From contig JAICNB010000012.1 in assembly GCA_025928935.1 (NCBI GenBank), positions 1 to 53,122 of the forward strand: 53,122 bases of DNA, read 5' to 3'. This document shows positions 1 through 53,122 of the stretch, one piece after another (position 1 is the stretch's first letter; the number at the start of each line of letters is the position of its first letter). The notes beneath the pieces are model-generated. The model ran no database searches. It had not been told where the DNA came from and saw nothing but the letters and a program-made list of their open reading frames with translations. Made by a program: the position numbers and the translations under genes. The DNA is from Acidimicrobiia bacterium. GTDB taxonomy: Bacteria; Actinomycetota; Acidimicrobiia; Spongiisociales; ZC4RG35.

Positions 1-858
<858 letters not shown>

Positions 859-862
<4 letters not shown>

Positions 863-2088
863 GATGTTGGGCCCTCCTCGCCCGGCACGGCGCCACCCGG
901 GAGCCCAAGCAGCATGTCGAGGAGCAGCTGAAGCTCTGGCGGGATGTCTGAGGCGCCGAACATCTCCTCCAGCATCTCCTGGAGGCCGGGCAGATCCTCG
1001 AGGCTCTCGGTCCCATCCATCCCGAAGAGCTCGTCGAGCAGGGGGAGCAAGTCCTCGAGACCGGGGACCAGCTGATCGAGGCCGCCTCCGAGCCCGCCCA
1101 GACCATCCTCGGGGGCAGGGACACTCGGGGCATCGACCCCACCGTTCGTCTCGACCTCCTCCATCAGGCTGGAGAAATCCTCGACCGGCACCGCGAAACC
1201 GACACCATCGTTGCCCCCCGACATGGAGGCGATTGCGGTGTTGATCCCGATGACCCTGGCCTCGGCGTCCGCCAGCGGGCCCCCGGAGTTGCCCGGGTTG
1301 ATCGGGGCATCGGTCTGGATCAGGCCGGTGAGGGTGCCCATGGGGGTCTCGAGCTCACGGTCGAGCCCGGAGATGATGCCGGCGGTGACCGACTGCTGGA
1401 ATCCGAAGGGGCTGCCCAGCGCGATGGCCGGCTCGCCGACCTCGACAGTTCCCGGTTCCGCGATCGTTGCCGCCACCAGGTCCGTGGCATCGGTCAGGGC
1501 GACGATGGCCAGGTCACGCTCGGGGACACGTGCCACCACCCTTCCGTCGAAGCTGCGGTCGTCGGCGGTTCGGACTGTCACCTCGTCGGAGAACGAGACG
1601 ACGTGATGGGCAGTCAGGACAAGGCCGGAGGTGTCGTAGATCACCCCCGAGCCGACCCCGCCGCCTTCCTCCAGGCCGCCAAGGATGTCGATGTGGACCA
1701 CGGCCGGGCCTAGCGCAGCGGCCACTGCCGCCGGGCTACCGGCCTCGGCTTCGGCGGCAGGCACGGTCGGAGTGGTCCCCGATGATTCCTGTCCCTGCTG
1801 CCACACCCAGGCGGCGAGACCGACCAACGCGAGCACCACGACGGCGAGGACATAGACGAATACGCGCAGACCGCTGCGCTGCTTCTTCTCGGGCTCGCCT
1901 GGCACCGGCGGAGCCACGGGCATCTCGTCGGTGGCCACGGCCGACTCAGGCGGAATCTGCGGCGGGATCACCTCACCAACTGGCGGCGAGGCGGGAAGAT
2001 CACGCCAGGATCGCTTTCGTGGGCGAAGCTTGGGCGGGCTGGGATCGAGCTGGGTCAAGACGGTCCTCCGATGGCTACCAAGGCGCAA
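859..2088 (-). CDS. Membrane-anchored HtrA-type trypsin-like serine protease without PDZ
   Basis: This is a 409-residue S1C (HtrA/DegP-like) serine protease, probably acting outside the membrane on damaged or signalling proteins. A basic, Pro-rich cytoplasmic tail (about 1-73) precedes one transmembrane helix (about 76-96). The protease domain spans roughly 115-320, with the triad visible as LTAHHVV (His about 162), RDLAIVAL (Asp about 192) and NPGNSGGPL (Ser about 268). No PDZ domain follows. The C-terminal 80 residues are instead an acidic, Leu-rich region (DLLPLLDELFGM, LQEMLEEMFG) likely to form amphipathic helices. The gene lies 27 bp after the sensor kinase and overlaps the MoxR start. 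The first in-frame ATG was taken; a shorter start is possible. Confidence 0.92.
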
Positions 2089-2115
2089 GATAGGAAATGC
2101 CCTTTAAAAGGCCCG

Positions 2116-3183
2116 TCAAGCCACGGAGGGAGAAAGCCACGGTCGGATCAAGGGATGGACCCGGTCAGGGGCCATCACGTCGCGGCGGTCGGCGCCGATC
2201 TGCAGTGGCAACCAGATTGCGAAGGTGCTGCCGGCTCCCTCCTCGGAGTCCAGGGTGATTACGCCACCCTGCGCCTCGGTGAGCTGTCGCGAGATCGTGA
2301 GACCGAGCCCGGCCCCACCCTTCCCGTTGGCTCGATGGCGGTCGTGCGAGCCCTGCCATCCCCGCTCGAACACCCGCGAATGGAGATGAGACGCCAGACC
2401 GGGTCCCTCGTCGGTCACTGCAAGCCACGCCCATGAGGCCGTCTCGCCCCAGTCGACCCGAACCGACGAGCCGGCCGGGGCCAGGCGGACCGCGTTGCTC
2501 AAGAAGTTCCCTATCGCGGTCTGCACCGCAGCCGGGTCGACCGAGGGGACGGTGCTGGGTGAGGAGCCTGTGATCGTCAACACGACCCCGTTGGCGAGAC
2601 CTGGGCCGGCGTGCTCCGCCACAGCCGCCTGTGCGATCTGGGCCAGGTCGGCCGGTCCATCTCCCTGCTCGACGGCCAGCCGACCATGCCCGGCCAGGTC
2701 GTCGACGGTCCTGGCCATGCGATCGACCGCCCGGCGGGCGGCGTCGATGTAACCGACCGCGCTCTGCTCCGGTATCTCGAGCGAGGCGAGCTCGAGGTTG
2801 GTCCCCATGACTGCCAATGGGGTTCGCAGCTCATGCACCACCTCCTGCAGCCGGTTCTGGCGATCGACTTCTGCGAAGGCGACCTCGGCCCTCGCCCCGG
2901 CCACGACACGCTTCACCTTCCCAGCCACCCACCAGGCGACCACCAGGGCCGGGATCAAGGCCAGAGCCGGCGCCAGGAGCCCCGAATCGATTAGACCGTC
3001 GGTTGCCGCCTCGTCCACCACCACCACCAGCGCCAGGTCATCCCCGACGCGGGCCAGGCCGGCATCGGAGGTGTCGCCTGGATCGCTGAGGAGGATGGCC
3101 AGACTCGCCACCATCACCACCCCGGCGAGCAGCACCGCAGGAGCAGCCAGCACGAAGGCGAGGAGCACTCGAGAGCGGGTCAT
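2116..3183 (-). CDS. Two-component sensor histidine kinase
   Basis: 355-residue membrane sensor kinase. Two transmembrane helices (about 7-33 and 68-88) bracket a short external loop of about 35 residues, so the sensed signal is either small or inside the membrane. The HisKA domain has the phospho-acceptor His at about 118 in VVHELRTPLAV. The ATPase domain follows with N-box GNFLSNAVRLAP, G1 VTDEGPGLAS and G2 GKGGAGLGLTIS. Its start codon overlaps the response-regulator stop by one base (TGATG), as expected for a cognate pair. Its position before HtrA and MoxR suggests an envelope-stress circuit. That role is inferred from context only. Confidence 0.94.
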   Translation of the reverse strand: MTRSRVLLAFVLAAPAVLLAGVVMVASLAILLSDPGDTSDAGLARVGDDLALVVVVDEAATDGLIDSGLLAPALALIPALVVAWWVAGKVKRVVAGARAEVAFAEVDRQNRLQEVVHELRTPLAVMGTNLELASLEIPEQSAVGYIDAARRAVDRMARTVDDLAGHGRLAVEQGDGPADLAQIAQAAVAEHAGPGLANGVVLTITGSSPSTVPSVDPAAVQTAIGNFLSNAVRLAPAGSSVRVDWGETASWAWLAVTDEGPGLASHLHSRVFERGWQGSHDRHRANGKGGAGLGLTISRQLTEAQGGVITLDSEEGAGSTFAIWLPLQIGADRRDVMAPDRVHPLIRPWLSPSVA

Positions 3184-3875
3184 CAGCTCGCCTCCAACAT
3201 GTATCCCCGGCCGGGAAGGGTGACGATGGGCGGGGCGGCGCCGGTGGCGGCGAGCTTCCGACGCAGATTGGACAGCGTCATGCGAACCGTGTTGGTGAAA
3301 GGATCGGCGTGCTCGTCCCAGACATGCTCGAGGAGGCGCTCGGCACTGTGCACCTCAGCCGGATGGAGGAGGAACCAGCGCAGCAGGGCGAACTCCTTCA
3401 CGGTGAGCGGCACCGGTTGCCCGTGGAACACCACTTCATGACGTGCGGTGTCCATCTCGATTCCGGCGAGGGAGATCATCGAGCTGCCGGTGGCCGTGTC
3501 CCGACGCAACAGGGCCCTGACACGGGCACTGAGCTCGCCGAGAGAGAACGGCTTGACGAGATAATCGTCGGCTCCCTCGTCCAGCCCCCGGATGCGGTCG
3601 TCGACACCACCCCGGGCGGTGAGCATGAGGATTTTCGGGCCACGGGCGAGGTCGTAGGCCTGCCTGGGATCGGCGAGGACACGCCGGCACACCTCGAGCC
3701 CGTCGCCGTCTGGGAGGTTCAGATCCAGGCAGACCAGGTCGTAGGGGTTCAGCTCGGACAAGTCCATCGCCGTTCGGGCGCCAGGAGCGATATCGACCGC
3801 ATAGCCATCACGTCGGAGGCTGTCGGCGATCGCCGCGGCGAGATCCTGCTCGTCTTCGACCACGAGGATGCGCAT
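3183..3875 (-). CDS. OmpR/PhoB-family response regulator
   Basis: 230-residue DNA-binding response regulator. The receiver domain (1-120) shows the acidic pocket in VVEDEQD, the phospho-acceptor Asp at about 51 in LVCLDLNLPDGDG, the switch Thr in LMLTARG and the conserved Lys in DYLVKPFS. The winged-helix output domain (about 135-230) ends with the wing motif TLPGRGYMLE. It is the first gene of the operon, so it probably autoregulates from the roughly 380-bp upstream region. No operator could be identified by eye. Confidence 0.95.
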   Translation of the reverse strand: MRILVVEDEQDLAAAIADSLRRDGYAVDIAPGARTAMDLSELNPYDLVCLDLNLPDGDGLEVCRRVLADPRQAYDLARGPKILMLTARGGVDDRIRGLDEGADDYLVKPFSLGELSARVRALLRRDTATGSSMISLAGIEMDTARHEVVFHGQPVPLTVKEFALLRWFLLHPAEVHSAERLLEHVWDEHADPFTNTVRMTLSNLRRKLAATGAAPPIVTLPGRGYMLEAS

Positions 3876-4254
3876 CAGGACCGCGCCTCCACGCCGCCGA
3901 CAGGGCCTGGAGGGCTGAGGATTGCTGGTGATGTGGAGGGAGTCATGACGCCGCCGCCGGGGAAGCCGCGGTTATGACGCCACGGACCAGTTCTGCGGTT
4001 CCCGATCTTGTCGACGAGGGTGTCTAGAGGGCATAAAGCTCGATGCGCCGCTGGTCAGATGATGGCCGCCTTCTCCTCGAATCCGCCGGCCCGTGCGAGA
4101 CGACAGTTCGAGTTCGAGCTCGATCTGATCCTCTACGGCCTCGACAGCGAGCTGCGGCGAGCCTGATCATTTAGATTCGAAATCGCGCCAATCGCCGGCC
4201 ACGCGAACCCACTGCTGGCTCGGTCGGAGCGCAGTGGTCTTCAAAAGGAGCAGC
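3876..4254. other. Intergenic region with a possible gene remnant
   Basis: This 379-bp stretch separates the minus-strand regulator operon from a plus-strand membrane-protein gene and must hold both promoters. No convincing -35/-10 pair was found by eye. The only coding-like signal is the short plus-strand frame listed separately at 4059-4166. The downstream gene has its Shine-Dalgarno (AAAAGGAG) at the right-hand edge. Confidence 0.4.
4059..4166 (+). pseudogene. Possible C-terminal tail of a TetR-type regulator (remnant)
   Basis: A short open frame encodes about 35 residues ending in RRQFEFELDLILYGLDSEL and a stop. Phrases of the type FEFGLDLILDGL are common at the very end of TetR/AcrR regulators. 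No DNA-binding domain precedes it in any frame, so this would be a decayed end of a lost gene. The match is from memory and short, so confidence is low. It could also be chance coding potential. Confidence 0.3.
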
Positions 4255-4671
4255 ATGAGACCCACCACCCCCCTTGCCGCGTTCGTTCTCTTCGCCATCG
4301 TCACCGTCGAATTCGGCGGCTGGTCGCTCCTCGGCCTTCTCACCAGCCAGGACAGTCTCTCCCCATTCCAGGAGCAGTTCTTCCGAGCCGGTCACGGCCA
4401 TGCCGGTGTGCTGCTCGTCCTGGCGCTGGTCTATCTGATGCTGATGGACCGAACCAGGTTCAGCGGCCGGGCCCAACTGCTGCTCAGCCTTACCCTCCTC
4501 GTCGGGATCCTGCTCCAGTCAGGAGGCTTCTTCCTGCATTTCGCCGTCGGTGAGGAAGGCCAAGCCTCGGCTGGGACCTGGATGACCCGATCGGGTGCGA
4601 TCTTCCTGGCGGTCGCTTTGATCACGCTCGGAATCGGGCTGCTCCGCTCCCGAGGCGATCAGACCGTCTGA
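4255..4671 (+). CDS. Small polytopic membrane protein, function unknown
   Basis: 138-residue protein with about four predicted transmembrane helices: AAFVLFAIVTVEF, VLLVLALVYLMLM, LLLSLTLLVGILL and GAIFLAVALITLGIGLL. Between the first two is the soluble stretch FRAGHGHAGV, whose two His residues lie near the membrane and could bind a metal or haem. The start at 4255 was chosen because AAAAGGAG lies 7 bp upstream; the ATG 21 bp earlier has no such site. It stands alone, tail-to-tail with the phosphate transport operon. I do not recognise the family. Confidence 0.8.
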   Translation: MRPTTPLAAFVLFAIVTVEFGGWSLLGLLTSQDSLSPFQEQFFRAGHGHAGVLLVLALVYLMLMDRTRFSGRAQLLLSLTLLVGILLQSGGFFLHFAVGEEGQASAGTWMTRSGAIFLAVALITLGIGLLRSRGDQTV

Positions 4672-4681
4672 TCGGTCTGCG

Positions 4682-4867
4682 TCAGAGGTGGCCGTTCCTT
4701 CTGGCGTGACGGCTCGCAGACAGGCTGGCCAGCGCGAAGGCAAGAGCGAAGACCAGATAGATGACGGCCACCGCCAGGGTCAGCCAGCGGTACTGCGGGA
4801 CCAACGGCTGGACCAGGGCGACGACGAGTGCTGCCACCAGGAAGAAATACACCCTGCGGTCGGTCAT
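4682..4867 (-). CDS. Small membrane protein co-translated with PiT permease
   Basis: 61-residue protein with two predicted membrane helices (YFFLVAALVVALVQPLV and WLTLAVAVIYLVFALAFALA) and a short basic tail rich in Arg and His. Its ATG overlaps the stop of the PiT gene (ATGA), so the two are translationally coupled. This suggests an accessory subunit or stabiliser of the transporter. No family was recognised. Confidence 0.75.
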   Translation of the reverse strand: MTDRRVYFFLVAALVVALVQPLVPQYRWLTLAVAVIYLVFALAFALASLSASRHARRNGHL

Positions 4868-5856
4868 TCGAACGCCCCCACTATCAGAGAGATGAGTCCC
4901 GCGATCAGGGCAGCGCCCGGGATGGTGAAGACCCACGCCCAGACCACCCGGCCCGCCACCCTCCATCGCACGGCGGTGAGCCGTCGCGCCGCGCCGACTC
5001 CGACGATCGCGCCGGTGATGGTATGGGTGGTCGACACCGGTATGCCCTGAGCGGATGTGAAGAAGAGGGTGGCGGCCGCCGCGGTCTCCGCTGCCACCCC
5101 ACCCGAGGGCTGCAGCTTGGTGAGCTTGAACCCCATGGTCTTGACGATCCTCCAACCACCGACGAGTGTGCCCAGGCCGATGGCGGTGTGGGCGGACAGC
5201 ACCACCCAGAGTGGCACTTCGGCGTCGGGGGGAAGCGTCCCGGCAGCGATCAACACGGCGAGGATGATGCCCATGGTCTTCTGGGCGTCGTTGCCGCCAT
5301 GCCCGAGGCTGAATGCCGCGGCCGATGCGAGCTGGCCGCGGCGGAACCCCCGGTTCAGCTTGTCGACATCGCGGCTGCGATGAAAGACCCATTGGATAAC
5401 CACCGTGAGTAGCAGACCGAGAGCGAGGCCGATCAGGGGTGAGAGCACGATGAAGGCGCCGATCGTCCTCAGCCCCTCCGAGATCAACACATCGAGACCA
5501 TTTCGGGCGACCGCAGCACCGGCTATCCCGCCGACCAATGCATGTGACGAGCTGGTGGGAAGACCCAGCCAGAACGTGAGCAGGTTCCAGGCGATCGCCC
5601 CCACCAGCCCGGCGAAGATCACCCCGACCGTGAGGGCGCTCTGCATCACGACGTCCTTGGCGATGGTGTTGGCGACGTGGGTGCTGAAAACGAGGAAGGC
5701 GACGAAGTTGAAGAACGCCGCCCAGATCACGGCATATCGGGGCGAGAGCACCCGGGTCGAGACCACGGTGGCGATCGAGTTGGCGGCGTCGTGAAATCCG
5801 TTGGTGAAGTCGAATGCCAGCGCAAGCAGGATCACGACGATCGCGCCGAGCTCCAC
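4864..5856 (-). CDS. PiT-family inorganic phosphate permease
   Basis: 330-residue low-affinity phosphate (metal-phosphate) symporter of the inner membrane. Both PiT signature repeats are present. The N-terminal one reads FTNGFHDAANSIATVVSTRV followed by GLPTSSSHALVGG, and the C-terminal one reads GHGGNDAQKTMGI followed by GIPVSTTHTITGAIVG. About ten membrane helices can be followed. It sits 12 bp after a DUF47 gene and overlaps a small membrane-protein gene, the usual DUF47-PiT pairing. The symbol is left blank because the substrate cation is not determined. Confidence 0.95.
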   Translation of the reverse strand: MELGAIVVILLALAFDFTNGFHDAANSIATVVSTRVLSPRYAVIWAAFFNFVAFLVFSTHVANTIAKDVVMQSALTVGVIFAGLVGAIAWNLLTFWLGLPTSSSHALVGGIAGAAVARNGLDVLISEGLRTIGAFIVLSPLIGLALGLLLTVVIQWVFHRSRDVDKLNRGFRRGQLASAAAFSLGHGGNDAQKTMGIILAVLIAAGTLPPDAEVPLWVVLSAHTAIGLGTLVGGWRIVKTMGFKLTKLQPSGGVAAETAAAATLFFTSAQGIPVSTTHTITGAIVGVGAARRLTAVRWRVAGRVVWAWVFTIPGAALIAGLISLIVGAFE

Positions 5857-5868
5857 GATTTGCCTGCT

Positions 5869-6486
5869 CTACGCCTGCTTGACGACGATCGTGGTGACGA
5901 TGTTGGTCATGTCCTCGATTCGGTCCTGCACCGCCTCCAGCGACTCGACGATGTCCTTCCACCGAATCACATCGATCGGGCCCATCTCGCCCGAGAAGAG
6001 CCGGGCCACCGCCCTCCGGTAGATCCGGTTGCCCTCACTCTCCATCTCTCCGATCCCGGTGATGATGGGGCGCAGCCCGCGCATGTCCTCGAATCGATCG
6101 AACAGCTCGACGACTTGGTCTGACATCCGATCGAGCACGTCGACCTGCTCCACCACCTCCGGGATGAGCTCTGTGATGTTGGTCAGCACCACCATCTCGG
6201 ACACGTGATAGATGTCGTCGACCACGTCGTCGATGCCCTGGGCGAGCCGCTGGATGTCCTCGGGGTCGAACGGTGTCACGAAGGTGGTGTCTAGACGGGT
6301 GAGGATGCGCGCGGTGAGCTCGTCGCCGACCCTCTCGACGTCTTTCACCGAAGCGTGAAGCTCCGCGGCCCGAGAGGTATCGGCGAGAACGTCCTTCAGC
6401 CGTTCGACACAGGTGGCCAGATTCTGCGCTGCCAGCGAGAAGTCGTCGTAGAACTCTCGGGTGGAGGGGACGATCCTGAACTTCAT
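5869..6486 (-). CDS. DUF47 / PhoU-like phosphate transport regulator
   Basis: 205-residue all-helical cytoplasmic protein of the DUF47 (YkaA/PhoU-like) family, which accompanies PiT transporters and is thought to modulate them. It shows the conserved pattern FYDDFSLAAQNL near the start, VKDVERVGDELTARILTRL, FDPEDIQRLAQGIDDVVDDIY and, at the C-terminus, RWKDIVESLEAVQDRIEDM with the final VTTIVVKQA. It is the first gene of the three-gene phosphate operon. The length is normal for the family. Confidence 0.93.
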   Translation of the reverse strand: MKFRIVPSTREFYDDFSLAAQNLATCVERLKDVLADTSRAAELHASVKDVERVGDELTARILTRLDTTFVTPFDPEDIQRLAQGIDDVVDDIYHVSEMVVLTNITELIPEVVEQVDVLDRMSDQVVELFDRFEDMRGLRPIITGIGEMESEGNRIYRRAVARLFSGEMGPIDVIRWKDIVESLEAVQDRIEDMTNIVTTIVVKQA

Positions 6487-6567
6487 CGGAGGCTGGCACG
6501 CTAGTTGTGGCGGGCCTGTTGCGCCTAGTTGGCCGGAGCGTCACCGGAACCGACCCGGTTGGAGGTG

Positions 6568-7968
6568 TCACGCAGGTGCGAACGCAGCGGTGAAGTGCCT
6601 CAGCCAGGGGGCCTGCTCGACCATCCTCAATCCGGTCAGCTCATCTGCCCTGGCAACGACGGCACTGATCACCTCACCCACGTAGTCGATGTGACTCTGC
6701 GTGTAGGTGCGACGCGGGATGGCGAGGCGGACGAGCTCCATCGGGGCCGGGATCTCCGTCCCGTCGGGTTGAGGCTTGCCGAACATCACCGAGCCGATCT
6801 CGACCCCGTGCACCCCGCCCTCGACGTACAGGGCGCATGCCAGCGCCTGGGCCGGGTATCTCGCCGGGGGGACATGGGGTAGGAACCTGACCGCGTCCAG
6901 ATAGACGGCGTGACCCCCGGGCGGGCGCACTGTGGGCATGCCCGCCTCCTCGGCCAGATCGGCCAGATACGCCGTGGACCTGATCCGATAACGGAGATAA
7001 TCCTCGTCCAGCGCCTCCCACAGCCCCTGTGCAACGGCTTCGAGGTCATACCCCGCCATTCCCCCGTATGTGGGGAAGCCCTCGGTCAGGATCAGGAGGT
7101 TGCGTGACTTCAGGGCGAGGTCTGGATCCCTGACCGCCAGGAACCCTCCGATGTTGGACATCCCGTCCTTCTTGGCAGACATCGTCGCCCCGTCGGCCAG
7201 GGCAAACATCTCTCTTGCTATCTCGAGCGGGGAGGCATCTTCGTAGCCCTGCTCTCGCTCCCTTATGAACCATGAGTTCTCTGCAAAGCGGCAGGCATCG
7301 AGCACCAGGGGGATGCTGTGCCGGTCGCACACCTGACGGACGTCTCTGAGGTTGGCCAGCGACACCGGCTGTCCCCCACCGGAGTTGTTAGTCACGGTCA
7401 CCATCACGAGTGGGATCCGGTCCGCACCGACCTCCGAGATCGTCTCCTCCAGCGCGGCGACGTCCATGTTCCCCTTGAACGGATGCTCCGATTGGGTATC
7501 CCGCCCTTCGGCGATGACCAGGTCGCGGGCCTCGGCTCCCTGATATTCCACGTTGGCCCGTGTGGTGTCGAAATGGGTGTTGGAGGGCACGATGTCGCCT
7601 TCCCGCACCGTCACCGAGAACAGGATCCTCTCCGCGGCACGGCCCTGATGTGTCGGTATGACCTCCGGGAAACCGGTGATCGAGCTCACCGTGTCCCGAA
7701 ATCGCTGATACGACCGGCTTCCGGCATAGGACTCGTCCCCTTGCATCATCCCCGCCCACTGACGGGTGGAGAGGGCCCCCGTCCCCGAATCGGTGAGGAG
7801 GTCGATCGTCACGTCGCTTGCCTGGAGGGAGAAGAGGTTGAATCGCGCCCGTTCCAACACCACCTCTCGCTGTTCCCGGGTCGTGAGGGCGATGGGCTCG
7901 ACGGAGTGGATGCGGAACGGCTCGATGATGGTCCGAAAGCGCGGCTCCCCCGAGAGGCCTTCCCTCAT
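6568..7968 (-). CDS. tnaA: Tryptophanase (PLP-dependent beta-eliminating lyase)
   Basis: 466-residue fold-type I PLP enzyme that would split L-tryptophan to indole, pyruvate and ammonia in the cytosol. The PLP lysine lies in MSAKKDGMSNIGG, followed by EGFPTYGGMAG. Two positions that separate tryptophanase from tyrosine phenol-lyase can be read. VEIGS has Ile where phenol-lyases have the substrate-binding Arg (MERG). The C-terminal LRHFTA has the His found in tryptophanases where phenol-lyases have Phe. The ATG overlaps the stop of the preceding membrane-protein gene (ATGA), making this the last cistron of the molybdoenzyme operon. Activity on S-alkyl-cysteines or related amino acids is a family side reaction and cannot be excluded. 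Confidence 0.92.
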   Translation of the reverse strand: MREGLSGEPRFRTIIEPFRIHSVEPIALTTREQREVVLERARFNLFSLQASDVTIDLLTDSGTGALSTRQWAGMMQGDESYAGSRSYQRFRDTVSSITGFPEVIPTHQGRAAERILFSVTVREGDIVPSNTHFDTTRANVEYQGAEARDLVIAEGRDTQSEHPFKGNMDVAALEETISEVGADRIPLVMVTVTNNSGGGQPVSLANLRDVRQVCDRHSIPLVLDACRFAENSWFIREREQGYEDASPLEIAREMFALADGATMSAKKDGMSNIGGFLAVRDPDLALKSRNLLILTEGFPTYGGMAGYDLEAVAQGLWEALDEDYLRYRIRSTAYLADLAEEAGMPTVRPPGGHAVYLDAVRFLPHVPPARYPAQALACALYVEGGVHGVEIGSVMFGKPQPDGTEIPAPMELVRLAIPRRTYTQSHIDYVGEVISAVVARADELTGLRMVEQAPWLRHFTAAFAPA

Positions 7969-8924
7969 GCGGAGGTGCCGGCCATCGGCCTGGCGATCTC
8001 GTTGCCGGGGACCACCTCGACCGGTTGGCTGTCTTGCACGGCCTCCTCGTCCAGGGACATGCCGATCAGCAGGATCCCGGCGACGACCAGCCCCGTTTGA
8101 TAAGTGCTGATGACCCCCAGACCCCCGGCGAGCATCAGAAAGAGGCCAATCGCTCTCAGCCAATCTCGGGTGGCGAAGGACGACCACAGGGTGGTCACCA
8201 TCGCGCCAAGGGCGAGGGCATAGGCGACTCCCGAGAGCCATCCAGGGACACCCAGATTCCACAACACGAGTATCGACAGGGTGGAGCCGCCTGTGACCAG
8301 GGCACCGACGCCAAGAGTGGCCGCGGCCAGACCGGCAAAGACGGCCGGGGGCCTCGGAGTCATGTCGAGGAGGAGGGGCGTGGTCACCCCGGCCAATATC
8401 AACGAGATCTCGGCCACGAGGACGAGGGTGTCGACCTGCCGGCCCGACAAGCCGCCCCCCGAGCCCTGAGCCAACACGGAGACACCTGCTGCGAATGAGC
8501 CGAGTGTGAACAACGCGATCGGGAGGGTGCGCGGGCCCCGCCACGAGGCCGCGGTGACGATGACCACTGTCGCCAGCGATGACCAGCCCAGGATCTCCGA
8601 CGTCAGGAGACCGGCTCGGCCGGCTCCCGCCACCACCAGGAACAGGGCCGTGGCCGCACCCGACAGCCGGCCCCGGGTGTCCCTTTGTCGGAGCCCTCTG
8701 TAGGCGAGGACGGCCAGAATGGCCACCAAAGAGACGGTGGCGAGGAAGTAGCCCCACCGCCCCACTTCGGCCAACGCCGTGATCGGCGTCTCAAATCGGC
8801 CCAAGCCGGGAATGTGGACCAGGGTGCGGGTGGCGGTGCGCAGGAACAAGAGCTCGGCGACGACCCACGCTCCGAGCAGGACGGGGAGGCCGCCAAGCGG
8901 CATCGGGTCAGCTCTCTTCGACAT
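7965..8924 (-). CDS. Polytopic membrane protein of the molybdoenzyme operon
   Basis: 319-residue integral membrane protein with about nine or ten hydrophobic helices and no large soluble domain (for example WGYFLATVSLVAILAVLAY, SILVLWNLGVPGWLSGVAYALALG). A few His and Arg residues near helix ends could serve haem or quinone binding, but no NarI-like bis-His pattern is clear. It lies between the haem b subunit gene and tryptophanase. A quinol-linked membrane anchor for the molybdoenzyme is the natural guess, but this is inference. The start is uncertain: ATG 8924 is used (overlap of 17 bp with the upstream gene); ATG 8903, with GAGAG upstream, is an alternative. Confidence 0.75.
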   Translation of the reverse strand: MSKRADPMPLGGLPVLLGAWVVAELLFLRTATRTLVHIPGLGRFETPITALAEVGRWGYFLATVSLVAILAVLAYRGLRQRDTRGRLSGAATALFLVVAGAGRAGLLTSEILGWSSLATVVIVTAASWRGPRTLPIALFTLGSFAAGVSVLAQGSGGGLSGRQVDTLVLVAEISLILAGVTTPLLLDMTPRPPAVFAGLAAATLGVGALVTGGSTLSILVLWNLGVPGWLSGVAYALALGAMVTTLWSSFATRDWLRAIGLFLMLAGGLGVISTYQTGLVVAGILLIGMSLDEEAVQDSQPVEVVPGNEIARPMAGTSA

Positions 8925-9906
8925 CAGGCCCATCCGGCCGTCGACGGAGGTAGAACCAAACTGCGCCGGCGACGATGACGACAAGGGCGATGAAACCGAT
9001 GCTGTACGCCAGCATCGGGCTGGGCGGGGTGTAGGCAGGCCAGTCACCCGTCGCCGCCACGCCGCGACGCGGGGGATCTTCGGGGGTGATGGCCAGCCGG
9101 GTGAACGCCGAGACAGACTTGATGCCATCCCGCTCTTGCCGGCTTCCGTCCCAGACGGCGAATGCAACATCGATGGGCTGGTCGGGGCTGAATGCGGGCT
9201 GGAGCTCCCCTGCCGGCTCGAACGGTCTGGAATAGACCACCATCCAACGACCGTCCGAGTAGACCCCCTGTCCCCGGAGGGCATCGGAATCGGATGAAGT
9301 CAGGGTGCCGAAACCGCCGGCCACAAGATTGTGCACCGGGGACCTGACCTCCTGAGAAAGTGGGTTCCCCGCCGCCCTCGCGGTCAGATGGAGGTCGTCT
9401 GTCTGCGGGTATAGATCGACATAGCCGTTGGGAGGCAGGCCCGGTAGCTCCCCCTGCTGATCGCTCCGCCACTGCCAGATGTTGACCGCCTGGTCGGCGA
9501 GCCCCATGCAGATGAACGGCACCTCGCTCCCCGCCTCGGCGGGATACTGGATCGCGGCGGCATCGGTGAAGGCCTCTGATCGGTCGGAGAAATAGTCCGG
9601 GGTGAAGTCGGACCACTCGAGCATCACGAACAACTGGTCCTCCCAATGGACCGCGCGGATCCCCACCCGCTCGACAGCGCCACCACCCATGGGTGGTGTT
9701 ATCTGTTGGGCCGTGGTCGGGACGAACACGGGGAGGATCGACTGCCACTCGGGAGCGGATCCGTCCAGCCCGGGATCCTCGGACACACGCCATGCGCCGA
9801 TGGTCAGGGTCTGTGCCTGCGCCGGATTGGCTTCGGTTACGCGGAGCATGACCGCAACGACCACCAAGACCATGAGCACCCCGAGCTTGGGCAGCGCACG
9901 CCTCAT
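8908..9906 (-). CDS. Haem b gamma subunit of type II DMSO-reductase-family enzyme (EbdC/DdhC/NxrC-like)
   Basis: 332-residue exported protein with a signal sequence (GVLMVLVVVAVMLRV ... NPAQAQ), a beta-rich haem-binding domain of the ethylbenzene-dehydrogenase gamma type, and a C-terminal membrane helix (about 300-322, MLAYSIGFIALVVIVAGAVW) followed by a basic stop-transfer. Typical segments are VHWEDQLFVMLEWSDFTPD, AAAIQYPAEAGSEVPFICMG (Met is a candidate haem ligand) and GRWMVVYSRPF. The anchor means the complex is held at the outer face of the membrane, unlike the soluble periplasmic EbdC or DdhC. The gene overlaps the chaperone stop by ATGA. Confidence 0.85.
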   Translation of the reverse strand: MRRALPKLGVLMVLVVVAVMLRVTEANPAQAQTLTIGAWRVSEDPGLDGSAPEWQSILPVFVPTTAQQITPPMGGGAVERVGIRAVHWEDQLFVMLEWSDFTPDYFSDRSEAFTDAAAIQYPAEAGSEVPFICMGLADQAVNIWQWRSDQQGELPGLPPNGYVDLYPQTDDLHLTARAAGNPLSQEVRSPVHNLVAGGFGTLTSSDSDALRGQGVYSDGRWMVVYSRPFEPAGELQPAFSPDQPIDVAFAVWDGSRQERDGIKSVSAFTRLAITPEDPPRRGVAATGDWPAYTPPSPMLAYSIGFIALVVIVAGAVWFYLRRRPDGPDVEES

Positions 9907-10646
9907 GGGGAACCACCCGCTCGGGGAACCGGGCATGGGCCGCACATGCCATCGTCCGGCGGGTCCTGTGGGAGGGGATCTTCCACCACGTCGGTAGGGA
10001 CAACGCCGGCGGCATTGGCATCGATCTCGACCCACGAAGCCAAGAGTGTGCCGAGACAGCGGTACCAGGGGCTGGGGGCGATCGCGGCTGCGCGTCGGCC
10101 GAAGGCCGGACCCCAACACCCGAGATGGTCGCGTATGAACAGAGACGACATGTCGGCACACGTGACCGCGTCGTCAGCCCGATTGTCCAGTAGGGCGCCG
10201 AGCTCTTTTCGAGCCACTACCGCCATGAACTCCAGTTCGACGGTCACGTGATCGAGACGTTCGTGCTCATCGCCGCCGGCGCGCAGTCCCTGAGCCCGGT
10301 AGAAGCCGGCGATGTCTGCGAGAAGCGCCGTTTGCTGGAAGATGCCATCGCCCCGGTAAGCAGTCTCATAGCCGGGGGCATCCTGAGATGTGATCGGCGG
10401 GAAGAGCGCCATGTGATGGTCGCGGGCGGTGTCCACGTTGGTGGGGAGGCTTGCGGCGAGGTCGTGGAGCAGGTCGCTCAAGGGCTCGCCGACGTCGAGG
10501 AGCAGCGAGGCCGGGATCAGGTTCTCCCGCAACAGGGTCAGCCGTCCCGATGTGGGTTGGGCGAAGCCGTTGGCCAGGACCGAGTAGATGAGGGCGCGAC
10601 CCGCCGCTTCGATGACATCGACGCGGGAGTGGAGTGCGGTCGTCAT
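9903..10646 (-). CDS. TorD/NarJ-like molybdoenzyme maturation chaperone
   Basis: 247-residue cytoplasmic, mostly helical protein. It resembles the TorD/DmsD/NarJ chaperones (DdhD, EbdD, SerD) that hold the apo-catalytic subunit until the molybdenum cofactor is loaded and Tat export can proceed. Visible features are RALIYSVLANGFAQPT at the N-terminus, a central HMALFPPITSQDAPGYETAY (equivalent to the YxxLF...PP..E motif region) and DHVTVELEFMAVVARKE. The Cys/Pro-rich C-terminus (MCGPCPVPRAG) is unusual and could bind metal. ATG overlaps the beta-subunit stop. Confidence 0.88.
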   Translation of the reverse strand: MTTALHSRVDVIEAAGRALIYSVLANGFAQPTSGRLTLLRENLIPASLLLDVGEPLSDLLHDLAASLPTNVDTARDHHMALFPPITSQDAPGYETAYRGDGIFQQTALLADIAGFYRAQGLRAGGDEHERLDHVTVELEFMAVVARKELGALLDNRADDAVTCADMSSLFIRDHLGCWGPAFGRRAAAIAPSPWYRCLGTLLASWVEIDANAAGVVPTDVVEDPLPQDPPDDGMCGPCPVPRAGGSP

Positions 10647-11869
10647 ATCGAATTCACCTTCAGTGGGCGCTCGTGGAGCGGCTCCTCCACCCGGATCCGC
10701 ACGATCTCGTGGCCGTCGGCGTCGAAGCCGATGGCCGTGTCGTTGAAGATCTCGTACGGCCGGCCGCCCACCATGACCTCTCCCACCCTCTCCCCTTCGT
10801 CGACGTCGAACGAGAAGATGGTCTGTTGTGAGGCACGGAACAGCTGGAGCACGGCCAAGAGACGTCGCGATGGCCGCGTGTAGCGCTCGATTGCGTGGTC
10901 CACCCCGGGACCGAACATCTGGCGCAGGTAGTCCCGGGGCACCCAACGCGGTGGGATGTAGTAGATGTTCGGCTGGGTCCCGAACTGGGGGTACAGGGGC
11001 AGGGCCACCTGCTCCTCATGGACCAGGTAGTAGAGGGGGTGTTCAGGATCTGGAGTCCAAGTGCCGTCGGCCTCCACCGATACCAGGCCCTGCATCCGGA
11101 TCTTGCCGACACAAGCCGCCATGCATCTCGGCTCCATCGGGTGCCCGTCGGTGAGGGGATCGGTGCCTTCCACTCTCGGATAGCAGCCGATGCACTTCTC
11201 CGACGTGCCGGTGCTCGGCCGATACATCGACTTCTTGTAGGGACAGGCCTCGACGCACTTGCGGTAGCCCCGACAGCGCTCCTGGTCGATGAGGACGATC
11301 CCGTCCTCGGGCCGCTTGTAGATCGCGTTGCGTGGACAAGCGGCAAGGCATGCCGGATAGGTGCAGTGGTTACAGATCCGGGCGAGGTAGAAGAACCAGC
11401 CCTCGTGCTCGGGGAGGCTGGTCCCCTTCGCCGTCCAACCGGTGCCATGGTCCTCGAAGCGGTTGGGCGCGCTCCACTCCTCATCGGCGGGGAGGTACCC
11501 CACAGCCCTCTGCTCGGGGCTGGCTGCCTCGAAGACCGTCTTCCCCTCGAACCGACCGTAGGGGGCAGCCTCGGAGTGTTGCCCCGCATCCCACACCTGA
11601 CCGCCCGGGTTGGCCTCCTCGAGCAGTTCGAGCGTTCTCACGTCCCAGTGACGCGGATATCCGCCGTATGGCTTGGTCTCGACGTTGTTCCACCACATGA
11701 GCTCCTGGCCGGGAGAAAAGGTCCAGGTCGACTTGCAGGCCATCGTGCAGGTCTGACAAGCGATGCAACGATTGATGTTGAACACTGCGGCGAACTGCCG
11801 CTTGGCGCCTCCGCCCTCGAACCGGTAGTCCATGTCCCGCCCGAGCTGCCAGTTGTAGGCGGTGGTCAT
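10643..11869 (-). CDS. Iron-sulphur beta subunit (NarH/DdhB/EbdB-like)
   Basis: 408-residue electron-transfer subunit that would carry electrons between the molybdenum site and haem b through four Fe-S clusters. Cys motifs in order: CIACQTCTMAC (about 35-45), CNHCTYPACLAACPRNAIY, CRGYRKCVEACPYKK and CIGCYPRVE ... CMAAC. The CIGCYPR block is typical of NarH-type subunits. There is no signal peptide, as expected for a subunit carried out by Tat with its alpha partner. ATG overlaps the stop of the 83-residue gene. Confidence 0.95.
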   Translation of the reverse strand: MTTAYNWQLGRDMDYRFEGGGAKRQFAAVFNINRCIACQTCTMACKSTWTFSPGQELMWWNNVETKPYGGYPRHWDVRTLELLEEANPGGQVWDAGQHSEAAPYGRFEGKTVFEAASPEQRAVGYLPADEEWSAPNRFEDHGTGWTAKGTSLPEHEGWFFYLARICNHCTYPACLAACPRNAIYKRPEDGIVLIDQERCRGYRKCVEACPYKKSMYRPSTGTSEKCIGCYPRVEGTDPLTDGHPMEPRCMAACVGKIRMQGLVSVEADGTWTPDPEHPLYYLVHEEQVALPLYPQFGTQPNIYYIPPRWVPRDYLRQMFGPGVDHAIERYTRPSRRLLAVLQLFRASQQTIFSFDVDEGERVGEVMVGGRPYEIFNDTAIGFDADGHEIVRIRVEEPLHERPLKVNSI

Positions 11870-12117
11870 CGGGAGTCTCCGAACACTTCTGCCACCAGGA
11901 CCGACACGAAGCGGGAGCCCCGGCGCCGGTAGATGGCGTGGGGATGGCCATACAAAGGAGATTCGAACAAGCGAAGGATCTCGCCGGCGGTGAAACCGGT
12001 GAGCGCGTATTCCTCGATGATGCAGCGTGCCGTCTCGCGGTCGGTCGTCTCAGGATCGTTGACCGGAAAACCGGTCCCGACCAACTCGAAGGGATCGTCC
12101 TGGTCCAGGTACTTCAC
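11866..12117 (-). CDS. Uncharacterised 83-residue protein between alpha and beta subunit genes
   Basis: Small soluble, probably helical protein with no cysteine cluster; the readable core is GTGFPVNDPETTDRETARC, FTAGEILRLFESPLYGHPHAIYRR and a Val-rich tail. The start was set at GTG 12117 because it overlaps the alpha-subunit stop as GTGA and has AAAGGAAG upstream. A longer frame exists but would bury this start inside the alpha gene. Overlap on both sides implies stoichiometric expression with the enzyme. From memory, similar short genes sit beside archaeal-type NarG-like operons. A maturation factor or small structural subunit is plausible but unproven. Confidence 0.75.
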   Translation of the reverse strand: MKYLDQDDPFELVGTGFPVNDPETTDRETARCIIEEYALTGFTAGEILRLFESPLYGHPHAIYRRRGSRFVSVLVAEVFGDSR

Positions 12118-15100
12118 GACGAACTTCCTTTGATGGTCACCAGTTGCCCGCCCAGGTATCTCTGCATGAACCGGTCCTCGCCCCCGGGGCTCTTGCCGGT
12201 CGCACCACCCGACCACACGCCCTTGCCCCCCAGACCCCCCGACTCGGCTTTGGTGATCCTGACCAGGGTCTCTTTAGGGACGGTGTTGATGGCGTGGTTG
12301 TCCTCGTCGAAGCCGAAAATGAAGCCCATCGACCCTCGTCTCTTATGGAACAGGGTGTCGGTCTGGTGCATCGGTGGCGCCCAGCCCCGGGTCAGGGACT
12401 GTTGGCTTCCGTACCTGAAGCTGGCCTGATAGCCGGTGTCGGCGAGGGCCCGCCCGTCGGCCCTGGTCTTCTGGGCCTGCACGGTGCGTGGGGTGGCCAT
12501 GTAGAAGGCGTGCTTGATCATGGTGACCCCCGGCGGGTAGGAGTGGTTGTAGGAGACGCGGGCCATCAACCGCGCCGTTTCGTAGAACGGATCCTCTGCG
12601 GAGGCGCCCACATAGGGCCGGTCGGCCTCGTTCGCATCGATCCAGACCCAGTCCCCGTTCTCCAGGCCCAGGCTCCTGGCGTCGACCGGGCTCATATGGA
12701 GCTGAGCGTCACCCACCCCCGGCATCCTCTTCTCGGTCCGATAGGGGTCGCCGAAGTTGGAATTCCAGATCCAGTGCCAATCGGTGACGGCCCAGGAGGA
12801 ATGCACGGAGTGACGGGACTTCGGAGTGAGGCAGAGGAACCGATAGCCCTGGTCGAAGAGAGGGTTGACCGTTTGGCGAACCTCGCTCCAGGGCATGGCG
12901 ATGTTCCGCACCTGCCTTCGGTCGGCGTCGAGGTCATCGGGCGAGATCCCGTAGCTCCTGGGACGAATCCAGGGGCTGGTCGAGACGATGACGTTGGGCA
13001 GATACGGAGTGGCCTCCACCGCCTCGCGGTGGACGATCAGGTTCTCTCCGTAATCGATCGCCTCGGGAAGGTCGCAATATGCATTCATCCGCCCGGTGTC
13101 GGTGTAGAAGGGGAGACTGTCCCGAACCTGCTCCCAGAACGGGATGCGGGGATAGGTGCGGTATTGCATCAAAGCCCCTCCCGGCTCGCCGTAGCGGCCG
13201 GCCATGACGTCCTCGACCGTGTAGCCCTCGGTCGTGAAGCATGCGGCCAGGACCCGGTCGAGATACACCTCGGGCCGACCCTCGGTGGCGAAGAGGAAGT
13301 AGTCGGCGAACCGTCTCTCCGAGGTGAGGCGGCCCAAACCCCGAGCCACCCCGGCGAAGATGGCGATGTCATCCCGGCTGTCGTACAGGGGCGCGATGCC
13401 CCCCTTCCACAGCTGCAGGAACGGGTTGGAGCAGGAGCCGCCCATCTCCAGCGTCTCGAACTCGAGCCAGCTGTTGGCAGGGAGGATCAGGTCAGCGAAC
13501 TCGGCGGACCCGGTCCATTCGATCTGCTGGTCGACGATCATGTCGACCTTGGGATTGACGTTCCTGATCAGGTGGTAGGCCCATTTGGCCTGGTTGATCA
13601 GGTTGGCGTTGTTGTACCAGAGGACCTTGGTCGGCGTAGGCATGTGGGTGTGGCCCGTGAAGACCTTGCGCCCCTCCTCCGGTGTGTCCACCACCAAGGG
13701 TCGGTCCCCGAAGCCCCAATAAGACGTTTCCTCCTCGTGGCTGTAATGGTGGACATTGTCGAAGTCGTAGCGGTCCGCCGCGTCGAGCAGGGGGTTGAAC
13801 GGATCCTCGGCTACATAGCCTCCAACGCCGGGGCCGAACCAGGGGGCAGCGTGGAAGATTCCTCCCTTGTAGTTGCCGGCCCAGGTGCTGACACCCGCAC
13901 CTGGTGATCCCACCTGGCCTGTGAGCATCGCCACCATGTAGGTCGCGCGGTTGTGAAGGGTGGCATGGAAGTAATGGTTCACCCCTTCACCGACATGGAT
14001 CGCCATCGGGCGAATCGTCGCCACGTCATCGAGTAGACGCTCGACCAGATCACGGGGAGAGCCTGTGATTTCGAGGATCGTGTCGAGGTCGTAGTCGGCC
14101 AGGTGCTCCCGGTAGAGATTGAAGGCTGTCGCCGCCTCGACTTCGGAGCCGTCGGCCAGGTTGACCGTTCCCCGCCAGTCGAGTTCGGGATCGAACTCCA
14201 TCTTCTGGCCTACCTGTTCCCGGCTCAAGGCGCGGAGGGCGCCCGTGGTATCGCGAGCTACGCGGTCACCGATTGCCTCGTATTGCTCGGCGGTCATCCC
14301 ATGGAGGGTGAAGCTGGGCGTGCTGGGATCGAGGAGTGGCGTGTGATCTGGAAAAACCTCGTCGGCCCGCAGCCTTTGCAGAGTGTCGAGGCGTATCAGG
14401 AGCGGGAGGTCGGTGAAGCGATTGACGAATTCGTGGTCGTACAGATCCCGCTCGATCAGCTCCCTGGCCAGATATAGGAAGATGGCCGTGTCGGACAGCC
14501 CTGCCCGCACGGGGATCCAGTAGTCGGACTTGGACGACTGCGGCCCGTATTCGGGGACGATCGAGACGATCTTGCCGCCCCGCTCGATGATCTCCTGGAA
14601 CCAGTGACTTTCGGGCATCTTGTTCTCGACCAGGTTCTTCCCGACCTGGATGAGGAGACGGCTGTGGCGGAGGTCGTTGAAATCGACCTCACTGGTCTGG
14701 AGCCCGTGGACGAAGGGGAACCCGGGGGCCTGATCCCCGCGCCATGTGTACTCCGACCAATCCCTCGCCCCCCTGGCCTCGTCTGGCCCAACATCCCTGA
14801 CGTGGGCGTCGAGCAAGGCGAGCATGTTGGCGAATCGGAAGATCCCGAACTTGCCGGCGACGCCATGCGGCGGGAGAGAGGATCCGAATTTCATGGTCCG
14901 GACCCCGGACTCCTCCCAGAACTCGAGCATCTCGGGCTCGTAACCGTCCTCATCGATGAGACGACGCCGACCGTCCTCACCGGAGTAGGTCTCGGCTACC
15001 GCGCGAAGACCGCCGGCGACATAATCGTCGGCCTCGTCCCAGCTGAGCCTGACGAACGTGTCGTTGCCCCGATCGTCGAATCGATACCTGGTCCGCAACT

Positions 15101-15569
15101 CGGGCTGATCCGACAACGAGGGGAAGCCATCATCTGCCCATTCTTTCCACCCTCGCCTGACCATCGGCGCCCGCAGTCGGTAGGGCCCGTAGACCCGACG
15201 ATGGAGGGTGTACCCCTTGAGACAGCCACGCGGGTTCCAGTGCGCGGTGGAGGTGTTGCCTTGAGGATCGCCATAGTTGGCACCGTCGTAGTTCTGTTCG
15301 AGGCGGATAACCACGCCGTTTCGAGAGAAGGCCCGGAGCCGGCACATGTGAGTGTCGTTGGGGGCGCAGATCACCGTGAAGGAGTCGTCGTAGGAGTACT
15401 GGTCTCGATAGATGTCCTCCCAGTCGCGATTCGGGTAGGTCAGGAGCGGGTTGTCGACGCCGGTGAACGCCTCCAATGCCATCAGGTCGAGATCGAGGAC
15501 ACCAGTGAGGGCGGCGAGCCCGGCGCCGCCGGCCAACTTGATGAATCGACGACGGGATATCCCGGTCAT
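12114..15569 (-). CDS. Molybdopterin catalytic subunit, type II DMSO-reductase family (NarG-like)
   Basis: 1151-residue Tat-exported bis-MGD enzyme. The N-terminus SRRRFIKLAGGAGLAALTG is a Tat signal, so the active site faces outward. The FS0 cluster region is ICAPNDTHMC (Cys about 68, His about 74, Cys about 76) plus a Cys near residue 116 (NPRGCLKG). TSEVDFNDLRHSRLL places an Asp (about 296) at the position of the molybdenum-ligand Asp of NarG. Further family blocks are HVGEGVNHYFHATLHNRA and GQVGSPGAG. The sequence looks closest to archaeal-type NarG-like enzymes rather than to EbdA, but the substrate (nitrate, nitrite, chlorate or an organic compound) cannot be assigned. ATG 15569 was chosen because it gives the Tat motif at residue 5; the open frame extends 24 codons further. 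Confidence 0.93.
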   Translation of the reverse strand: MTGISRRRFIKLAGGAGLAALTGVLDLDLMALEAFTGVDNPLLTYPNRDWEDIYRDQYSYDDSFTVICAPNDTHMCRLRAFSRNGVVIRLEQNYDGANYGDPQGNTSTAHWNPRGCLKGYTLHRRVYGPYRLRAPMVRRGWKEWADDGFPSLSDQPELRTRYRFDDRGNDTFVRLSWDEADDYVAGGLRAVAETYSGEDGRRRLIDEDGYEPEMLEFWEESGVRTMKFGSSLPPHGVAGKFGIFRFANMLALLDAHVRDVGPDEARGARDWSEYTWRGDQAPGFPFVHGLQTSEVDFNDLRHSRLLIQVGKNLVENKMPESHWFQEIIERGGKIVSIVPEYGPQSSKSDYWIPVRAGLSDTAIFLYLARELIERDLYDHEFVNRFTDLPLLIRLDTLQRLRADEVFPDHTPLLDPSTPSFTLHGMTAEQYEAIGDRVARDTTGALRALSREQVGQKMEFDPELDWRGTVNLADGSEVEAATAFNLYREHLADYDLDTILEITGSPRDLVERLLDDVATIRPMAIHVGEGVNHYFHATLHNRATYMVAMLTGQVGSPGAGVSTWAGNYKGGIFHAAPWFGPGVGGYVAEDPFNPLLDAADRYDFDNVHHYSHEEETSYWGFGDRPLVVDTPEEGRKVFTGHTHMPTPTKVLWYNNANLINQAKWAYHLIRNVNPKVDMIVDQQIEWTGSAEFADLILPANSWLEFETLEMGGSCSNPFLQLWKGGIAPLYDSRDDIAIFAGVARGLGRLTSERRFADYFLFATEGRPEVYLDRVLAACFTTEGYTVEDVMAGRYGEPGGALMQYRTYPRIPFWEQVRDSLPFYTDTGRMNAYCDLPEAIDYGENLIVHREAVEATPYLPNVIVSTSPWIRPRSYGISPDDLDADRRQVRNIAMPWSEVRQTVNPLFDQGYRFLCLTPKSRHSVHSSWAVTDWHWIWNSNFGDPYRTEKRMPGVGDAQLHMSPVDARSLGLENGDWVWIDANEADRPYVGASAEDPFYETARLMARVSYNHSYPPGVTMIKHAFYMATPRTVQAQKTRADGRALADTGYQASFRYGSQQSLTRGWAPPMHQTDTLFHKRRGSMGFIFGFDEDNHAINTVPKETLVRITKAESGGLGGKGVWSGGATGKSPGGEDRFMQRYLGGQLVTIKGSSS

Positions 15570-15711
15570 GCTCGCCGACCCCGGCCGAGATACGACGTAT
15601 GAGATCGGCTGGCCATCTCCATGCCACGAGAGCAGGACCACGATTGCGCAAATAGGGCCGAAGGTCCCTTAGAGCAGACAACTCCTGGTTTTTACGATCG
15701 AAACCTGATCT
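15570..15711. promoter_or_regulatory. Divergent promoter region, molybdoenzyme operon / ArsR-type regulator
   Basis: This 142-bp gap separates the Tat-exported catalytic subunit gene from the divergent regulator and must contain both promoters. It holds the palindrome TTGCGCAA (about 15645), the imperfect dyad AGGGCCGAAGGTCCCT (about 15654-15669) and GATCGAAACCTGATC close to the regulator start. Any of these could be the operator. The choice among them is inference. Confidence 0.5.
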
Positions 15712-16410
15712 ATGCCTGAGACGAGCGCGCACACCATCGGCGGTGACGGGGACCTGACCTACCGGGCTCTGGCCGATCCCAAGCGTCGCCATCTCATCCG
15801 GCTGCTGGAGGATTCGGAGCGTCCCATGGAGGTGGGGGCTCTGGCCGCATCCGTGGGGCTCCATCCCAATACCGTGCGGAACCATCTCGATCTTCTCTCG
15901 AGGGCCGGTCTGGTGGAGAGAGAACCGGAGAAGCGAACCACTCCCGGTCGACCGAGGATTCTCTACTCGTCGTCTTCGCAGGACGGTCGGTCCCCTGGCG
16001 CAGAGGGTTACAAGTTCCTGTCCGAGGTGCTCGCCGGCTTCATCGAAACGACAGTGGAGGACGCGGCCGCCGCGGTCGAAGAGGCTGGCCGAGCCTGGGG
16101 TCGCTACCTAGTGGATCGACCTGCGCCAAACGTCCGGCTCGAATCGTCCCGGGTCGTCCAGCAAATGGTTTCGACCCTCGTCGATCTCGGGTTCGCCCCG
16201 GAGGAGACCGGCACCGCTGACCACGTCCTCATCAAGCTCCATGACTGCCCCTTCCGGGAGATCGTGCGACGGCACGGCGAGGTGGTGTGCTCGATTCATC
16301 TCGGAATCCTGCGCGGCGCGGCCGAGGAGCTGGGAGGTTCGGTGACCGTGGACACCCTCAGCCCCCTGGTGGAGCCGTCCCTCTGCCTCGTTGAACTGTC
16401 GGTGCCCTGA
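15712..16410 (+). CDS. ArsR/SufR-like winged-helix regulator with Cys-rich C-terminus
   Basis: 232-residue transcription factor. The winged helix-turn-helix spans about 20-95 (LADPKRRHLIRLLEDSE, VGLHPNTVRNHLDLLSRAGL, wing EKRTTPGRPRILY). The C-terminal part carries HDCPFREIVRRHGEVVC, i.e. two Cys separated by 13 residues, then SIHLGILRG and a third Cys near the end (SLCLVEL). This resembles the Cys arrangement of Fe-S-binding SufR-type regulators, so an O2-, NO- or redox-sensing cluster is a reasonable inference. It is divergent from the molybdoenzyme operon and probably controls it. A paralogue with the same Cys spacing lies at 32386-33036. Confidence 0.87.
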   Translation: MPETSAHTIGGDGDLTYRALADPKRRHLIRLLEDSERPMEVGALAASVGLHPNTVRNHLDLLSRAGLVEREPEKRTTPGRPRILYSSSSQDGRSPGAEGYKFLSEVLAGFIETTVEDAAAAVEEAGRAWGRYLVDRPAPNVRLESSRVVQQMVSTLVDLGFAPEETGTADHVLIKLHDCPFREIVRRHGEVVCSIHLGILRGAAEELGGSVTVDTLSPLVEPSLCLVELSVP

Positions 16411-16437
16411 ACGGGCCCATCACGGGTTTCGGGCCGA

Positions 16438-16935
16438 ATGACCCTGGCGGGGACCACTCATAACCCGTTCGATAAGCGCATGGCTGATTCAGAGCGTCTC
16501 GATGCGAAGGGACCGGTGACCACGGAGGCGGGCACCGCCAGGCTCGGCTACGTGATCGCGATCGTGGTGAATGTCGTGTTGCTGGTCGTCGTCCAGAACA
16601 TCCTGGGCTCGGACCTTGCCCCCTTCCTCACCGCGGACTTCGCTCTTGTCGAGCCGTGGATCACGCTCTCGTTGACCGCCTCGATCCTCGCCAACGTGGT
16701 GTACCTGAGGAACGTCACACCGCAGGTAAAGGCGATCGGCCAGATCGTCATCAACCTCCTCAGCGTGGTCGTCACCTATCGGATCCTCGTGGTGTTCCCA
16801 TTCGATTTCACCGGATACGACTTCGACTGGGAGACAGTCGCCAGGGTCGTCCTCATCCTCGCCATGGTCGGCTCTTTCATCGGGGCCGCAGCCGAGCTAC
16901 CGAAGCTCATAACGCCTAGAACGGTCCGTAGATAG
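16438..16935 (+). CDS. Four-helix membrane protein, function unknown
   Basis: 165-residue protein with about four membrane helices (LGYVIAIVVNVVLLVVV, ITLSLTASILANVVYL, IGQIVINLLSVVVTYRILVVF, VARVVLILAMVGSFIGAAAE). No binding motif was recognised. The first ATG follows the regulator by 27 bp with no clear ribosome site. ATG 16480 is an alternative that would remove 14 residues. The stop overlaps the next start (TAGTG). Whether it belongs to the regulator transcript is unclear. Confidence 0.7.
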   Translation: MTLAGTTHNPFDKRMADSERLDAKGPVTTEAGTARLGYVIAIVVNVVLLVVVQNILGSDLAPFLTADFALVEPWITLSLTASILANVVYLRNVTPQVKAIGQIVINLLSVVVTYRILVVFPFDFTGYDFDWETVARVVLILAMVGSFIGAAAELPKLITPRTVRR

Positions 16936-17582
16936 TGCCCGGCCCGGGGAACCCCATGGATATGCCCAGCGCCACTGTCGATCTCTACTGGATCCCTCTC
17001 GGTGCCGGGGGCAGCGGTTTGGTGCGCGCCACCGGCCGCATCTACGAGAGGATCACAGCGCGCCGGGAACGGCGCCACCCGATGCATCTGCTGCACACTG
17101 CGCTCCAGGTCCATCTTCCCGAGGGCCGATTCGTTGTCGAGACGATGTGGCCCAGCCCCGACACAGACCTCGAGGCGCGCGGGGTGGTGGTATCGGGCGA
17201 CGTCGGGGTGAGGCGGCTTGGGCTTGCCCGCTGGCTCCGTTATGAAGTCCGATGCTGGCGCGACGGTGTTCTCCCCGATTCGGGTGCTGCGATCGGTGGG
17301 CCGCGCACGGTCAGCCATGACATCGTCACGGCCCGTCGACTGCTCGAGCAGACTCACTCGGTTCCCGAGTTGATCTGGGGTCGGGACGAGATGGGGACAG
17401 GCGAGATGTGGAACTCGAACTCGGTGATCTCATGGCTGTTGACGAGGTCCGGGCTGCCGACTGAGGCCATCGCGCCACCCCGAGGCAGCCGTGCCCCGGG
17501 CTGGCAGGCGGGGATCGTGATCGCTCGGGCCCGCGGCGGAGGGACCACCACGCCATTGACGACAGGTAGCGCTGCTGTCTGA
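16935..17582 (+). CDS. Conserved actinobacterial hypothetical protein
   Basis: 215-residue soluble protein without signal peptide. Recognisable blocks are DLYWIPLGAGG near the start, HLLHTALQVHLPEGRFVVE, GLARWLRYEVRCWRDG, ELIWGRDEMGTGEMWNSNSV and the end APGWQAGIVIAR. From memory this pattern recurs in Streptomyces and other actinobacteria as an uncharacterised family. The WNSNSV..WLL block with nearby His and Cys resembles a papain-like (NlpC/DUF-type) layout but no triad can be asserted. Start GTG 16935 overlaps the previous stop; ATG 16956 or 16962 would also fit. Confidence 0.72.
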   Translation: MPGPGNPMDMPSATVDLYWIPLGAGGSGLVRATGRIYERITARRERRHPMHLLHTALQVHLPEGRFVVETMWPSPDTDLEARGVVVSGDVGVRRLGLARWLRYEVRCWRDGVLPDSGAAIGGPRTVSHDIVTARRLLEQTHSVPELIWGRDEMGTGEMWNSNSVISWLLTRSGLPTEAIAPPRGSRAPGWQAGIVIARARGGGTTTPLTTGSAAV

Positions 17583-17630
17583 GCCCGGCACAGACCCGAC
17601 CGATCGAACTCCGGAGATAGGGTTGAGGCC

Positions 17631-18311
17631 ATGGAGGTGAGGCGCAGCCTGGCTACCAGGATCCTTGGCCTGACCCTGGCCATGCTGACGATCGGCGCAT
17701 GCTCCGGTGATGCCGACACCGGGACGGCGCCTGGATCTGCAACGACGGAGGGTGTCGGGATCACCACCACGACCTCGGTGGCCGCGACCAGCACCACAGC
17801 CGTCGCCTCCACGGGTTCCACCTATCCACCCGAGTGTCTGGAGGCAGTAGAAGGGTTCATCGCGGAGATCGAGCCGATCGTCGCCGAATTCGATTTCGAT
17901 GGTGGCGATATGAACGACTACCTGGACCTGTTGACGGCTCAGGTACCCGCTCTGACCACTCTCACCGAGCGCTACCTGGAAGCACAGTGTGAGGCGTCGA
18001 GTCAGCTGATCACTCCGGGGATGGAGGAAGATCTGCTCGCCTTCGCCCAAGCGCAGGCTCCTGGATCGATGGCCTTCCTCGAGATCATGACATCGGAGAT
18101 CCCGCATCGGGACGCCGACTGTGAGGGCTTTACCGGGGCGATGCAGAGTTACATCGACCAGGGTGGGGTCTTCGCCGACCTCACGCCCGCCCAGAAGCTC
18201 GATGTGGCGAATCTCTACGCCTCGATCACGAACTGGTGTGGTTTGCAGACCGCTGGTGAGTACCTGAGCCGGCCCGAGGTCGAGGGATTCCTCGGGATCA
18301 CAGTCGGCTGA
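17631..18311 (+). CDS. Secreted lipoprotein, helical domain of unknown function
   Basis: 226-residue protein with a lipoprotein signal (ILGLTLAMLTIGAC, lipobox Cys about 24) and a Thr/Ser/Ala-rich linker of about 35 residues typical of actinobacterial lipoproteins. The mature domain (about 65-226) is acidic and helical and has four or five Cys residues (for example PPECLEAVEGF, ERYLEAQCEASSQL, DADCEGFTG, ITNWCGLQT) that may form disulphides. No family recognised. Confidence 0.78.
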   Translation: MEVRRSLATRILGLTLAMLTIGACSGDADTGTAPGSATTEGVGITTTTSVAATSTTAVASTGSTYPPECLEAVEGFIAEIEPIVAEFDFDGGDMNDYLDLLTAQVPALTTLTERYLEAQCEASSQLITPGMEEDLLAFAQAQAPGSMAFLEIMTSEIPHRDADCEGFTGAMQSYIDQGGVFADLTPAQKLDVANLYASITNWCGLQTAGEYLSRPEVEGFLGITVG

Positions 18312-18344
18312 AAACCGCCCACCGCGAGAGTCCCCCCTCACCCA

Positions 18345-18373
18345 TTGACTGTCATCGTGGCCTGCTGTAAAAC
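18345..18373 (+). promoter_or_regulatory. Sigma-70-type promoter upstream of truncated haemoglobin
   Basis: TTGACT (18345-18350) and TAAAAC (18368-18373) are spaced by exactly 17 bp. The -35 matches consensus at five of six positions and the -10 at four of six. The haemoglobin start lies 57 bp downstream behind a GAGGAGGT ribosome site. Confidence 0.55.
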
Positions 18374-18430
18374 TAGTTTGGGTTGGCGATAGAAGGTATC
18401 GCCTCAGCACGGCACGAGGAGGTCCAAGTC

Positions 18431-18862
18431 ATGACCGAGCTCAGCTTGTACGAGAGGTTGGGTGGTGCATTCGCCATCGCGGCCGTAGTTGATCGGTTCA
18501 GCGATGCCCTGATCGAGAACCCGATCGTGGGTCAGGGATCGAGCAACCCAGAGCTCGCCGAATGGCACACGAACAACCTGGGGCGTCTCCCCGGTCTCAA
18601 GTTCATGCGGACCCTCTGGGTGTGCAATGTCTCGGGCGGCCCGTTCGAATACACACCGACCAGACCTGGGAGCACCGTGCTTGGTCTCGAAGAGGCCCAC
18701 CGCCCGCTCAGGATCACACCGGCAGAGTTCGACGAGGTCGCAGCCGAACTGGCCCGCACCATGGACGCCTTCGAGATACCCACCCGGGAGAAGGAGGAAG
18801 TCCTGGCTGCCTTCGCCGCCCACAAGGAGGAGGTCACCGAGGGCTCCATGGCCACGGCCTAG
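18431..18862 (+). CDS. glbN: Group 1 truncated haemoglobin
   Basis: 143-residue globin of the truncated (2-on-2) class, soluble and haem-binding, usually involved in NO detoxification or O2 handling. It begins SLYERLGGAFAIAAVVDRF, where the GG motif and the following helix are characteristic. The proximal haem His is about residue 90 in GLEEAHRPLRITPAEFDEV. GAGGAGGT lies 8-15 bp upstream of ATG 18431, so the upstream in-frame extension was not used. It could protect against NO if the molybdoenzyme reduces nitrogen oxides, but this link is only positional. Confidence 0.9.
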   Translation: MTELSLYERLGGAFAIAAVVDRFSDALIENPIVGQGSSNPELAEWHTNNLGRLPGLKFMRTLWVCNVSGGPFEYTPTRPGSTVLGLEEAHRPLRITPAEFDEVAAELARTMDAFEIPTREKEEVLAAFAAHKEEVTEGSMATA

Positions 18863-18912
18863 TCCGTGCCCGTGGGCGGATCCGATCGGGCCCTTCCCTT
18901 CTGAGGGGGCGT

Positions 18913-19255
18913 TCACGTCCCGACATCGAGGGCGAACTGGGCAAGGGAAACCCCGGCTGCGGCCGCGATCTCGTCGGCGGTGGCGGTGCCGGAGGTCTCG
19001 ACCACCGACGTCCAGGCGTGGACCGACTCCTTCGAGAACAACGGCGCCTCGGGCGAGTTGGCTGCGGCGACCGGGTCCGGCGTCACTTCGCCGCTCAGAT
19101 AGAGGCCAAGGCCCATCAGGGCACCGTCCCAGCCCGGGCCCACATAGGGCGCCGGCCCTGCTCCCGGCCATCTCGATGGGCACCGTGTGCTCCAGCTCGA
19201 GGATCGTGCTCTCGTCACCGTCGGTGACCGCGTCCTGGCTGTGAATGTCGATCAT
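18913..19255 (-). pseudogene. Decayed SRPBCC (AHSA1-like) domain gene, internal deletion plus frameshift
   Basis: The start codon and first residues (MIDIHSQ) are followed directly by DAVTDGDESTILELEHT, then a frameshift near 19155, then GPGWDGALMGLGLYLSGE ... HAWTSVVETSG ... AAGVSLAQFALDVGT. Intact AHSA1-type SRPBCC proteins of actinobacteria have about 90 further residues between the first two segments (the DAP..VWDACT..ERIPRWF region), all missing here. The ATG overlaps the stop of a truncated regulator gene, the classic ArsR-SRPBCC gene pair. Both partners are broken. Confidence 0.75.
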
Positions 19256-19395
19256 CTGTCCTCTCCTTCGGACGGGTCGATGACTACGAGGGCTTCCCTC
19301 TCCTCGCTGGTACTGCGCTCCCGTTTGCCGCGAGCCAACTCGGTGGCCAACGCATCCAGGTGCTGACAGAACCCTCGGAAGGGCTCCAGCCACAT
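19252..19395 (-). pseudogene. Remnant C-terminus of an ArsR-type regulator
   Basis: About 47 residues (MWLEPFRGFCQHLDALATEL ... VIDPSEGEDR) ending in a stop that overlaps the SRPBCC start codon by ATGA. The motif WLEPFRGFCQHLDALA matches the final helix of ArsR regulators that precede SRPBCC genes. The winged helix is gone, apparently lost when the amidohydrolase gene and its promoter came to lie immediately upstream. Family identity comes mainly from context. Confidence 0.5.
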
Positions 19396-19471
19396 GGCGA
19401 AGGGTGGGTGATCCCGTCTGTGTCGCGCTGGGTACGATCGGCGGGCCCACAGTTGGAGAAGGGACGGACCT

Positions 19472-20869
19472 GTGACTGACCGAATTCTCATTCGTGGCGG
19501 AATCGTGCTGACCCAGGATCCCGAGCTCGGGGAGATGCCGAATGCGGACGTCGTGATCGAAGGCGACCGGATCTCCGCAATCGGAAAGGACCTTTCGGCC
19601 GATGGGGCCAGGATCGTGGACGCGGAAGGCGACATCGTGATCCCGGGGTTCATCGACACCCACCGGCACACCTGGGAGACGTGTATTCGGACCTGTGCGC
19701 CCGACTTCGCCCTCATCACCTACTTCAGCGCGATCCTCGACAAGTTCGCCCCGCATTACCGGGCGGAAGACGTCTACTCGGCGACGCAATGGGGTGCCCT
19801 CGAGTGCATCAACGCCGGCATCACGACGCTGGTCGACTGGGCGCACATCATGAACACACCGGACCACGCCGATGCCTCGGTCAACGCGCTGCAGGCGACC
19901 GGCATCAGGTCTGTCTTCGCCTACGGGTTCCCCAACACCTCCTTGGTCGACTGGTGGTTCGGCCCCGACTACGCCGGCAGCGTCTTGACTTCCGACGGTG
20001 ACGAGGCCCGCCGCCTCCGCTCTCAGTACTTCAGCTCGGATGAGGGCCGCATCACGATGGGGCTCGCCACCCGGGGCCCTGGCTTCTGCAAGCCCGAGGT
20101 CGTGCGTCACGACTGGGAGCTGGCCAAGGAGCTCGACGTCGATATCACGGTCCACGTCGCCATGGACCGGTTCGGCTACACGAAAGGGCAGATCACTGCA
20201 CTGCGGGACATGGACCTGCTCTATCCGGACACGACCTACGTTCACGCCTCCCACTTCACCGACGAGGAGTGGGAGCTGGTCCGTGATTCCGGTGGGAACG
20301 TCAGCCTTGCTCCCCAGATCGAGATCCAGATGGGTCACGGATGGGCCCCGGCGGTCACCGCCGTCGAGTATGGGGTCCCGATCGGGCTCTCCTCGGATGT
20401 CGCCACCACCGCGTCGGCTGACCAGTTCACTCAGATGCACGCCGTCTTCGGGTCCGAGCGGGGACGCAAGCATCAGCAGGCCTGGGACGACGACCTCGAC
20501 GGCCTCGAGGCCTCGCCCGGTCTGATCACCGCTCGCGACGCGCTTTTCTGGGCCACTCTTGGCGGTGCCGAGGTGGCGGGTCTCGCCGATCGCACCGGAT
20601 CACTCATCCCGGGGAAGAAGGCTGACATCGTGATCCTCGATGGCTCGGCCGTGAACATGGCCCCCATCATCGACCCGGTGGGAGCCGTCGTCTGCGCGGC
20701 GGACATCTCCAACGTCAAGACCGTCCTCATCGACGGAGAGGTCCTCAAGGAGGACTTCAAGCTGAAGACATCGCTCGATGAGCCGCGGAGACAGGTGGAA
20801 GCCTCCCGGGACTACCTGCTGGACAAGTTCGGCGAACCTGAGCCGGGCTGGCTCCCGGCCACCGGCTGA
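19472..20869 (+). CDS. Amidohydrolase / metal-dependent deaminase (AtzB/TrzA/SsnA-like)
   Basis: 465-residue cytosolic metal-dependent hydrolase of the amidohydrolase superfamily, in the subgroup of deaminases and chlorohydrolases acting on purines, triazines or guanidines. Metal and catalytic residues are visible: IPGFIDTHRHTWE (HxH), DITVHVAMD, TYVHASHFTDEEW and GLSSDVATTASAD (Asp). The closing beta-sandwich has GSLIPGKKADIVILDG. Start GTG 19472 was taken as the first usable codon. It overlies the place where an ArsR gene was lost. The substrate cannot be named. Confidence 0.88.
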   Translation: MTDRILIRGGIVLTQDPELGEMPNADVVIEGDRISAIGKDLSADGARIVDAEGDIVIPGFIDTHRHTWETCIRTCAPDFALITYFSAILDKFAPHYRAEDVYSATQWGALECINAGITTLVDWAHIMNTPDHADASVNALQATGIRSVFAYGFPNTSLVDWWFGPDYAGSVLTSDGDEARRLRSQYFSSDEGRITMGLATRGPGFCKPEVVRHDWELAKELDVDITVHVAMDRFGYTKGQITALRDMDLLYPDTTYVHASHFTDEEWELVRDSGGNVSLAPQIEIQMGHGWAPAVTAVEYGVPIGLSSDVATTASADQFTQMHAVFGSERGRKHQQAWDDDLDGLEASPGLITARDALFWATLGGAEVAGLADRTGSLIPGKKADIVILDGSAVNMAPIIDPVGAVVCAADISNVKTVLIDGEVLKEDFKLKTSLDEPRRQVEASRDYLLDKFGEPEPGWLPATG

Positions 20870-20876
20870 CTGCGGA

Positions 20877-21338
20877 TCAGACCAACCACTTCCGCTTGTC
20901 GGGCAGGGGCACGTCACCGTACCCGTGGCATCGGGCCTCACTCAGTCGGAACTCGAACAGGACATACCGATCGGGCGGCTCGTAGCCGGCGGCGTCGGCC
21001 ACGAGAGCCCACATCTGGGGATCGTCCACGGCGAGCCCGAGGCCACTGGCCGAGAACTCGCCACCGGTGCCCTCGTTGTCCGGGACGCCACTGTGCAGTG
21101 CGAACCACCCTCGCTCCAGGAGGTCCCTCCGTTTGGGCGACGTCGGCTCCATGAACAGGTAGAGCCCGTGACCGGCGAAGATCGGCGTCACCGGGTGGAC
21201 CCGGGGCGCTCCCGACCGTCGGACGGTGGCCAGATATGCGGGTGCGGCGGTGAGTCTTCCCGCCCCGAATAGCGCCAGATCGGGCTCACGTCTGGAGAAC
21301 TCACCCCAGCTGATCGTCTGAGGCTCGATGCCCGACAT
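20877..21338 (-). CDS. Pyridoxamine 5'-phosphate oxidase-fold protein
   Basis: 153-residue split-beta-barrel protein of the PNPOx-like superfamily, likely binding FMN, F420 or haem. Typical elements are AYLATVRRSGAPRVHPVTPIF, GLYLFMEPTSPKRRDLLERG (phosphate contacts), WFALHSGVPDNEGTGGEF and YVLFEFRLSEARCHGYGD. Convergent with the amidohydrolase (7-bp gap) and followed upstream by the VOC/AraC pair, though 30 bp separates the two units. The substrate is unknown. Confidence 0.87.
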   Translation of the reverse strand: MSGIEPQTISWGEFSRREPDLALFGAGRLTAAPAYLATVRRSGAPRVHPVTPIFAGHGLYLFMEPTSPKRRDLLERGWFALHSGVPDNEGTGGEFSASGLGLAVDDPQMWALVADAAGYEPPDRYVLFEFRLSEARCHGYGDVPLPDKRKWLV

Positions 21339-21368
21339 GACCCGATCCCTGGCGGCGATCCGTTCTCG

Positions 21369-21773
21369 CTAGCCCTGCTCGATGCGGATCATGTTGCCCG
21401 CCGGGTCACGCACCGCGGCGTCGCGGACACCCCAGAACTGGTCGGCGGGCTCGGACAGCACCTCGACCCCGGGTGCGCCCGCGGTCTTGTCGAAGGTCGT
21501 GGCGAGATCGTCGGTCCGGAAGAACGGGCCCGGCATCTCACCTTTGGCGAGAAGAGCTGCGAGGGCGTCGCCGTCCTCCTGTGAGCGGCCGGCATGCGGC
21601 TGCGACAGCACGATCTTGATCTCGGGCTGGCTCTCGGTGGCCAGGGTGATCCAGCGAAAGCCCTCGTTCTCGACCTCGTCCTGCACCGTCAGGCCCAGGA
21701 TGTCCCGGTAGAAACCCAGGGCAGCATCCGGGTCATCGACGTAAATGTGCACTGTGCTCAGTGAAACGCTCAT
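21369..21773 (-). CDS. VOC (glyoxalase/bleomycin-resistance fold) protein
   Basis: 134-residue vicinal oxygen chelate protein with two beta-alpha-beta-beta-beta modules: VHIYVDDPDAALGFYRDILGL at the N-terminus and VRDAAVRDPAGNMIRIEQ at the C-terminus, where the final Glu is a metal-ligand position. Its ATG overlaps the stop of an AraC regulator (ATGA). AraC-VOC pairs are common in actinobacteria. The substrate is unknown. Confidence 0.9.
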   Translation of the reverse strand: MSVSLSTVHIYVDDPDAALGFYRDILGLTVQDEVENEGFRWITLATESQPEIKIVLSQPHAGRSQEDGDALAALLAKGEMPGPFFRTDDLATTFDKTAGAPGVEVLSEPADQFWGVRDAAVRDPAGNMIRIEQG

Positions 21774-22237
21774 GTCACCAACCCTACGAGGGTGGTCCCG
21801 ACAGTTGCTTCTCCAAAACTGCTCGCCTCCGCTGGGCGCCGATCCTTGCGTGGCCGGCTGGCCACCATCGTCTGACAGGAGGGGACACCCACCAACTCAC
21901 CATGGTCACGGGCGCGATAGGCACTCGGCGTCTCGCCGACGAGCTCGGTGAACTTCGAGGAGAAGGAGCCGAGGCTCGTGCACCCGACCGCCATGCACAC
22001 CTCGGTGACCGACAGATCGCCGAGACGCAACAGCCATTTCGCCCGTTCTATTCGCCGGGTCATGAGATAGGAGTAAGGGGTCTCCGAGTAGGCCTCCCGG
22101 AAACGGCGACTGAAATGCGCAGGCGACATCGCTGCGGTGCGGGCAAGGGCGGAGACGTCGAGCGGCTCGGCGTACTCCCGGTCCATCCGGTCCCTCGCCT
22201 GACGCAACAGCCGTAGCTCTTCGAGGTCGGCGCTCAT
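21770..22237 (-). CDS. Short AraC-family transcriptional regulator
   Basis: 155-residue regulator consisting almost only of the double helix-turn-helix DNA-binding domain: DVSALARTAAMSPAHFSRRFREAYSE and DLSVTEVCMAVGCTSLGSFSSKF followed by GETPSAYR. No effector-binding domain is present, and the C-terminal 45 residues look disordered. It is co-translated with the VOC gene, which it may control. Confidence 0.93.
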   Translation of the reverse strand: MSADLEELRLLRQARDRMDREYAEPLDVSALARTAAMSPAHFSRRFREAYSETPYSYLMTRRIERAKWLLRLGDLSVTEVCMAVGCTSLGSFSSKFTELVGETPSAYRARDHGELVGVPSCQTMVASRPRKDRRPAEASSFGEATVGTTLVGLVT

Positions 22238-22267
22238 TTGGCCAGCCTAGGTGGGTCCGATGCTGGA

Positions 22268-24634
22268 TTAGACCGACCCAACGTACTCGGCCAGATGTCG
22301 GCCGGTGAGGGTGGATCGGTCGGCGACCAGCTCGGCCGGTGTTCCTTCGAACACCACCAGGCCGCCATCATGCCCGGCTCCTGGGCCCAGGTCGATGATC
22401 CAATCGGCGTGGGCCATCACCGCCTGATGGTGCTCGATCACGATGACCGACTTGCCCGACTCCACGAGCTGGTCGAGCAGACCGAGCAGATGCTCGACGT
22501 CGGCGAGATGCAGACCACTGGTCGGCTCGTCGAGCACGTAGATGCCGCCCTTCTCAGCCATGTGGATGGCGAGCTTCAGCCGTTGGCGTTCGCCGCCGGA
22601 CAGTGTCGTCAGAGGCTGGCCGATGCTGAGGTAGCCCAGCCCCACTGCCGACAGACGTTCCAGGATGACGTGGGCCGCCGGTACCTCGGACTCGCCGTCG
22701 GCGAAGAACCCCTCGGATTCGGCCACCGACATGGCGAGGACCTCGCTGATGTCCCTGCCGCCCAGCTTGTAGCCCAGGACCTCGGCCTGGAACCGCTTTC
22801 CCTCGCACACCTCGCATGTGGTGGCGACGGTGTCCATGAATCCGAGCTCGGTGTAGATGACCCCGGCACCGTTGCAGTTGGGGCAAGCGCCCTCCGAGTT
22901 TGCGCTGAATAGTGCCGGCTTCACCCCGTTGGCCTTGGCGAACGCCTTGCGTATCGAGTCGAGCATCCCGGTGTAGGTAGCCGGGTTGCTCCGCCGCGAC
23001 CCGCGGATGTCGGTCTGGTCGACAGTGACGACCCCATCGGCAGCAGCGATGGAGCCGAGGATCAAGGAGCTCTTGCCGGAGCCGGCCACGCCGGTGACCA
23101 CGACGAGCACCCCGAGCGGAATGTCGACGTCCACGTCCTGGAGGTTGTGCAGGTTGGCATTGCGTATCTCGAGGTTCTCCGTCGAGGCGCGGACACCGGG
23201 TTTCAGCGCTGCGCGGTCGTCCAGATGCTTGCCGGTCAGGGTCCCACTCGATCGCAGCTCGGGCACAGTCCCCTCGAATACCACCTCACCGCCGGCAGTC
23301 CCGGCCCCCGGGCCGAGATCTACGACGTGATCGGCGATTTCGATCGCCTCCGGCTCGTGCTCCACCACGAGCACCGTGTTGCCCTTGTCACGCAGCTGGA
23401 GCAGAAGGTCGTTCATGCGTTGTATGTCATGAGGGTGAAGACCCGTGGTTGGCTCGTCGAAGACGTAGGTCACATCGGTCAGCGGCGAGCCGAGATGACG
23501 GATCATCTTGGTCCGCTGTGCCTCGCCCCCGGACAGCGTGCCCGTAGGGCGATCGAGCGAGATGTAGCCGAGGCCAATCTCGACGAAAGAGTCGAGGGTC
23601 TCCTGCAGTGAGGTGAGCAGGGGCGCCACCGAAGGCTCATCGAGGCCGCGCACCCATCCGGCCAGGTCGCTGATCTGCATGGCGCAGACATCGGCGATGC
23701 TGACCCCCTCTATCTTCGAGGACCGGGCCCCCTTGCTGAGACGGGTGCCACCGCACTCGGGACAGGTCGTGAAGGTGGCGGCGCGTTCCACGAACTCCCT
23801 GATGTGCGGCTGCAGCGAATCGAGGTCCTTGGAAAGGAAGGACTTCTGGATGCGGGGAACCAAACCCTCGTAGGTCATGTTGGTGCCCACGATCTTCACC
23901 TTGGTCGGTTCCTTGTACAGGAAGTCGTGGAGCTCTTTCTTGGTGTACTTGTTGATCGGCTTGTCCGGGTCGAGGATGCCCGCCTCGCTGAAGAGCCGCA
24001 CGCTCCAGCCGCCCGCCTTGTAACCGGGGACGGTTATCGCGCCCTCGTTGAGAGATTTCGAGTCGTCATAGAGCTGAGTGAGGTCGATGTCGCTGACCGA
24101 CCCCATGCCCTCGCAGCGCGGGCACATGCCACCCACGAGGGAATACGTCTCCACCCTCGGCCTGTCCTTGCCCTCCCCTCGCTCGACGGTGATGGTGCCC
24201 CGCCCGCTGACCGAGGGGACGTTGAAGGCGAAGGCGCTGGGCGAGCCGATGTGAGGCTTCCCGAGCCGGCTGAAGAGGATGCGCAACAAGGTGTTGGCGT
24301 CGGTGGCGGTTCCAACCGTGGAACGGACGTTGGCACCCATTCGCTCCTGATCGACGATGATCGCCGTGGTCAGACCGTCGAGCACGTCGACATCGGGACG
24401 GGCCATGGTGGGCATGAAGCCCTGCACGAACGAGCTGTAGGTCTCGTTGATCAGACGCTGCGACTCGGCGGCGATCGTGTCGAAGACGAGAGAGCTCTTC
24501 CCGGAGCCCGAGACCCCGGTGAACACCGTCAGCCTGCGCTTCGGGATCTCGACCGTGATGTCCTTGAGATTGTTCTCACGTGCCCCGATCACCCGGATGA
24601 AGTCGTGGCTATCGGCGGCATGCATTCGGTCCAC
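22268..24634 (-). CDS. UvrA-like ABC ATPase (UvrA2/DrrC class)
   Basis: 788-residue tandem ABC ATPase. Walker A motifs are GVSGSGKSS (near residue 40) and GVAGSGKSS; signature motifs LSGGEAQR and LSGGERQR; Walker [11 protein letters not shown] and [10 protein letters not shown]. Two zinc-finger modules are recognisable (CPRCEGMG ... CPECGGTRL and CPNCNGAG ... CEVCEGKRF). It is about 150 residues shorter than canonical UvrA. It fits the UvrA2/DrrC subclass linked to resistance against DNA-binding drugs or to DNA repair backup. It stands alone, with no UvrB or transporter beside it. Confidence 0.9.
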
Positions 24635-24807
24635 GCTAAATCAACCCGTGAGTAGTGACGTCCATCCCCGGAACATAAGGAACCGGCGACCCGCTCGCTT
24701 CTCCGATACTGCTCGGTTGACTGACGAAGTAGCACCTCGGGACCATGGCAGCACTGCGAGTGCGTCGATCTCCACCAACACCTCGGGCCGGGCGAACCGG
24801 GGGCCTG

Positions 24808-25076
24808 ATGGTGACCCACGAGCGCGAGGTGTACGACACTGACCGCGTGATGTTCATCAGGACCTTTCTCGCTCAGCCTCAGCGGGCGATGGCCGACGGC
24901 GTCCCGCTCGATGGCTGCTTCCATGGGAGTCTGATGGACACCTTCCAATGGACGGCCGGTTTGGGCCTGCGTGGCGTCGTCGAAGACATCCACCTGTTCA
25001 ATTCCGTCTCGCCCGAAACCGAAGCACGCTTCCTCCCCAACAGCGGCGAACCGGGGCAGGGCCCTCTACACCTTCG
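24808..25076 (+). pseudogene. C-terminal relic of a GH1 beta-glucosidase
   Basis: The frame reads [20 protein letters not shown] then DGVPLDGCFHGSLMDTFQWT. GH1 enzymes have the near-identical block V-D-T-DR..FLR.....R...DGVPV-GYFHWSLMDNFEW in their last 60 residues. The aromatic-rich GYFHWSLLDNFEW is altered (Cys for Tyr, Gly for Trp, Thr for Asn, Gln for Glu). After TAGLG the family reading moves to another frame (a KPKHASSPTAANRG-like tail). The catalytic N-terminal three quarters are missing, so this is a fragment. Confidence 0.65.
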
Positions 25077-26036
25077 ATGAACACGACACATGTTCGCCAC
25101 TGCTCGCTGGAAGAAGGCTCGACCCTGGCGCAGTTCCTGACGCTGCCGTACTCGCTCAACGACGAGGTGTCCGATGACATCGAAGCTCACCGCCGCAGGC
25201 CCGAGTGGATGTGGGTGGCCGAGATCGACGGGCTCGTGGTCGCCAGGCTGGCGTGGTGGTCCAACCCCGGTGACGACGCGCCGGGTCTGCTCGACATCCT
25301 CGACGTTCGTGACGCCCGTGATCCCACCCATCTCGATGCGGCCCGAAGAATGTTGAGGACCGCGATCACTCAGGTCGTGCCCCCCGAAGATCGCCCACCC
25401 GATTATCTGCGTTTCGTGCCACCCGATTGGCGTGCCGACGACGACGCACGTGTGGAGACGGAGGCGCTGATGGCGGTAGTGGCCGGCACCGGCGCCCGGC
25501 TCTTCGTGGAGAGACGGCGGCTGGAGTGGCGCGTGGGAACACAGATCCCGCCGCGCAGCGGTCGGCTGCGGTTCCGTGCGCCGCACGACGATGCCGAGAT
25601 CGTCGGCCTGATGACCGAGGCCACAGCGGGAAGTCTCGACGCATACACCCGCCTCGATCTCGAGACGATGTCGGCCGCCGAGGCGGCACGGGAGCACTTC
25701 GACGGCGAGCTGGCGGCACAGGTCAGCCCTCGATCTCATTGGCGGGTGGCGATCGACCACGATGGCGATCCCGTTGGCTTCGTCACGCCAGGGCACAACT
25801 ACTACCACCCGGTCATCGGCTACGTCGCCGTGCTCCCCCGATATCGAGGGCAGGGCTACATCGACGACCTCCTGAACGAAGGCGTGGCCGTGCTCGCCGC
25901 GACCGGGGTGGACCACATTCGAGCCGCGACCGACCTGGGCAACACCCCCATGGGGGACGCCTTCGATCGGAACGGTTGGATGGAGTTCGAGCGCTCGATG
26001 AACATGACCTGGCGTGCCCCGACCGATCGGTCCTGA
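25077..26036 (+). CDS. GNAT-family N-acetyltransferase (double-domain length)
   Basis: 319-residue protein with two GNAT-like halves. The C-terminal half (about 160-310) carries the acetyl-CoA binding signature: VAIDHDGDPVGFVTPGHN, IGYVAVLPRYRGQGYIDDLL (R-G-Q-G-Y loop) and AATDLGNTPMGDAFDRNGW. The N-terminal half has weaker similarity (WVAEIDGLVVARLAWW). It begins at ATG 25077, just after the GH1 relic, with no strong ribosome site. The acceptor substrate is unknown. Confidence 0.87.
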   Translation: MNTTHVRHCSLEEGSTLAQFLTLPYSLNDEVSDDIEAHRRRPEWMWVAEIDGLVVARLAWWSNPGDDAPGLLDILDVRDARDPTHLDAARRMLRTAITQVVPPEDRPPDYLRFVPPDWRADDDARVETEALMAVVAGTGARLFVERRRLEWRVGTQIPPRSGRLRFRAPHDDAEIVGLMTEATAGSLDAYTRLDLETMSAAEAAREHFDGELAAQVSPRSHWRVAIDHDGDPVGFVTPGHNYYHPVIGYVAVLPRYRGQGYIDDLLNEGVAVLAATGVDHIRAATDLGNTPMGDAFDRNGWMEFERSMNMTWRAPTDRS

Positions 26037-26183
26037 GATCGTCGCGGAACAGGAGGCGGATCAGCCGGCCCATCCGGAGTCGTGTCTTGCTCCGGTTCAC
26101 ACCGGCGAATGCAAAGTCCAACGATCCGGTACGAGCAGATCGGGGCTCCCAACCGGTCGGTTGCCGTACATCCAACGCGTGGC

Positions 26184-28487
26184 TCAGCCTTCGTCGAGGG
26201 AGGCGTACAGCTCTTCCTCTTGGTCGAAATGAAGTCTGAGTATGGCGTGCAGGCCGTAGAGCGTCCTGCGCAGGTCAGTGATATCGGCCGGTTCCGGGCC
26301 GCTTGCCGGTAGGTCGGCGACCTGACGCTGGAAGAGCTCGACCAGGTGGAAGATCTCACGGTGAGCCCGACTCATCGTTGCCATCGGATCGTCGCCAGGG
26401 AGGATCTCGCTCATGCGTGGGTAAACCTCCGTCTCGTCGTTGGCCTCGTGGGGGATGATCTCTTTCACCAGGAACTGCTCGACCTCGTGGAGCGATCGCA
26501 GGGCGTCGGCGCGACTCTGGGTATCGAGGGCATCCGCAACCTGTCGCAGCCTGTCGAGTTGGGGGATGAGTCGCTCGTGTTCGACGCGAAGCTCATCTGA
26601 CAGCTCGGCAGGGAGTCGTGGCCCCATTTGGGTCGGAGTCCTCCCCCCAAGTGCCCGCAGCGAGTTGAGGATGGCGATGACGTCGATACCCTCCTGCACC
26701 AGCGCCCCGACGATCGGTACCAGCAGGCCGAACGCGGCGACGCCCATGGCGACCAGCGAGAGTCCCATCCCGATGACCACACTCTGCACCGCGATTCGAC
26801 GTGTGCGCTGGGCTATCCCGATGGCGTCGACGAGTCGTTGAAGGCGGTCGACGACGAGAACGACATCCGCTGCCTCCGAGGATGCCGTCGCGCCCCGGGC
26901 TCCCATGGCCACACCAACGTCGGCAGCCGCTAGCGCGGGGGCGTCGTTGATCCCGTCTCCCACCATCGTGGTGATCCCACCACGTTGCAGGTCCTCGAGC
27001 ACGAGCACCTTTTCCTCTGGCGTTGTCTCGGCGAGGATGTCGTCGACACCGATGGCCATCCCAACCGAACGCGCCACCAATGGATTGTCCCCGGTCGCCA
27101 TTACGACCTTCTCGACGCCGGTGCGGCGAAGCGCTCGAATCGTGTAGGCCGCGTCTGCTCGCACCTGGTCGTCGAAGACGAGCGCACCGGCGATCTCGCC
27201 ATCGATCGAGATGTAGACGACAGTTGGTGAAACCCTGGTGACACGACTTCGGAATCCGGTGACTGCGGACGGCTCCGGGGACCCGTCCAGAATCCAGGCG
27301 AGCTTTCCCACGGCGACCTCACGTCCGTCGAGCTTTGCCGAGACGCCGGCACCATGCTCCTCGCTCACCTCTACTGGGATCGGGAACTCGAGGCCACGCT
27401 CATGGGCAGCTTCGACGATCGAGCGGGCCAGGATGTGTGACGAGACCTGATCGAGCGAGGCAGCCAGTGAGAGAATGTCGGGTTCGGACAGTGATTGGTC
27501 GAAGACTGTGATCGAGCGCAGCACCGGTCGTCCGACGGTGACCGTGCCGGTCTTGTCGATGACGACACTCTTGGTTTGAGCCAGCGCCTCGAGGGCCCCG
27601 CCACCCCTGAAGACGACTCCACGGTGCGCAGCTCGGGAGATCCCGGACACGACGGCGATCGGCACGGCGAGCAGCAGTGGACAAGGGGTGGCAACGACGA
27701 GAACTGCCAACGCCCGCATCGGATCGCCCGAGACGAGCCAGGCGACGCCGGAGGCACCCAACGCCAGCGGAACGAACCATCCCGCCCACCTGTCGGCCAT
27801 TCGGACCCCCGGAGCATGCGACTCACGCGCCGCCTCGACGAGACGGATGATTCCGGCATACGTGCTCTGGGCGGCTTCCTCGGTCGCCTGGATCTCGAAG
27901 GCGTCGGCCGCGTTGACCGTGCCACTGCTGACCAGGTCGCCGTTGATCCTCTCCACCGGGAGCGGCTCGCCGGTCAGAGCCGATTCATCGACCACTGCGA
28001 GTCCACTCGTCACCACTCCGTCCACGGGGACCACCTCCCCGGACTTGACCAATAGGAGGTCGCCCCGCCGGACCTCGGCTATGTCGACCGTCTCGACGTT
28101 GTCGCCCCGAATCGAGTGAGCGGTTCGAGGAGCGCGCTGCACGAGAGCAGTCAGCTCACGCTCAGCCCTTCCAGCCGCGTATTCCTCGAGGAACTGGCCG
28201 GTAGCGAGCATCAAGCCGATGATGGCGGCAGTCAGGAGCTCTCCCATCGCCAACGACGCCAAGACCGCAACAAGGGCAATGACGTCGACACCTGGCTGGC
28301 GACGGCGCAGCTTGGCGATCATCTCCCCCACCAGTGGCAGGAGAGGGACGAGCGCCACCGCGATCAGTGCGACATCGGCGGCTCGGTCGAGATCGAGAAG
28401 AGCCAAGACCCCCGCGCTTGCCAGCCCGACGACCGTGAACGTCAGCATGAACGCGGTCGCACGCGAGGAACGCATGGTTTCAGTCAA
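26184..28487 (-). CDS. P1B-type metal-exporting ATPase fused to haemerythrin domain
   Basis: 767-residue inner-membrane metal pump. In order: two N-terminal hairpins, actuator TGEP (about 172-175), membrane metal motif TPCP (267-270), phosphorylated Asp 311 in DKTGT, hinge GDGINDAP (about 510-517) and a last-helix motif QEGID...LNSLR (598-611). A C-terminal haemerythrin-like four-helix bundle (about 632-767) has [29 protein letters not shown] and [14 protein letters not shown], giving the His/Glu set for a di-iron site. This layout matches the P1B-5 subgroup (Ni/Fe/Co export), so a Fe- or O2-sensing pump is likely. There is no N-terminal heavy-metal domain. The start follows a divergent promoter shared with the universal stress gene. 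Confidence 0.92.
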
Positions 28488-28612
28488 GCCGTGCTCCGCT
28501 CGGCGATCCAGGGCAAATCGTCCCTAGCTGATGTGACCATCGCCCGAAGGACGAAAGCCCCTATCGCAAACGGCCTCACTCGATTACCACCTGAGTTGAA
28601 GGATGTGGGAGC

Positions 28613-29338
28613 TTGGAATCCACTCAGGTACTGATAGCTCTGTTGGTCGTCACGTGGGTAGCCGGAGGAGCGGCGATAGCCCTCGTCATGGCCCGTTCTG
28701 GCCACGACCTCGGGCTATGGCTGGCCCTGGGGGTCCTCCTCGGGCCGTTCACCGCATTCTTTGCGTTTGAACGTCACGTTCTCGATAGGGACCGCAGAGC
28801 CCCGAGGACAGCGGAGTTGCGGACCGGCCCCTTCGATGTCTTGGCCGGTATCGACGATTCCGAGGAGTCCATCGAGGCGGTGCGGGCGGCCTTGAGCCTG
28901 TTTGGCGACAGCGTTACCAGTCTGACCCTGGCCACCGCCCTGGATTACGAGGCCAGTGCCAGCTTCACGGGGATCGCACCCCAATCCCGCGCCTACTCGC
29001 GGTTGGCCGACGTGGCGTCCGGCCTCGAGTTCGATCCCATCGAGATTGTGCTGCTGTACGGCCCCCCAGGAGAGACGATCGGCAGGCTTGCACAAGAAAC
29101 AGGATTCGAGCTGATAGTCCTCGGCGCCCGCGGACAGGGAATGTCCGAGGCCCTCTTCGGAAGCGTCACAGAGGAGCTGATAGGCAGCGCTCCCGTCCCG
29201 GTCTTCGTCGGCCCCCGCGTTTCGGCGTCATCGGTCTCATCGACGAGAGGCTCGACGCGCTCCGGAACTCCCTCAGCCGGGGCGAGGGGTGATACGAACC
29301 CTGACCGGCATCTCGCCGGCGGTGGAGAGCGGTCATGA
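28613..29338 (+). CDS. Membrane-anchored universal stress protein (UspA domain)
   Basis: 241-residue protein starting at TTG 28613, the only start in frame, with GAAGGATGTGGG just upstream. Two N-terminal membrane helices (LIALLVVTWVAGGAAIALVM and LGLWLALGVLLGPFTAFFAF) precede a UspA domain (about 75-205). The ATP-binding motif is readable as GARGQGMSEALFGSVTEELI (G-2x-G-9x-G-S). Membrane tethering of UspA is uncommon. It overlaps the next gene by ATGA and is divergent from the metal ATPase. Confidence 0.82.
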   Translation: MESTQVLIALLVVTWVAGGAAIALVMARSGHDLGLWLALGVLLGPFTAFFAFERHVLDRDRRAPRTAELRTGPFDVLAGIDDSEESIEAVRAALSLFGDSVTSLTLATALDYEASASFTGIAPQSRAYSRLADVASGLEFDPIEIVLLYGPPGETIGRLAQETGFELIVLGARGQGMSEALFGSVTEELIGSAPVPVFVGPRVSASSVSSTRGSTRSGTPSAGARGDTNPDRHLAGGGERS

Positions 29339-29790
29339 GTTGGGTGAAATGGGGTCTCGCCGTCCTACTGGGCGGCTTTTTGGTGATCCAGGTCGTTCCT
29401 TATGGGAGGGATCACGACAATCCGCCGGTGGTAGCGGAGCCGTCTTGGGATTCGGCTCAGACCCGAGTGTTGGCGGCTCGCGCCTGTTTCGACTGTCACA
29501 GCAACGAGACGGTGTGGCCGTGGTATTCGAACGTGGCTCCTGTGTCCTGGCTCGTGCAGCGGGACGTCGACGAGGGCCGGGAGGAGCTCAACTATTCGGA
29601 GTGGAACCGACCCCAGGAGGGTGATGAGTCCGCCGAGACAGTGATGGAGGGCTCGATGCCGCCACGGTCCTACCTACTGACCCATGCCGATGCGCGGCTC
29701 ACCGACGCCGAACTGGCAGAGCTGGTGGATGGACTGGTAGCGACGCTAGGCGGTGAAGGGGACGATGAGGGAGAGGGCGAGGACGATTGA
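29335..29790 (+). CDS. Haem-binding domain protein (c-type, CxxCH)
   Basis: 151-residue membrane-anchored protein. One N-terminal helix (WGLAVLLGGFLVIQVVP) is followed by ARACFDCHSNETVWPWYSN, with the CxxCH haem c site (about residue 49-53), then VQRDVDEGREELNYSEWN and SMPPRSYLL, where Met is the likely sixth ligand. These are the features of the haem-binding domain family. The acidic C-terminus is a run of Glu/Asp/Gly. The ATG overlaps the universal-stress stop. Role in extracytoplasmic electron transfer is inferred. Confidence 0.88.
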   Translation: MSWVKWGLAVLLGGFLVIQVVPYGRDHDNPPVVAEPSWDSAQTRVLAARACFDCHSNETVWPWYSNVAPVSWLVQRDVDEGREELNYSEWNRPQEGDESAETVMEGSMPPRSYLLTHADARLTDAELAELVDGLVATLGGEGDDEGEGEDD

Positions 29791-29881
29791 CGGGGCCAGT
29801 CGCCGGCGGCGGCATCGTTCTTGAGGGTTTGCTGAAGTTGCGTTGACGTCTCCCTGACCAGTTTCCAAAGATGCTTGGTCC

Positions 29882-30730
29882 ATGCACCAACGCCTCGGAG
29901 CCATGAGATTCGCCCGGGTCCTCACTGTGGTCTCGGCAGGGTGCCTGCTGTTGGCCTGTAGCGCCGACCCGGCTGCCACGGCCGGGCCTTCCGAAGCCAC
30001 GATCGGCCCTGTCGTAACCTCCACCACGATGTCCAGTGGCGAGACCACCGCCGTCACCTCGGCGGAGAGCAGCACCGCCCCGGTCGAAACCGTGCAGCTC
30101 CCCGGCTCCGGCAGCCCAGGTGTCGAGATCGCTCTCGGGGAGTGGGCGTTGGTCCCGTCGGCCGTGGAGGCACCCCCGGGAATGATCACATTCCGATTTC
30201 GCAATCTCGGGACCGTCCCCCACGCCCTCCGCATCCGCACCGCCGGATCGGGTGACAACCGGCTCGAGTGGCGTGCCGAGGCCGTGAGTCCCGGGGAGAC
30301 CGCTCTCCTCGTCGCCGACCTGGCCCCTGGAACCTATGAGATCGACTGCCCGATCGAGGACGCGCACGGCGAACACGACCAGCTGGGGATGGAGATGATC
30401 TTCACCGTCCACGAGGGTGCCACCTCGCTGACTCCGCTGCCGGACTCTCCGGCCACGGAGGTACCAGCTTCAGACGAAGCCGCGTCGAGTACCGCGGTGA
30501 CGATCGCCGAGTTCGCATTCGCACCCGCCGAGCTAGGAATCTCCGTCGGTTCCACGGTGACCTGGAGCAACAGCGACCCGACCCCTCACACCGTCACCAG
30601 CGATGACTTCGACACCGGCCCCATCGACCAGGGAGCGAGCGGCACTGTGACGTTCCCTGCAGCCGGCTCGTTCGAGTACTTCTGCGCCATCCACCCGACA
30701 ATGCGAGGACGGGTTGTAGTCGAGCCGTAG
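29882..30730 (+). CDS. Lipoprotein with two cupredoxin domains
   Basis: 282-residue lipoprotein (lipobox SAGCLLLAC) with a Ser/Thr-rich linker and two plastocyanin-like domains. Domain 1 (about 78-180) has VPHALRI, then DCPIEDAHGEHDQLGMEM, giving His-Cys-His-Met candidates. Domain 2 (about 200-282) is canonical: PTPHTVTSDDF ... GSFEYFCAIHPTMRGRVVV with His, Cys, His and Met all visible. Two type-1 copper sites in one polypeptide suggest an electron relay at the cell surface. ATG 29882 is used; ATG 29903 also leaves the lipoprotein signal intact. Confidence 0.88.
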   Translation: MHQRLGAMRFARVLTVVSAGCLLLACSADPAATAGPSEATIGPVVTSTTMSSGETTAVTSAESSTAPVETVQLPGSGSPGVEIALGEWALVPSAVEAPPGMITFRFRNLGTVPHALRIRTAGSGDNRLEWRAEAVSPGETALLVADLAPGTYEIDCPIEDAHGEHDQLGMEMIFTVHEGATSLTPLPDSPATEVPASDEAASSTAVTIAEFAFAPAELGISVGSTVTWSNSDPTPHTVTSDDFDTGPIDQGASGTVTFPAAGSFEYFCAIHPTMRGRVVVEP

Positions 30731-30738
30731 CGCCGCCG

Positions 30739-31341
30739 CTAGTGGTCGTGGCTGTGGGTGGGAGCCGGGACCGAGACATCGAGGTGATCGGCGTGCTCGT
30801 GGGGCACGCTGAGGGCGGCGACGGTGAGGATGAGGGCGCCGACCAAAGCCACCAGCCTGATGATGCGGGTAGTGATCGGTGGGAGGGGGAGGGCCTGGTA
30901 GGACCGGCCGAGAGTGAGGGCGACGATGGTGACACCCACCACGGCGATCGAGAATGTGTTGGCCACCAGGTCGGCGACCCCAACCTCGGCTGCCTGATCG
31001 GCCCCGGGTATGAACGACAGTCCGACGGTGCGTGAGACGATCCACACCAGGCCGATGCCGGCATGGAGGACGCCGACCCAGAGGAGCACTGTGGGCGATG
31101 GGCGGACGAGGGTGAGACCGGCGACGGCCAACTGGGCGATAGCCATGGCCGCGAATCCGATGGCGATGAAGGTGAGGTCACGGTGATCGATGGAGGCCTC
31201 GAGATGGATCAGCCCACCGGCGGCTGCAAACGTGGCGATCACCCAGGCCAGGGCTCGATGCAGCGATGACCTGTTGTCGACTGCAACGACGGTCACGGTT
31301 GTCTCCGGAGTCTGGTTGAGGGTTTCGAGGATTGGTGCCAC
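30739..31341 (-). CDS. Polytopic membrane protein with His-rich tail
   Basis: 200-residue protein with about six membrane helices and the C-terminal tail PHEHADHLDVSVPAPTHSHDH, which holds seven His in about 20 residues and is probably metal-binding. A further HLEASIDHRDL loop contains two His. Convergent with the cupredoxin gene (8-bp gap). A role in copper or other metal handling is suggested only by the His cluster and the neighbour. No family recognised. Confidence 0.72.
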   Translation of the reverse strand: MAPILETLNQTPETTVTVVAVDNRSSLHRALAWVIATFAAAGGLIHLEASIDHRDLTFIAIGFAAMAIAQLAVAGLTLVRPSPTVLLWVGVLHAGIGLVWIVSRTVGLSFIPGADQAAEVGVADLVANTFSIAVVGVTIVALTLGRSYQALPLPPITTRIIRLVALVGALILTVAALSVPHEHADHLDVSVPAPTHSHDH

Positions 31342-31412
31342 TGGTGTCTCCGCTGCGGGTCAGGGGCCGGCCGGAACCTCGGCCATGGCAGAGGCTCCGG
31401 CCGGCTTTGGTG

Positions 31413-32162
31413 TCATCCGCCGAACTGGTCGGGGAATTGGGCGATGATCCCGGCGGCGAGAGTGTCGGAGAGCATCAGCATGTGGTGTTTGGCCTCGTCG
31501 TAGTGCTCGATCGCGCTGGTGTAGTCACCATTGAGCAGATCAGTCGCGTAGACGATGGTCGTGTCGATGTGCCCCTCGAGCATCGGCCGAGTGGCTGACT
31601 GCGGCCAGTTCTCCGGGTTCGCTGCGGACACGAAATCGGCGATCTCCTCGGCATTGGCGTACCAGTCGGCAACGGCAGTCTCGAGCGCTGCGGTGTCCCC
31701 GGCTTGTGCGGCTGTGAGAACTGGGACGGCTTGATCGATGTGAGTAGTCAGGAGGTCGGTCAGTTGGTTTCCGGCTTCCTCACCGTAGAAGGACGCGATC
31801 GCGGCGCCGATATCGGCCTGGTTGGCGAGGAGCCGATCGAGCGTCGGCTGCAGCCCGTCCGGGTTGCGGAAGAAGGCGTCAACTGTCGCGTAAGTCCACT
31901 GCATGTGATCCGACCACAAGTCACGCATCGCGCTGTGCAGCCCGACCTGGGCTTCGAAGTCGGCCGGGTCCGTGGTCTGCAGCGCGGTGGCGGACGGGGT
32001 CGGTGGTTGTGTCGTATCGATGGCCGGCCGGGTGGTCACGGTGGTGGCTGCGGCTTGGGTCGTGGTGGGATCCGCGTCGTCGCTGGTCCCTCCGCTGCAG
32101 GCGCCCAGGGCGAGCACGCATGCGACCAGGACTCCGAGGAGCCGGTGGTGGTCGGTGGTCAT
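31413..32162 (-). CDS. Secreted helical lipoprotein
   Basis: 249-residue lipoprotein: VLVACVLALGAC lipobox, Thr-rich linker to about residue 60, then an all-helical domain with ATVDAFFRNPDGLQPTLDRL, NQADIGAAIASFYGEEAGN, VADWYANAEEIADFVSAANP and AKHHMLMLSDTLAAGI. The same blocks occur in an uncharacterised family in Bacillus and actinobacteria, sometimes mislabelled. ATG 32162 is preceded by AGAAAGGA, so the longer upstream frame was rejected. Its promoter carries the TTCTAAA-type sites next to the Cys-rich regulator. Confidence 0.85.
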   Translation of the reverse strand: MTTDHHRLLGVLVACVLALGACSGGTSDDADPTTTQAAATTVTTRPAIDTTQPPTPSATALQTTDPADFEAQVGLHSAMRDLWSDHMQWTYATVDAFFRNPDGLQPTLDRLLANQADIGAAIASFYGEEAGNQLTDLLTTHIDQAVPVLTAAQAGDTAALETAVADWYANAEEIADFVSAANPENWPQSATRPMLEGHIDTTIVYATDLLNGDYTSAIEHYDEAKHHMLMLSDTLAAGIIAQFPDQFGG

Positions 32163-32204
32163 GGCGGTCCTTTCTCTCGATGACCCCCGGGATGGGGTTG
32201 CATC

Positions 32205-32232
32205 TCTAAAATTGAGATGATTGAGATTTAGA
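32205..32232. promoter_or_regulatory. Inverted TCTAAA ... TTTAGA operator candidate
   Basis: TCTAAA (32205-32210) and TTTAGA (32227-32232) form an inverted repeat with a 16-bp spacer inside an AT-rich promoter in a GC-rich genome. It lies just before the helical lipoprotein gene. A third half-site TTTAGAA lies at 32266-32272, and a TAAAC-N7-GTTTA dyad lies between them. Confidence 0.55.
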
Positions 32233-32385
32233 ATGCCTGACTCTCTTAAACATGTCAAGTTTATTTTTAGAAGAAGCCTCGCAGGGACCCGTCAGAGAGG
32301 ACACGTGGCCCAGACGACTAACCGAACGTCGTCGACGTGCGCCCGACCGCGGCGCGGACTGGCTCAGTCCGCCACCTCTCCTCTT

Positions 32386-33036
32386 CTATTCGCTCACCGG
32401 GGGGCTGAGCCGGACACAGCAGTAACCTTCCTCGAAGGCGAGGACCGCATCTGTCTTGGAGCCCGAGCCCTCCACCATGCCCTCCACCAGCGCCAGGTTG
32501 AGCCCACAGGTGGTGTCCCGATCCCTTTCCCGCAGCTCGTGGAAGGGGCAGTTTCGGAACCGGGTCTCTCCTTCCTCGATCACCGGCTCGTACCCGGTGG
32601 CTACGAGGGCAGCTCCGAGGCCTGCCTGGCCCATTTCCCTACCGGTCCGTCGGGCCGAGTCGATCAAGGCCCCGGTGTCGAGATGGCCCGCCTGTGTCGC
32701 GTCGAGGAGGATGCGAGCAGCCAACTCGTAGCGCCGTGGTGGGATGGACACCTCGTGGACCCGGTCCGAACGGCGGTAGAGCTTGGACGGCCGCCCTGCC
32801 CCAGGACCGGTCCTTCCGCTCAACCGGCGATACTCCACCTCCAACAGACCGTCCTCGGACAGCCGGTTGAGGTGATAGGCAGCCACCTGCGGAGAAACAT
32901 CGACAGCGTCGGCGGCCGCGTCGCGACTCACCGGCTCTGCCGAGGCGGCCACGAAAGCATAGAGGGCGCGGCGGATCGGCTCGCCGAGAGACGCCACAGC
33001 CTCCAGGGAGTCGGATCCGAAGTCGTTGTCAGTCAT
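32386..33036 (-). CDS. ArsR-type winged-helix regulator with Cys motif (paralogue of 15712-16410)
   Basis: 216-residue transcription factor. Winged helix (about 10-85): LGEPIRRALYAFVAASAEP, VDVSPQVAAYHLNRLSEDGLL and a wing ending RPSKLYR. The C-terminal half has RFRNCPFHELRERDRDTTC, again two Cys 13 residues apart, then GLNLALVEGM and a Cys pair near the end (EEGYCCVRL). This is the same architecture as the regulator at 15.7 kb. Its own promoter and the one downstream both carry TTCTAAA sites, pointing to autoregulation and control of the neighbours. Confidence 0.87.
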   Translation of the reverse strand: MTDNDFGSDSLEAVASLGEPIRRALYAFVAASAEPVSRDAAADAVDVSPQVAAYHLNRLSEDGLLEVEYRRLSGRTGPGAGRPSKLYRRSDRVHEVSIPPRRYELAARILLDATQAGHLDTGALIDSARRTGREMGQAGLGAALVATGYEPVIEEGETRFRNCPFHELRERDRDTTCGLNLALVEGMVEGSGSKTDAVLAFEEGYCCVRLSPPVSE

Positions 33037-33045
33037 GATCCACCA

Positions 33046-33113
33046 TTCTAAAACCCATTGGACTTGACTTTACACAGCCTTCCCTCTAAGTTCGATAGCG
33101 GTCGACTTTAGAA
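33046..33113. promoter_or_regulatory. Divergent promoter with paired TTCTAAA / TTTAGAA sites
   Basis: TTCTAAA (33046-33052) and TTTAGAA (33107-33113) are exact inverted copies flanking the regulator/DoxX intergenic region. A possible -35 TTGACT (about 33064) with a weak -10 TAAGTT 17 bp downstream lies between them. The right-hand site overlaps the AGAAGGAGG ribosome site of the DoxX-like gene, so bound regulator could block both transcription and access to the start. Confidence 0.55.
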
Positions 33114-33124
33114 GGAGGAACTTC

Positions 33125-33520
33125 ATGACCACCACCACTACTCCCACCGTTGCCCCCCAGACCACCCGCAGTCTCACCGCCTACCGGATCCTCCGGGTGG
33201 GATTCACCGTGGCTCCCATCCTGTTCGGGTTGGACAAGTTCACCAATCTGATGACCGACTGGACCCAGTTCCTTCCCGAGTTCGTCACCAACGTCATCAG
33301 CGGTGGCGCTGTCATGGCCGTGGTCGGGGTCGTGGAGATCATCGCCGGGATCGGCGTCTGGCTACGGCCCAAGATCTTCGCCTACGTGGTCGCTGCCTGG
33401 CTGGGAGTGATCATCATCACCCTGATCATCGTCGGCGGGTTCTGGGACATCGCCCTGCGTGACTTCGGGCTGCTGCTCGGGGCCCTCGCCCTGGGTCAGC
33501 TCGCCCAAGATCACGCCTGA
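33125..33520 (+). CDS. DoxX-like small membrane protein
   Basis: 131-residue protein with four membrane helices and the DoxX-like N-terminal block YRILRVGFTVAPILFGLDKFTN followed by WTQFLPEF and MAVVGVVEIIAGIGVWL. This family is often annotated only as DoxX or as membrane protein; redox or oxidative-stress functions have been proposed for relatives. A strong AGAAGGAGG lies 6 bp upstream of ATG. It is probably controlled by the divergent Cys-rich regulator. Confidence 0.85.
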   Translation: MTTTTTPTVAPQTTRSLTAYRILRVGFTVAPILFGLDKFTNLMTDWTQFLPEFVTNVISGGAVMAVVGVVEIIAGIGVWLRPKIFAYVVAAWLGVIIITLIIVGGFWDIALRDFGLLLGALALGQLAQDHA

Positions 33521-33606
33521 GCTCATCCAAACAAGGACGTCGCCCGCCGCCCAGTCCTCGCCCTTCCCTGGGCCCGGCGGGTGGCGTCCACCGGATAGAG
33601 GAGCCC

Positions 33607-33741
33607 GTGACGACCGACGCCGAGCAGGAGCGCACCCTCCAACTGCTGGCCCTCCCCCGGGCGAAGGCTTGCGGGTCGCGCACCGTGACCTCTGCCCTCC
33701 CCGCTCCGACCGACGGTCCCACGCCGGGTTCTTCGCTGTAG
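33607..33741 (+). CDS. Possible 44-residue small ORF or truncated gene start
   Basis: GTG 33607 with GAGGAG 5 bp upstream opens a 44-codon frame beginning MTTDAEQERTLQLLALPRAK and ending before the next gene. The beginning looks like a genuine N-terminus while the rest has no recognisable content, so it may be the start of a gene that was cut. The 257-bp gap around it holds nothing else I can support. Confidence 0.25.
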   Translation: MTTDAEQERTLQLLALPRAKACGSRTVTSALPAPTDGPTPGSSL

Positions 33742-33777
33742 TCGAATAGCGTCGTCCGGAGAGAAGGGAGCCTGTTG

Positions 33778-34254
33778 GTGGATTGGAGCGGTTGGGCAAC
33801 CTTCGGGGTGGCGGCAACGGCCGTGCTCACTGCGGTGATCGTCGGCGCCCAGCTCGCCGGGCTCACCCGCCTCGACATCCCGCTCATGTTGGGCACCCTC
33901 ATCACCGGAGATCCGGACCGGGCCAGATTCGTCGGGTTCTTCCTCCACCTCGTCATGGGCCAGTTCTTCGCCCTGTTCTACGCCGCCGGCTTCGCCCAGC
34001 TGGGCCGGAGCGGTTGGCTGCTGGGCGCGGGGTTCGGGCTGATCCACGCCACAATCGCCGGCGCGGTGCTGGTACCGCTCCTCCCCACCATTCATCCCCG
34101 GATGGCAACCGAGCGGGCCGGTCCCAGCTCGACCACGGTCCTCGAGCCCCCGGGCCTCCTCGCCCTCAACTACGGGTGGAGCACACCCTTGGTGACGATG
34201 GCCGCCCATGTCGTCTACGGGGCGATCCTGGGTGCGTTCCTCCAGGTCCGATGA
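33778..34254 (+). CDS. Polytopic membrane protein coupled to GH15 gene
   Basis: 158-residue protein with four or five membrane helices (FGVAATAVLTAVIVGAQLAG, FFLHLVMGQFFALFYAAGF, LGAGFGLIHATIAGAVLVPLL, MAAHVVYGAILGAFL). The start chosen is GTG 33778, 9 bp after GGGAG. Conserved His residues sit within helices (LIHAT, AAHVVYG). The stop overlaps the GH15 start as ATGA. No family recognised. Confidence 0.75.
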   Translation: MDWSGWATFGVAATAVLTAVIVGAQLAGLTRLDIPLMLGTLITGDPDRARFVGFFLHLVMGQFFALFYAAGFAQLGRSGWLLGAGFGLIHATIAGAVLVPLLPTIHPRMATERAGPSSTTVLEPPGLLALNYGWSTPLVTMAAHVVYGAILGAFLQVR

Positions 34255-36035
34255 ACTCGATCCGGCGGATCCCGATCGGCGAGTACGGACTCATCGGGGA
34301 CACCCGGACCGCGGCCTTGGTCGCCCCGGACGGCTCGATCGATTGGCTTTGCCTTCCCCGATTCGATTCACCACCTGTCTTCGGCAGGCTTGTCGGCGGA
34401 GAGGAGGGAGGGCACTTCGTGATCGCACCCGACGAGCCCGCCACCCTGGCTGGGCAGGGCTACCGGGGTGACACGGCAACCCTCGAGACCGAATGGGCCG
34501 TGGACGGTGGCCGACTGGTCCTCGCCGACACGATGGTGGGAGAGGTCACCGGAGTGATGCTCCCCGAAAGCCTGCTGGTGCGGCGTGTCACCAGCCAAGG
34601 ACGGCCGATCCGGGTGGGAGTCGAGATCTCACCCCGCTTCGGGTACCAGCGGGAGCGGGCTCGGCGGATCCGACGTCAGAACGGCAACCTGCTGGTGGAC
34701 CACGGCGACATCGCCTTCTCCCTCACCACAGGCACCGAGCATCAGCTGGAGCCGGATCGCCCCAACGTCATCGAGGTCCGGCCTGACCGCCCCGTCACAG
34801 TGGTGATGTCGGCCAGCCACCGAGGCCCCCTCTTCCTGGTCCCATCAGAGGTGGGCACCGGGGAGGCGGCGCGGGACGAGACCCGATGGCAGCTTTGGGC
34901 AGACAGCCTGGTGACCGGGCCCCACCACCGCCGGGCCATCCTGCGCAGCTTCATCACCCTTCAACTCCTCACCTATTCGCCTACCGGCGCCCCCGTGGCA
35001 GCACCCACCACGTCACTGCCCGAGGTGGTCGGCGGCAGCCGCAACTGGGACTACCGGTACGCCTGGCCACGGGATGCCTGCACGGGCATCACTGCTTTCC
35101 TCAGCGCAGGAAAGGAGCGCGAGGCACGCGGCTTCCACGCCTGGCTCCTCCACGCCAGCCGCCTCGCCCGTCCCCGCCTCCCAGCCCTGTTCAGCCTCGA
35201 CGGCCGCCCCGCACCCCTGGAGCAGGAGCTCGAAGGATGGCCCGGCTACGCCGACAGCAGACCGGTGCGGGTCGGAAACGGGGCCCGAGCCCAACATCAG
35301 CTCGATGGTTATGGGTGGGTTCTCGACGCCGCCTGGCAGCTGACCAGAGCCGGTCACCGACTCGACGGCGAGACCTGGCGAACCATGCAAGCCTTTGCCG
35401 ATCATGTCACCCGGAACTGGATGCTGCCCGACGCCGGGATCTGGGAGCGCCGCGACCTGCCACGCCACCATGTCCACTCCAAACTCATGGCCTGGGTGGC
35501 TCTGGACCGGGCAATCCAGATCGCTGAGCAGCGCAGTGACACTCCCCGCCGGCTGACCGAGTGGAGTGCCGCGGCCGGGATACTTGGTGATGAGATCGCC
35601 CGCCGCGCCTTCGACCCACATAATGGGTGCTACACCGCCGCTTACGAATCACAGGACCTCGACGCCGCCCTGCTGCTCCTTCCCTGGACCGGATTCGAGC
35701 CCAACGATTCACCGCGTGTCGCAGGGACCATCGACACCATCCGCCGAGAGCTCGGTGCCGGCGGCCCTCTCCTCTACCGATACCGCGACCACGACGGCCT
35801 CACTGGCCGTGAAGGCGCCTTCCTCCCCTGCTCCTTCTGGTTGGTGCACGCACTCGCCATGACAGGGCAACGCTCACAAGCGGAAACACTGTTCGAGGAG
35901 CTACTCGGTCTTGGCGGTGAACTCGGTCTATACGCCGAGGAGATGGACCCCGTCACTCACGACCACCTCGGGAACTACCCACAGGCCTTGACCCACTCCG
36001 CTCTGCTGCAGGCGGCGACAGCGCTCAACGACTGA
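34251..36035 (+). CDS. GH15 family glucoamylase / trehalase-like glycoside hydrolase
   Basis: 594-residue cytosolic enzyme of glycoside hydrolase family 15 (bacterial glucoamylase/trehalase type), hydrolysing alpha-glucosidic bonds. The N-terminal beta-sandwich begins IGEYGLIGDTRTAALVAPDG with DWLCLPRFDSPPVF. The (alpha/alpha)6 barrel has GSRNWDYRYAWPRDA, a catalytic Glu candidate in PDAGIWERR and the second in YAEEMDPVTHDHLGNYPQA, ending with LTHSALL. The length is normal. No signal peptide. Translationally coupled to the preceding membrane protein gene. Confidence 0.93.
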   Translation: MNSIRRIPIGEYGLIGDTRTAALVAPDGSIDWLCLPRFDSPPVFGRLVGGEEGGHFVIAPDEPATLAGQGYRGDTATLETEWAVDGGRLVLADTMVGEVTGVMLPESLLVRRVTSQGRPIRVGVEISPRFGYQRERARRIRRQNGNLLVDHGDIAFSLTTGTEHQLEPDRPNVIEVRPDRPVTVVMSASHRGPLFLVPSEVGTGEAARDETRWQLWADSLVTGPHHRRAILRSFITLQLLTYSPTGAPVAAPTTSLPEVVGGSRNWDYRYAWPRDACTGITAFLSAGKEREARGFHAWLLHASRLARPRLPALFSLDGRPAPLEQELEGWPGYADSRPVRVGNGARAQHQLDGYGWVLDAAWQLTRAGHRLDGETWRTMQAFADHVTRNWMLPDAGIWERRDLPRHHVHSKLMAWVALDRAIQIAEQRSDTPRRLTEWSAAAGILGDEIARRAFDPHNGCYTAAYESQDLDAALLLLPWTGFEPNDSPRVAGTIDTIRRELGAGGPLLYRYRDHDGLTGREGAFLPCSFWLVHALAMTGQRSQAETLFEELLGLGGELGLYAEEMDPVTHDHLGNYPQALTHSALLQAATALND

Positions 36036-36183
36036 CCTGATCAGATTCTCGAGGACACCCCGTGACCCGGGGCAGCGATAGTCAGCTGGATGACCGGTGT
36101 CTCCCAATCGCGGCGGTGTATTGGATCGGGTTCCCCCTCCCTCGCGGCTCGATCCCTCCCGCGGACCCAGCTGTAATTGATGC

Positions 36184-37104
36184 TCAGTCGGCGAAGAACC
36201 TCAGGAGCTCCCGGTTCACGGTCTCAGGTTGGGCAAGGGCGGCGATGTGATGAGCGTCGGAAATGACTGCGACACTCACCTCGGGGATCAGGTCCCTGCC
36301 TGCCTGTATTGCCTCGTCCAGATCGCCGTAGATGACTTCTCGATCACCGAAGACCAGAAGCACCGGCGCGCTGATCTCGGCGAGCTCCTCCTTTTCGTAG
36401 ATGCGAGGAAAGACCCGGTTGATCAACTTGCCGTGTTTCATCGCCTCGATGAAGAGACGGCCCCACAAGGGGTCGGGGGCAAGGCCGGCATGCATCCAAT
36501 CGACGCTCGCCCTCATCACCCGCCCTGACCCTGGCAGCCAGGGCGCAGCCATGTAGAGGCCCTTGGGCACGAACATGTGGAGCATGAAGGGTCTCATCGC
36601 GTGGATCGTCGACGCCGGGCCAACCAGGACCAGCTTGCGCACCCGCTCGGGGAGCTTCATGGCGTAATACGCGGCGGTGAACCCTCCATAGGAGTTACCC
36701 ACCAGGAACAAAGTGTCTATCCCGAGACCGTCGAGCAGCTCATCGAACCACTGCAGAAAGTCGTCCATCGATCTGATGGGCCGGGTGGGGGTGCTCTTGT
36801 TCGCCTCACCGATGACATCGACGCAGTACGTGCGGTGCCGGTAGGACAGCCCTTCGACGTTGCGATACCAGGAAGTCGCAGTAGCAAAGAGGGCGTGGAG
36901 GAGAACCACCGGCGGACCATCGTGTGGGCCGCCAGCAATGACATGGGTGTCTCCGAAGCTTGTGGAGACATCGAGCTCTTCGTAGTCGATCGGCCATGCG
37001 TCCATCACGCCTTGATAGGCACTCATGACCGCGGCCTCGCCACGAGAGGATGTGAAGACCGGGATCGTCGAGCCGGCGACCGCCGGGTGAGCCTTGAGTT
37101 CCAT
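36184..37104 (-). CDS. Alpha/beta hydrolase
   Basis: 306-residue alpha/beta hydrolase fold enzyme. Visible elements are the oxyanion strand GPPVVLLHALFATATSW, the nucleophile elbow FLVGNSYGGFTA (Ser), an acidic residue in LLVFGDREVIY and the catalytic His in ISDAHHIAALAQP. The cap region contains several Met and Trp residues (HMFVPKGLYMAAPWL), suggesting a hydrophobic ester or carbon-carbon bond substrate. No signal peptide. Monocistronic. Confidence 0.9.
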   Translation of the reverse strand: MELKAHPAVAGSTIPVFTSSRGEAAVMSAYQGVMDAWPIDYEELDVSTSFGDTHVIAGGPHDGPPVVLLHALFATATSWYRNVEGLSYRHRTYCVDVIGEANKSTPTRPIRSMDDFLQWFDELLDGLGIDTLFLVGNSYGGFTAAYYAMKLPERVRKLVLVGPASTIHAMRPFMLHMFVPKGLYMAAPWLPGSGRVMRASVDWMHAGLAPDPLWGRLFIEAMKHGKLINRVFPRIYEKEELAEISAPVLLVFGDREVIYGDLDEAIQAGRDLIPEVSVAVISDAHHIAALAQPETVNRELLRFFAD

Positions 37105-37253
37105 CCCCCAACTTCAACTCGGGCGAAGATCGTCTGCCAGGGTCCAACGTCACGTTGGCAAGAGACTTTTTCGGGGAGCCCGACACCATCCGCAACGACC
37201 TCTCGTCAATGATTCAGCTCGGTGTGATCAAGCCGCCGACACCGCGTAGCTGA
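37098..37253 (+). pseudogene. Orphan C-terminal coding fragment
   Basis: A 51-codon frame with no start codon context reads through EDRLPGSNVTLARDFFGEP, DTIRNDLSSMIQLGVIKPP and a stop. The amphipathic helix and its ending look like the tail of a real protein, but the preceding frame is blocked by a stop at 37095 and overlaps the hydrolase start. The family is not identified. The remaining bases to 37377 show nothing further. Confidence 0.3.
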
Positions 37254-37377
37254 CCGCAGAGGGACCCAGACCGCAGGGAGATTGGATTGAAGCTGCTACG
37301 GGCAGCTGGCCCCTGGGTGTTTGGGCATCGCAGAGGACAACTCGGGATGACGGACGCCTTCGAAGAATCGAACGCGG

Positions 37378-38340
37378 CTACGCCCTCCAATTCAGGGTTG
37401 CCTGGCTGAGCGCTTCCACCTCATCAGCGGCGAGCGAGAAGGCCAGCGTCTCGGCATTGTCTTGTGCCTGTCTGCCGTTCTTGGCGCCGGGAATGGGGAG
37501 GACGGTGGGATTCTCGATCAGCCATCGCAGTGCCACCTGGCTTGGTGTTTTCGAGTAGCGACTGCCGATCTCGGCCAGCAGTCCTATGACAGGTTGAATT
37601 GCCTCGAGGGCCCTGCCTCGATACCTGGGCAAGACCCGTCTGAAGAACCCGCTCGGACGGTTCTCTGCCGAGTACTTGCCGGTCAACAAGCCCCCGGCCA
37701 AGGGGGTATAGGCGATCAGGGTCACGCCGAGCTCAGTGCAGGCGTCGAGCACACCGTTGGCCTCGGGTTGTCGGTGTAGCAGTGAGTACTCCAGCTGATT
37801 GGATGCCAGGGGGATTCCGCGTTCGGCGAGGGCGCCGTGGGCCTGGCGCATCTGCGCCGCCGAGTAGTTGCTCACGCCGACCGCCTTCACCTTCCCTGCT
37901 TCGACCGCATCCGCCAGCTGGTCCATCAGCTTCGGAATGGAGATCCGGCGGGACGGGTAGTGATGCTGGTAAAGGTCGATGCTGGGACAATTCAGCCTGG
38001 CCAGGCTCTTCTCGAGCTCGGCGGGGAAGTCCTCGGCCCGGAACCGAAAGCTACCGGGAAACTTGGTCGCGATGACGACGTCTCTGCCGACCGCCAACTC
38101 ACCGAGCCGTCGTTCGGAGGCGCCGGCGCTGTACATGGCGGCAGTGTCGAACAGGTTCACTCCGGCCTCCAGACTCACCTCGAGGGCACGCCTCTCTTCC
38201 TCGTAACCGTGGGCGCCTCCATAAGCCATCTTCGCTGGGTAAAGCCGCGCCATTCCCCGCGCTGCGCCCCAGGTCATGGCGCCGACACCAAGCCGGGGAA
38301 CCCCCAAATCGGATTCTCCCAGGTGCTGCGAGTGCTCCAC
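37378..38340 (-). CDS. Aldo/keto reductase
   Basis: 320-residue NADPH-dependent (beta/alpha)8 aldo-keto reductase. The catalytic tetrad is visible as NLFDTAAMYSAG (Asp and Tyr), VVIATKF (Lys) and DLYQHHYP (His). Cofactor-site motifs include KVKAVGVSNYS, SNQLEYSLL, LIAYTPLAGGLLTGK and LPIPGAKNGRQAQDNA. It is the last gene of a run with F420-type enzymes (5 bp after the preceding gene), suggesting one redox operon with the three upstream genes. Confidence 0.94.
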   Translation of the reverse strand: MEHSQHLGESDLGVPRLGVGAMTWGAARGMARLYPAKMAYGGAHGYEEERRALEVSLEAGVNLFDTAAMYSAGASERRLGELAVGRDVVIATKFPGSFRFRAEDFPAELEKSLARLNCPSIDLYQHHYPSRRISIPKLMDQLADAVEAGKVKAVGVSNYSAAQMRQAHGALAERGIPLASNQLEYSLLHRQPEANGVLDACTELGVTLIAYTPLAGGLLTGKYSAENRPSGFFRRVLPRYRGRALEAIQPVIGLLAEIGSRYSKTPSQVALRWLIENPTVLPIPGAKNGRQAQDNAETLAFSLAADEVEALSQATLNWRA

Positions 38341-38344
38341 CGGC

Positions 38345-38710
38345 TCAGCCTGTGCTCAGGTCGATATCGACTGCGATCGGAAGGGCAGTTTCCCGCCATC
38401 CGATGAGGTCACCTCCGTAATGGGCGGCGTACTTGTCGTGCACGGCATTCCGGGCCAACCGGTCCTCCTGCGGGTCGGTGACGATGCGACCCGCCCCCTT
38501 GTACTCCCGTCCCCCGACCCGAATCCAAACGGCCGGGATACGAGTCATATTGCGCACCCAGTCGGAGCGGTCACCGCCACCCGACAGCATGTAGAGCGTC
38601 GAGTCGACGTGGGCAAACCAGATCTCGATCGTGTGGCTTTGGCCGGTGACTCGCCCCACCGTGGTCAGGTGGATCACCGCTTGACGGTCGAGATCGGTGG
38701 TCACGGTCAC
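38345..38710 (-). CDS. F420-dependent (Ddn-like) nitroreductase-family protein
   Basis: 121-residue split-barrel protein of the deazaflavin-dependent nitroreductase/quinone reductase family. Core motifs: VIHLTTVGRVTGQSHTIEIWF, TLYMLSGGGDRSDWVRNM (phosphate-binding turn) and VWIRVGGREYKGAGRIV. It lacks the long N-terminal membrane-associating helix of mycobacterial Ddn. Position between an LLM oxidoreductase and an aldo-keto reductase supports F420 or flavin-linked redox chemistry. Confidence 0.88.
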   Translation of the reverse strand: MTVTTDLDRQAVIHLTTVGRVTGQSHTIEIWFAHVDSTLYMLSGGGDRSDWVRNMTRIPAVWIRVGGREYKGAGRIVTDPQEDRLARNAVHDKYAAHYGGDLIGWRETALPIAVDIDLSTG

Positions 38711-38715
38711 GGCGG

Positions 38716-39624
38716 TCAGCTCCCTGGCTCGGCGAGTTGCGGCATGACCTCGGTGGCCAGCAGGGCGATGGCATCGGGGTCGTGGACGTCTGCCGTGTTG
38801 ATGATCACTTGTTGCACACCGGCGTCACCGAGACGGCCGAACCGGTCCACCAGTTGGTCGGCGGTCTCCGGCGTGTTCCGCCAGGCGTTGGGAGCAAACA
38901 GGCTCACCGACTGCAGGGTGGTGCGCTCGATCTCGTCGTAGGGGCGTCCCACCGCCTCACAGTGCTCGGCCAGGATCCGGTACTTGTGACGCAGCACGTC
39001 GGGGTCGCCGAACAGATTGGAGGCGTCGGCGTAGCGGGCGACGAGCCGCAGCGTCTTCTTCTCCCCGCCTCCGCCGATCATGATCGGCACCCTTGGCCGG
39101 GAGATCGACTGGGGCACGTTGAGGAGACGCTCGGCGGTGAACTGGCGGCCTTCGAAGCTCGATTCTGTGCCTCGTTCTCCCTCGAACATGCGGTGGGCGA
39201 TCTCGAGGGTGTCTTCGAGCATCTCGAATCGGGTCTTGATCTCGGGGAAGGAAAAGCCCAGTCCCATCGATTCGGCCTGGTTCCAGCCGGCGCCGAGACC
39301 GAGCCACGCTCTACCACCGGACAGGACGTCGAGGGTGGTGGCCGCCTTCACCCAAAGCCCCGGGTTGCGGTAGTGGACCCCGCCGACCATGAGGCCCAGG
39401 CGGGCCCGCTGGGTATGGGCAGCCATGAATCCCAGTGCGGTCCAGCCCTCCAGCATGGGTTGGGTCTCCGAGCCCGGTGCACCGATCTGCCAGAAGTGGT
39501 CCATCACCCAGATCGAATCGAACCCGGCATCGTCGGCGGAACGCACCACCCGGGCCAGGGTGGGACCGATCGCCTGGGGACCATGGGGCCAGGTGAAGGA
39601 ATAGACCTGGAGCCCAAACTTCAT
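38716..39624 (-). CDS. LLM-class F420-dependent oxidoreductase
   Basis: 302-residue luciferase-like (beta/alpha)8 oxidoreductase. Family markers are GFDSIWVMDHFWQIGA, ARLGLMVGGVHYRNPGLWVKAATTLDVLSGGRAWLG (read in two blocks), GAGWNQAESMGLG and PIMIGGGGEKKTLRLVARYADASN. Its start overlaps the stop of a 34-codon Rossmann leader ORF (ATGA), so translation probably couples to that leader. The substrate is unknown. Confidence 0.93.
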   Translation of the reverse strand: MKFGLQVYSFTWPHGPQAIGPTLARVVRSADDAGFDSIWVMDHFWQIGAPGSETQPMLEGWTALGFMAAHTQRARLGLMVGGVHYRNPGLWVKAATTLDVLSGGRAWLGLGAGWNQAESMGLGFSFPEIKTRFEMLEDTLEIAHRMFEGERGTESSFEGRQFTAERLLNVPQSISRPRVPIMIGGGGEKKTLRLVARYADASNLFGDPDVLRHKYRILAEHCEAVGRPYDEIERTTLQSVSLFAPNAWRNTPETADQLVDRFGRLGDAGVQQVIINTADVHDPDAIALLATEVMPQLAEPGS

Positions 39625-39725
39625 CGCACGCTCCCGGTCCCCACCATCACCTCATGGCGCACCTCGGCCAGCTGTGCAGGCACCGTCTGGCCCACGGGTC
39701 TGGTGCCGAACACTGCAATCTTCAT
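39621..39725 (-). pseudogene. Truncated Rossmann N-terminus (F420-reductase-like) serving as leader ORF
   Basis: 34 codons reading MKIAVFGTRPVGQTVPAQLA then EVRHEVMVGTGSVR and a stop. Intact NADP-dependent F420 reductase-like proteins begin MKIAVFGTGxVGxTLAxxLxxxGHEVxxGTR. Here the glycine loop is changed (GTRPVG) and the rest is absent. It keeps a good ribosome site (GGAGGG, about 7 bp upstream) and its stop overlaps the LLM start. It may persist as a translational leader. Confidence 0.6.
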
Positions 39726-39743
39726 GTCGAGTCCCTCCGCATG

Positions 39744-39790
39744 AGACAGATCTGTCTATCGATCGATTGAAATGTACAGACAAGTCTGTA
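39744..39790. promoter_or_regulatory. Two palindromic operator candidates for TetR regulator
   Basis: A perfect 14-bp palindrome AGACAGATCTGTCT (39744-39757) and an almost perfect 16-bp one TACAGACAAGTCTGTA (39775-39790; 14 of 16 positions symmetric) share the ACAGA/TCTGT half-site. They lie in the 78-bp gap between the divergent leader/LLM operon and the TetR gene. An additional ATCGATCGAT sits between them. This is the usual TetR autoregulatory arrangement. Confidence 0.7.
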
Positions 39791-39803
39791 TCATGTCAAC
39801 CTG

Positions 39804-40373
39804 ATGACCACTACCAGAGAAGGCTCGGCGCGGGATCGGATACTGGAGACGGCGCAGCGGCTGTTCTACCGGGACGGGTTCCGGGCGGTGGGAATCGACA
39901 CCATCATCGCCGAAGCTGGGGTGGCGAAGATGAGCCTCTACCGGCACTTTCCCTCCAAGGACGACCTCATCGTCGCATACCTAGAGGAGTCCAACCGCCA
40001 GTACTGGGAATGGCTCGACGGTGCCGTCGCCGAAATAGAGGATCCCCTCGAAAGACTGGTTGGCATGTTCGAAGCGATAGAGAAACTGGCCACCAGCCCG
40101 GAATGTCGTGGTTGTACCTTCCAAGGCACTGCCGCCGAGTTCCCCCACCGCGACCACCCCGGCCACCAGGTAGCGATAGCCCACAAGGACCAGGTGCGAA
40201 GCCGTTTCGCCATCCTCGCCCGGGAGGCTGGTGTCCGAGACCCCGATCAGCTCGCCGACCAGCTGCTGCTGATGATGGACGGAGCTTGGGTGGCGGCCCG
40301 CATGTACGGGCCGGACAACCCAGCGAAGGGTCTGCACGTCACCGTCAGAACCCTGATCGAGACACATCGATGA
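39804..40373 (+). CDS. TetR-family transcriptional regulator
   Basis: 189-residue repressor. The N-terminal helix-turn-helix is typical: ARDRILETAQRLFYRDGFRAVGIDTIIAEAG and VAKMSLYRHFPSKDDLIVAYL (read as two blocks). The C-terminal ligand domain has SPECRGCTFQGTAAEFPHRDHP, with a Cys-x-x-Cys pair. It is divergent from the LLM/Ddn/AKR operon, and the shared gap holds two palindromes, so it most likely represses that operon and itself. Confidence 0.94.
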   Translation: MTTTREGSARDRILETAQRLFYRDGFRAVGIDTIIAEAGVAKMSLYRHFPSKDDLIVAYLEESNRQYWEWLDGAVAEIEDPLERLVGMFEAIEKLATSPECRGCTFQGTAAEFPHRDHPGHQVAIAHKDQVRSRFAILAREAGVRDPDQLADQLLLMMDGAWVAARMYGPDNPAKGLHVTVRTLIETHR

Positions 40374-40465
40374 CCCGAGCCGAACACTCTGCCGACCAAA
40401 GTCGGCGTCCCCGTCGCCCATTTCTGGGTCGCGTCATTTCGCGTTCTTGAAGTTCCTGTCGCACC

Positions 40466-40490
40466 CTCTCGCGCGACGGACGCGCGAGAG
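40466..40490. terminator. Convergent hairpin between TetR and DUF190 genes
   Basis: CTCTCGCGCG, loop ACGGA, CGCGCGAGAG: a perfect 10-bp GC-rich stem with a 5-nt loop. It lies in the gap between convergent genes. There is no U-tract on either side, so it would act as a bidirectional intrinsic-like structure or RNA 3'-end stabiliser. Confidence 0.65.
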
Positions 40491-40502
40491 AGTTGCCAGT
40501 GT

Positions 40503-40841
40503 TCAATTCCCGTTGGCCCGGTAAACGCGGACCTCCACACGTTCCAGGGTGATCAATCCGTCTCCGACCATGGCGTCGAGCGCGGGGAGGACGGTTTCGA
40601 TCTTGTCGTCGGTGTCGACGCATTCGATGACGATGGGTAGATCTTCTGAGAGACGGAGGATGTGGGCGGTGTGGAGCCGGCTGGACTTGCCGAAGCCCTC
40701 GATGCCTCTGAGGACGGTGGCTCCGGCCAGTCCCTGCCGGCGGAGGGTCTCGACGATCGCCTGATAGAGGGGCCGGCCGTCGTGGGTGTCGGACTCGCCG
40801 ATGAAGATCCGGAGGAGACGGGCTGTGCTTTGTGGGTCCAT
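40503..40841 (-). CDS. DUF190 protein (CrcB-associated)
   Basis: 112-residue ferredoxin-like fold protein of the DUF190 family that accompanies fluoride channels. Characteristic blocks: LLRIFIGESDTHDGRPLYQAI, GLAGATVLRGIEGFGKSSRLHT and LPIVIECVDTDDKI. It is the third gene of the fluoride operon, 13 bp after the second CrcB gene. The family resembles PII-like trimeric regulators, so a regulatory role is possible. Confidence 0.92.
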   Translation of the reverse strand: MDPQSTARLLRIFIGESDTHDGRPLYQAIVETLRRQGLAGATVLRGIEGFGKSSRLHTAHILRLSEDLPIVIECVDTDDKIETVLPALDAMVGDGLITLERVEVRVYRANGN

Positions 40842-40854
40842 CTTGGGCCTTTCG

Positions 40855-41202
40855 TCAGTTGGTCAGGCTATAGCCGGCGGCGGTGAGCGCCACGCCGGCG
40901 ATGAGCGTGATGGTCAGGTTGAAGAGGGCCCTGGTGCGCAGCGGTGGGATGCCGAGGCGGATGGTCTCGATCATCCAGGTGGAGAAGGTGGTGAACCCGC
41001 CGAGGAAGCCGGCGGCGATGAGGGTGGCGCTGGATTGGAGATGGTCGATTCCGACGACGGCGCCGATGAGGAGGGCGCCGGACAGGTTCACGGCCAGGGT
41101 GCCGACTGGAAGATCGCCGTCGAGCCGCTGTTGGACTAGGCCGGAGAGCAGGTAACGGGCCAGGGTTCCGCCGGCCCCGGCCAGCGCGGCGAGAAGCATC
41201 AT
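40855..41202 (-). CDS. crcB: Fluoride channel CrcB/Fluc, second subunit
   Basis: 115-residue four-helix membrane protein of the Fluc family, exporting fluoride by channel-mediated leak. Signature segments: GAGGTLARYLLSGLVQ, GTLAVNLSGALLIG, GFLGGFTTFSTWMIET (the conserved Phe-box) and an Arg/Asn-rich cytoplasmic loop. Together with the preceding paralogue it probably forms a heterodimeric channel. ATG overlaps the stop of the first crcB gene (ATGA). Confidence 0.95.
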   Translation of the reverse strand: MMLLAALAGAGGTLARYLLSGLVQQRLDGDLPVGTLAVNLSGALLIGAVVGIDHLQSSATLIAAGFLGGFTTFSTWMIETIRLGIPPLRTRALFNLTITLIAGVALTAAGYSLTN

Positions 41203-41600
41203 CGGATCACCGTCCCAAGACGCTGCCCGGCTAGTGCGAGGATCAGGCCTCCGAATATCGAGCCTGCGATGTACCCGACGGCGGTTGTGGGATGGCCCTG
41301 GTCGAGGAGGAGAAAGACCTCGATCCCGAAAGTGGAGAAGGTGGTGAAAGATCCGAACACGCCGATCCCCCAGAACTGGAGTGACAATGGGGCCGTGACG
41401 GTCTGCTCACGGCGAGCCAGGTAGAAGCCGAGCAACAGCGAGCCACTCAGGTTCACAATCAAGGTGGCGAGCGGGACCCGCCCAGGGGCCGCTGGAAGCG
41501 CGTAGCTGATTCCGATACGGGCGGCCGAACCGACGAGCCCACCGGCCAGGACTGCGGTCCACGGACGACGAAACCGGCTGAGAGTGATGGTTCGTGGCAT
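41199..41600 (-). CDS. crcB: Fluoride channel CrcB/Fluc, first subunit
   Basis: 133-residue Fluc channel subunit with GGLVGSAARIGISYAL, ATLIVNLSGSLLLGFYL and GVFGSFTTFSTFGIEVFLL, the central FTTFSTF Phe-box being diagnostic. It has a longer basic N-terminus than its partner (PRTITLSRFRRPW). It is the first gene after a fluoride riboswitch and is translationally coupled to the second crcB gene. Confidence 0.95.
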   Translation of the reverse strand: MPRTITLSRFRRPWTAVLAGGLVGSAARIGISYALPAAPGRVPLATLIVNLSGSLLLGFYLARREQTVTAPLSLQFWGIGVFGSFTTFSTFGIEVFLLLDQGHPTTAVGYIAGSIFGGLILALAGQRLGTVIR

Positions 41601-41613
41601 GGCTCAGGAAATA

Positions 41614-41663
41614 TCTCAGGAGCCATCAGCCACTCGGGCGGTTATAGGCGAGCCCCATCGCCG
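41614..41663 (-). ncRNA. Fluoride (crcB) riboswitch aptamer
   Basis: Read on the minus strand the RNA is GGCGATGGGGCTCGCC, TATAACCGCC, CGAGT, GGCTGATGGCTCCTGAG. This reproduces the fluoride riboswitch order: GGCGATGG hairpin closed by CGCC, the AUAAC linker, the CGCC/GGCTGATG pseudoknot strand and the CTCCT end. It lies 13 bp before the first crcB start. Downstream GGCTC ... GAGCC can pair right up to the ATG, suggesting control at translation initiation. Called by eye; no covariance search was run. Confidence 0.88.
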
Positions 41664-41853
41664 TGACGGCTGACCCTAGCCAGACTTGAAGGGATCGTTT
41701 TCATCGAGTGGCTTGGATCGTGATCGTCGTAGTCATACGGTGAAGACAGCGACGTCTCGTGCAGTGACCGGCAACGTTTGCCCTGCGAACCAGCTGGGTG
41801 ACTGAGGGCACGCCACCGGATTGCCCGTCGTCTCGGCGTGGCGGCCGAGCCGG
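41664..41853. other. Leader/promoter gap upstream of fluoride riboswitch
   Basis: 190 bp between the riboswitch and the convergently read neighbour gene upstream. It must hold the fluoride operon promoter. I could not identify clear -35/-10 boxes or any open frame. Confidence 0.3.
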
Positions 41854-42414
41854 CTAGCGCGCCACGCGGTAGCGGAGGTAGACGACTCTGGAGCTGAAGG
41901 TGCGGGTCTCGACTAGTTCGAGATCCACCCGGCGCTCGCGCTGGGGAAAGAAGGGAATGCCGCCGCCAACCAGCACCGGGTAGACCATGGCTCGGTATTC
42001 GTCGATGAGACCCAGCGACGCCGCCTCGGCGGCGAGAGTTGCGCCACCAATCGCGATGTCGCCATCTCCAGGCTCAGCCCGCAACCGCTCGATCTCCTCC
42101 GCCAAGCCGCCCGAGGCCAGCTGGGCATTGCCCTTCACCGCCGACAACGTGGTGGAGAACACCACCTTTGGAAGCGGGTTCCAGAGCGCTGCCCACTCGA
42201 GCTCGGCGTCGTCGAGCGATCCCTCCTGGTCGGCGGTCTCCCAGTACAGCATCGTCTCGTACAGCCGCCGTCCCATCAGGTGGACGCCGACCTCTCGGAT
42301 CTCGTCGATCCAGAAGCGGAAGACCTCGTCCGGCAGCGACCAGTCGAAGTTGCCGTCCGGCCCGACGATATAGCCGTCAGCTGACATGCTCATCGAATAG
42401 GTCACGCTGCGCAT
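41854..42414 (-). CDS. Dihydrofolate reductase / RibD C-terminal-fold protein
   Basis: 186-residue protein of the DHFR/RibD-C superfamily (common dihydrofolate reductase family protein in actinobacteria). Blocks: VTYSMSMSADGYIVGPDG, GVHLMGRRLYETMLYWE, PLPKVVFSTTLSAVKGNAQ, GDIAIGGATLAAEAASLG and VYPVLVGGGIPFF. The GGA and GGGIPFF strands contact NADP(H) in relatives. No essential DHFR function is implied, since such paralogues have various substrates. Monocistronic. Confidence 0.92.
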   Translation of the reverse strand: MRSVTYSMSMSADGYIVGPDGNFDWSLPDEVFRFWIDEIREVGVHLMGRRLYETMLYWETADQEGSLDDAELEWAALWNPLPKVVFSTTLSAVKGNAQLASGGLAEEIERLRAEPGDGDIAIGGATLAAEAASLGLIDEYRAMVYPVLVGGGIPFFPQRERRVDLELVETRTFSSRVVYLRYRVAR

Positions 42415-42910
42415 CAGAGGTCCTCCTTGGTAGCAGGTGCGACAGTACGACCGCCGGGCTCATCACGGACTGTGAGACAGGGCAAAGGCTGCCTTTCACG
42501 GCACTAGCGGGGGCCTGACTGATGTCACTCGTGCGATGGACGCGCGATGGAGCCCTCAGAAGCCCGACTGAGGAAGGCCTGACGAGCGGAAACCCCCGAT
42601 TCCCTTCACCCGAACCCGAGCCCCGAGCCGCCCTCCGCTCCGGAGGTAGACCCATCCGCTCGGTCGCAGATCCCAAGGGAAGCCGTTCTCGGCAAAGAGC
42701 CGTCGTTGCCGTCGCCGAATGTCTGTGCGTCGAAGTCGTTCTTTGCCGCTCTTCGCTAGGCCGTTTTGGACCGGCTCAGCTCGCCGACTTCGGACTGTGC
42801 CGAACAGTGGTGTCCTGGGATGTCAGCACAGACCTGCGGTCCTGTGGCCTAACGGCCGCAGCCGTGCCTGAAACCGACCGGTGGCGGGACCGGGCTAGTT
42901 CTTGTGACCT
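42415..42910. other. Gene-poor 496-bp stretch
   Basis: No convincing gene. An open frame on each strand exists, but the translations are Arg/Ser/Pro-rich with no family resemblance and no ribosome sites, as expected for random open frames in GC-rich DNA. No inverted repeats marking an insertion sequence were seen. Confidence 0.4.
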
Positions 42911-43267
42911 TCACTGACGGAGCTGTGTCAATCCGCGTGCCACGATGAGCATGGCTCCTGAGATTGCGAATCCCAAGATGGGGATCGTGCTCCACCAGTG
43001 TCGGGCTATCTCGGTAATGCCACCTGCCAGGTCGTTGAGTGCGTACCCAAAGCCGACCAGTGAGACGACTGCAAGGATCGTGGCCACGATCTGAATCAGA
43101 CTGATGCATCTCCTCATACTGTTCTCGATCCGTTTGGCGATCGCGTGAACCGCCACGTCGACAGAGTCTCTCATGGGGCGGTCGCTTCGGTCGAGTAGGT
43201 CCTCCACCTCCTGGCCATACCGTTGTCTCCAATCGTGGGGGTAGATGCGGATGACTGGGTGTCTCAT
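42911..43267 (-). CDS. Membrane protein co-expressed with PadR regulator
   Basis: 118-residue protein with a cytoplasmic N-terminus typical of PadR partners (RIYPHDWRQRYGQEVEDLL, similar to the RLYPRAWRERYG...LL motif) and two membrane helices (IVATILAVVSLVGFGYAL and IPILGFAISGAMLIVA). Its ATG overlaps the PadR stop (ATGA). Such PadR-linked proteins are thought to report envelope state. The function here is unknown. Confidence 0.8.
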   Translation of the reverse strand: MRHPVIRIYPHDWRQRYGQEVEDLLDRSDRPMRDSVDVAVHAIAKRIENSMRRCISLIQIVATILAVVSLVGFGYALNDLAGGITEIARHWWSTIPILGFAISGAMLIVARGLTQLRQ

Positions 43268-43551
43268 GCTGGATTGATCCGCTCCACGATCTGTTGCATG
43301 ATCTGGCCAAGCTGAACCGAGCGTTGTTGGAGTTCCCTCCGACCCTCTCGGGTGATCTTGTATGGCTTGCGCCGATCCTCCGTTTCGAGCGGGGCGATGA
43401 GCCGCTCCTCCTCGAGTCGTGAAATCGCCCCATAGAGAGTGCCCGGTCCGAGCCGGACGCCTGCGAAGTCCGCAATGTCCCGTTGCATGGCGTAGCCGTG
43501 CTTTGGGCTATCAGCCAGGCTCGTGAGAACGAGCAGGGTCACATCCGGCAT
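43264..43551 (-). CDS. PadR-family transcriptional regulator
   Basis: 95-residue minimal PadR winged-helix regulator: LLVLTSLADSPKHGYAMQRDI, GVRLGPGTLYGAISRLEEERLI and the wing ETEDRRKPYKITREGRREL. The short helical C-terminus is the dimerisation helix (subfamily-2 length). It is first in a two-gene operon with the membrane protein. The promoter contains a TACGTGCGACGTA-like dyad about 15 bp upstream of the start, a plausible self-operator. Confidence 0.94.
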   Translation of the reverse strand: MPDVTLLVLTSLADSPKHGYAMQRDIADFAGVRLGPGTLYGAISRLEEERLIAPLETEDRRKPYKITREGRRELQQRSVQLGQIMQQIVERINPA

Positions 43552-43885
43552 TATGCCACTCAGCGTACTACGTGCGACGTACTACTACAACACGGCACCG
43601 GAAGGCGACCTTTCTGGGTAGGGAGATGATGCGAGAACCGCCTTCTCCAAAGGGCTGCATGCGGAGACCGTCGTTGACCTCAGAGGATTGTCGAGAACAC
43701 TGCCACGAGCAGATAGCGCGCTTCTGCGATCCGCTTTGCGTCGACAGGGTTTACGAACGTCTGGCGCAAGGGCCGGTTCCGCGGGCGAAGACCACCCGTC
43801 GCGGCAGACCAGGTTCTGGTGCTGCTGTGGTACCGATGTGGTAGGGCGTCCGGCATGGGTTCCTCCACGGCGGACTAGACAAGCG
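43552..43885. other. Region between PadR operon and tRNA terminator
   Basis: 334 bp with no secure gene. A minus-strand frame 43680-43856 (58 codons from ATG 43856, preceded by GGAGGA) ends in KRIAEARYLLVAVFSTIL but has no recognised family and lies just past the tRNA terminator. I regard it as doubtful. Confidence 0.25.
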
Positions 43886-43912
43886 AAAAACCCAGGCAGT
43901 GCATGGGTTTTT
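43886..43912 (-). terminator. Rho-independent terminator of the tRNA gene
   Basis: AAAAACCCA, 9-nt loop, TGGGTTTTT: a perfect 9-bp stem that includes both the A-run and the U-run, so it could work in either direction. It lies 7 bp past the tRNA 3' end on the minus strand. Confidence 0.85.
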
Positions 43913-43919
43913 CGGTGAG

Positions 43920-43993
<74 letters not shown>

Positions 43994-44042
43994 TCGAGGT
44001 GAGGTTTCCATTGTAAGGACCGGGTCCCGGTATGCAACCGGA

Positions 44043-44633
44043 CTACTCCGCCGAGAGGTCGCGGATGAGCTGATCTACTCGCTTCGCGCGCGTCTCTGGC
44101 CGCTTGGCGCTGTACACCGACCACAGATACTGCTTCTTTGCAGAATCGACCAGCTGCTCGAAGGCAGACTTAGCCGCCGGAGCGACAGCAAATGCCGCCT
44201 CGAGATCCTGAGGGATGACTAGGGCGTCGGCCTGGTCGGCTTGAGACCAGGACCCGGAGGCCATTGCCTGGTCTATCACCGCTTGACCCATCTCCGTCAT
44301 ACGCCCGTCCTGTTGCAGGCGCTCGATCCGTTCCTTGTTCAGGGCCGACCAGAGCCCGCCTGATCTCCGGGGCGAGAACCATTGGATCTTTCGATCATCG
44401 TCCACACGACGGGACTGGCTATCGATCCAACCGAAACAGAGAGCCTCCTCGACCAATTCGTCGTATAGCGGGCCAATGAGAGGACTCCTCTTCTTGCGGT
44501 GAACCACCCACAGACCTTCTTTCCGACCCCAGTTGGAGGCCAGCCATTCGCGCCACTCGGCCCGGCTCGGCGGCGTGATGACTTCCTTGCCGTTCGGCGA
44601 GTCGGGCTGAGCCACGTCGACGATTCGTCTCAC
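44043..44633 (-). CDS. YdeI/OmdA-family protein
   Basis: 196-residue soluble protein of the YdeI (bacteriocin-protection OmdA-like) family. Motifs: SRAEWREWLASNWGRKEGLWVVHRKK, LVEEALCFGWIDSQSRRVDDD, QWFSPRRSGGLWSALNKERI and, at the C-terminus, SAKKQYLWSVYSAKRPETRAKR. The longer open frame upstream looks non-coding. GTG 44633 is preferred, with GGATGG beside it; GTG 44618 is also possible. Confidence 0.85.
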   Translation of the reverse strand: MRRIVDVAQPDSPNGKEVITPPSRAEWREWLASNWGRKEGLWVVHRKKRSPLIGPLYDELVEEALCFGWIDSQSRRVDDDRKIQWFSPRRSGGLWSALNKERIERLQQDGRMTEMGQAVIDQAMASGSWSQADQADALVIPQDLEAAFAVAPAAKSAFEQLVDSAKKQYLWSVYSAKRPETRAKRVDQLIRDLSAE

Positions 44634-44754
44634 CCATCCACGATAAGGCTCTATTGATTCGTGCCGACACCTCGGGTAGTCCGAGCACAATCCGGCTCGT
44701 GGCCTCCCGGAGTACGGAACGATCGTGGGAAGCGAGTTCCGCATGGATTCGGCG

Positions 44755-44779
44755 TTACCCCCCTCGGGTAAATCGAGGG
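44755..44779. promoter_or_regulatory. Overlapping inverted repeats upstream of SDR gene
   Basis: TTACCC-N5-GGGTAA (44755-44771) is a perfect 6+6 inverted repeat. It overlaps a second one, CCCTCG-N7-CGAGGG (44761-44779). Such symmetrical sites are typical repressor operators. They lie 70-100 bp before the SDR start. Confidence 0.5.
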
Positions 44780-44826
44780 CCCAACGGCCCTATGCCTCCT
44801 GACGGATGACGGGAACCATCGGAGGA

Positions 44827-44849
44827 GTCTGTAACAGACAGGAGGTCTG
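44827..44849 (+). promoter_or_regulatory. Mutually exclusive hairpins over SDR ribosome-binding site
   Basis: GTCTG (44827-44831), CAGAC (44835-44839) and GTCTG (44845-44849) allow either a GTCTG/CAGAC hairpin upstream or a CAGAC/GTCTG hairpin whose 5-nt loop is AGGAG, i.e. the Shine-Dalgarno itself. The ATG follows 2 bp later. The half-site also matches the TetR operators at 39744-39790, so protein binding is the alternative. Confidence 0.4.
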
Positions 44850-44851
44850 GC

Positions 44852-45610
44852 ATGGCAACGTACGACTTCAAGGACAAGGTGGCTCTCGTCACCGGTGCAG
44901 GCTCCGGCTTGGGGGAGGCCTGCGCTATCACCTTCGCTCGAGGCGGGGCAAAGGTCGTGATCGCCGACTTCGACCTGGATGGTGGCCGGCGGGTAACAGA
45001 GGCCATCGGGGCCGACGGCGGAGAGGCCACTTTCGTCCAGGTGGACGTCTCCGCGGCCGATCAGGTCGAAAGCATGGTGTCAACCACGGTCGACACCTAT
45101 GGCGCCCTTCATATTGCCGTCAACAACGCCGGCATCGGTGGCGCCCAGGCGCCGGTCGGGGAATATCCGATCGACGGTTGGCGACAAGTCATCGACGTGA
45201 ATCTGAACGGGGTCTTCTACGGGATGAGATATCAGATCCCGGCCATGCTCGAAGCCGGTGGAGGGTCGATAATCAACATGGCTTCCATCCTGGGCAGCGT
45301 CGGCTTCGCCACCTCCTCGGCATATGTGGCGGCGAAGCACGGTGTGCTTGGTCTCACCAAGACCGCCGCCATCGAATACTCTGCCCAAGGAGTACGGGTC
45401 AACTCGGTGGGCCCGGGTTTCATCGACACCCCCCTGCTCTCGGCCAACCTAGATCAGGACACCTTGAAGGCAATTGCCGGGATGCACCCGATTGGCCGGC
45501 TCGGCAGGCCACAGGAGGTGGCCGACCTCGTCGCCTTCCTCGCCTCGGACGAGGCGTCGTTCTGCACCGGGGCCTACTACCTCGTCGACGGGGCCTATAC
45601 CGCCAATTGA
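44852..45610 (+). CDS. Short-chain dehydrogenase/reductase
   Basis: 252-residue classical SDR, NAD(P)-dependent oxidoreductase. Nucleotide-binding TGAGSGLGEA (about 16-25), AVNNAGIGG, the catalytic Ser in NMASILGSVG, YVAAKHG (Tyr and Lys) and VNSVGPGFIDTPLL. The Asp in VIADFDLDG at the end of the second strand suggests NAD rather than NADP. Length typical. Ribosome site AGGAGG lies directly upstream, within potential hairpins. Substrate unknown. Confidence 0.95.
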   Translation: MATYDFKDKVALVTGAGSGLGEACAITFARGGAKVVIADFDLDGGRRVTEAIGADGGEATFVQVDVSAADQVESMVSTTVDTYGALHIAVNNAGIGGAQAPVGEYPIDGWRQVIDVNLNGVFYGMRYQIPAMLEAGGGSIINMASILGSVGFATSSAYVAAKHGVLGLTKTAAIEYSAQGVRVNSVGPGFIDTPLLSANLDQDTLKAIAGMHPIGRLGRPQEVADLVAFLASDEASFCTGAYYLVDGAYTAN

Positions 45611-45721
45611 CGAGACTACAGTTGAGGAAATCGGTTTAGGACCGCAGACCGCGGGGTATCCATTCGCCTTGGGCGTGACGTCCGATCCGGACGACACGTG
45701 CTCCCTGAAATGGAGGAAAAC

Positions 45722-45883
45722 ATGGACCGCAGACTGCGCAAGACGAAGACCATCGCCGCAGCCCTGACCCTGATGTTGGCCGTCGCAGCCTGCGACGACA
45801 ACGACACCGACCCGACGGATCCGGTGGATGGCGGCGTGACCACGACCGTTCTCGACCTGACCACCACGACTGCTGCCGGCTAG
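45722..45883 (+). CDS. Tiny lipoprotein
   Basis: 53-residue protein: basic start RRLRKTKT, hydrophobic IAAALTLMLAVAAC lipobox, and a 29-residue Asp/Thr-rich mature peptide with no further domain. TGGAGGAAAAC precedes ATG 45722, so the earlier in-frame ATG was rejected. It is followed by a very strong terminator, indicating its own abundant transcript. The role is unknown; it may be a surface peptide anchored to the membrane. Confidence 0.7.
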   Translation: MDRRLRKTKTIAAALTLMLAVAACDDNDTDPTDPVDGGVTTTVLDLTTTTAAG

Positions 45884-45900
45884 ACGCCGCCGGTAGCTGC

Positions 45901-45932
45901 AGGAAGGGCGCCATCCCGGTGGCGCCCTTCCT
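45901..45932 (+). terminator. Strong intrinsic terminator after the tiny lipoprotein
   Basis: AGGAAGGGCGCCA, loop TCCCGG, TGGCGCCCTTCCT: a perfect 13-bp stem, followed by TCGCG rather than a U-run. It separates the lipoprotein gene from the convergent VOC gene and could serve both. Confidence 0.85.
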
Positions 45933-45944
45933 TCGCGTCCGGGG

Positions 45945-46307
45945 TCAGGTGGCCGTCCCCTCGACCCACCCGGTCACACTGGTCGCATGCCCGTCGGGAT
46001 CTCGAAAATGGGTAGCGAGCAAGGTCCTCTGACCGTCCGAGGTCACCGGGCGTGGCTCGACCTCGAAGGGCACCCCCCGAGCCTTCATCGAAGCGTATTC
46101 GGCCGCCAGGTCCTCGACCTCCAAGACCACCTCGGTGTCAGAGGTCTGGGCATGGAAGACTTCAGGCTGGTTGAGAACGAGTTGGTTCTCGCCGACGGCG
46201 AAGAACGCAAACTCGTCACTGGCGAAACCCAGCTCGAGACCCACACGATCGCGCCAGAAGGCCACGGATCGTTCGAGATCCGAAACTCGGAGAATGACCG
46301 TGCTCAG
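45945..46307 (-). CDS. VOC (glyoxalase-like) protein with non-standard start
   Basis: About 120-residue vicinal oxygen chelate protein. The family start VILRVSDLERSVAFWRDRVGLELG is present, but no ATG, GTG or TTG precedes it in frame after the upstream TAG. The only candidate giving a complete first strand is CTG 46307. GTG 46265 would begin at AFWRDRVG and lose the first strand. Later motifs are ELVLNQPEV-like QLVLNQPEV, LEVEDLAAEYASMKARGVPF and HFRDPDGHATSVTGWVEG. A single start mutation or a real CTG start are both possible. Confidence 0.78.
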   Translation of the reverse strand: MSTVILRVSDLERSVAFWRDRVGLELGFASDEFAFFAVGENQLVLNQPEVFHAQTSDTEVVLEVEDLAAEYASMKARGVPFEVEPRPVTSDGQRTLLATHFRDPDGHATSVTGWVEGTAT

Positions 46308-46336
46308 CCTGATTCGTCGAAGCTACGCGACGCAGA

Positions 46337-46438
46337 TCAGGTCAGGTCGTCCCACCAGAGAGCGGCGATCGCATAGCCCCCGACCAGGATCATCAAGATC
46401 GCAGCAGCCCCCGCCGCCAAATTCAGCACCAGCTCCAT
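46337..46438 (-). CDS. Possible 33-residue single-pass membrane peptide
   Basis: ATG 46438 opens a frame with one hydrophobic helix (LAAGAAAILMILVGGYAIAAL) followed by WWDDLT. The composition is far from random, but no clear ribosome site precedes it. It lies between the VOC gene and the IF-1 gene on the same strand. Confidence 0.4.
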   Translation of the reverse strand: MELVLNLAAGAAAILMILVGGYAIAALWWDDLT

Positions 46439-46502
46439 GGGGGCATCATGTCGCGCCACCCTGACAGATTCCATAAGGCGATCGGCCCGATCGGGCGATC
46501 GG

Positions 46503-46730
46503 TCAGCGATAACGCCAGACGATGCGACCCCGGGTGGGGTCGTAGGTCGACACCTCGACATCGACGGTGTCACCGGGCAGAACCCTGATGCCACGACCAC
46601 GTCGCATCCTGCCCGAGGGCTTGGCCAAGAGCTCGAAGCCGCTGTCCAGCTTCACCTCGAACGTGGAGTCGGGCAGCATCTTGAGAACTGTGCCCCTCAT
46701 GCGTATGTATTCGTCTTCGTCTTTCGCCAT
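46503..46730 (-). CDS. infA: Translation initiation factor IF-1 homologue
   Basis: 75-residue S1/OB-fold protein: RMRGTVLKMLPDSTFEVKLDSG, ELLAKPSGRMRRGRGIRVLPGD and STYDPTRGRIVWRYR, colinear with IF-1, which binds the 30S A site. In canonical IF-1 the middle reads LAHISGKMR; here LAKPSGRMR, so the protein is divergent. It is outside the rpmJ-rpsM ribosomal cluster where actinobacterial infA normally sits, so it may be a second copy. Symbol given for family only. Confidence 0.88.
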   Translation of the reverse strand: MAKDEDEYIRMRGTVLKMLPDSTFEVKLDSGFELLAKPSGRMRRGRGIRVLPGDTVDVEVSTYDPTRGRIVWRYR

Positions 46731-46787
46731 CTGCTTCCTGGAAGGAGGGGCCAGTCTAGGAGGGGCTCGGCGGCTGTCCGCAATGGC

Positions 46788-46988
46788 TCATGCCACCAGA
46801 CGCAGACTGGAGACAGCCGCGATGCGCTCGAAGCCGGCGTCGGCGGCGAGCAGGGGGACCTGCTTGCCGATGGCCACCGCGGCGATGAGGAGGTCGTTGG
46901 TGTTGGCCGGGTTGAACCCGTCGACCCGGCACCGGGAGTTGGGCTCGGCAGCGACCTCATAGTCGAATAGGGGCCGGGCTGGCATCAT
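46788..46988 (-). pseudogene. C-terminal remnant of a PIN-domain toxin
   Basis: 66 codons. The recognisable part is TNDLLIAAVAIGKQVPLLAADAGFERIA, the last acidic-residue block and final strand of VapC-type PIN nucleases. The N-terminal strand with the first catalytic Asp and the middle Glu are missing, and no antitoxin is adjacent. A non-functional relic. Confidence 0.6.
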
Positions 46989-47057
46989 GACTCAGTGGTT
47001 CTGGCCGAGGTGTCGACCAGCGTCATCAGTCCCACATCTCTGGTCCTGCTCATATCC

Positions 47058-49973
47058 TCAGGACACGGGCGTGCCTGCCCCCGCCTCCACCGAGTCTTCG
47101 AGGATGCCTTGTGCCTCTTCTACCAGACGTTCCGCCTCGTCGATGAGACGCTGGTATTCGGCGAGGTCGCCCTGGGTCAGCGCCTGGTCGGCAGCGGCGA
47201 ATGCGGCCGCTGCCTGCTCCAACAGCTCGGCGACGGTGCCACCGTCCGGACCCGGCTGGGCGGGCTCGGCAGGCTCGGGCCCGATCCCATCGCCGAACAC
47301 GAGCTCGAGGGCGCCGTCGAGCGTCTCGGCCCACTCGACCTTGTCGCCATAGACCACGATCACACGTCGGAACTCGGGGATTCCCCCGCCCTCGGCCTCG
47401 AGGAAGATGGGCTGGATGTAGACCACCGAGTCCTCGATGGGCACGACCAGCAAGTCCCCCTTGATCACCCTGGAGCCCTGGTTGTCCCACAATGTGAACT
47501 GCTCGGAGATGTCGGCGTCCTGATCGATCCTCTGTCCGATCTGCTCGGTCCCGTCGACCAGCTCACCCTGGGGCATTCTGAAGTCGACGAGCCGCCCGTA
47601 CCGGCCCGGGGTGGAGTCGGCAACGAGGAAGGCCGACATGTTGCGCCGGTCTCGGGGGGTGAAAGGTTGAAGCAGCAGATAGGACAGGTCGTCTTCACCC
47701 GGCAGCTTGGTGAGGAGGTAGTAAGGCAGGATCTGGGCCCGGTACGAGTAGTTGTTGGAGGTCGGGTCGAAACGGTCGCCGAGCAGCAGGTCAGCGCCCA
47801 GCGAAGCCGGGTCACGGCTGATGGTGGCCGGGTCGGCGGGGAGTGACCATGCATCGTTGCCACTGAACAGCTCGTTGGGATCGGTGACGTGGTACTCCAG
47901 GTAGAGCTGGCCCTGAAGCCGGAAGAGGTCCTGTGGGTAGCGGAGATGGTCGACCAGGCTCTCAGGCATCTCCGACCCGTCTGTGAACAGACCCGGGTAG
48001 GCCTCGGACCACGCCTGGGCCACAGGATCGGTGGGATCGGTCAGGTACAGGGTCACATGCCCGTCATGGGCGTCAACCACGCCTTTGACTGAATTCCGCA
48101 TGTAGTTGACCCCGGGCTGGAGATCGGTGGAGCGATCGAGACGCCCCATCGGGCCGTCCGGGCCGGCGGTCAGCGGCTGAGAGTAGGGATACCAGGAGCT
48201 GGTCGTGTACAGGTCGACCACCCACAGGATTCGACCGTCGTCGATCACGGGATACGGGTCCGTGTCGAGGCTGAGGAAGGGGGCCACGCGGTCGATGATG
48301 TGACTCACGTTCCGCTCCACCAGCACACGGCTGTCGGGGCGGATCTCACCGGAGATGAGCAGGTTGAGGTCCCGATAGCGGAAGGCGAAGGCGATCCGCT
48401 TCCAGATGTTGTCCAGGGTGACTCCCGCCTCCCCTGCGTACTCGTTGTACGCGGTCCCCTCGTCGGCAAGGGGGAAGTCGACCTCCTGGGGGGCGTCACC
48501 GGTCTTGACGATCACCGGCCGCCCCTCCTGATAGGTCTCGCCGAAGTAGACCCTGGGCTCCTCCAGCTCGAGAGCCGGCACCGCCGCCTCGGGCGGCACG
48601 TCACGGAGGAGGAAGTTGGGCTGACCGTCGGCGGCCACCTGGTTGGCGACGTTGACCACGGCGCCGAACCCGTGCGTGTAGAGAAGCCGCTGGTTGAGCC
48701 AGTCGTCCCGGGGGAGGTTCACCTCCTCCAGCTCACGCACGGACAGCATGACCTGGACCGGCGTCCCCTCGTTGAGGTACCGATCGGTGTCGACGACCGA
48801 GAGTGTGTAGTAATTGCGCAGCTCCTGGAAGCTCTGGTAGGTGCGGGGAAGCACGGATGGATCCCAGATACGCAGGTTGTCGATGGTGAGTCGGTTGGCG
48901 TCGATGTCCGTCGCCTCGAGGTCGTCGGATGCAGGGAAGCCCCGCACCTCCACCGTGTCGAGCCCCCACGCCGCTCGGGTGAAGGTCAGGCTGTTCTGGA
49001 TGTATGGGGCCTCCCGGGCCAGGGGCTGTGGGCCGACCTGGAGTCGTTGGATGATCACCGGATAGATGCCCGCCGCAGCCACGGCCACCACCAGCCACGA
49101 GCCGACGGCTACCAGGGCAAGGGTCCAGCCCGGTCTGAAGATGTTGACGATGAAGAGGACCGCGGCCATCACTGCCACCAGGATCAGCAACCGGTAGGCA
49201 GGAAGGCGAGCGGTGATGTCGGTGAAGCCGGGGCCGAAGAACTGATCGGCCACCCGATCGGACAACAAGAGCTCATACATGTCGAGGCGATAGACCACTG
49301 CGCGCACCAGCGCGATCAGGGCGAGCATGATCGAGATGTGGGTCTTGGCCCGCCGGGTGGCGCTCAGCCTCCGCCCACTCAGTCGGAGGCCGCCGTTGAA
49401 ATAGTGACCGATCACCACCACCACGGTGGTCAGGACCAGCAGGTTGAAGACCCAGTCCGTGATCGTTCCCAGCAACGGGAGCCGGAAGAGGTAGAACCCG
49501 ACGTCGAGCCCGAAGATCGGGTCCGCCGTGCCGAATTCCTTGGAATTGATGAACAGGAACACCTCGTCTCGCCAAGATGCGACGCTGAGGCCGAGCAGGA
49601 TCGCAAGGCCACCGGTGATCCACGCACGGATCTGGCGGATCCGGGGCTCAACCCACTCCCGGAACCGCTCGATCATCTCCTCCTCTTCCGTCAGGTCGAA
49701 TGGGGCCCAGCGTGGGGACATCCGGTCTACGAGACGAAGGCTCACCCAGATCACCAGGAATGAGATGCCGATTCCCAGGGCGCCGAGCACCAGCGACATG
49801 CCCCACCGGCGCTGCCATACCTCTTCGAACCCGATCGAGCCCAGCCAGAGATAGTCCGTCCACAGCGTGCCCAAGGCGGTGAAGAAGAGGTATATCGCCG
49901 CGACGATGATCAGAATGAGCGTGATCGGCCGTCTTCGGTCCGCTCGATAGTCAGCCGGAACCCTGGTGAACAT
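47058..49973 (-). CDS. UPF0182 family membrane protein
   Basis: 971-residue UPF0182 (COG1615) protein, widespread in actinobacteria and cyanobacteria. About seven membrane helices fill the first third (PITLILIIVAAIYLFF, SLVLGALGIGISFLVIWV, IRAWITGGLAILLGLSVASW, VFNLLVLTTVVVVIGHYF, ISIMLALIALVRAVVY, LLILVAVMAAVLFIVNIF, WTLALVAVGSWLVVAVAA). A large extracytoplasmic domain follows (AREAPYIQNSLTFTRAAWG, QRLLYTHGFGAV, YTTSSWYPYSQPL, KGVVDAHDG). The acidic Glu/Ala-rich end is likely disordered or helical. ATG 49973 was chosen since the longer upstream frame overlaps the neighbouring gene. Function unknown. Confidence 0.93.
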   Translation of the reverse strand: MFTRVPADYRADRRRPITLILIIVAAIYLFFTALGTLWTDYLWLGSIGFEEVWQRRWGMSLVLGALGIGISFLVIWVSLRLVDRMSPRWAPFDLTEEEEMIERFREWVEPRIRQIRAWITGGLAILLGLSVASWRDEVFLFINSKEFGTADPIFGLDVGFYLFRLPLLGTITDWVFNLLVLTTVVVVIGHYFNGGLRLSGRRLSATRRAKTHISIMLALIALVRAVVYRLDMYELLLSDRVADQFFGPGFTDITARLPAYRLLILVAVMAAVLFIVNIFRPGWTLALVAVGSWLVVAVAAAGIYPVIIQRLQVGPQPLAREAPYIQNSLTFTRAAWGLDTVEVRGFPASDDLEATDIDANRLTIDNLRIWDPSVLPRTYQSFQELRNYYTLSVVDTDRYLNEGTPVQVMLSVRELEEVNLPRDDWLNQRLLYTHGFGAVVNVANQVAADGQPNFLLRDVPPEAAVPALELEEPRVYFGETYQEGRPVIVKTGDAPQEVDFPLADEGTAYNEYAGEAGVTLDNIWKRIAFAFRYRDLNLLISGEIRPDSRVLVERNVSHIIDRVAPFLSLDTDPYPVIDDGRILWVVDLYTTSSWYPYSQPLTAGPDGPMGRLDRSTDLQPGVNYMRNSVKGVVDAHDGHVTLYLTDPTDPVAQAWSEAYPGLFTDGSEMPESLVDHLRYPQDLFRLQGQLYLEYHVTDPNELFSGNDAWSLPADPATISRDPASLGADLLLGDRFDPTSNNYSYRAQILPYYLLTKLPGEDDLSYLLLQPFTPRDRRNMSAFLVADSTPGRYGRLVDFRMPQGELVDGTEQIGQRIDQDADISEQFTLWDNQGSRVIKGDLLVVPIEDSVVYIQPIFLEAEGGGIPEFRRVIVVYGDKVEWAETLDGALELVFGDGIGPEPAEPAQPGPDGGTVAELLEQAAAAFAAADQALTQGDLAEYQRLIDEAERLVEEAQGILEDSVEAGAGTPVS

Positions 49974-50019
49974 CGGCGATGAGGCTAATGCCTGCCCTGT
50001 GCTTGATTTCGAGGGCCGG

Positions 50020-51933
50020 CTAGCCCTGGGCCGCGACGAGGACGAGCGTGCACTCGCAGCCCGCATGGATCGGTGGCAGATGTGCCTCGGGCTCGGTGGC
50101 AGCAGTGCGACATGCGCTGCACGGGGTGCCACTTGCAACCCATTCCAGACCGTCGGTTTCGCCGACCGAGTCGGCCAGGCCACGGTGATATCCGGTCAGT
50201 GCCAGGTGACGCACCCGCCGCTCGGCCTCATCGGTCCGCCACCCACGGAACACGCGCGAGGCGGCGGTCTGCCTCGCCCGGAGCCCCTCTCCGGCATCGA
50301 CCAACGCATGAGACACCGCCCCCGCCAGGTCTTCTCCGAACTCATTGGCTGCATTCGAGGTGGGCGTGTCCCCCCGCTTCAGCTTCTCCCCAATCATCTC
50401 CTCGGCGGCCGAATGCCCTGCCGAATAGCTCTCCGCCCACAGTCCCTTCAGGTCCGCCTGCATCATCTCGGCCAAGCCCTGGCTCTCCGGATGCCATGAG
50501 TCGTCGGTTCGGAGGTTGTCGAGGGCCACATTCTGGGCATCGGTCACGGCCTTCTTCACTCCCCTGAGCGCCCGGTTGGTTATGGGGAGCAGCCTGGCGT
50601 CCCTCAGTTCCAGGTGCTCGTTAGGGGCCACCGGCTGGGCCGCGGGTGCCGGAGAGACCGCCTGCTTCGCCGGCATCGTGTCTTCGGCCGGCGTCGGCGG
50701 GTGGTGGACGGTGATCGCAGGCCGTGGCGATCCGCGCAACGATGCAAACAGCACTCCCACGTCGTCGGCTCGCGGCTCTGGATCTTCTGCCACCGGCGGC
50801 TCGGCCCCAGGGTGCGACTCGGCCGCCTGTGGCTGCTCCGTCTTGCGCTCGCCCGGATCTGGCTCTGGGACGAGGTCGGGGACGGGCTCGAGATCGGGGA
50901 CGGGCTCGAGATCGGGAACGGGCTCGAGGTCGGGCTCGGGGACCCGGCGGGGCTCAGGGTCGGGCTCGGGCTCGGGAACCCGGCGGGGCTCATCTATCGG
51001 CGGGCGGGCATACCTATCACGAGGGGATTCCTCCTCCGGCTCGTCGATCTCGAGCTGTGACAAGGGAGGCTCCGGGAAATCGGGACTTCGCTCGGTGGGA
51101 GCGATCACGCGCACCGTTTCCCCCAGCTCCCACTCGACTTCGCCGGGATCCACCCGGGCCGGCACCACTTTGACACTCGTCGAATCCTTGGACAGCTCCA
51201 GGTCTTCCCGGCGCTCTTCCAAAGTCCCCTCGAGACGACTGAGGGTCGACCGCACCGTCTCCAGCTCGAGCATCAGCTCTTCGCGCCGCTCTTCGAGCGC
51301 CCTCGCCCGCTCCTGTGCGCTCTCCGCCTGCCGGTAGGCCTGTTCGATCAGATCGTCATGACGCTTCTTGGCTTCCGACGCCAGCTTCTCGGCATCCATC
51401 ACGGCCGATCGCAGGACATCCTCGGCTTCGCGCCGCGCCGTGGAGGTGAGACGATGCGCCTCTCTCTCCGCCTCGCCCATCACCGACAGCACATCCTGCT
51501 CGGCCTCGCCCCGGATACGGCGTGCCTCGGCCGACGCCTGATTGAGCAGCTCGGTGCCAGTGGCCCAGGCATCACCACGCAAGGCCTCGGCGTCGCTGCG
51601 TGCCTCTTTCCGCGTCTCTTCGACCTCAGTCATCGCCTCGGATCGCCATCGGGCCGCATCGAGCGCGGCGTTCTCCCTCATCGAGTCTGCGGCCTGCTTG
51701 GCGGCGGTCAGAACCGCGGCGACCTCGCGACCGAGGCTCTCGAACTCCGATTCGAGGTCTCTATCGGCGAACTCCCCGACTTTGGTGGCGAGACGCTGCC
51801 GATCCGACTCGAGCTTCTCCATGGTGGCCGCAATTCGCTGGAGGAACGCGGACACTTCGTCCGGATCCAGCCCGCGGCGAACGGTTCGGAACCCGACCGC
51901 CCTGATCTGCTCGGGGTTGAGCTCAGCAGCCAT
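50020..51933 (-). CDS. DivIVA-domain coiled-coil protein with phage MuF-like C-terminus
   Basis: 637-residue multidomain protein. Residues 1-65 are a DivIVA lipid-binding domain (RAVGFRTVRRGLDPDEVSAFLQRI). A coiled coil rich in Ala/Glu/Arg runs to about 250. A Pro-rich linker with PVPDLE repeats spans about 300-430. The C-terminal third (about 450-637) is helical and ends RRVRHLALTGYHRGLADS, GLEWVASGTPCSACRTA and PPIHAGCECTLVLV. The W....C..C....PP.H..C.C pattern is that of phage Mu gpF/head-morphogenesis (MuF) domains, used also in polymorphic toxins. No fused toxin or other phage gene is nearby. Polar scaffolding is inferred from DivIVA; the role of the MuF-like part is unknown. Confidence 0.8.
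   Translation of the reverse strand: MAAELNPEQIRAVGFRTVRRGLDPDEVSAFLQRIAATMEKLESDRQRLATKVGEFADRDLESEFESLGREVAAVLTAAKQAADSMRENAALDAARWRSEAMTEVEETRKEARSDAEALRGDAWATGTELLNQASAEARRIRGEAEQDVLSVMGEAEREAHRLTSTARREAEDVLRSAVMDAEKLASEAKKRHDDLIEQAYRQAESAQERARALEERREELMLELETVRSTLSRLEGTLEERREDLELSKDSTSVKVVPARVDPGEVEWELGETVRVIAPTERSPDFPEPPLSQLEIDEPEEESPRDRYARPPIDEPRRVPEPEPDPEPRRVPEPDLEPVPDLEPVPDLEPVPDLVPEPDPGERKTEQPQAAESHPGAEPPVAEDPEPRADDVGVLFASLRGSPRPAITVHHPPTPAEDTMPAKQAVSPAPAAQPVAPNEHLELRDARLLPITNRALRGVKKAVTDAQNVALDNLRTDDSWHPESQGLAEMMQADLKGLWAESYSAGHSAAEEMIGEKLKRGDTPTSNAANEFGEDLAGAVSHALVDAGEGLRARQTAASRVFRGWRTDEAERRVRHLALTGYHRGLADSVGETDGLEWVASGTPCSACRTAATEPEAHLPPIHAGCECTLVLVAAQG
50863..50934 (-). repeat. 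18-bp tandem repeat encoding PVPDLE
   Basis: Three consecutive copies of the unit GACGGGCTCGAGATCGGG lie at 50881-50934, with a degenerate copy before. They encode PVPDLE hexapeptides in the linker of the DivIVA protein. The copy number is likely to vary between strains. Confidence 0.75.
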
Positions 51934-51990
51934 CGGCCCTAGAAGATACCGATCGGGCAGGATTCCGCCCGGGTTTGGCCCGATCGACGG

Positions 51991-53004
51991 TCAGGCCTCT
52001 CCAAGCCGATCGAAGAAGTCGATGGCGTCCTGCAGGGTCACCACAGGCACGATCTCGATGGACTCACGTGGTGCGGTGAGGGCCGATTCGTAGTTGCCCT
52101 CCGGCACCAGGATGTACTCGGCACCGGCAGCCTCCGCCCCCACCACCTTCTGGCGAATGCCCCCGATCGCCCCCACCGTGCCGTCGTAGGCGATGGTCCC
52201 GGTGCCGGCCACGATGTGCCCTTTCGTCATCTCGCCGGGGGTCAAGGTGTCGATTATCGCCAGGGCGTGCATCATCCCCGCCGATGGGCCACCGACGTCC
52301 CCAGCCTCGATGGAGACCGGGAACGGCGGCTCACTGAGCTCGCCCACGGTGATGCCGATCATGGCTCCTCCCGCCGGGTCATCCCTCTCCGCGAGCTCGA
52401 TCTCGAGAGTTCGGGCCGTACCGTCCCTGGTGACGCCCAGGTCGACCACCTGTCCCGGCTGAAAGCCTTCGAGGGCGTCGGTCAGATCGGTGCTACGCAC
52501 GATCTCGACACCATTCAGGGAGTCGACCGAGTCCCCGATGCGGAGGACTTCGGCGGCCGGCTTGTCGGGCACGAGATCTGTGATCAGGACGTCGATCGGG
52601 ATCATCTCGTAGCCGAGATATTCGAGAGCGACCGTGATGGCACGGGTCTCCGAGTCGTCCATTTGCTGGAGCACCCGCTTGCGATAGTCCTCGTCGCTCT
52701 CGTCGGGCTGGCGGTAGGCCTGCTTGGGCACGAGGTCGATGGTGGGGTCGACGCCGGCGATCATCGCTTCGAATATGTTCACATCCTGGCTCACCACCGT
52801 GAGCATGAGCAGCTCGCCGTCCGGGGGATACACCTCGACCTCGCTGGCGTTGACCGCGTCGGCGGCGTCGGACACCGGACCGGACGAGAAGGCGAGATAG
52901 GGCAGCTCGAGGTTCCAAATCGCCAGGATCAGGGCGCCCAGTACGAAGAGGGCCCCCACCAGGTACAGGGGCCAATGAGATCCGTTCTTGTCCTGGGTTT
53001 CCAC
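51991..53004 (-). CDS. PDZ and Lon-type S16 protease (YlbL-like)
   Basis: 337-residue membrane-bound serine-lysine protease. One N-terminal transmembrane helix (WPLYLVGALFVLGALILAIW) precedes an extracytoplasmic region with a PDZ-like module (VLRIGDSVDSLNGVEIVRSTD). The Lon-type catalytic domain has the Ser in GDVGGPSAGMMHALAI and the Lys in VGAIGGIRQKVVGAEAAGAEYILVP. GTG 53004 is preferred, as the upstream frame to 53091 has no family resemblance, though no ribosome site is obvious. It lies 57 bp before the DivIVA-like gene and probably forms one transcription unit with it and UPF0182. Confidence 0.9.
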   Translation of the reverse strand: METQDKNGSHWPLYLVGALFVLGALILAIWNLELPYLAFSSGPVSDAADAVNASEVEVYPPDGELLMLTVVSQDVNIFEAMIAGVDPTIDLVPKQAYRQPDESDEDYRKRVLQQMDDSETRAITVALEYLGYEMIPIDVLITDLVPDKPAAEVLRIGDSVDSLNGVEIVRSTDLTDALEGFQPGQVVDLGVTRDGTARTLEIELAERDDPAGGAMIGITVGELSEPPFPVSIEAGDVGGPSAGMMHALAIIDTLTPGEMTKGHIVAGTGTIAYDGTVGAIGGIRQKVVGAEAAGAEYILVPEGNYESALTAPRESIEIVPVVTLQDAIDFFDRLGEA

Positions 53005-53122
53005 GATGAAAGGGTAACGGTGGCCTGCGAACGACAGTCTGAGGCCTTTAAGGTGACAGAGGCTGCGTTTCGAGGAGATAAAGGATGACATCGGCAGTTC
53101 TCTCCCAGCGGGTGATCCCGAG

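Follow-up and report, generated by a model that had tools for sequence, protein, structure and literature searches.

The question raised by this locus was whether a short AT-rich motif recurring on both sides of a gene for a cysteine-rich, 216-residue winged-helix regulator marks the operator of that regulator. In the stretch of DNA analyzed (53,122 nucleotides, here called the window), the five copies reported by a sequence-only reading were all located: TCTAAA at 32205-32210, a 6-mer only because the preceding base is C; TTTAGAA at 32227-32233 and 32266-32272; TTCTAAA at 33046-33052; and TTTAGAA at 33107-33113. The last copy, claimed to overlap the ribosome site of a DoxX-like gene, runs into the AAGGAGG ahead of its ATG. 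The motif had also been supposed rare, and the heptamer TTCTAAA occurred only four times in the 53-kb window against 0.33 expected, with every copy at the regulator locus; four copies were reached in 0 of 100 shuffles.

The positions of the short motifs in the two flanking promoters therefore held, but the 6- to 7-bp unit did not. The five copies were halves of four 28-bp imperfect dyads, with the window form TCTAAR-N16-TTTAGA and the imperfect partner halves TCTTAA (32244-32249), TTTACA (33069-33074), and TCTAAG (33085-33090). The dyads were first spotted by aligning the motifs by eye and were afterwards confirmed computationally. They are arranged two per promoter, 38 to 39 bp apart, and are given here without strand. 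Dyads A and B precede a putative lipoprotein gene encoded on the minus strand. Operator A (32205-32232, TCTAAA-N16-TTTAGA) is the downstream dyad of that promoter and operator B (32244-32271, TCTTAA-N16-TTTAGA) the upstream dyad, with a minus-strand TTGACA at 32253-32258 inside it. Dyads C and D are found in the region separating the regulator from the divergent DoxX-like gene. Operator C (33047-33074, TCTAAA-N16-TTTACA) adjoins the regulator start, while operator D (33085-33112, TCTAAG-N16-TTTAGA) touches the ribosome-binding site of the DoxX-like gene. The 7-mer alone was dropped as the operator in favor of the 28-bp dyad, because the conserved parts were the partner halves and an N18 spacer, giving the generalized core TCTAA-N18-TTAGA.

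When the source genome (3,076,764 bases in 144 contigs) was searched with the window-form dyad at ≤1 mismatch, the genome-wide count returned the four locus sites only, and the reversed-pattern control gave 0 forward and 2 reverse matches. A regulator orthologue, 86 to 87% identical, was present in a contig of another Acidimicrobiia bacterium. The orthologous locus of genome G001 carried a dyad at each of the four corresponding positions, with site A at one mismatch and site B, imperfect in the window, as a full TCTAAA-N16-TTTAGA dyad.

Conservation was then scanned with the core at ≤1 mismatch within 400 bp upstream of regulator homologues. Of 28 close homologues in the class, 20 had the core upstream, in 10 cases as an exact match. 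With the own genus excluded (five promoters of G000, G001, and G002), 15/23 retained it, although some of the 23 are close relatives (L134/L138 and L135/L140) and hence not all independent. Shuffling the promoters of the 28 homologues gave a mean of 0.06 with the core and never more than one, spacers of 4 to 31 other than 18 gave at most 3 among the 28, and 29 other permutations of the half-sites gave a mean of 0.24. In a phylum-wide sample, where the scan covered matches given a locus and three of 30 loci (L189, L204, and L209) were dropped as duplicates, the core lay upstream of 9 of 27 further homologues and other spacers reached at most 2. The notion that the motifs clustered by chance in AT-rich promoter DNA draws on the intergenic DNA at the locus being more AT-rich than the genome, but it is refuted by the uniqueness of the sites genome-wide, the promoter shuffles, the fixed spacer, and the conservation across the phylum, and its probability is negligible.

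Distant homologues lacked the core both upstream (0/33, 14,053 bp) and in their whole loci (0); L009 gave no match in this set. Four further distant homologues set apart from the 28 (L144, L151, L152, and L162) likewise gave 0/4, and the partial regulator L142 was left out of the upstream scan. At ≤1 mismatch the core was absent from 8 of the 28 close homologues and 18 of the 27 in the phylum sample. Two of the eight core-less close promoters, both from L126, carry TCTAA-N16-TTAGA as judged from half-site positions, and L124, L130, and L137 hold candidates at two mismatches. At the L126 locus itself (L126:1355-2983, genome G241), two regulator copies diverge, and the half-site positions in the intervening DNA agree with TCTAA-N16-TTAGA, which is two bases below the usual length. 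Across the phylum, regulator relatives with an E value of 1e-20 or better, more distant ones included, were present in 53 of 396 sampled Actinomycetota genomes.

A different regulator, conserved with the locus by chance, could instead bind the dyads. The source genome has 20 matches to HTH_20, 17 of them over the cut-off, and one is of particular relevance: a paralogue 57% identical to the window regulator (L040, G000:C122:17321-17947) is closely preceded by a one-mismatch core, which makes cross-regulation possible. Against a different regulator, the dyad tracks close homologues of the window regulator across the phylum and not distant ones, and this alternative is judged highly improbable; cross-binding by the close paralogue is possible and would leave the overall picture unchanged. 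The motifs are near certain, on comparative grounds, to be operators of the adjacent regulator, because paired sites of the same kind recur ahead of the same small group of genes in many other actinobacteria. The proposal of the sequence-only reading that they denote the operator of the regulator whose gene lies between them is supported: the dyad, with its fixed spacer, accompanies the orthologues beyond the genus, the family, and the class, it is missing upstream of the distant homologues, and its window form is unique in its own genome.

A search by pattern only gave matches in 23 of 395 genomes from the class, and many of these look like chance matches in AT-rich genomes; in G241, from a different family, the match was flanked on one side by a homologue of the regulator and on the other by a tandem homologue of the lipoprotein. 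The exact core occurred at 19 places in 26 chosen genomes, 15 of them at promoters of the regulator or of DoxX-like, lipoprotein, or FAD-reductase genes, and the other four in G066 (two), G271, and G166; the reversed-pattern control gave 10 places in the same 26 genomes. In nine further genomes or records, all six exact cores (6/6) were at the regulator/DoxX-like locus, with two places for the reversed control. Given these proportions at target promoters, the regulated set looks small and local.

The placement of the dyads on the promoters suggested how they might act. At the DoxX-like gene, a predicted -35 (33064-33069, plus strand, TTGACT, 5/6 match) lies within operator C, 17 bp before a predicted -10 (33087-33092, plus strand, TAAGTT) inside operator D, which also covers the predicted start. 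A similar layout was seen in 13 of 18 target promoters, defined as those of DoxX-like, lipoprotein, or FAD-reductase genes, with a -35 matching at least 5/6 of TTGACA at 16 to 18 bp, mostly 17, before the TAA of the left half of the dyad. Fourteen of the 18 had a further exact TCTAA 37 to 39 bp upstream of the dyad, and none of the other offsets between 12 and 109 showed one; the 38-bp tandem recurred in the phylum-sample loci L185, L192, L201, L211, and L214. In the lipoprotein promoter of the window, both dyads and a TTGACA are present, but the -10 spacing departs from the canonical one.

This layout could also prompt the idea that the repeats are shared promoter elements, either -10 boxes or alternative sigma factor sites, and not a repressor site, since the left half contains a TAAnnT-like -10 that in 13/18 target promoters is mostly 17 bp from a TTGAC -35. 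Such elements would not account for the TTAGA of the right half, for a spacer fixed at 18 bp, or for another half-site 37 to 39 bp upstream. Moreover, the same dyads occur at the regulator promoters in the opposite direction, where no -35 was seen at the 16- to 18-bp spacing, and the promoter-element explanation is accordingly considered very unlikely. With C over the -35 and D over the -10 and start of the DoxX-like gene, the arrangement reads as repression by occlusion of the promoter, which is very likely from the predicted elements.

The recurring set of targets extends beyond the two flanking genes: the dyad recurred at the regulator itself and at genes for the DoxX-like protein, the helical lipoprotein, and a FAD/NAD reductase. 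The DoxX-like membrane protein (33125-33520, plus strand) is the commonest partner, with homologues beside the regulator in many loci. Its label is putative and reflects resemblance only, as the window protein did not match DoxX (PF07681) at the gathering score and L134, one of three homologues scanned, gave an E value of 0.33. The putative lipoprotein (31413-32162, minus strand), downstream of operators A and B, had no Pfam or PDB sequence match. Its homologues were found near the regulator in G241, G137, G151, and pNOCA01; those located away from a close regulator (L145, L146, and L147) had no dyad even at two mismatches. A low-confidence model of the lipoprotein was all-helical, and H86, H141, and H198 were invariant in 8 members; a metal or haem site is no more than a guess. 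Fold models of the regulator and the lipoprotein built from two-sequence alignments were of low confidence, gave no significant fold matches, and were set aside. Downstream of the lipoprotein, a putative membrane protein (30739-31341, minus strand) without a Pfam match probably belongs to the same operon, and the gene order is conserved in G001. Adjoining this operon at 29335-30730 (plus strand) are genes for a cupredoxin protein, likewise in place in G001, and for a protein with a haem-binding domain (PF14376).

Among the annotated subset of neighbors, for which gene calls from a simple ORF picker are approximate, the recurring genes encoded the DoxX-like protein, GTP cyclohydrolase I FolE (Pfam match 8.4e-66 for the L134 copy), a FAD/NAD ferredoxin-reductase-like protein that carries a Rieske domain in G009, DUF2231, transaldolase, and the lipoprotein. 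FolE and DUF2231 were mostly neighbors downstream of a dyad-bearing promoter. On plasmid pNOCA01 of Nocardioides sp. JS614, the regulator, the DoxX-like gene, folE, a FAD oxidoreductase, and a lipoprotein homologue fall within ∼6 kb, with an exact core between the regulator and the DoxX-like gene. Similarly, pRop44186_a of Rhodococcus opacus carries the regulator, the DoxX-like gene, folE, transaldolase, and a FAD oxidoreductase, with a one-mismatch core. A FAD/NAD reductase gene is also immediately preceded by an exact dyad at G016:C14:31088-31115 (L148); that genome yielded no close homologue of the regulator. At L135:3450-3966, a gene matching group III truncated haemoglobin (E value, 1e-7) has a weak site (one mismatch) directly upstream; tblastn over the collected loci matched that gene only in the same genome, and its status as a target therefore stays a lead.

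The regulator (32386-33036, minus strand) matched PF12840 (HTH_20, 5.5e-11) and has the C-terminal cysteines C163, C177, C206, and C207. All four were present in 21/21 aligned homologues, a count that takes 21 of 27 cluster members, excludes short ones and the divergent L048, and lacks some regulators missed by ORF calling (e.g., L131 and L132). C163, C177, and C207 of the window regulator are separated by 14 and 30 residues; in other homologues the separations were 14 and 30, 31, or 33. Elsewhere in the window, the first cysteine-rich regulator (15712-16410, plus strand) also has an HTH_20 domain, with a weak, subthreshold C-terminal match to V4R (E value, 0.03), and no TTCTAAA site occurred nearby.

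The cysteine pattern invites comparison with two characterized repressors. ArnR of Corynebacterium glutamicum is described in PMC12343034 as a [4Fe-4S] repressor of narKGHJI and hmp with cysteines C179, C193, and C223, whose DNA binding is abolished by NO. As there described, this actinobacterial repressor likewise has an N-terminal winged helix and a C-terminal three-cysteine site with separations of 14 and 30. By cysteine spacing and description, which are the basis of the comparison, window-type regulators differ in their conserved fourth cysteine, C206. The targets differ as well, being narKGHJI and hmp for ArnR (same text) versus DoxX-like, lipoprotein, FAD-reductase, and FolE genes here; neither narKGHJI, nitrate reductase, nor hmp was seen among the dyad-bearing promoters. 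SufR of Mycobacterium tuberculosis (Rv1460), according to PMC6034842, is an Fe-S repressor that autoregulates its own operon and has three essential C-terminal cysteines; these are separated by 13 and 28 residues, in contrast to 14 and 30 in the window regulator, and SufR regulates suf genes. No suf genes were recognized in the regulator neighborhoods. As the cysteine separations match those of ArnR, Fe-S binding is likely but inferred, and by this analogy the regulator is likely an Fe-S switch.

For NO as the preferred signal the chances appear about evenly balanced, again by analogy. The operator may be right and the signal something other than NO, such as light or photo-oxidative stress, oxygen, iron-sulfur status, or metals, and the probability of this falls just short of an even chance. 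One possible parallel is LitR, which is of a different regulator family, being MerR type and B12-related. In Pseudomonas, folE and a FAD-dependent oxidoreductase are co-regulated and light induced under class II LitR, and SufR-type proteins respond to Fe-S status (PMC9758184 and PMC6034842, respectively). However, the cysteine separations equal those of NO-sensing ArnR, and whereas the LitR regulon has photolyase and LOV genes, none were recognized here; no photolyase or photoreceptor gene was recognized beside the regulators among annotated neighbors.

In the preferred account, one regulator dimer would bind each dyad, and the pair of dyads would block RNA polymerase, so that the regulator would repress the DoxX-like gene, the lipoprotein operon, and itself. 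By analogy with ArnR and SufR, its C-terminal cysteines may hold an Fe-S cluster, and attack on the cluster by NO or a related oxidant would release the DNA. Release would switch on a small redox stress set comprising membrane, pterin, and flavin functions, the signal being NO or another redox stress as inferred from those relatives. This account is held with high confidence overall, most firmly for the operators and less so for the Fe-S switch and the signal.

No description of this operator or regulon, or of DoxX with folE under such a regulator, was found among the titles and abstracts of the open-licence papers that the searches listed. A broader reading, tentative and given somewhat less than an even chance, is an undescribed phylum-wide actinobacterial regulon in which an ArnR-like Fe-S repressor would silence, through tandem 28-bp operators 38 bp apart, a compact NO/redox defence module of DoxX-like membrane protein, GTP cyclohydrolase FolE, FAD/NAD reductase, and helical lipoprotein. 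If true, it would link pterin synthesis to nitrosative stress. Since carriers of the system include Nocardioides sp. JS614 and Rhodococcus opacus, it is directly testable. On the present analysis, a previously unannotated regulator gains a defined operator, a promoter logic, and a candidate regulon, and the poorly understood DoxX-like, lipoprotein, and FAD reductase genes, together with folE, are tied to one switch.
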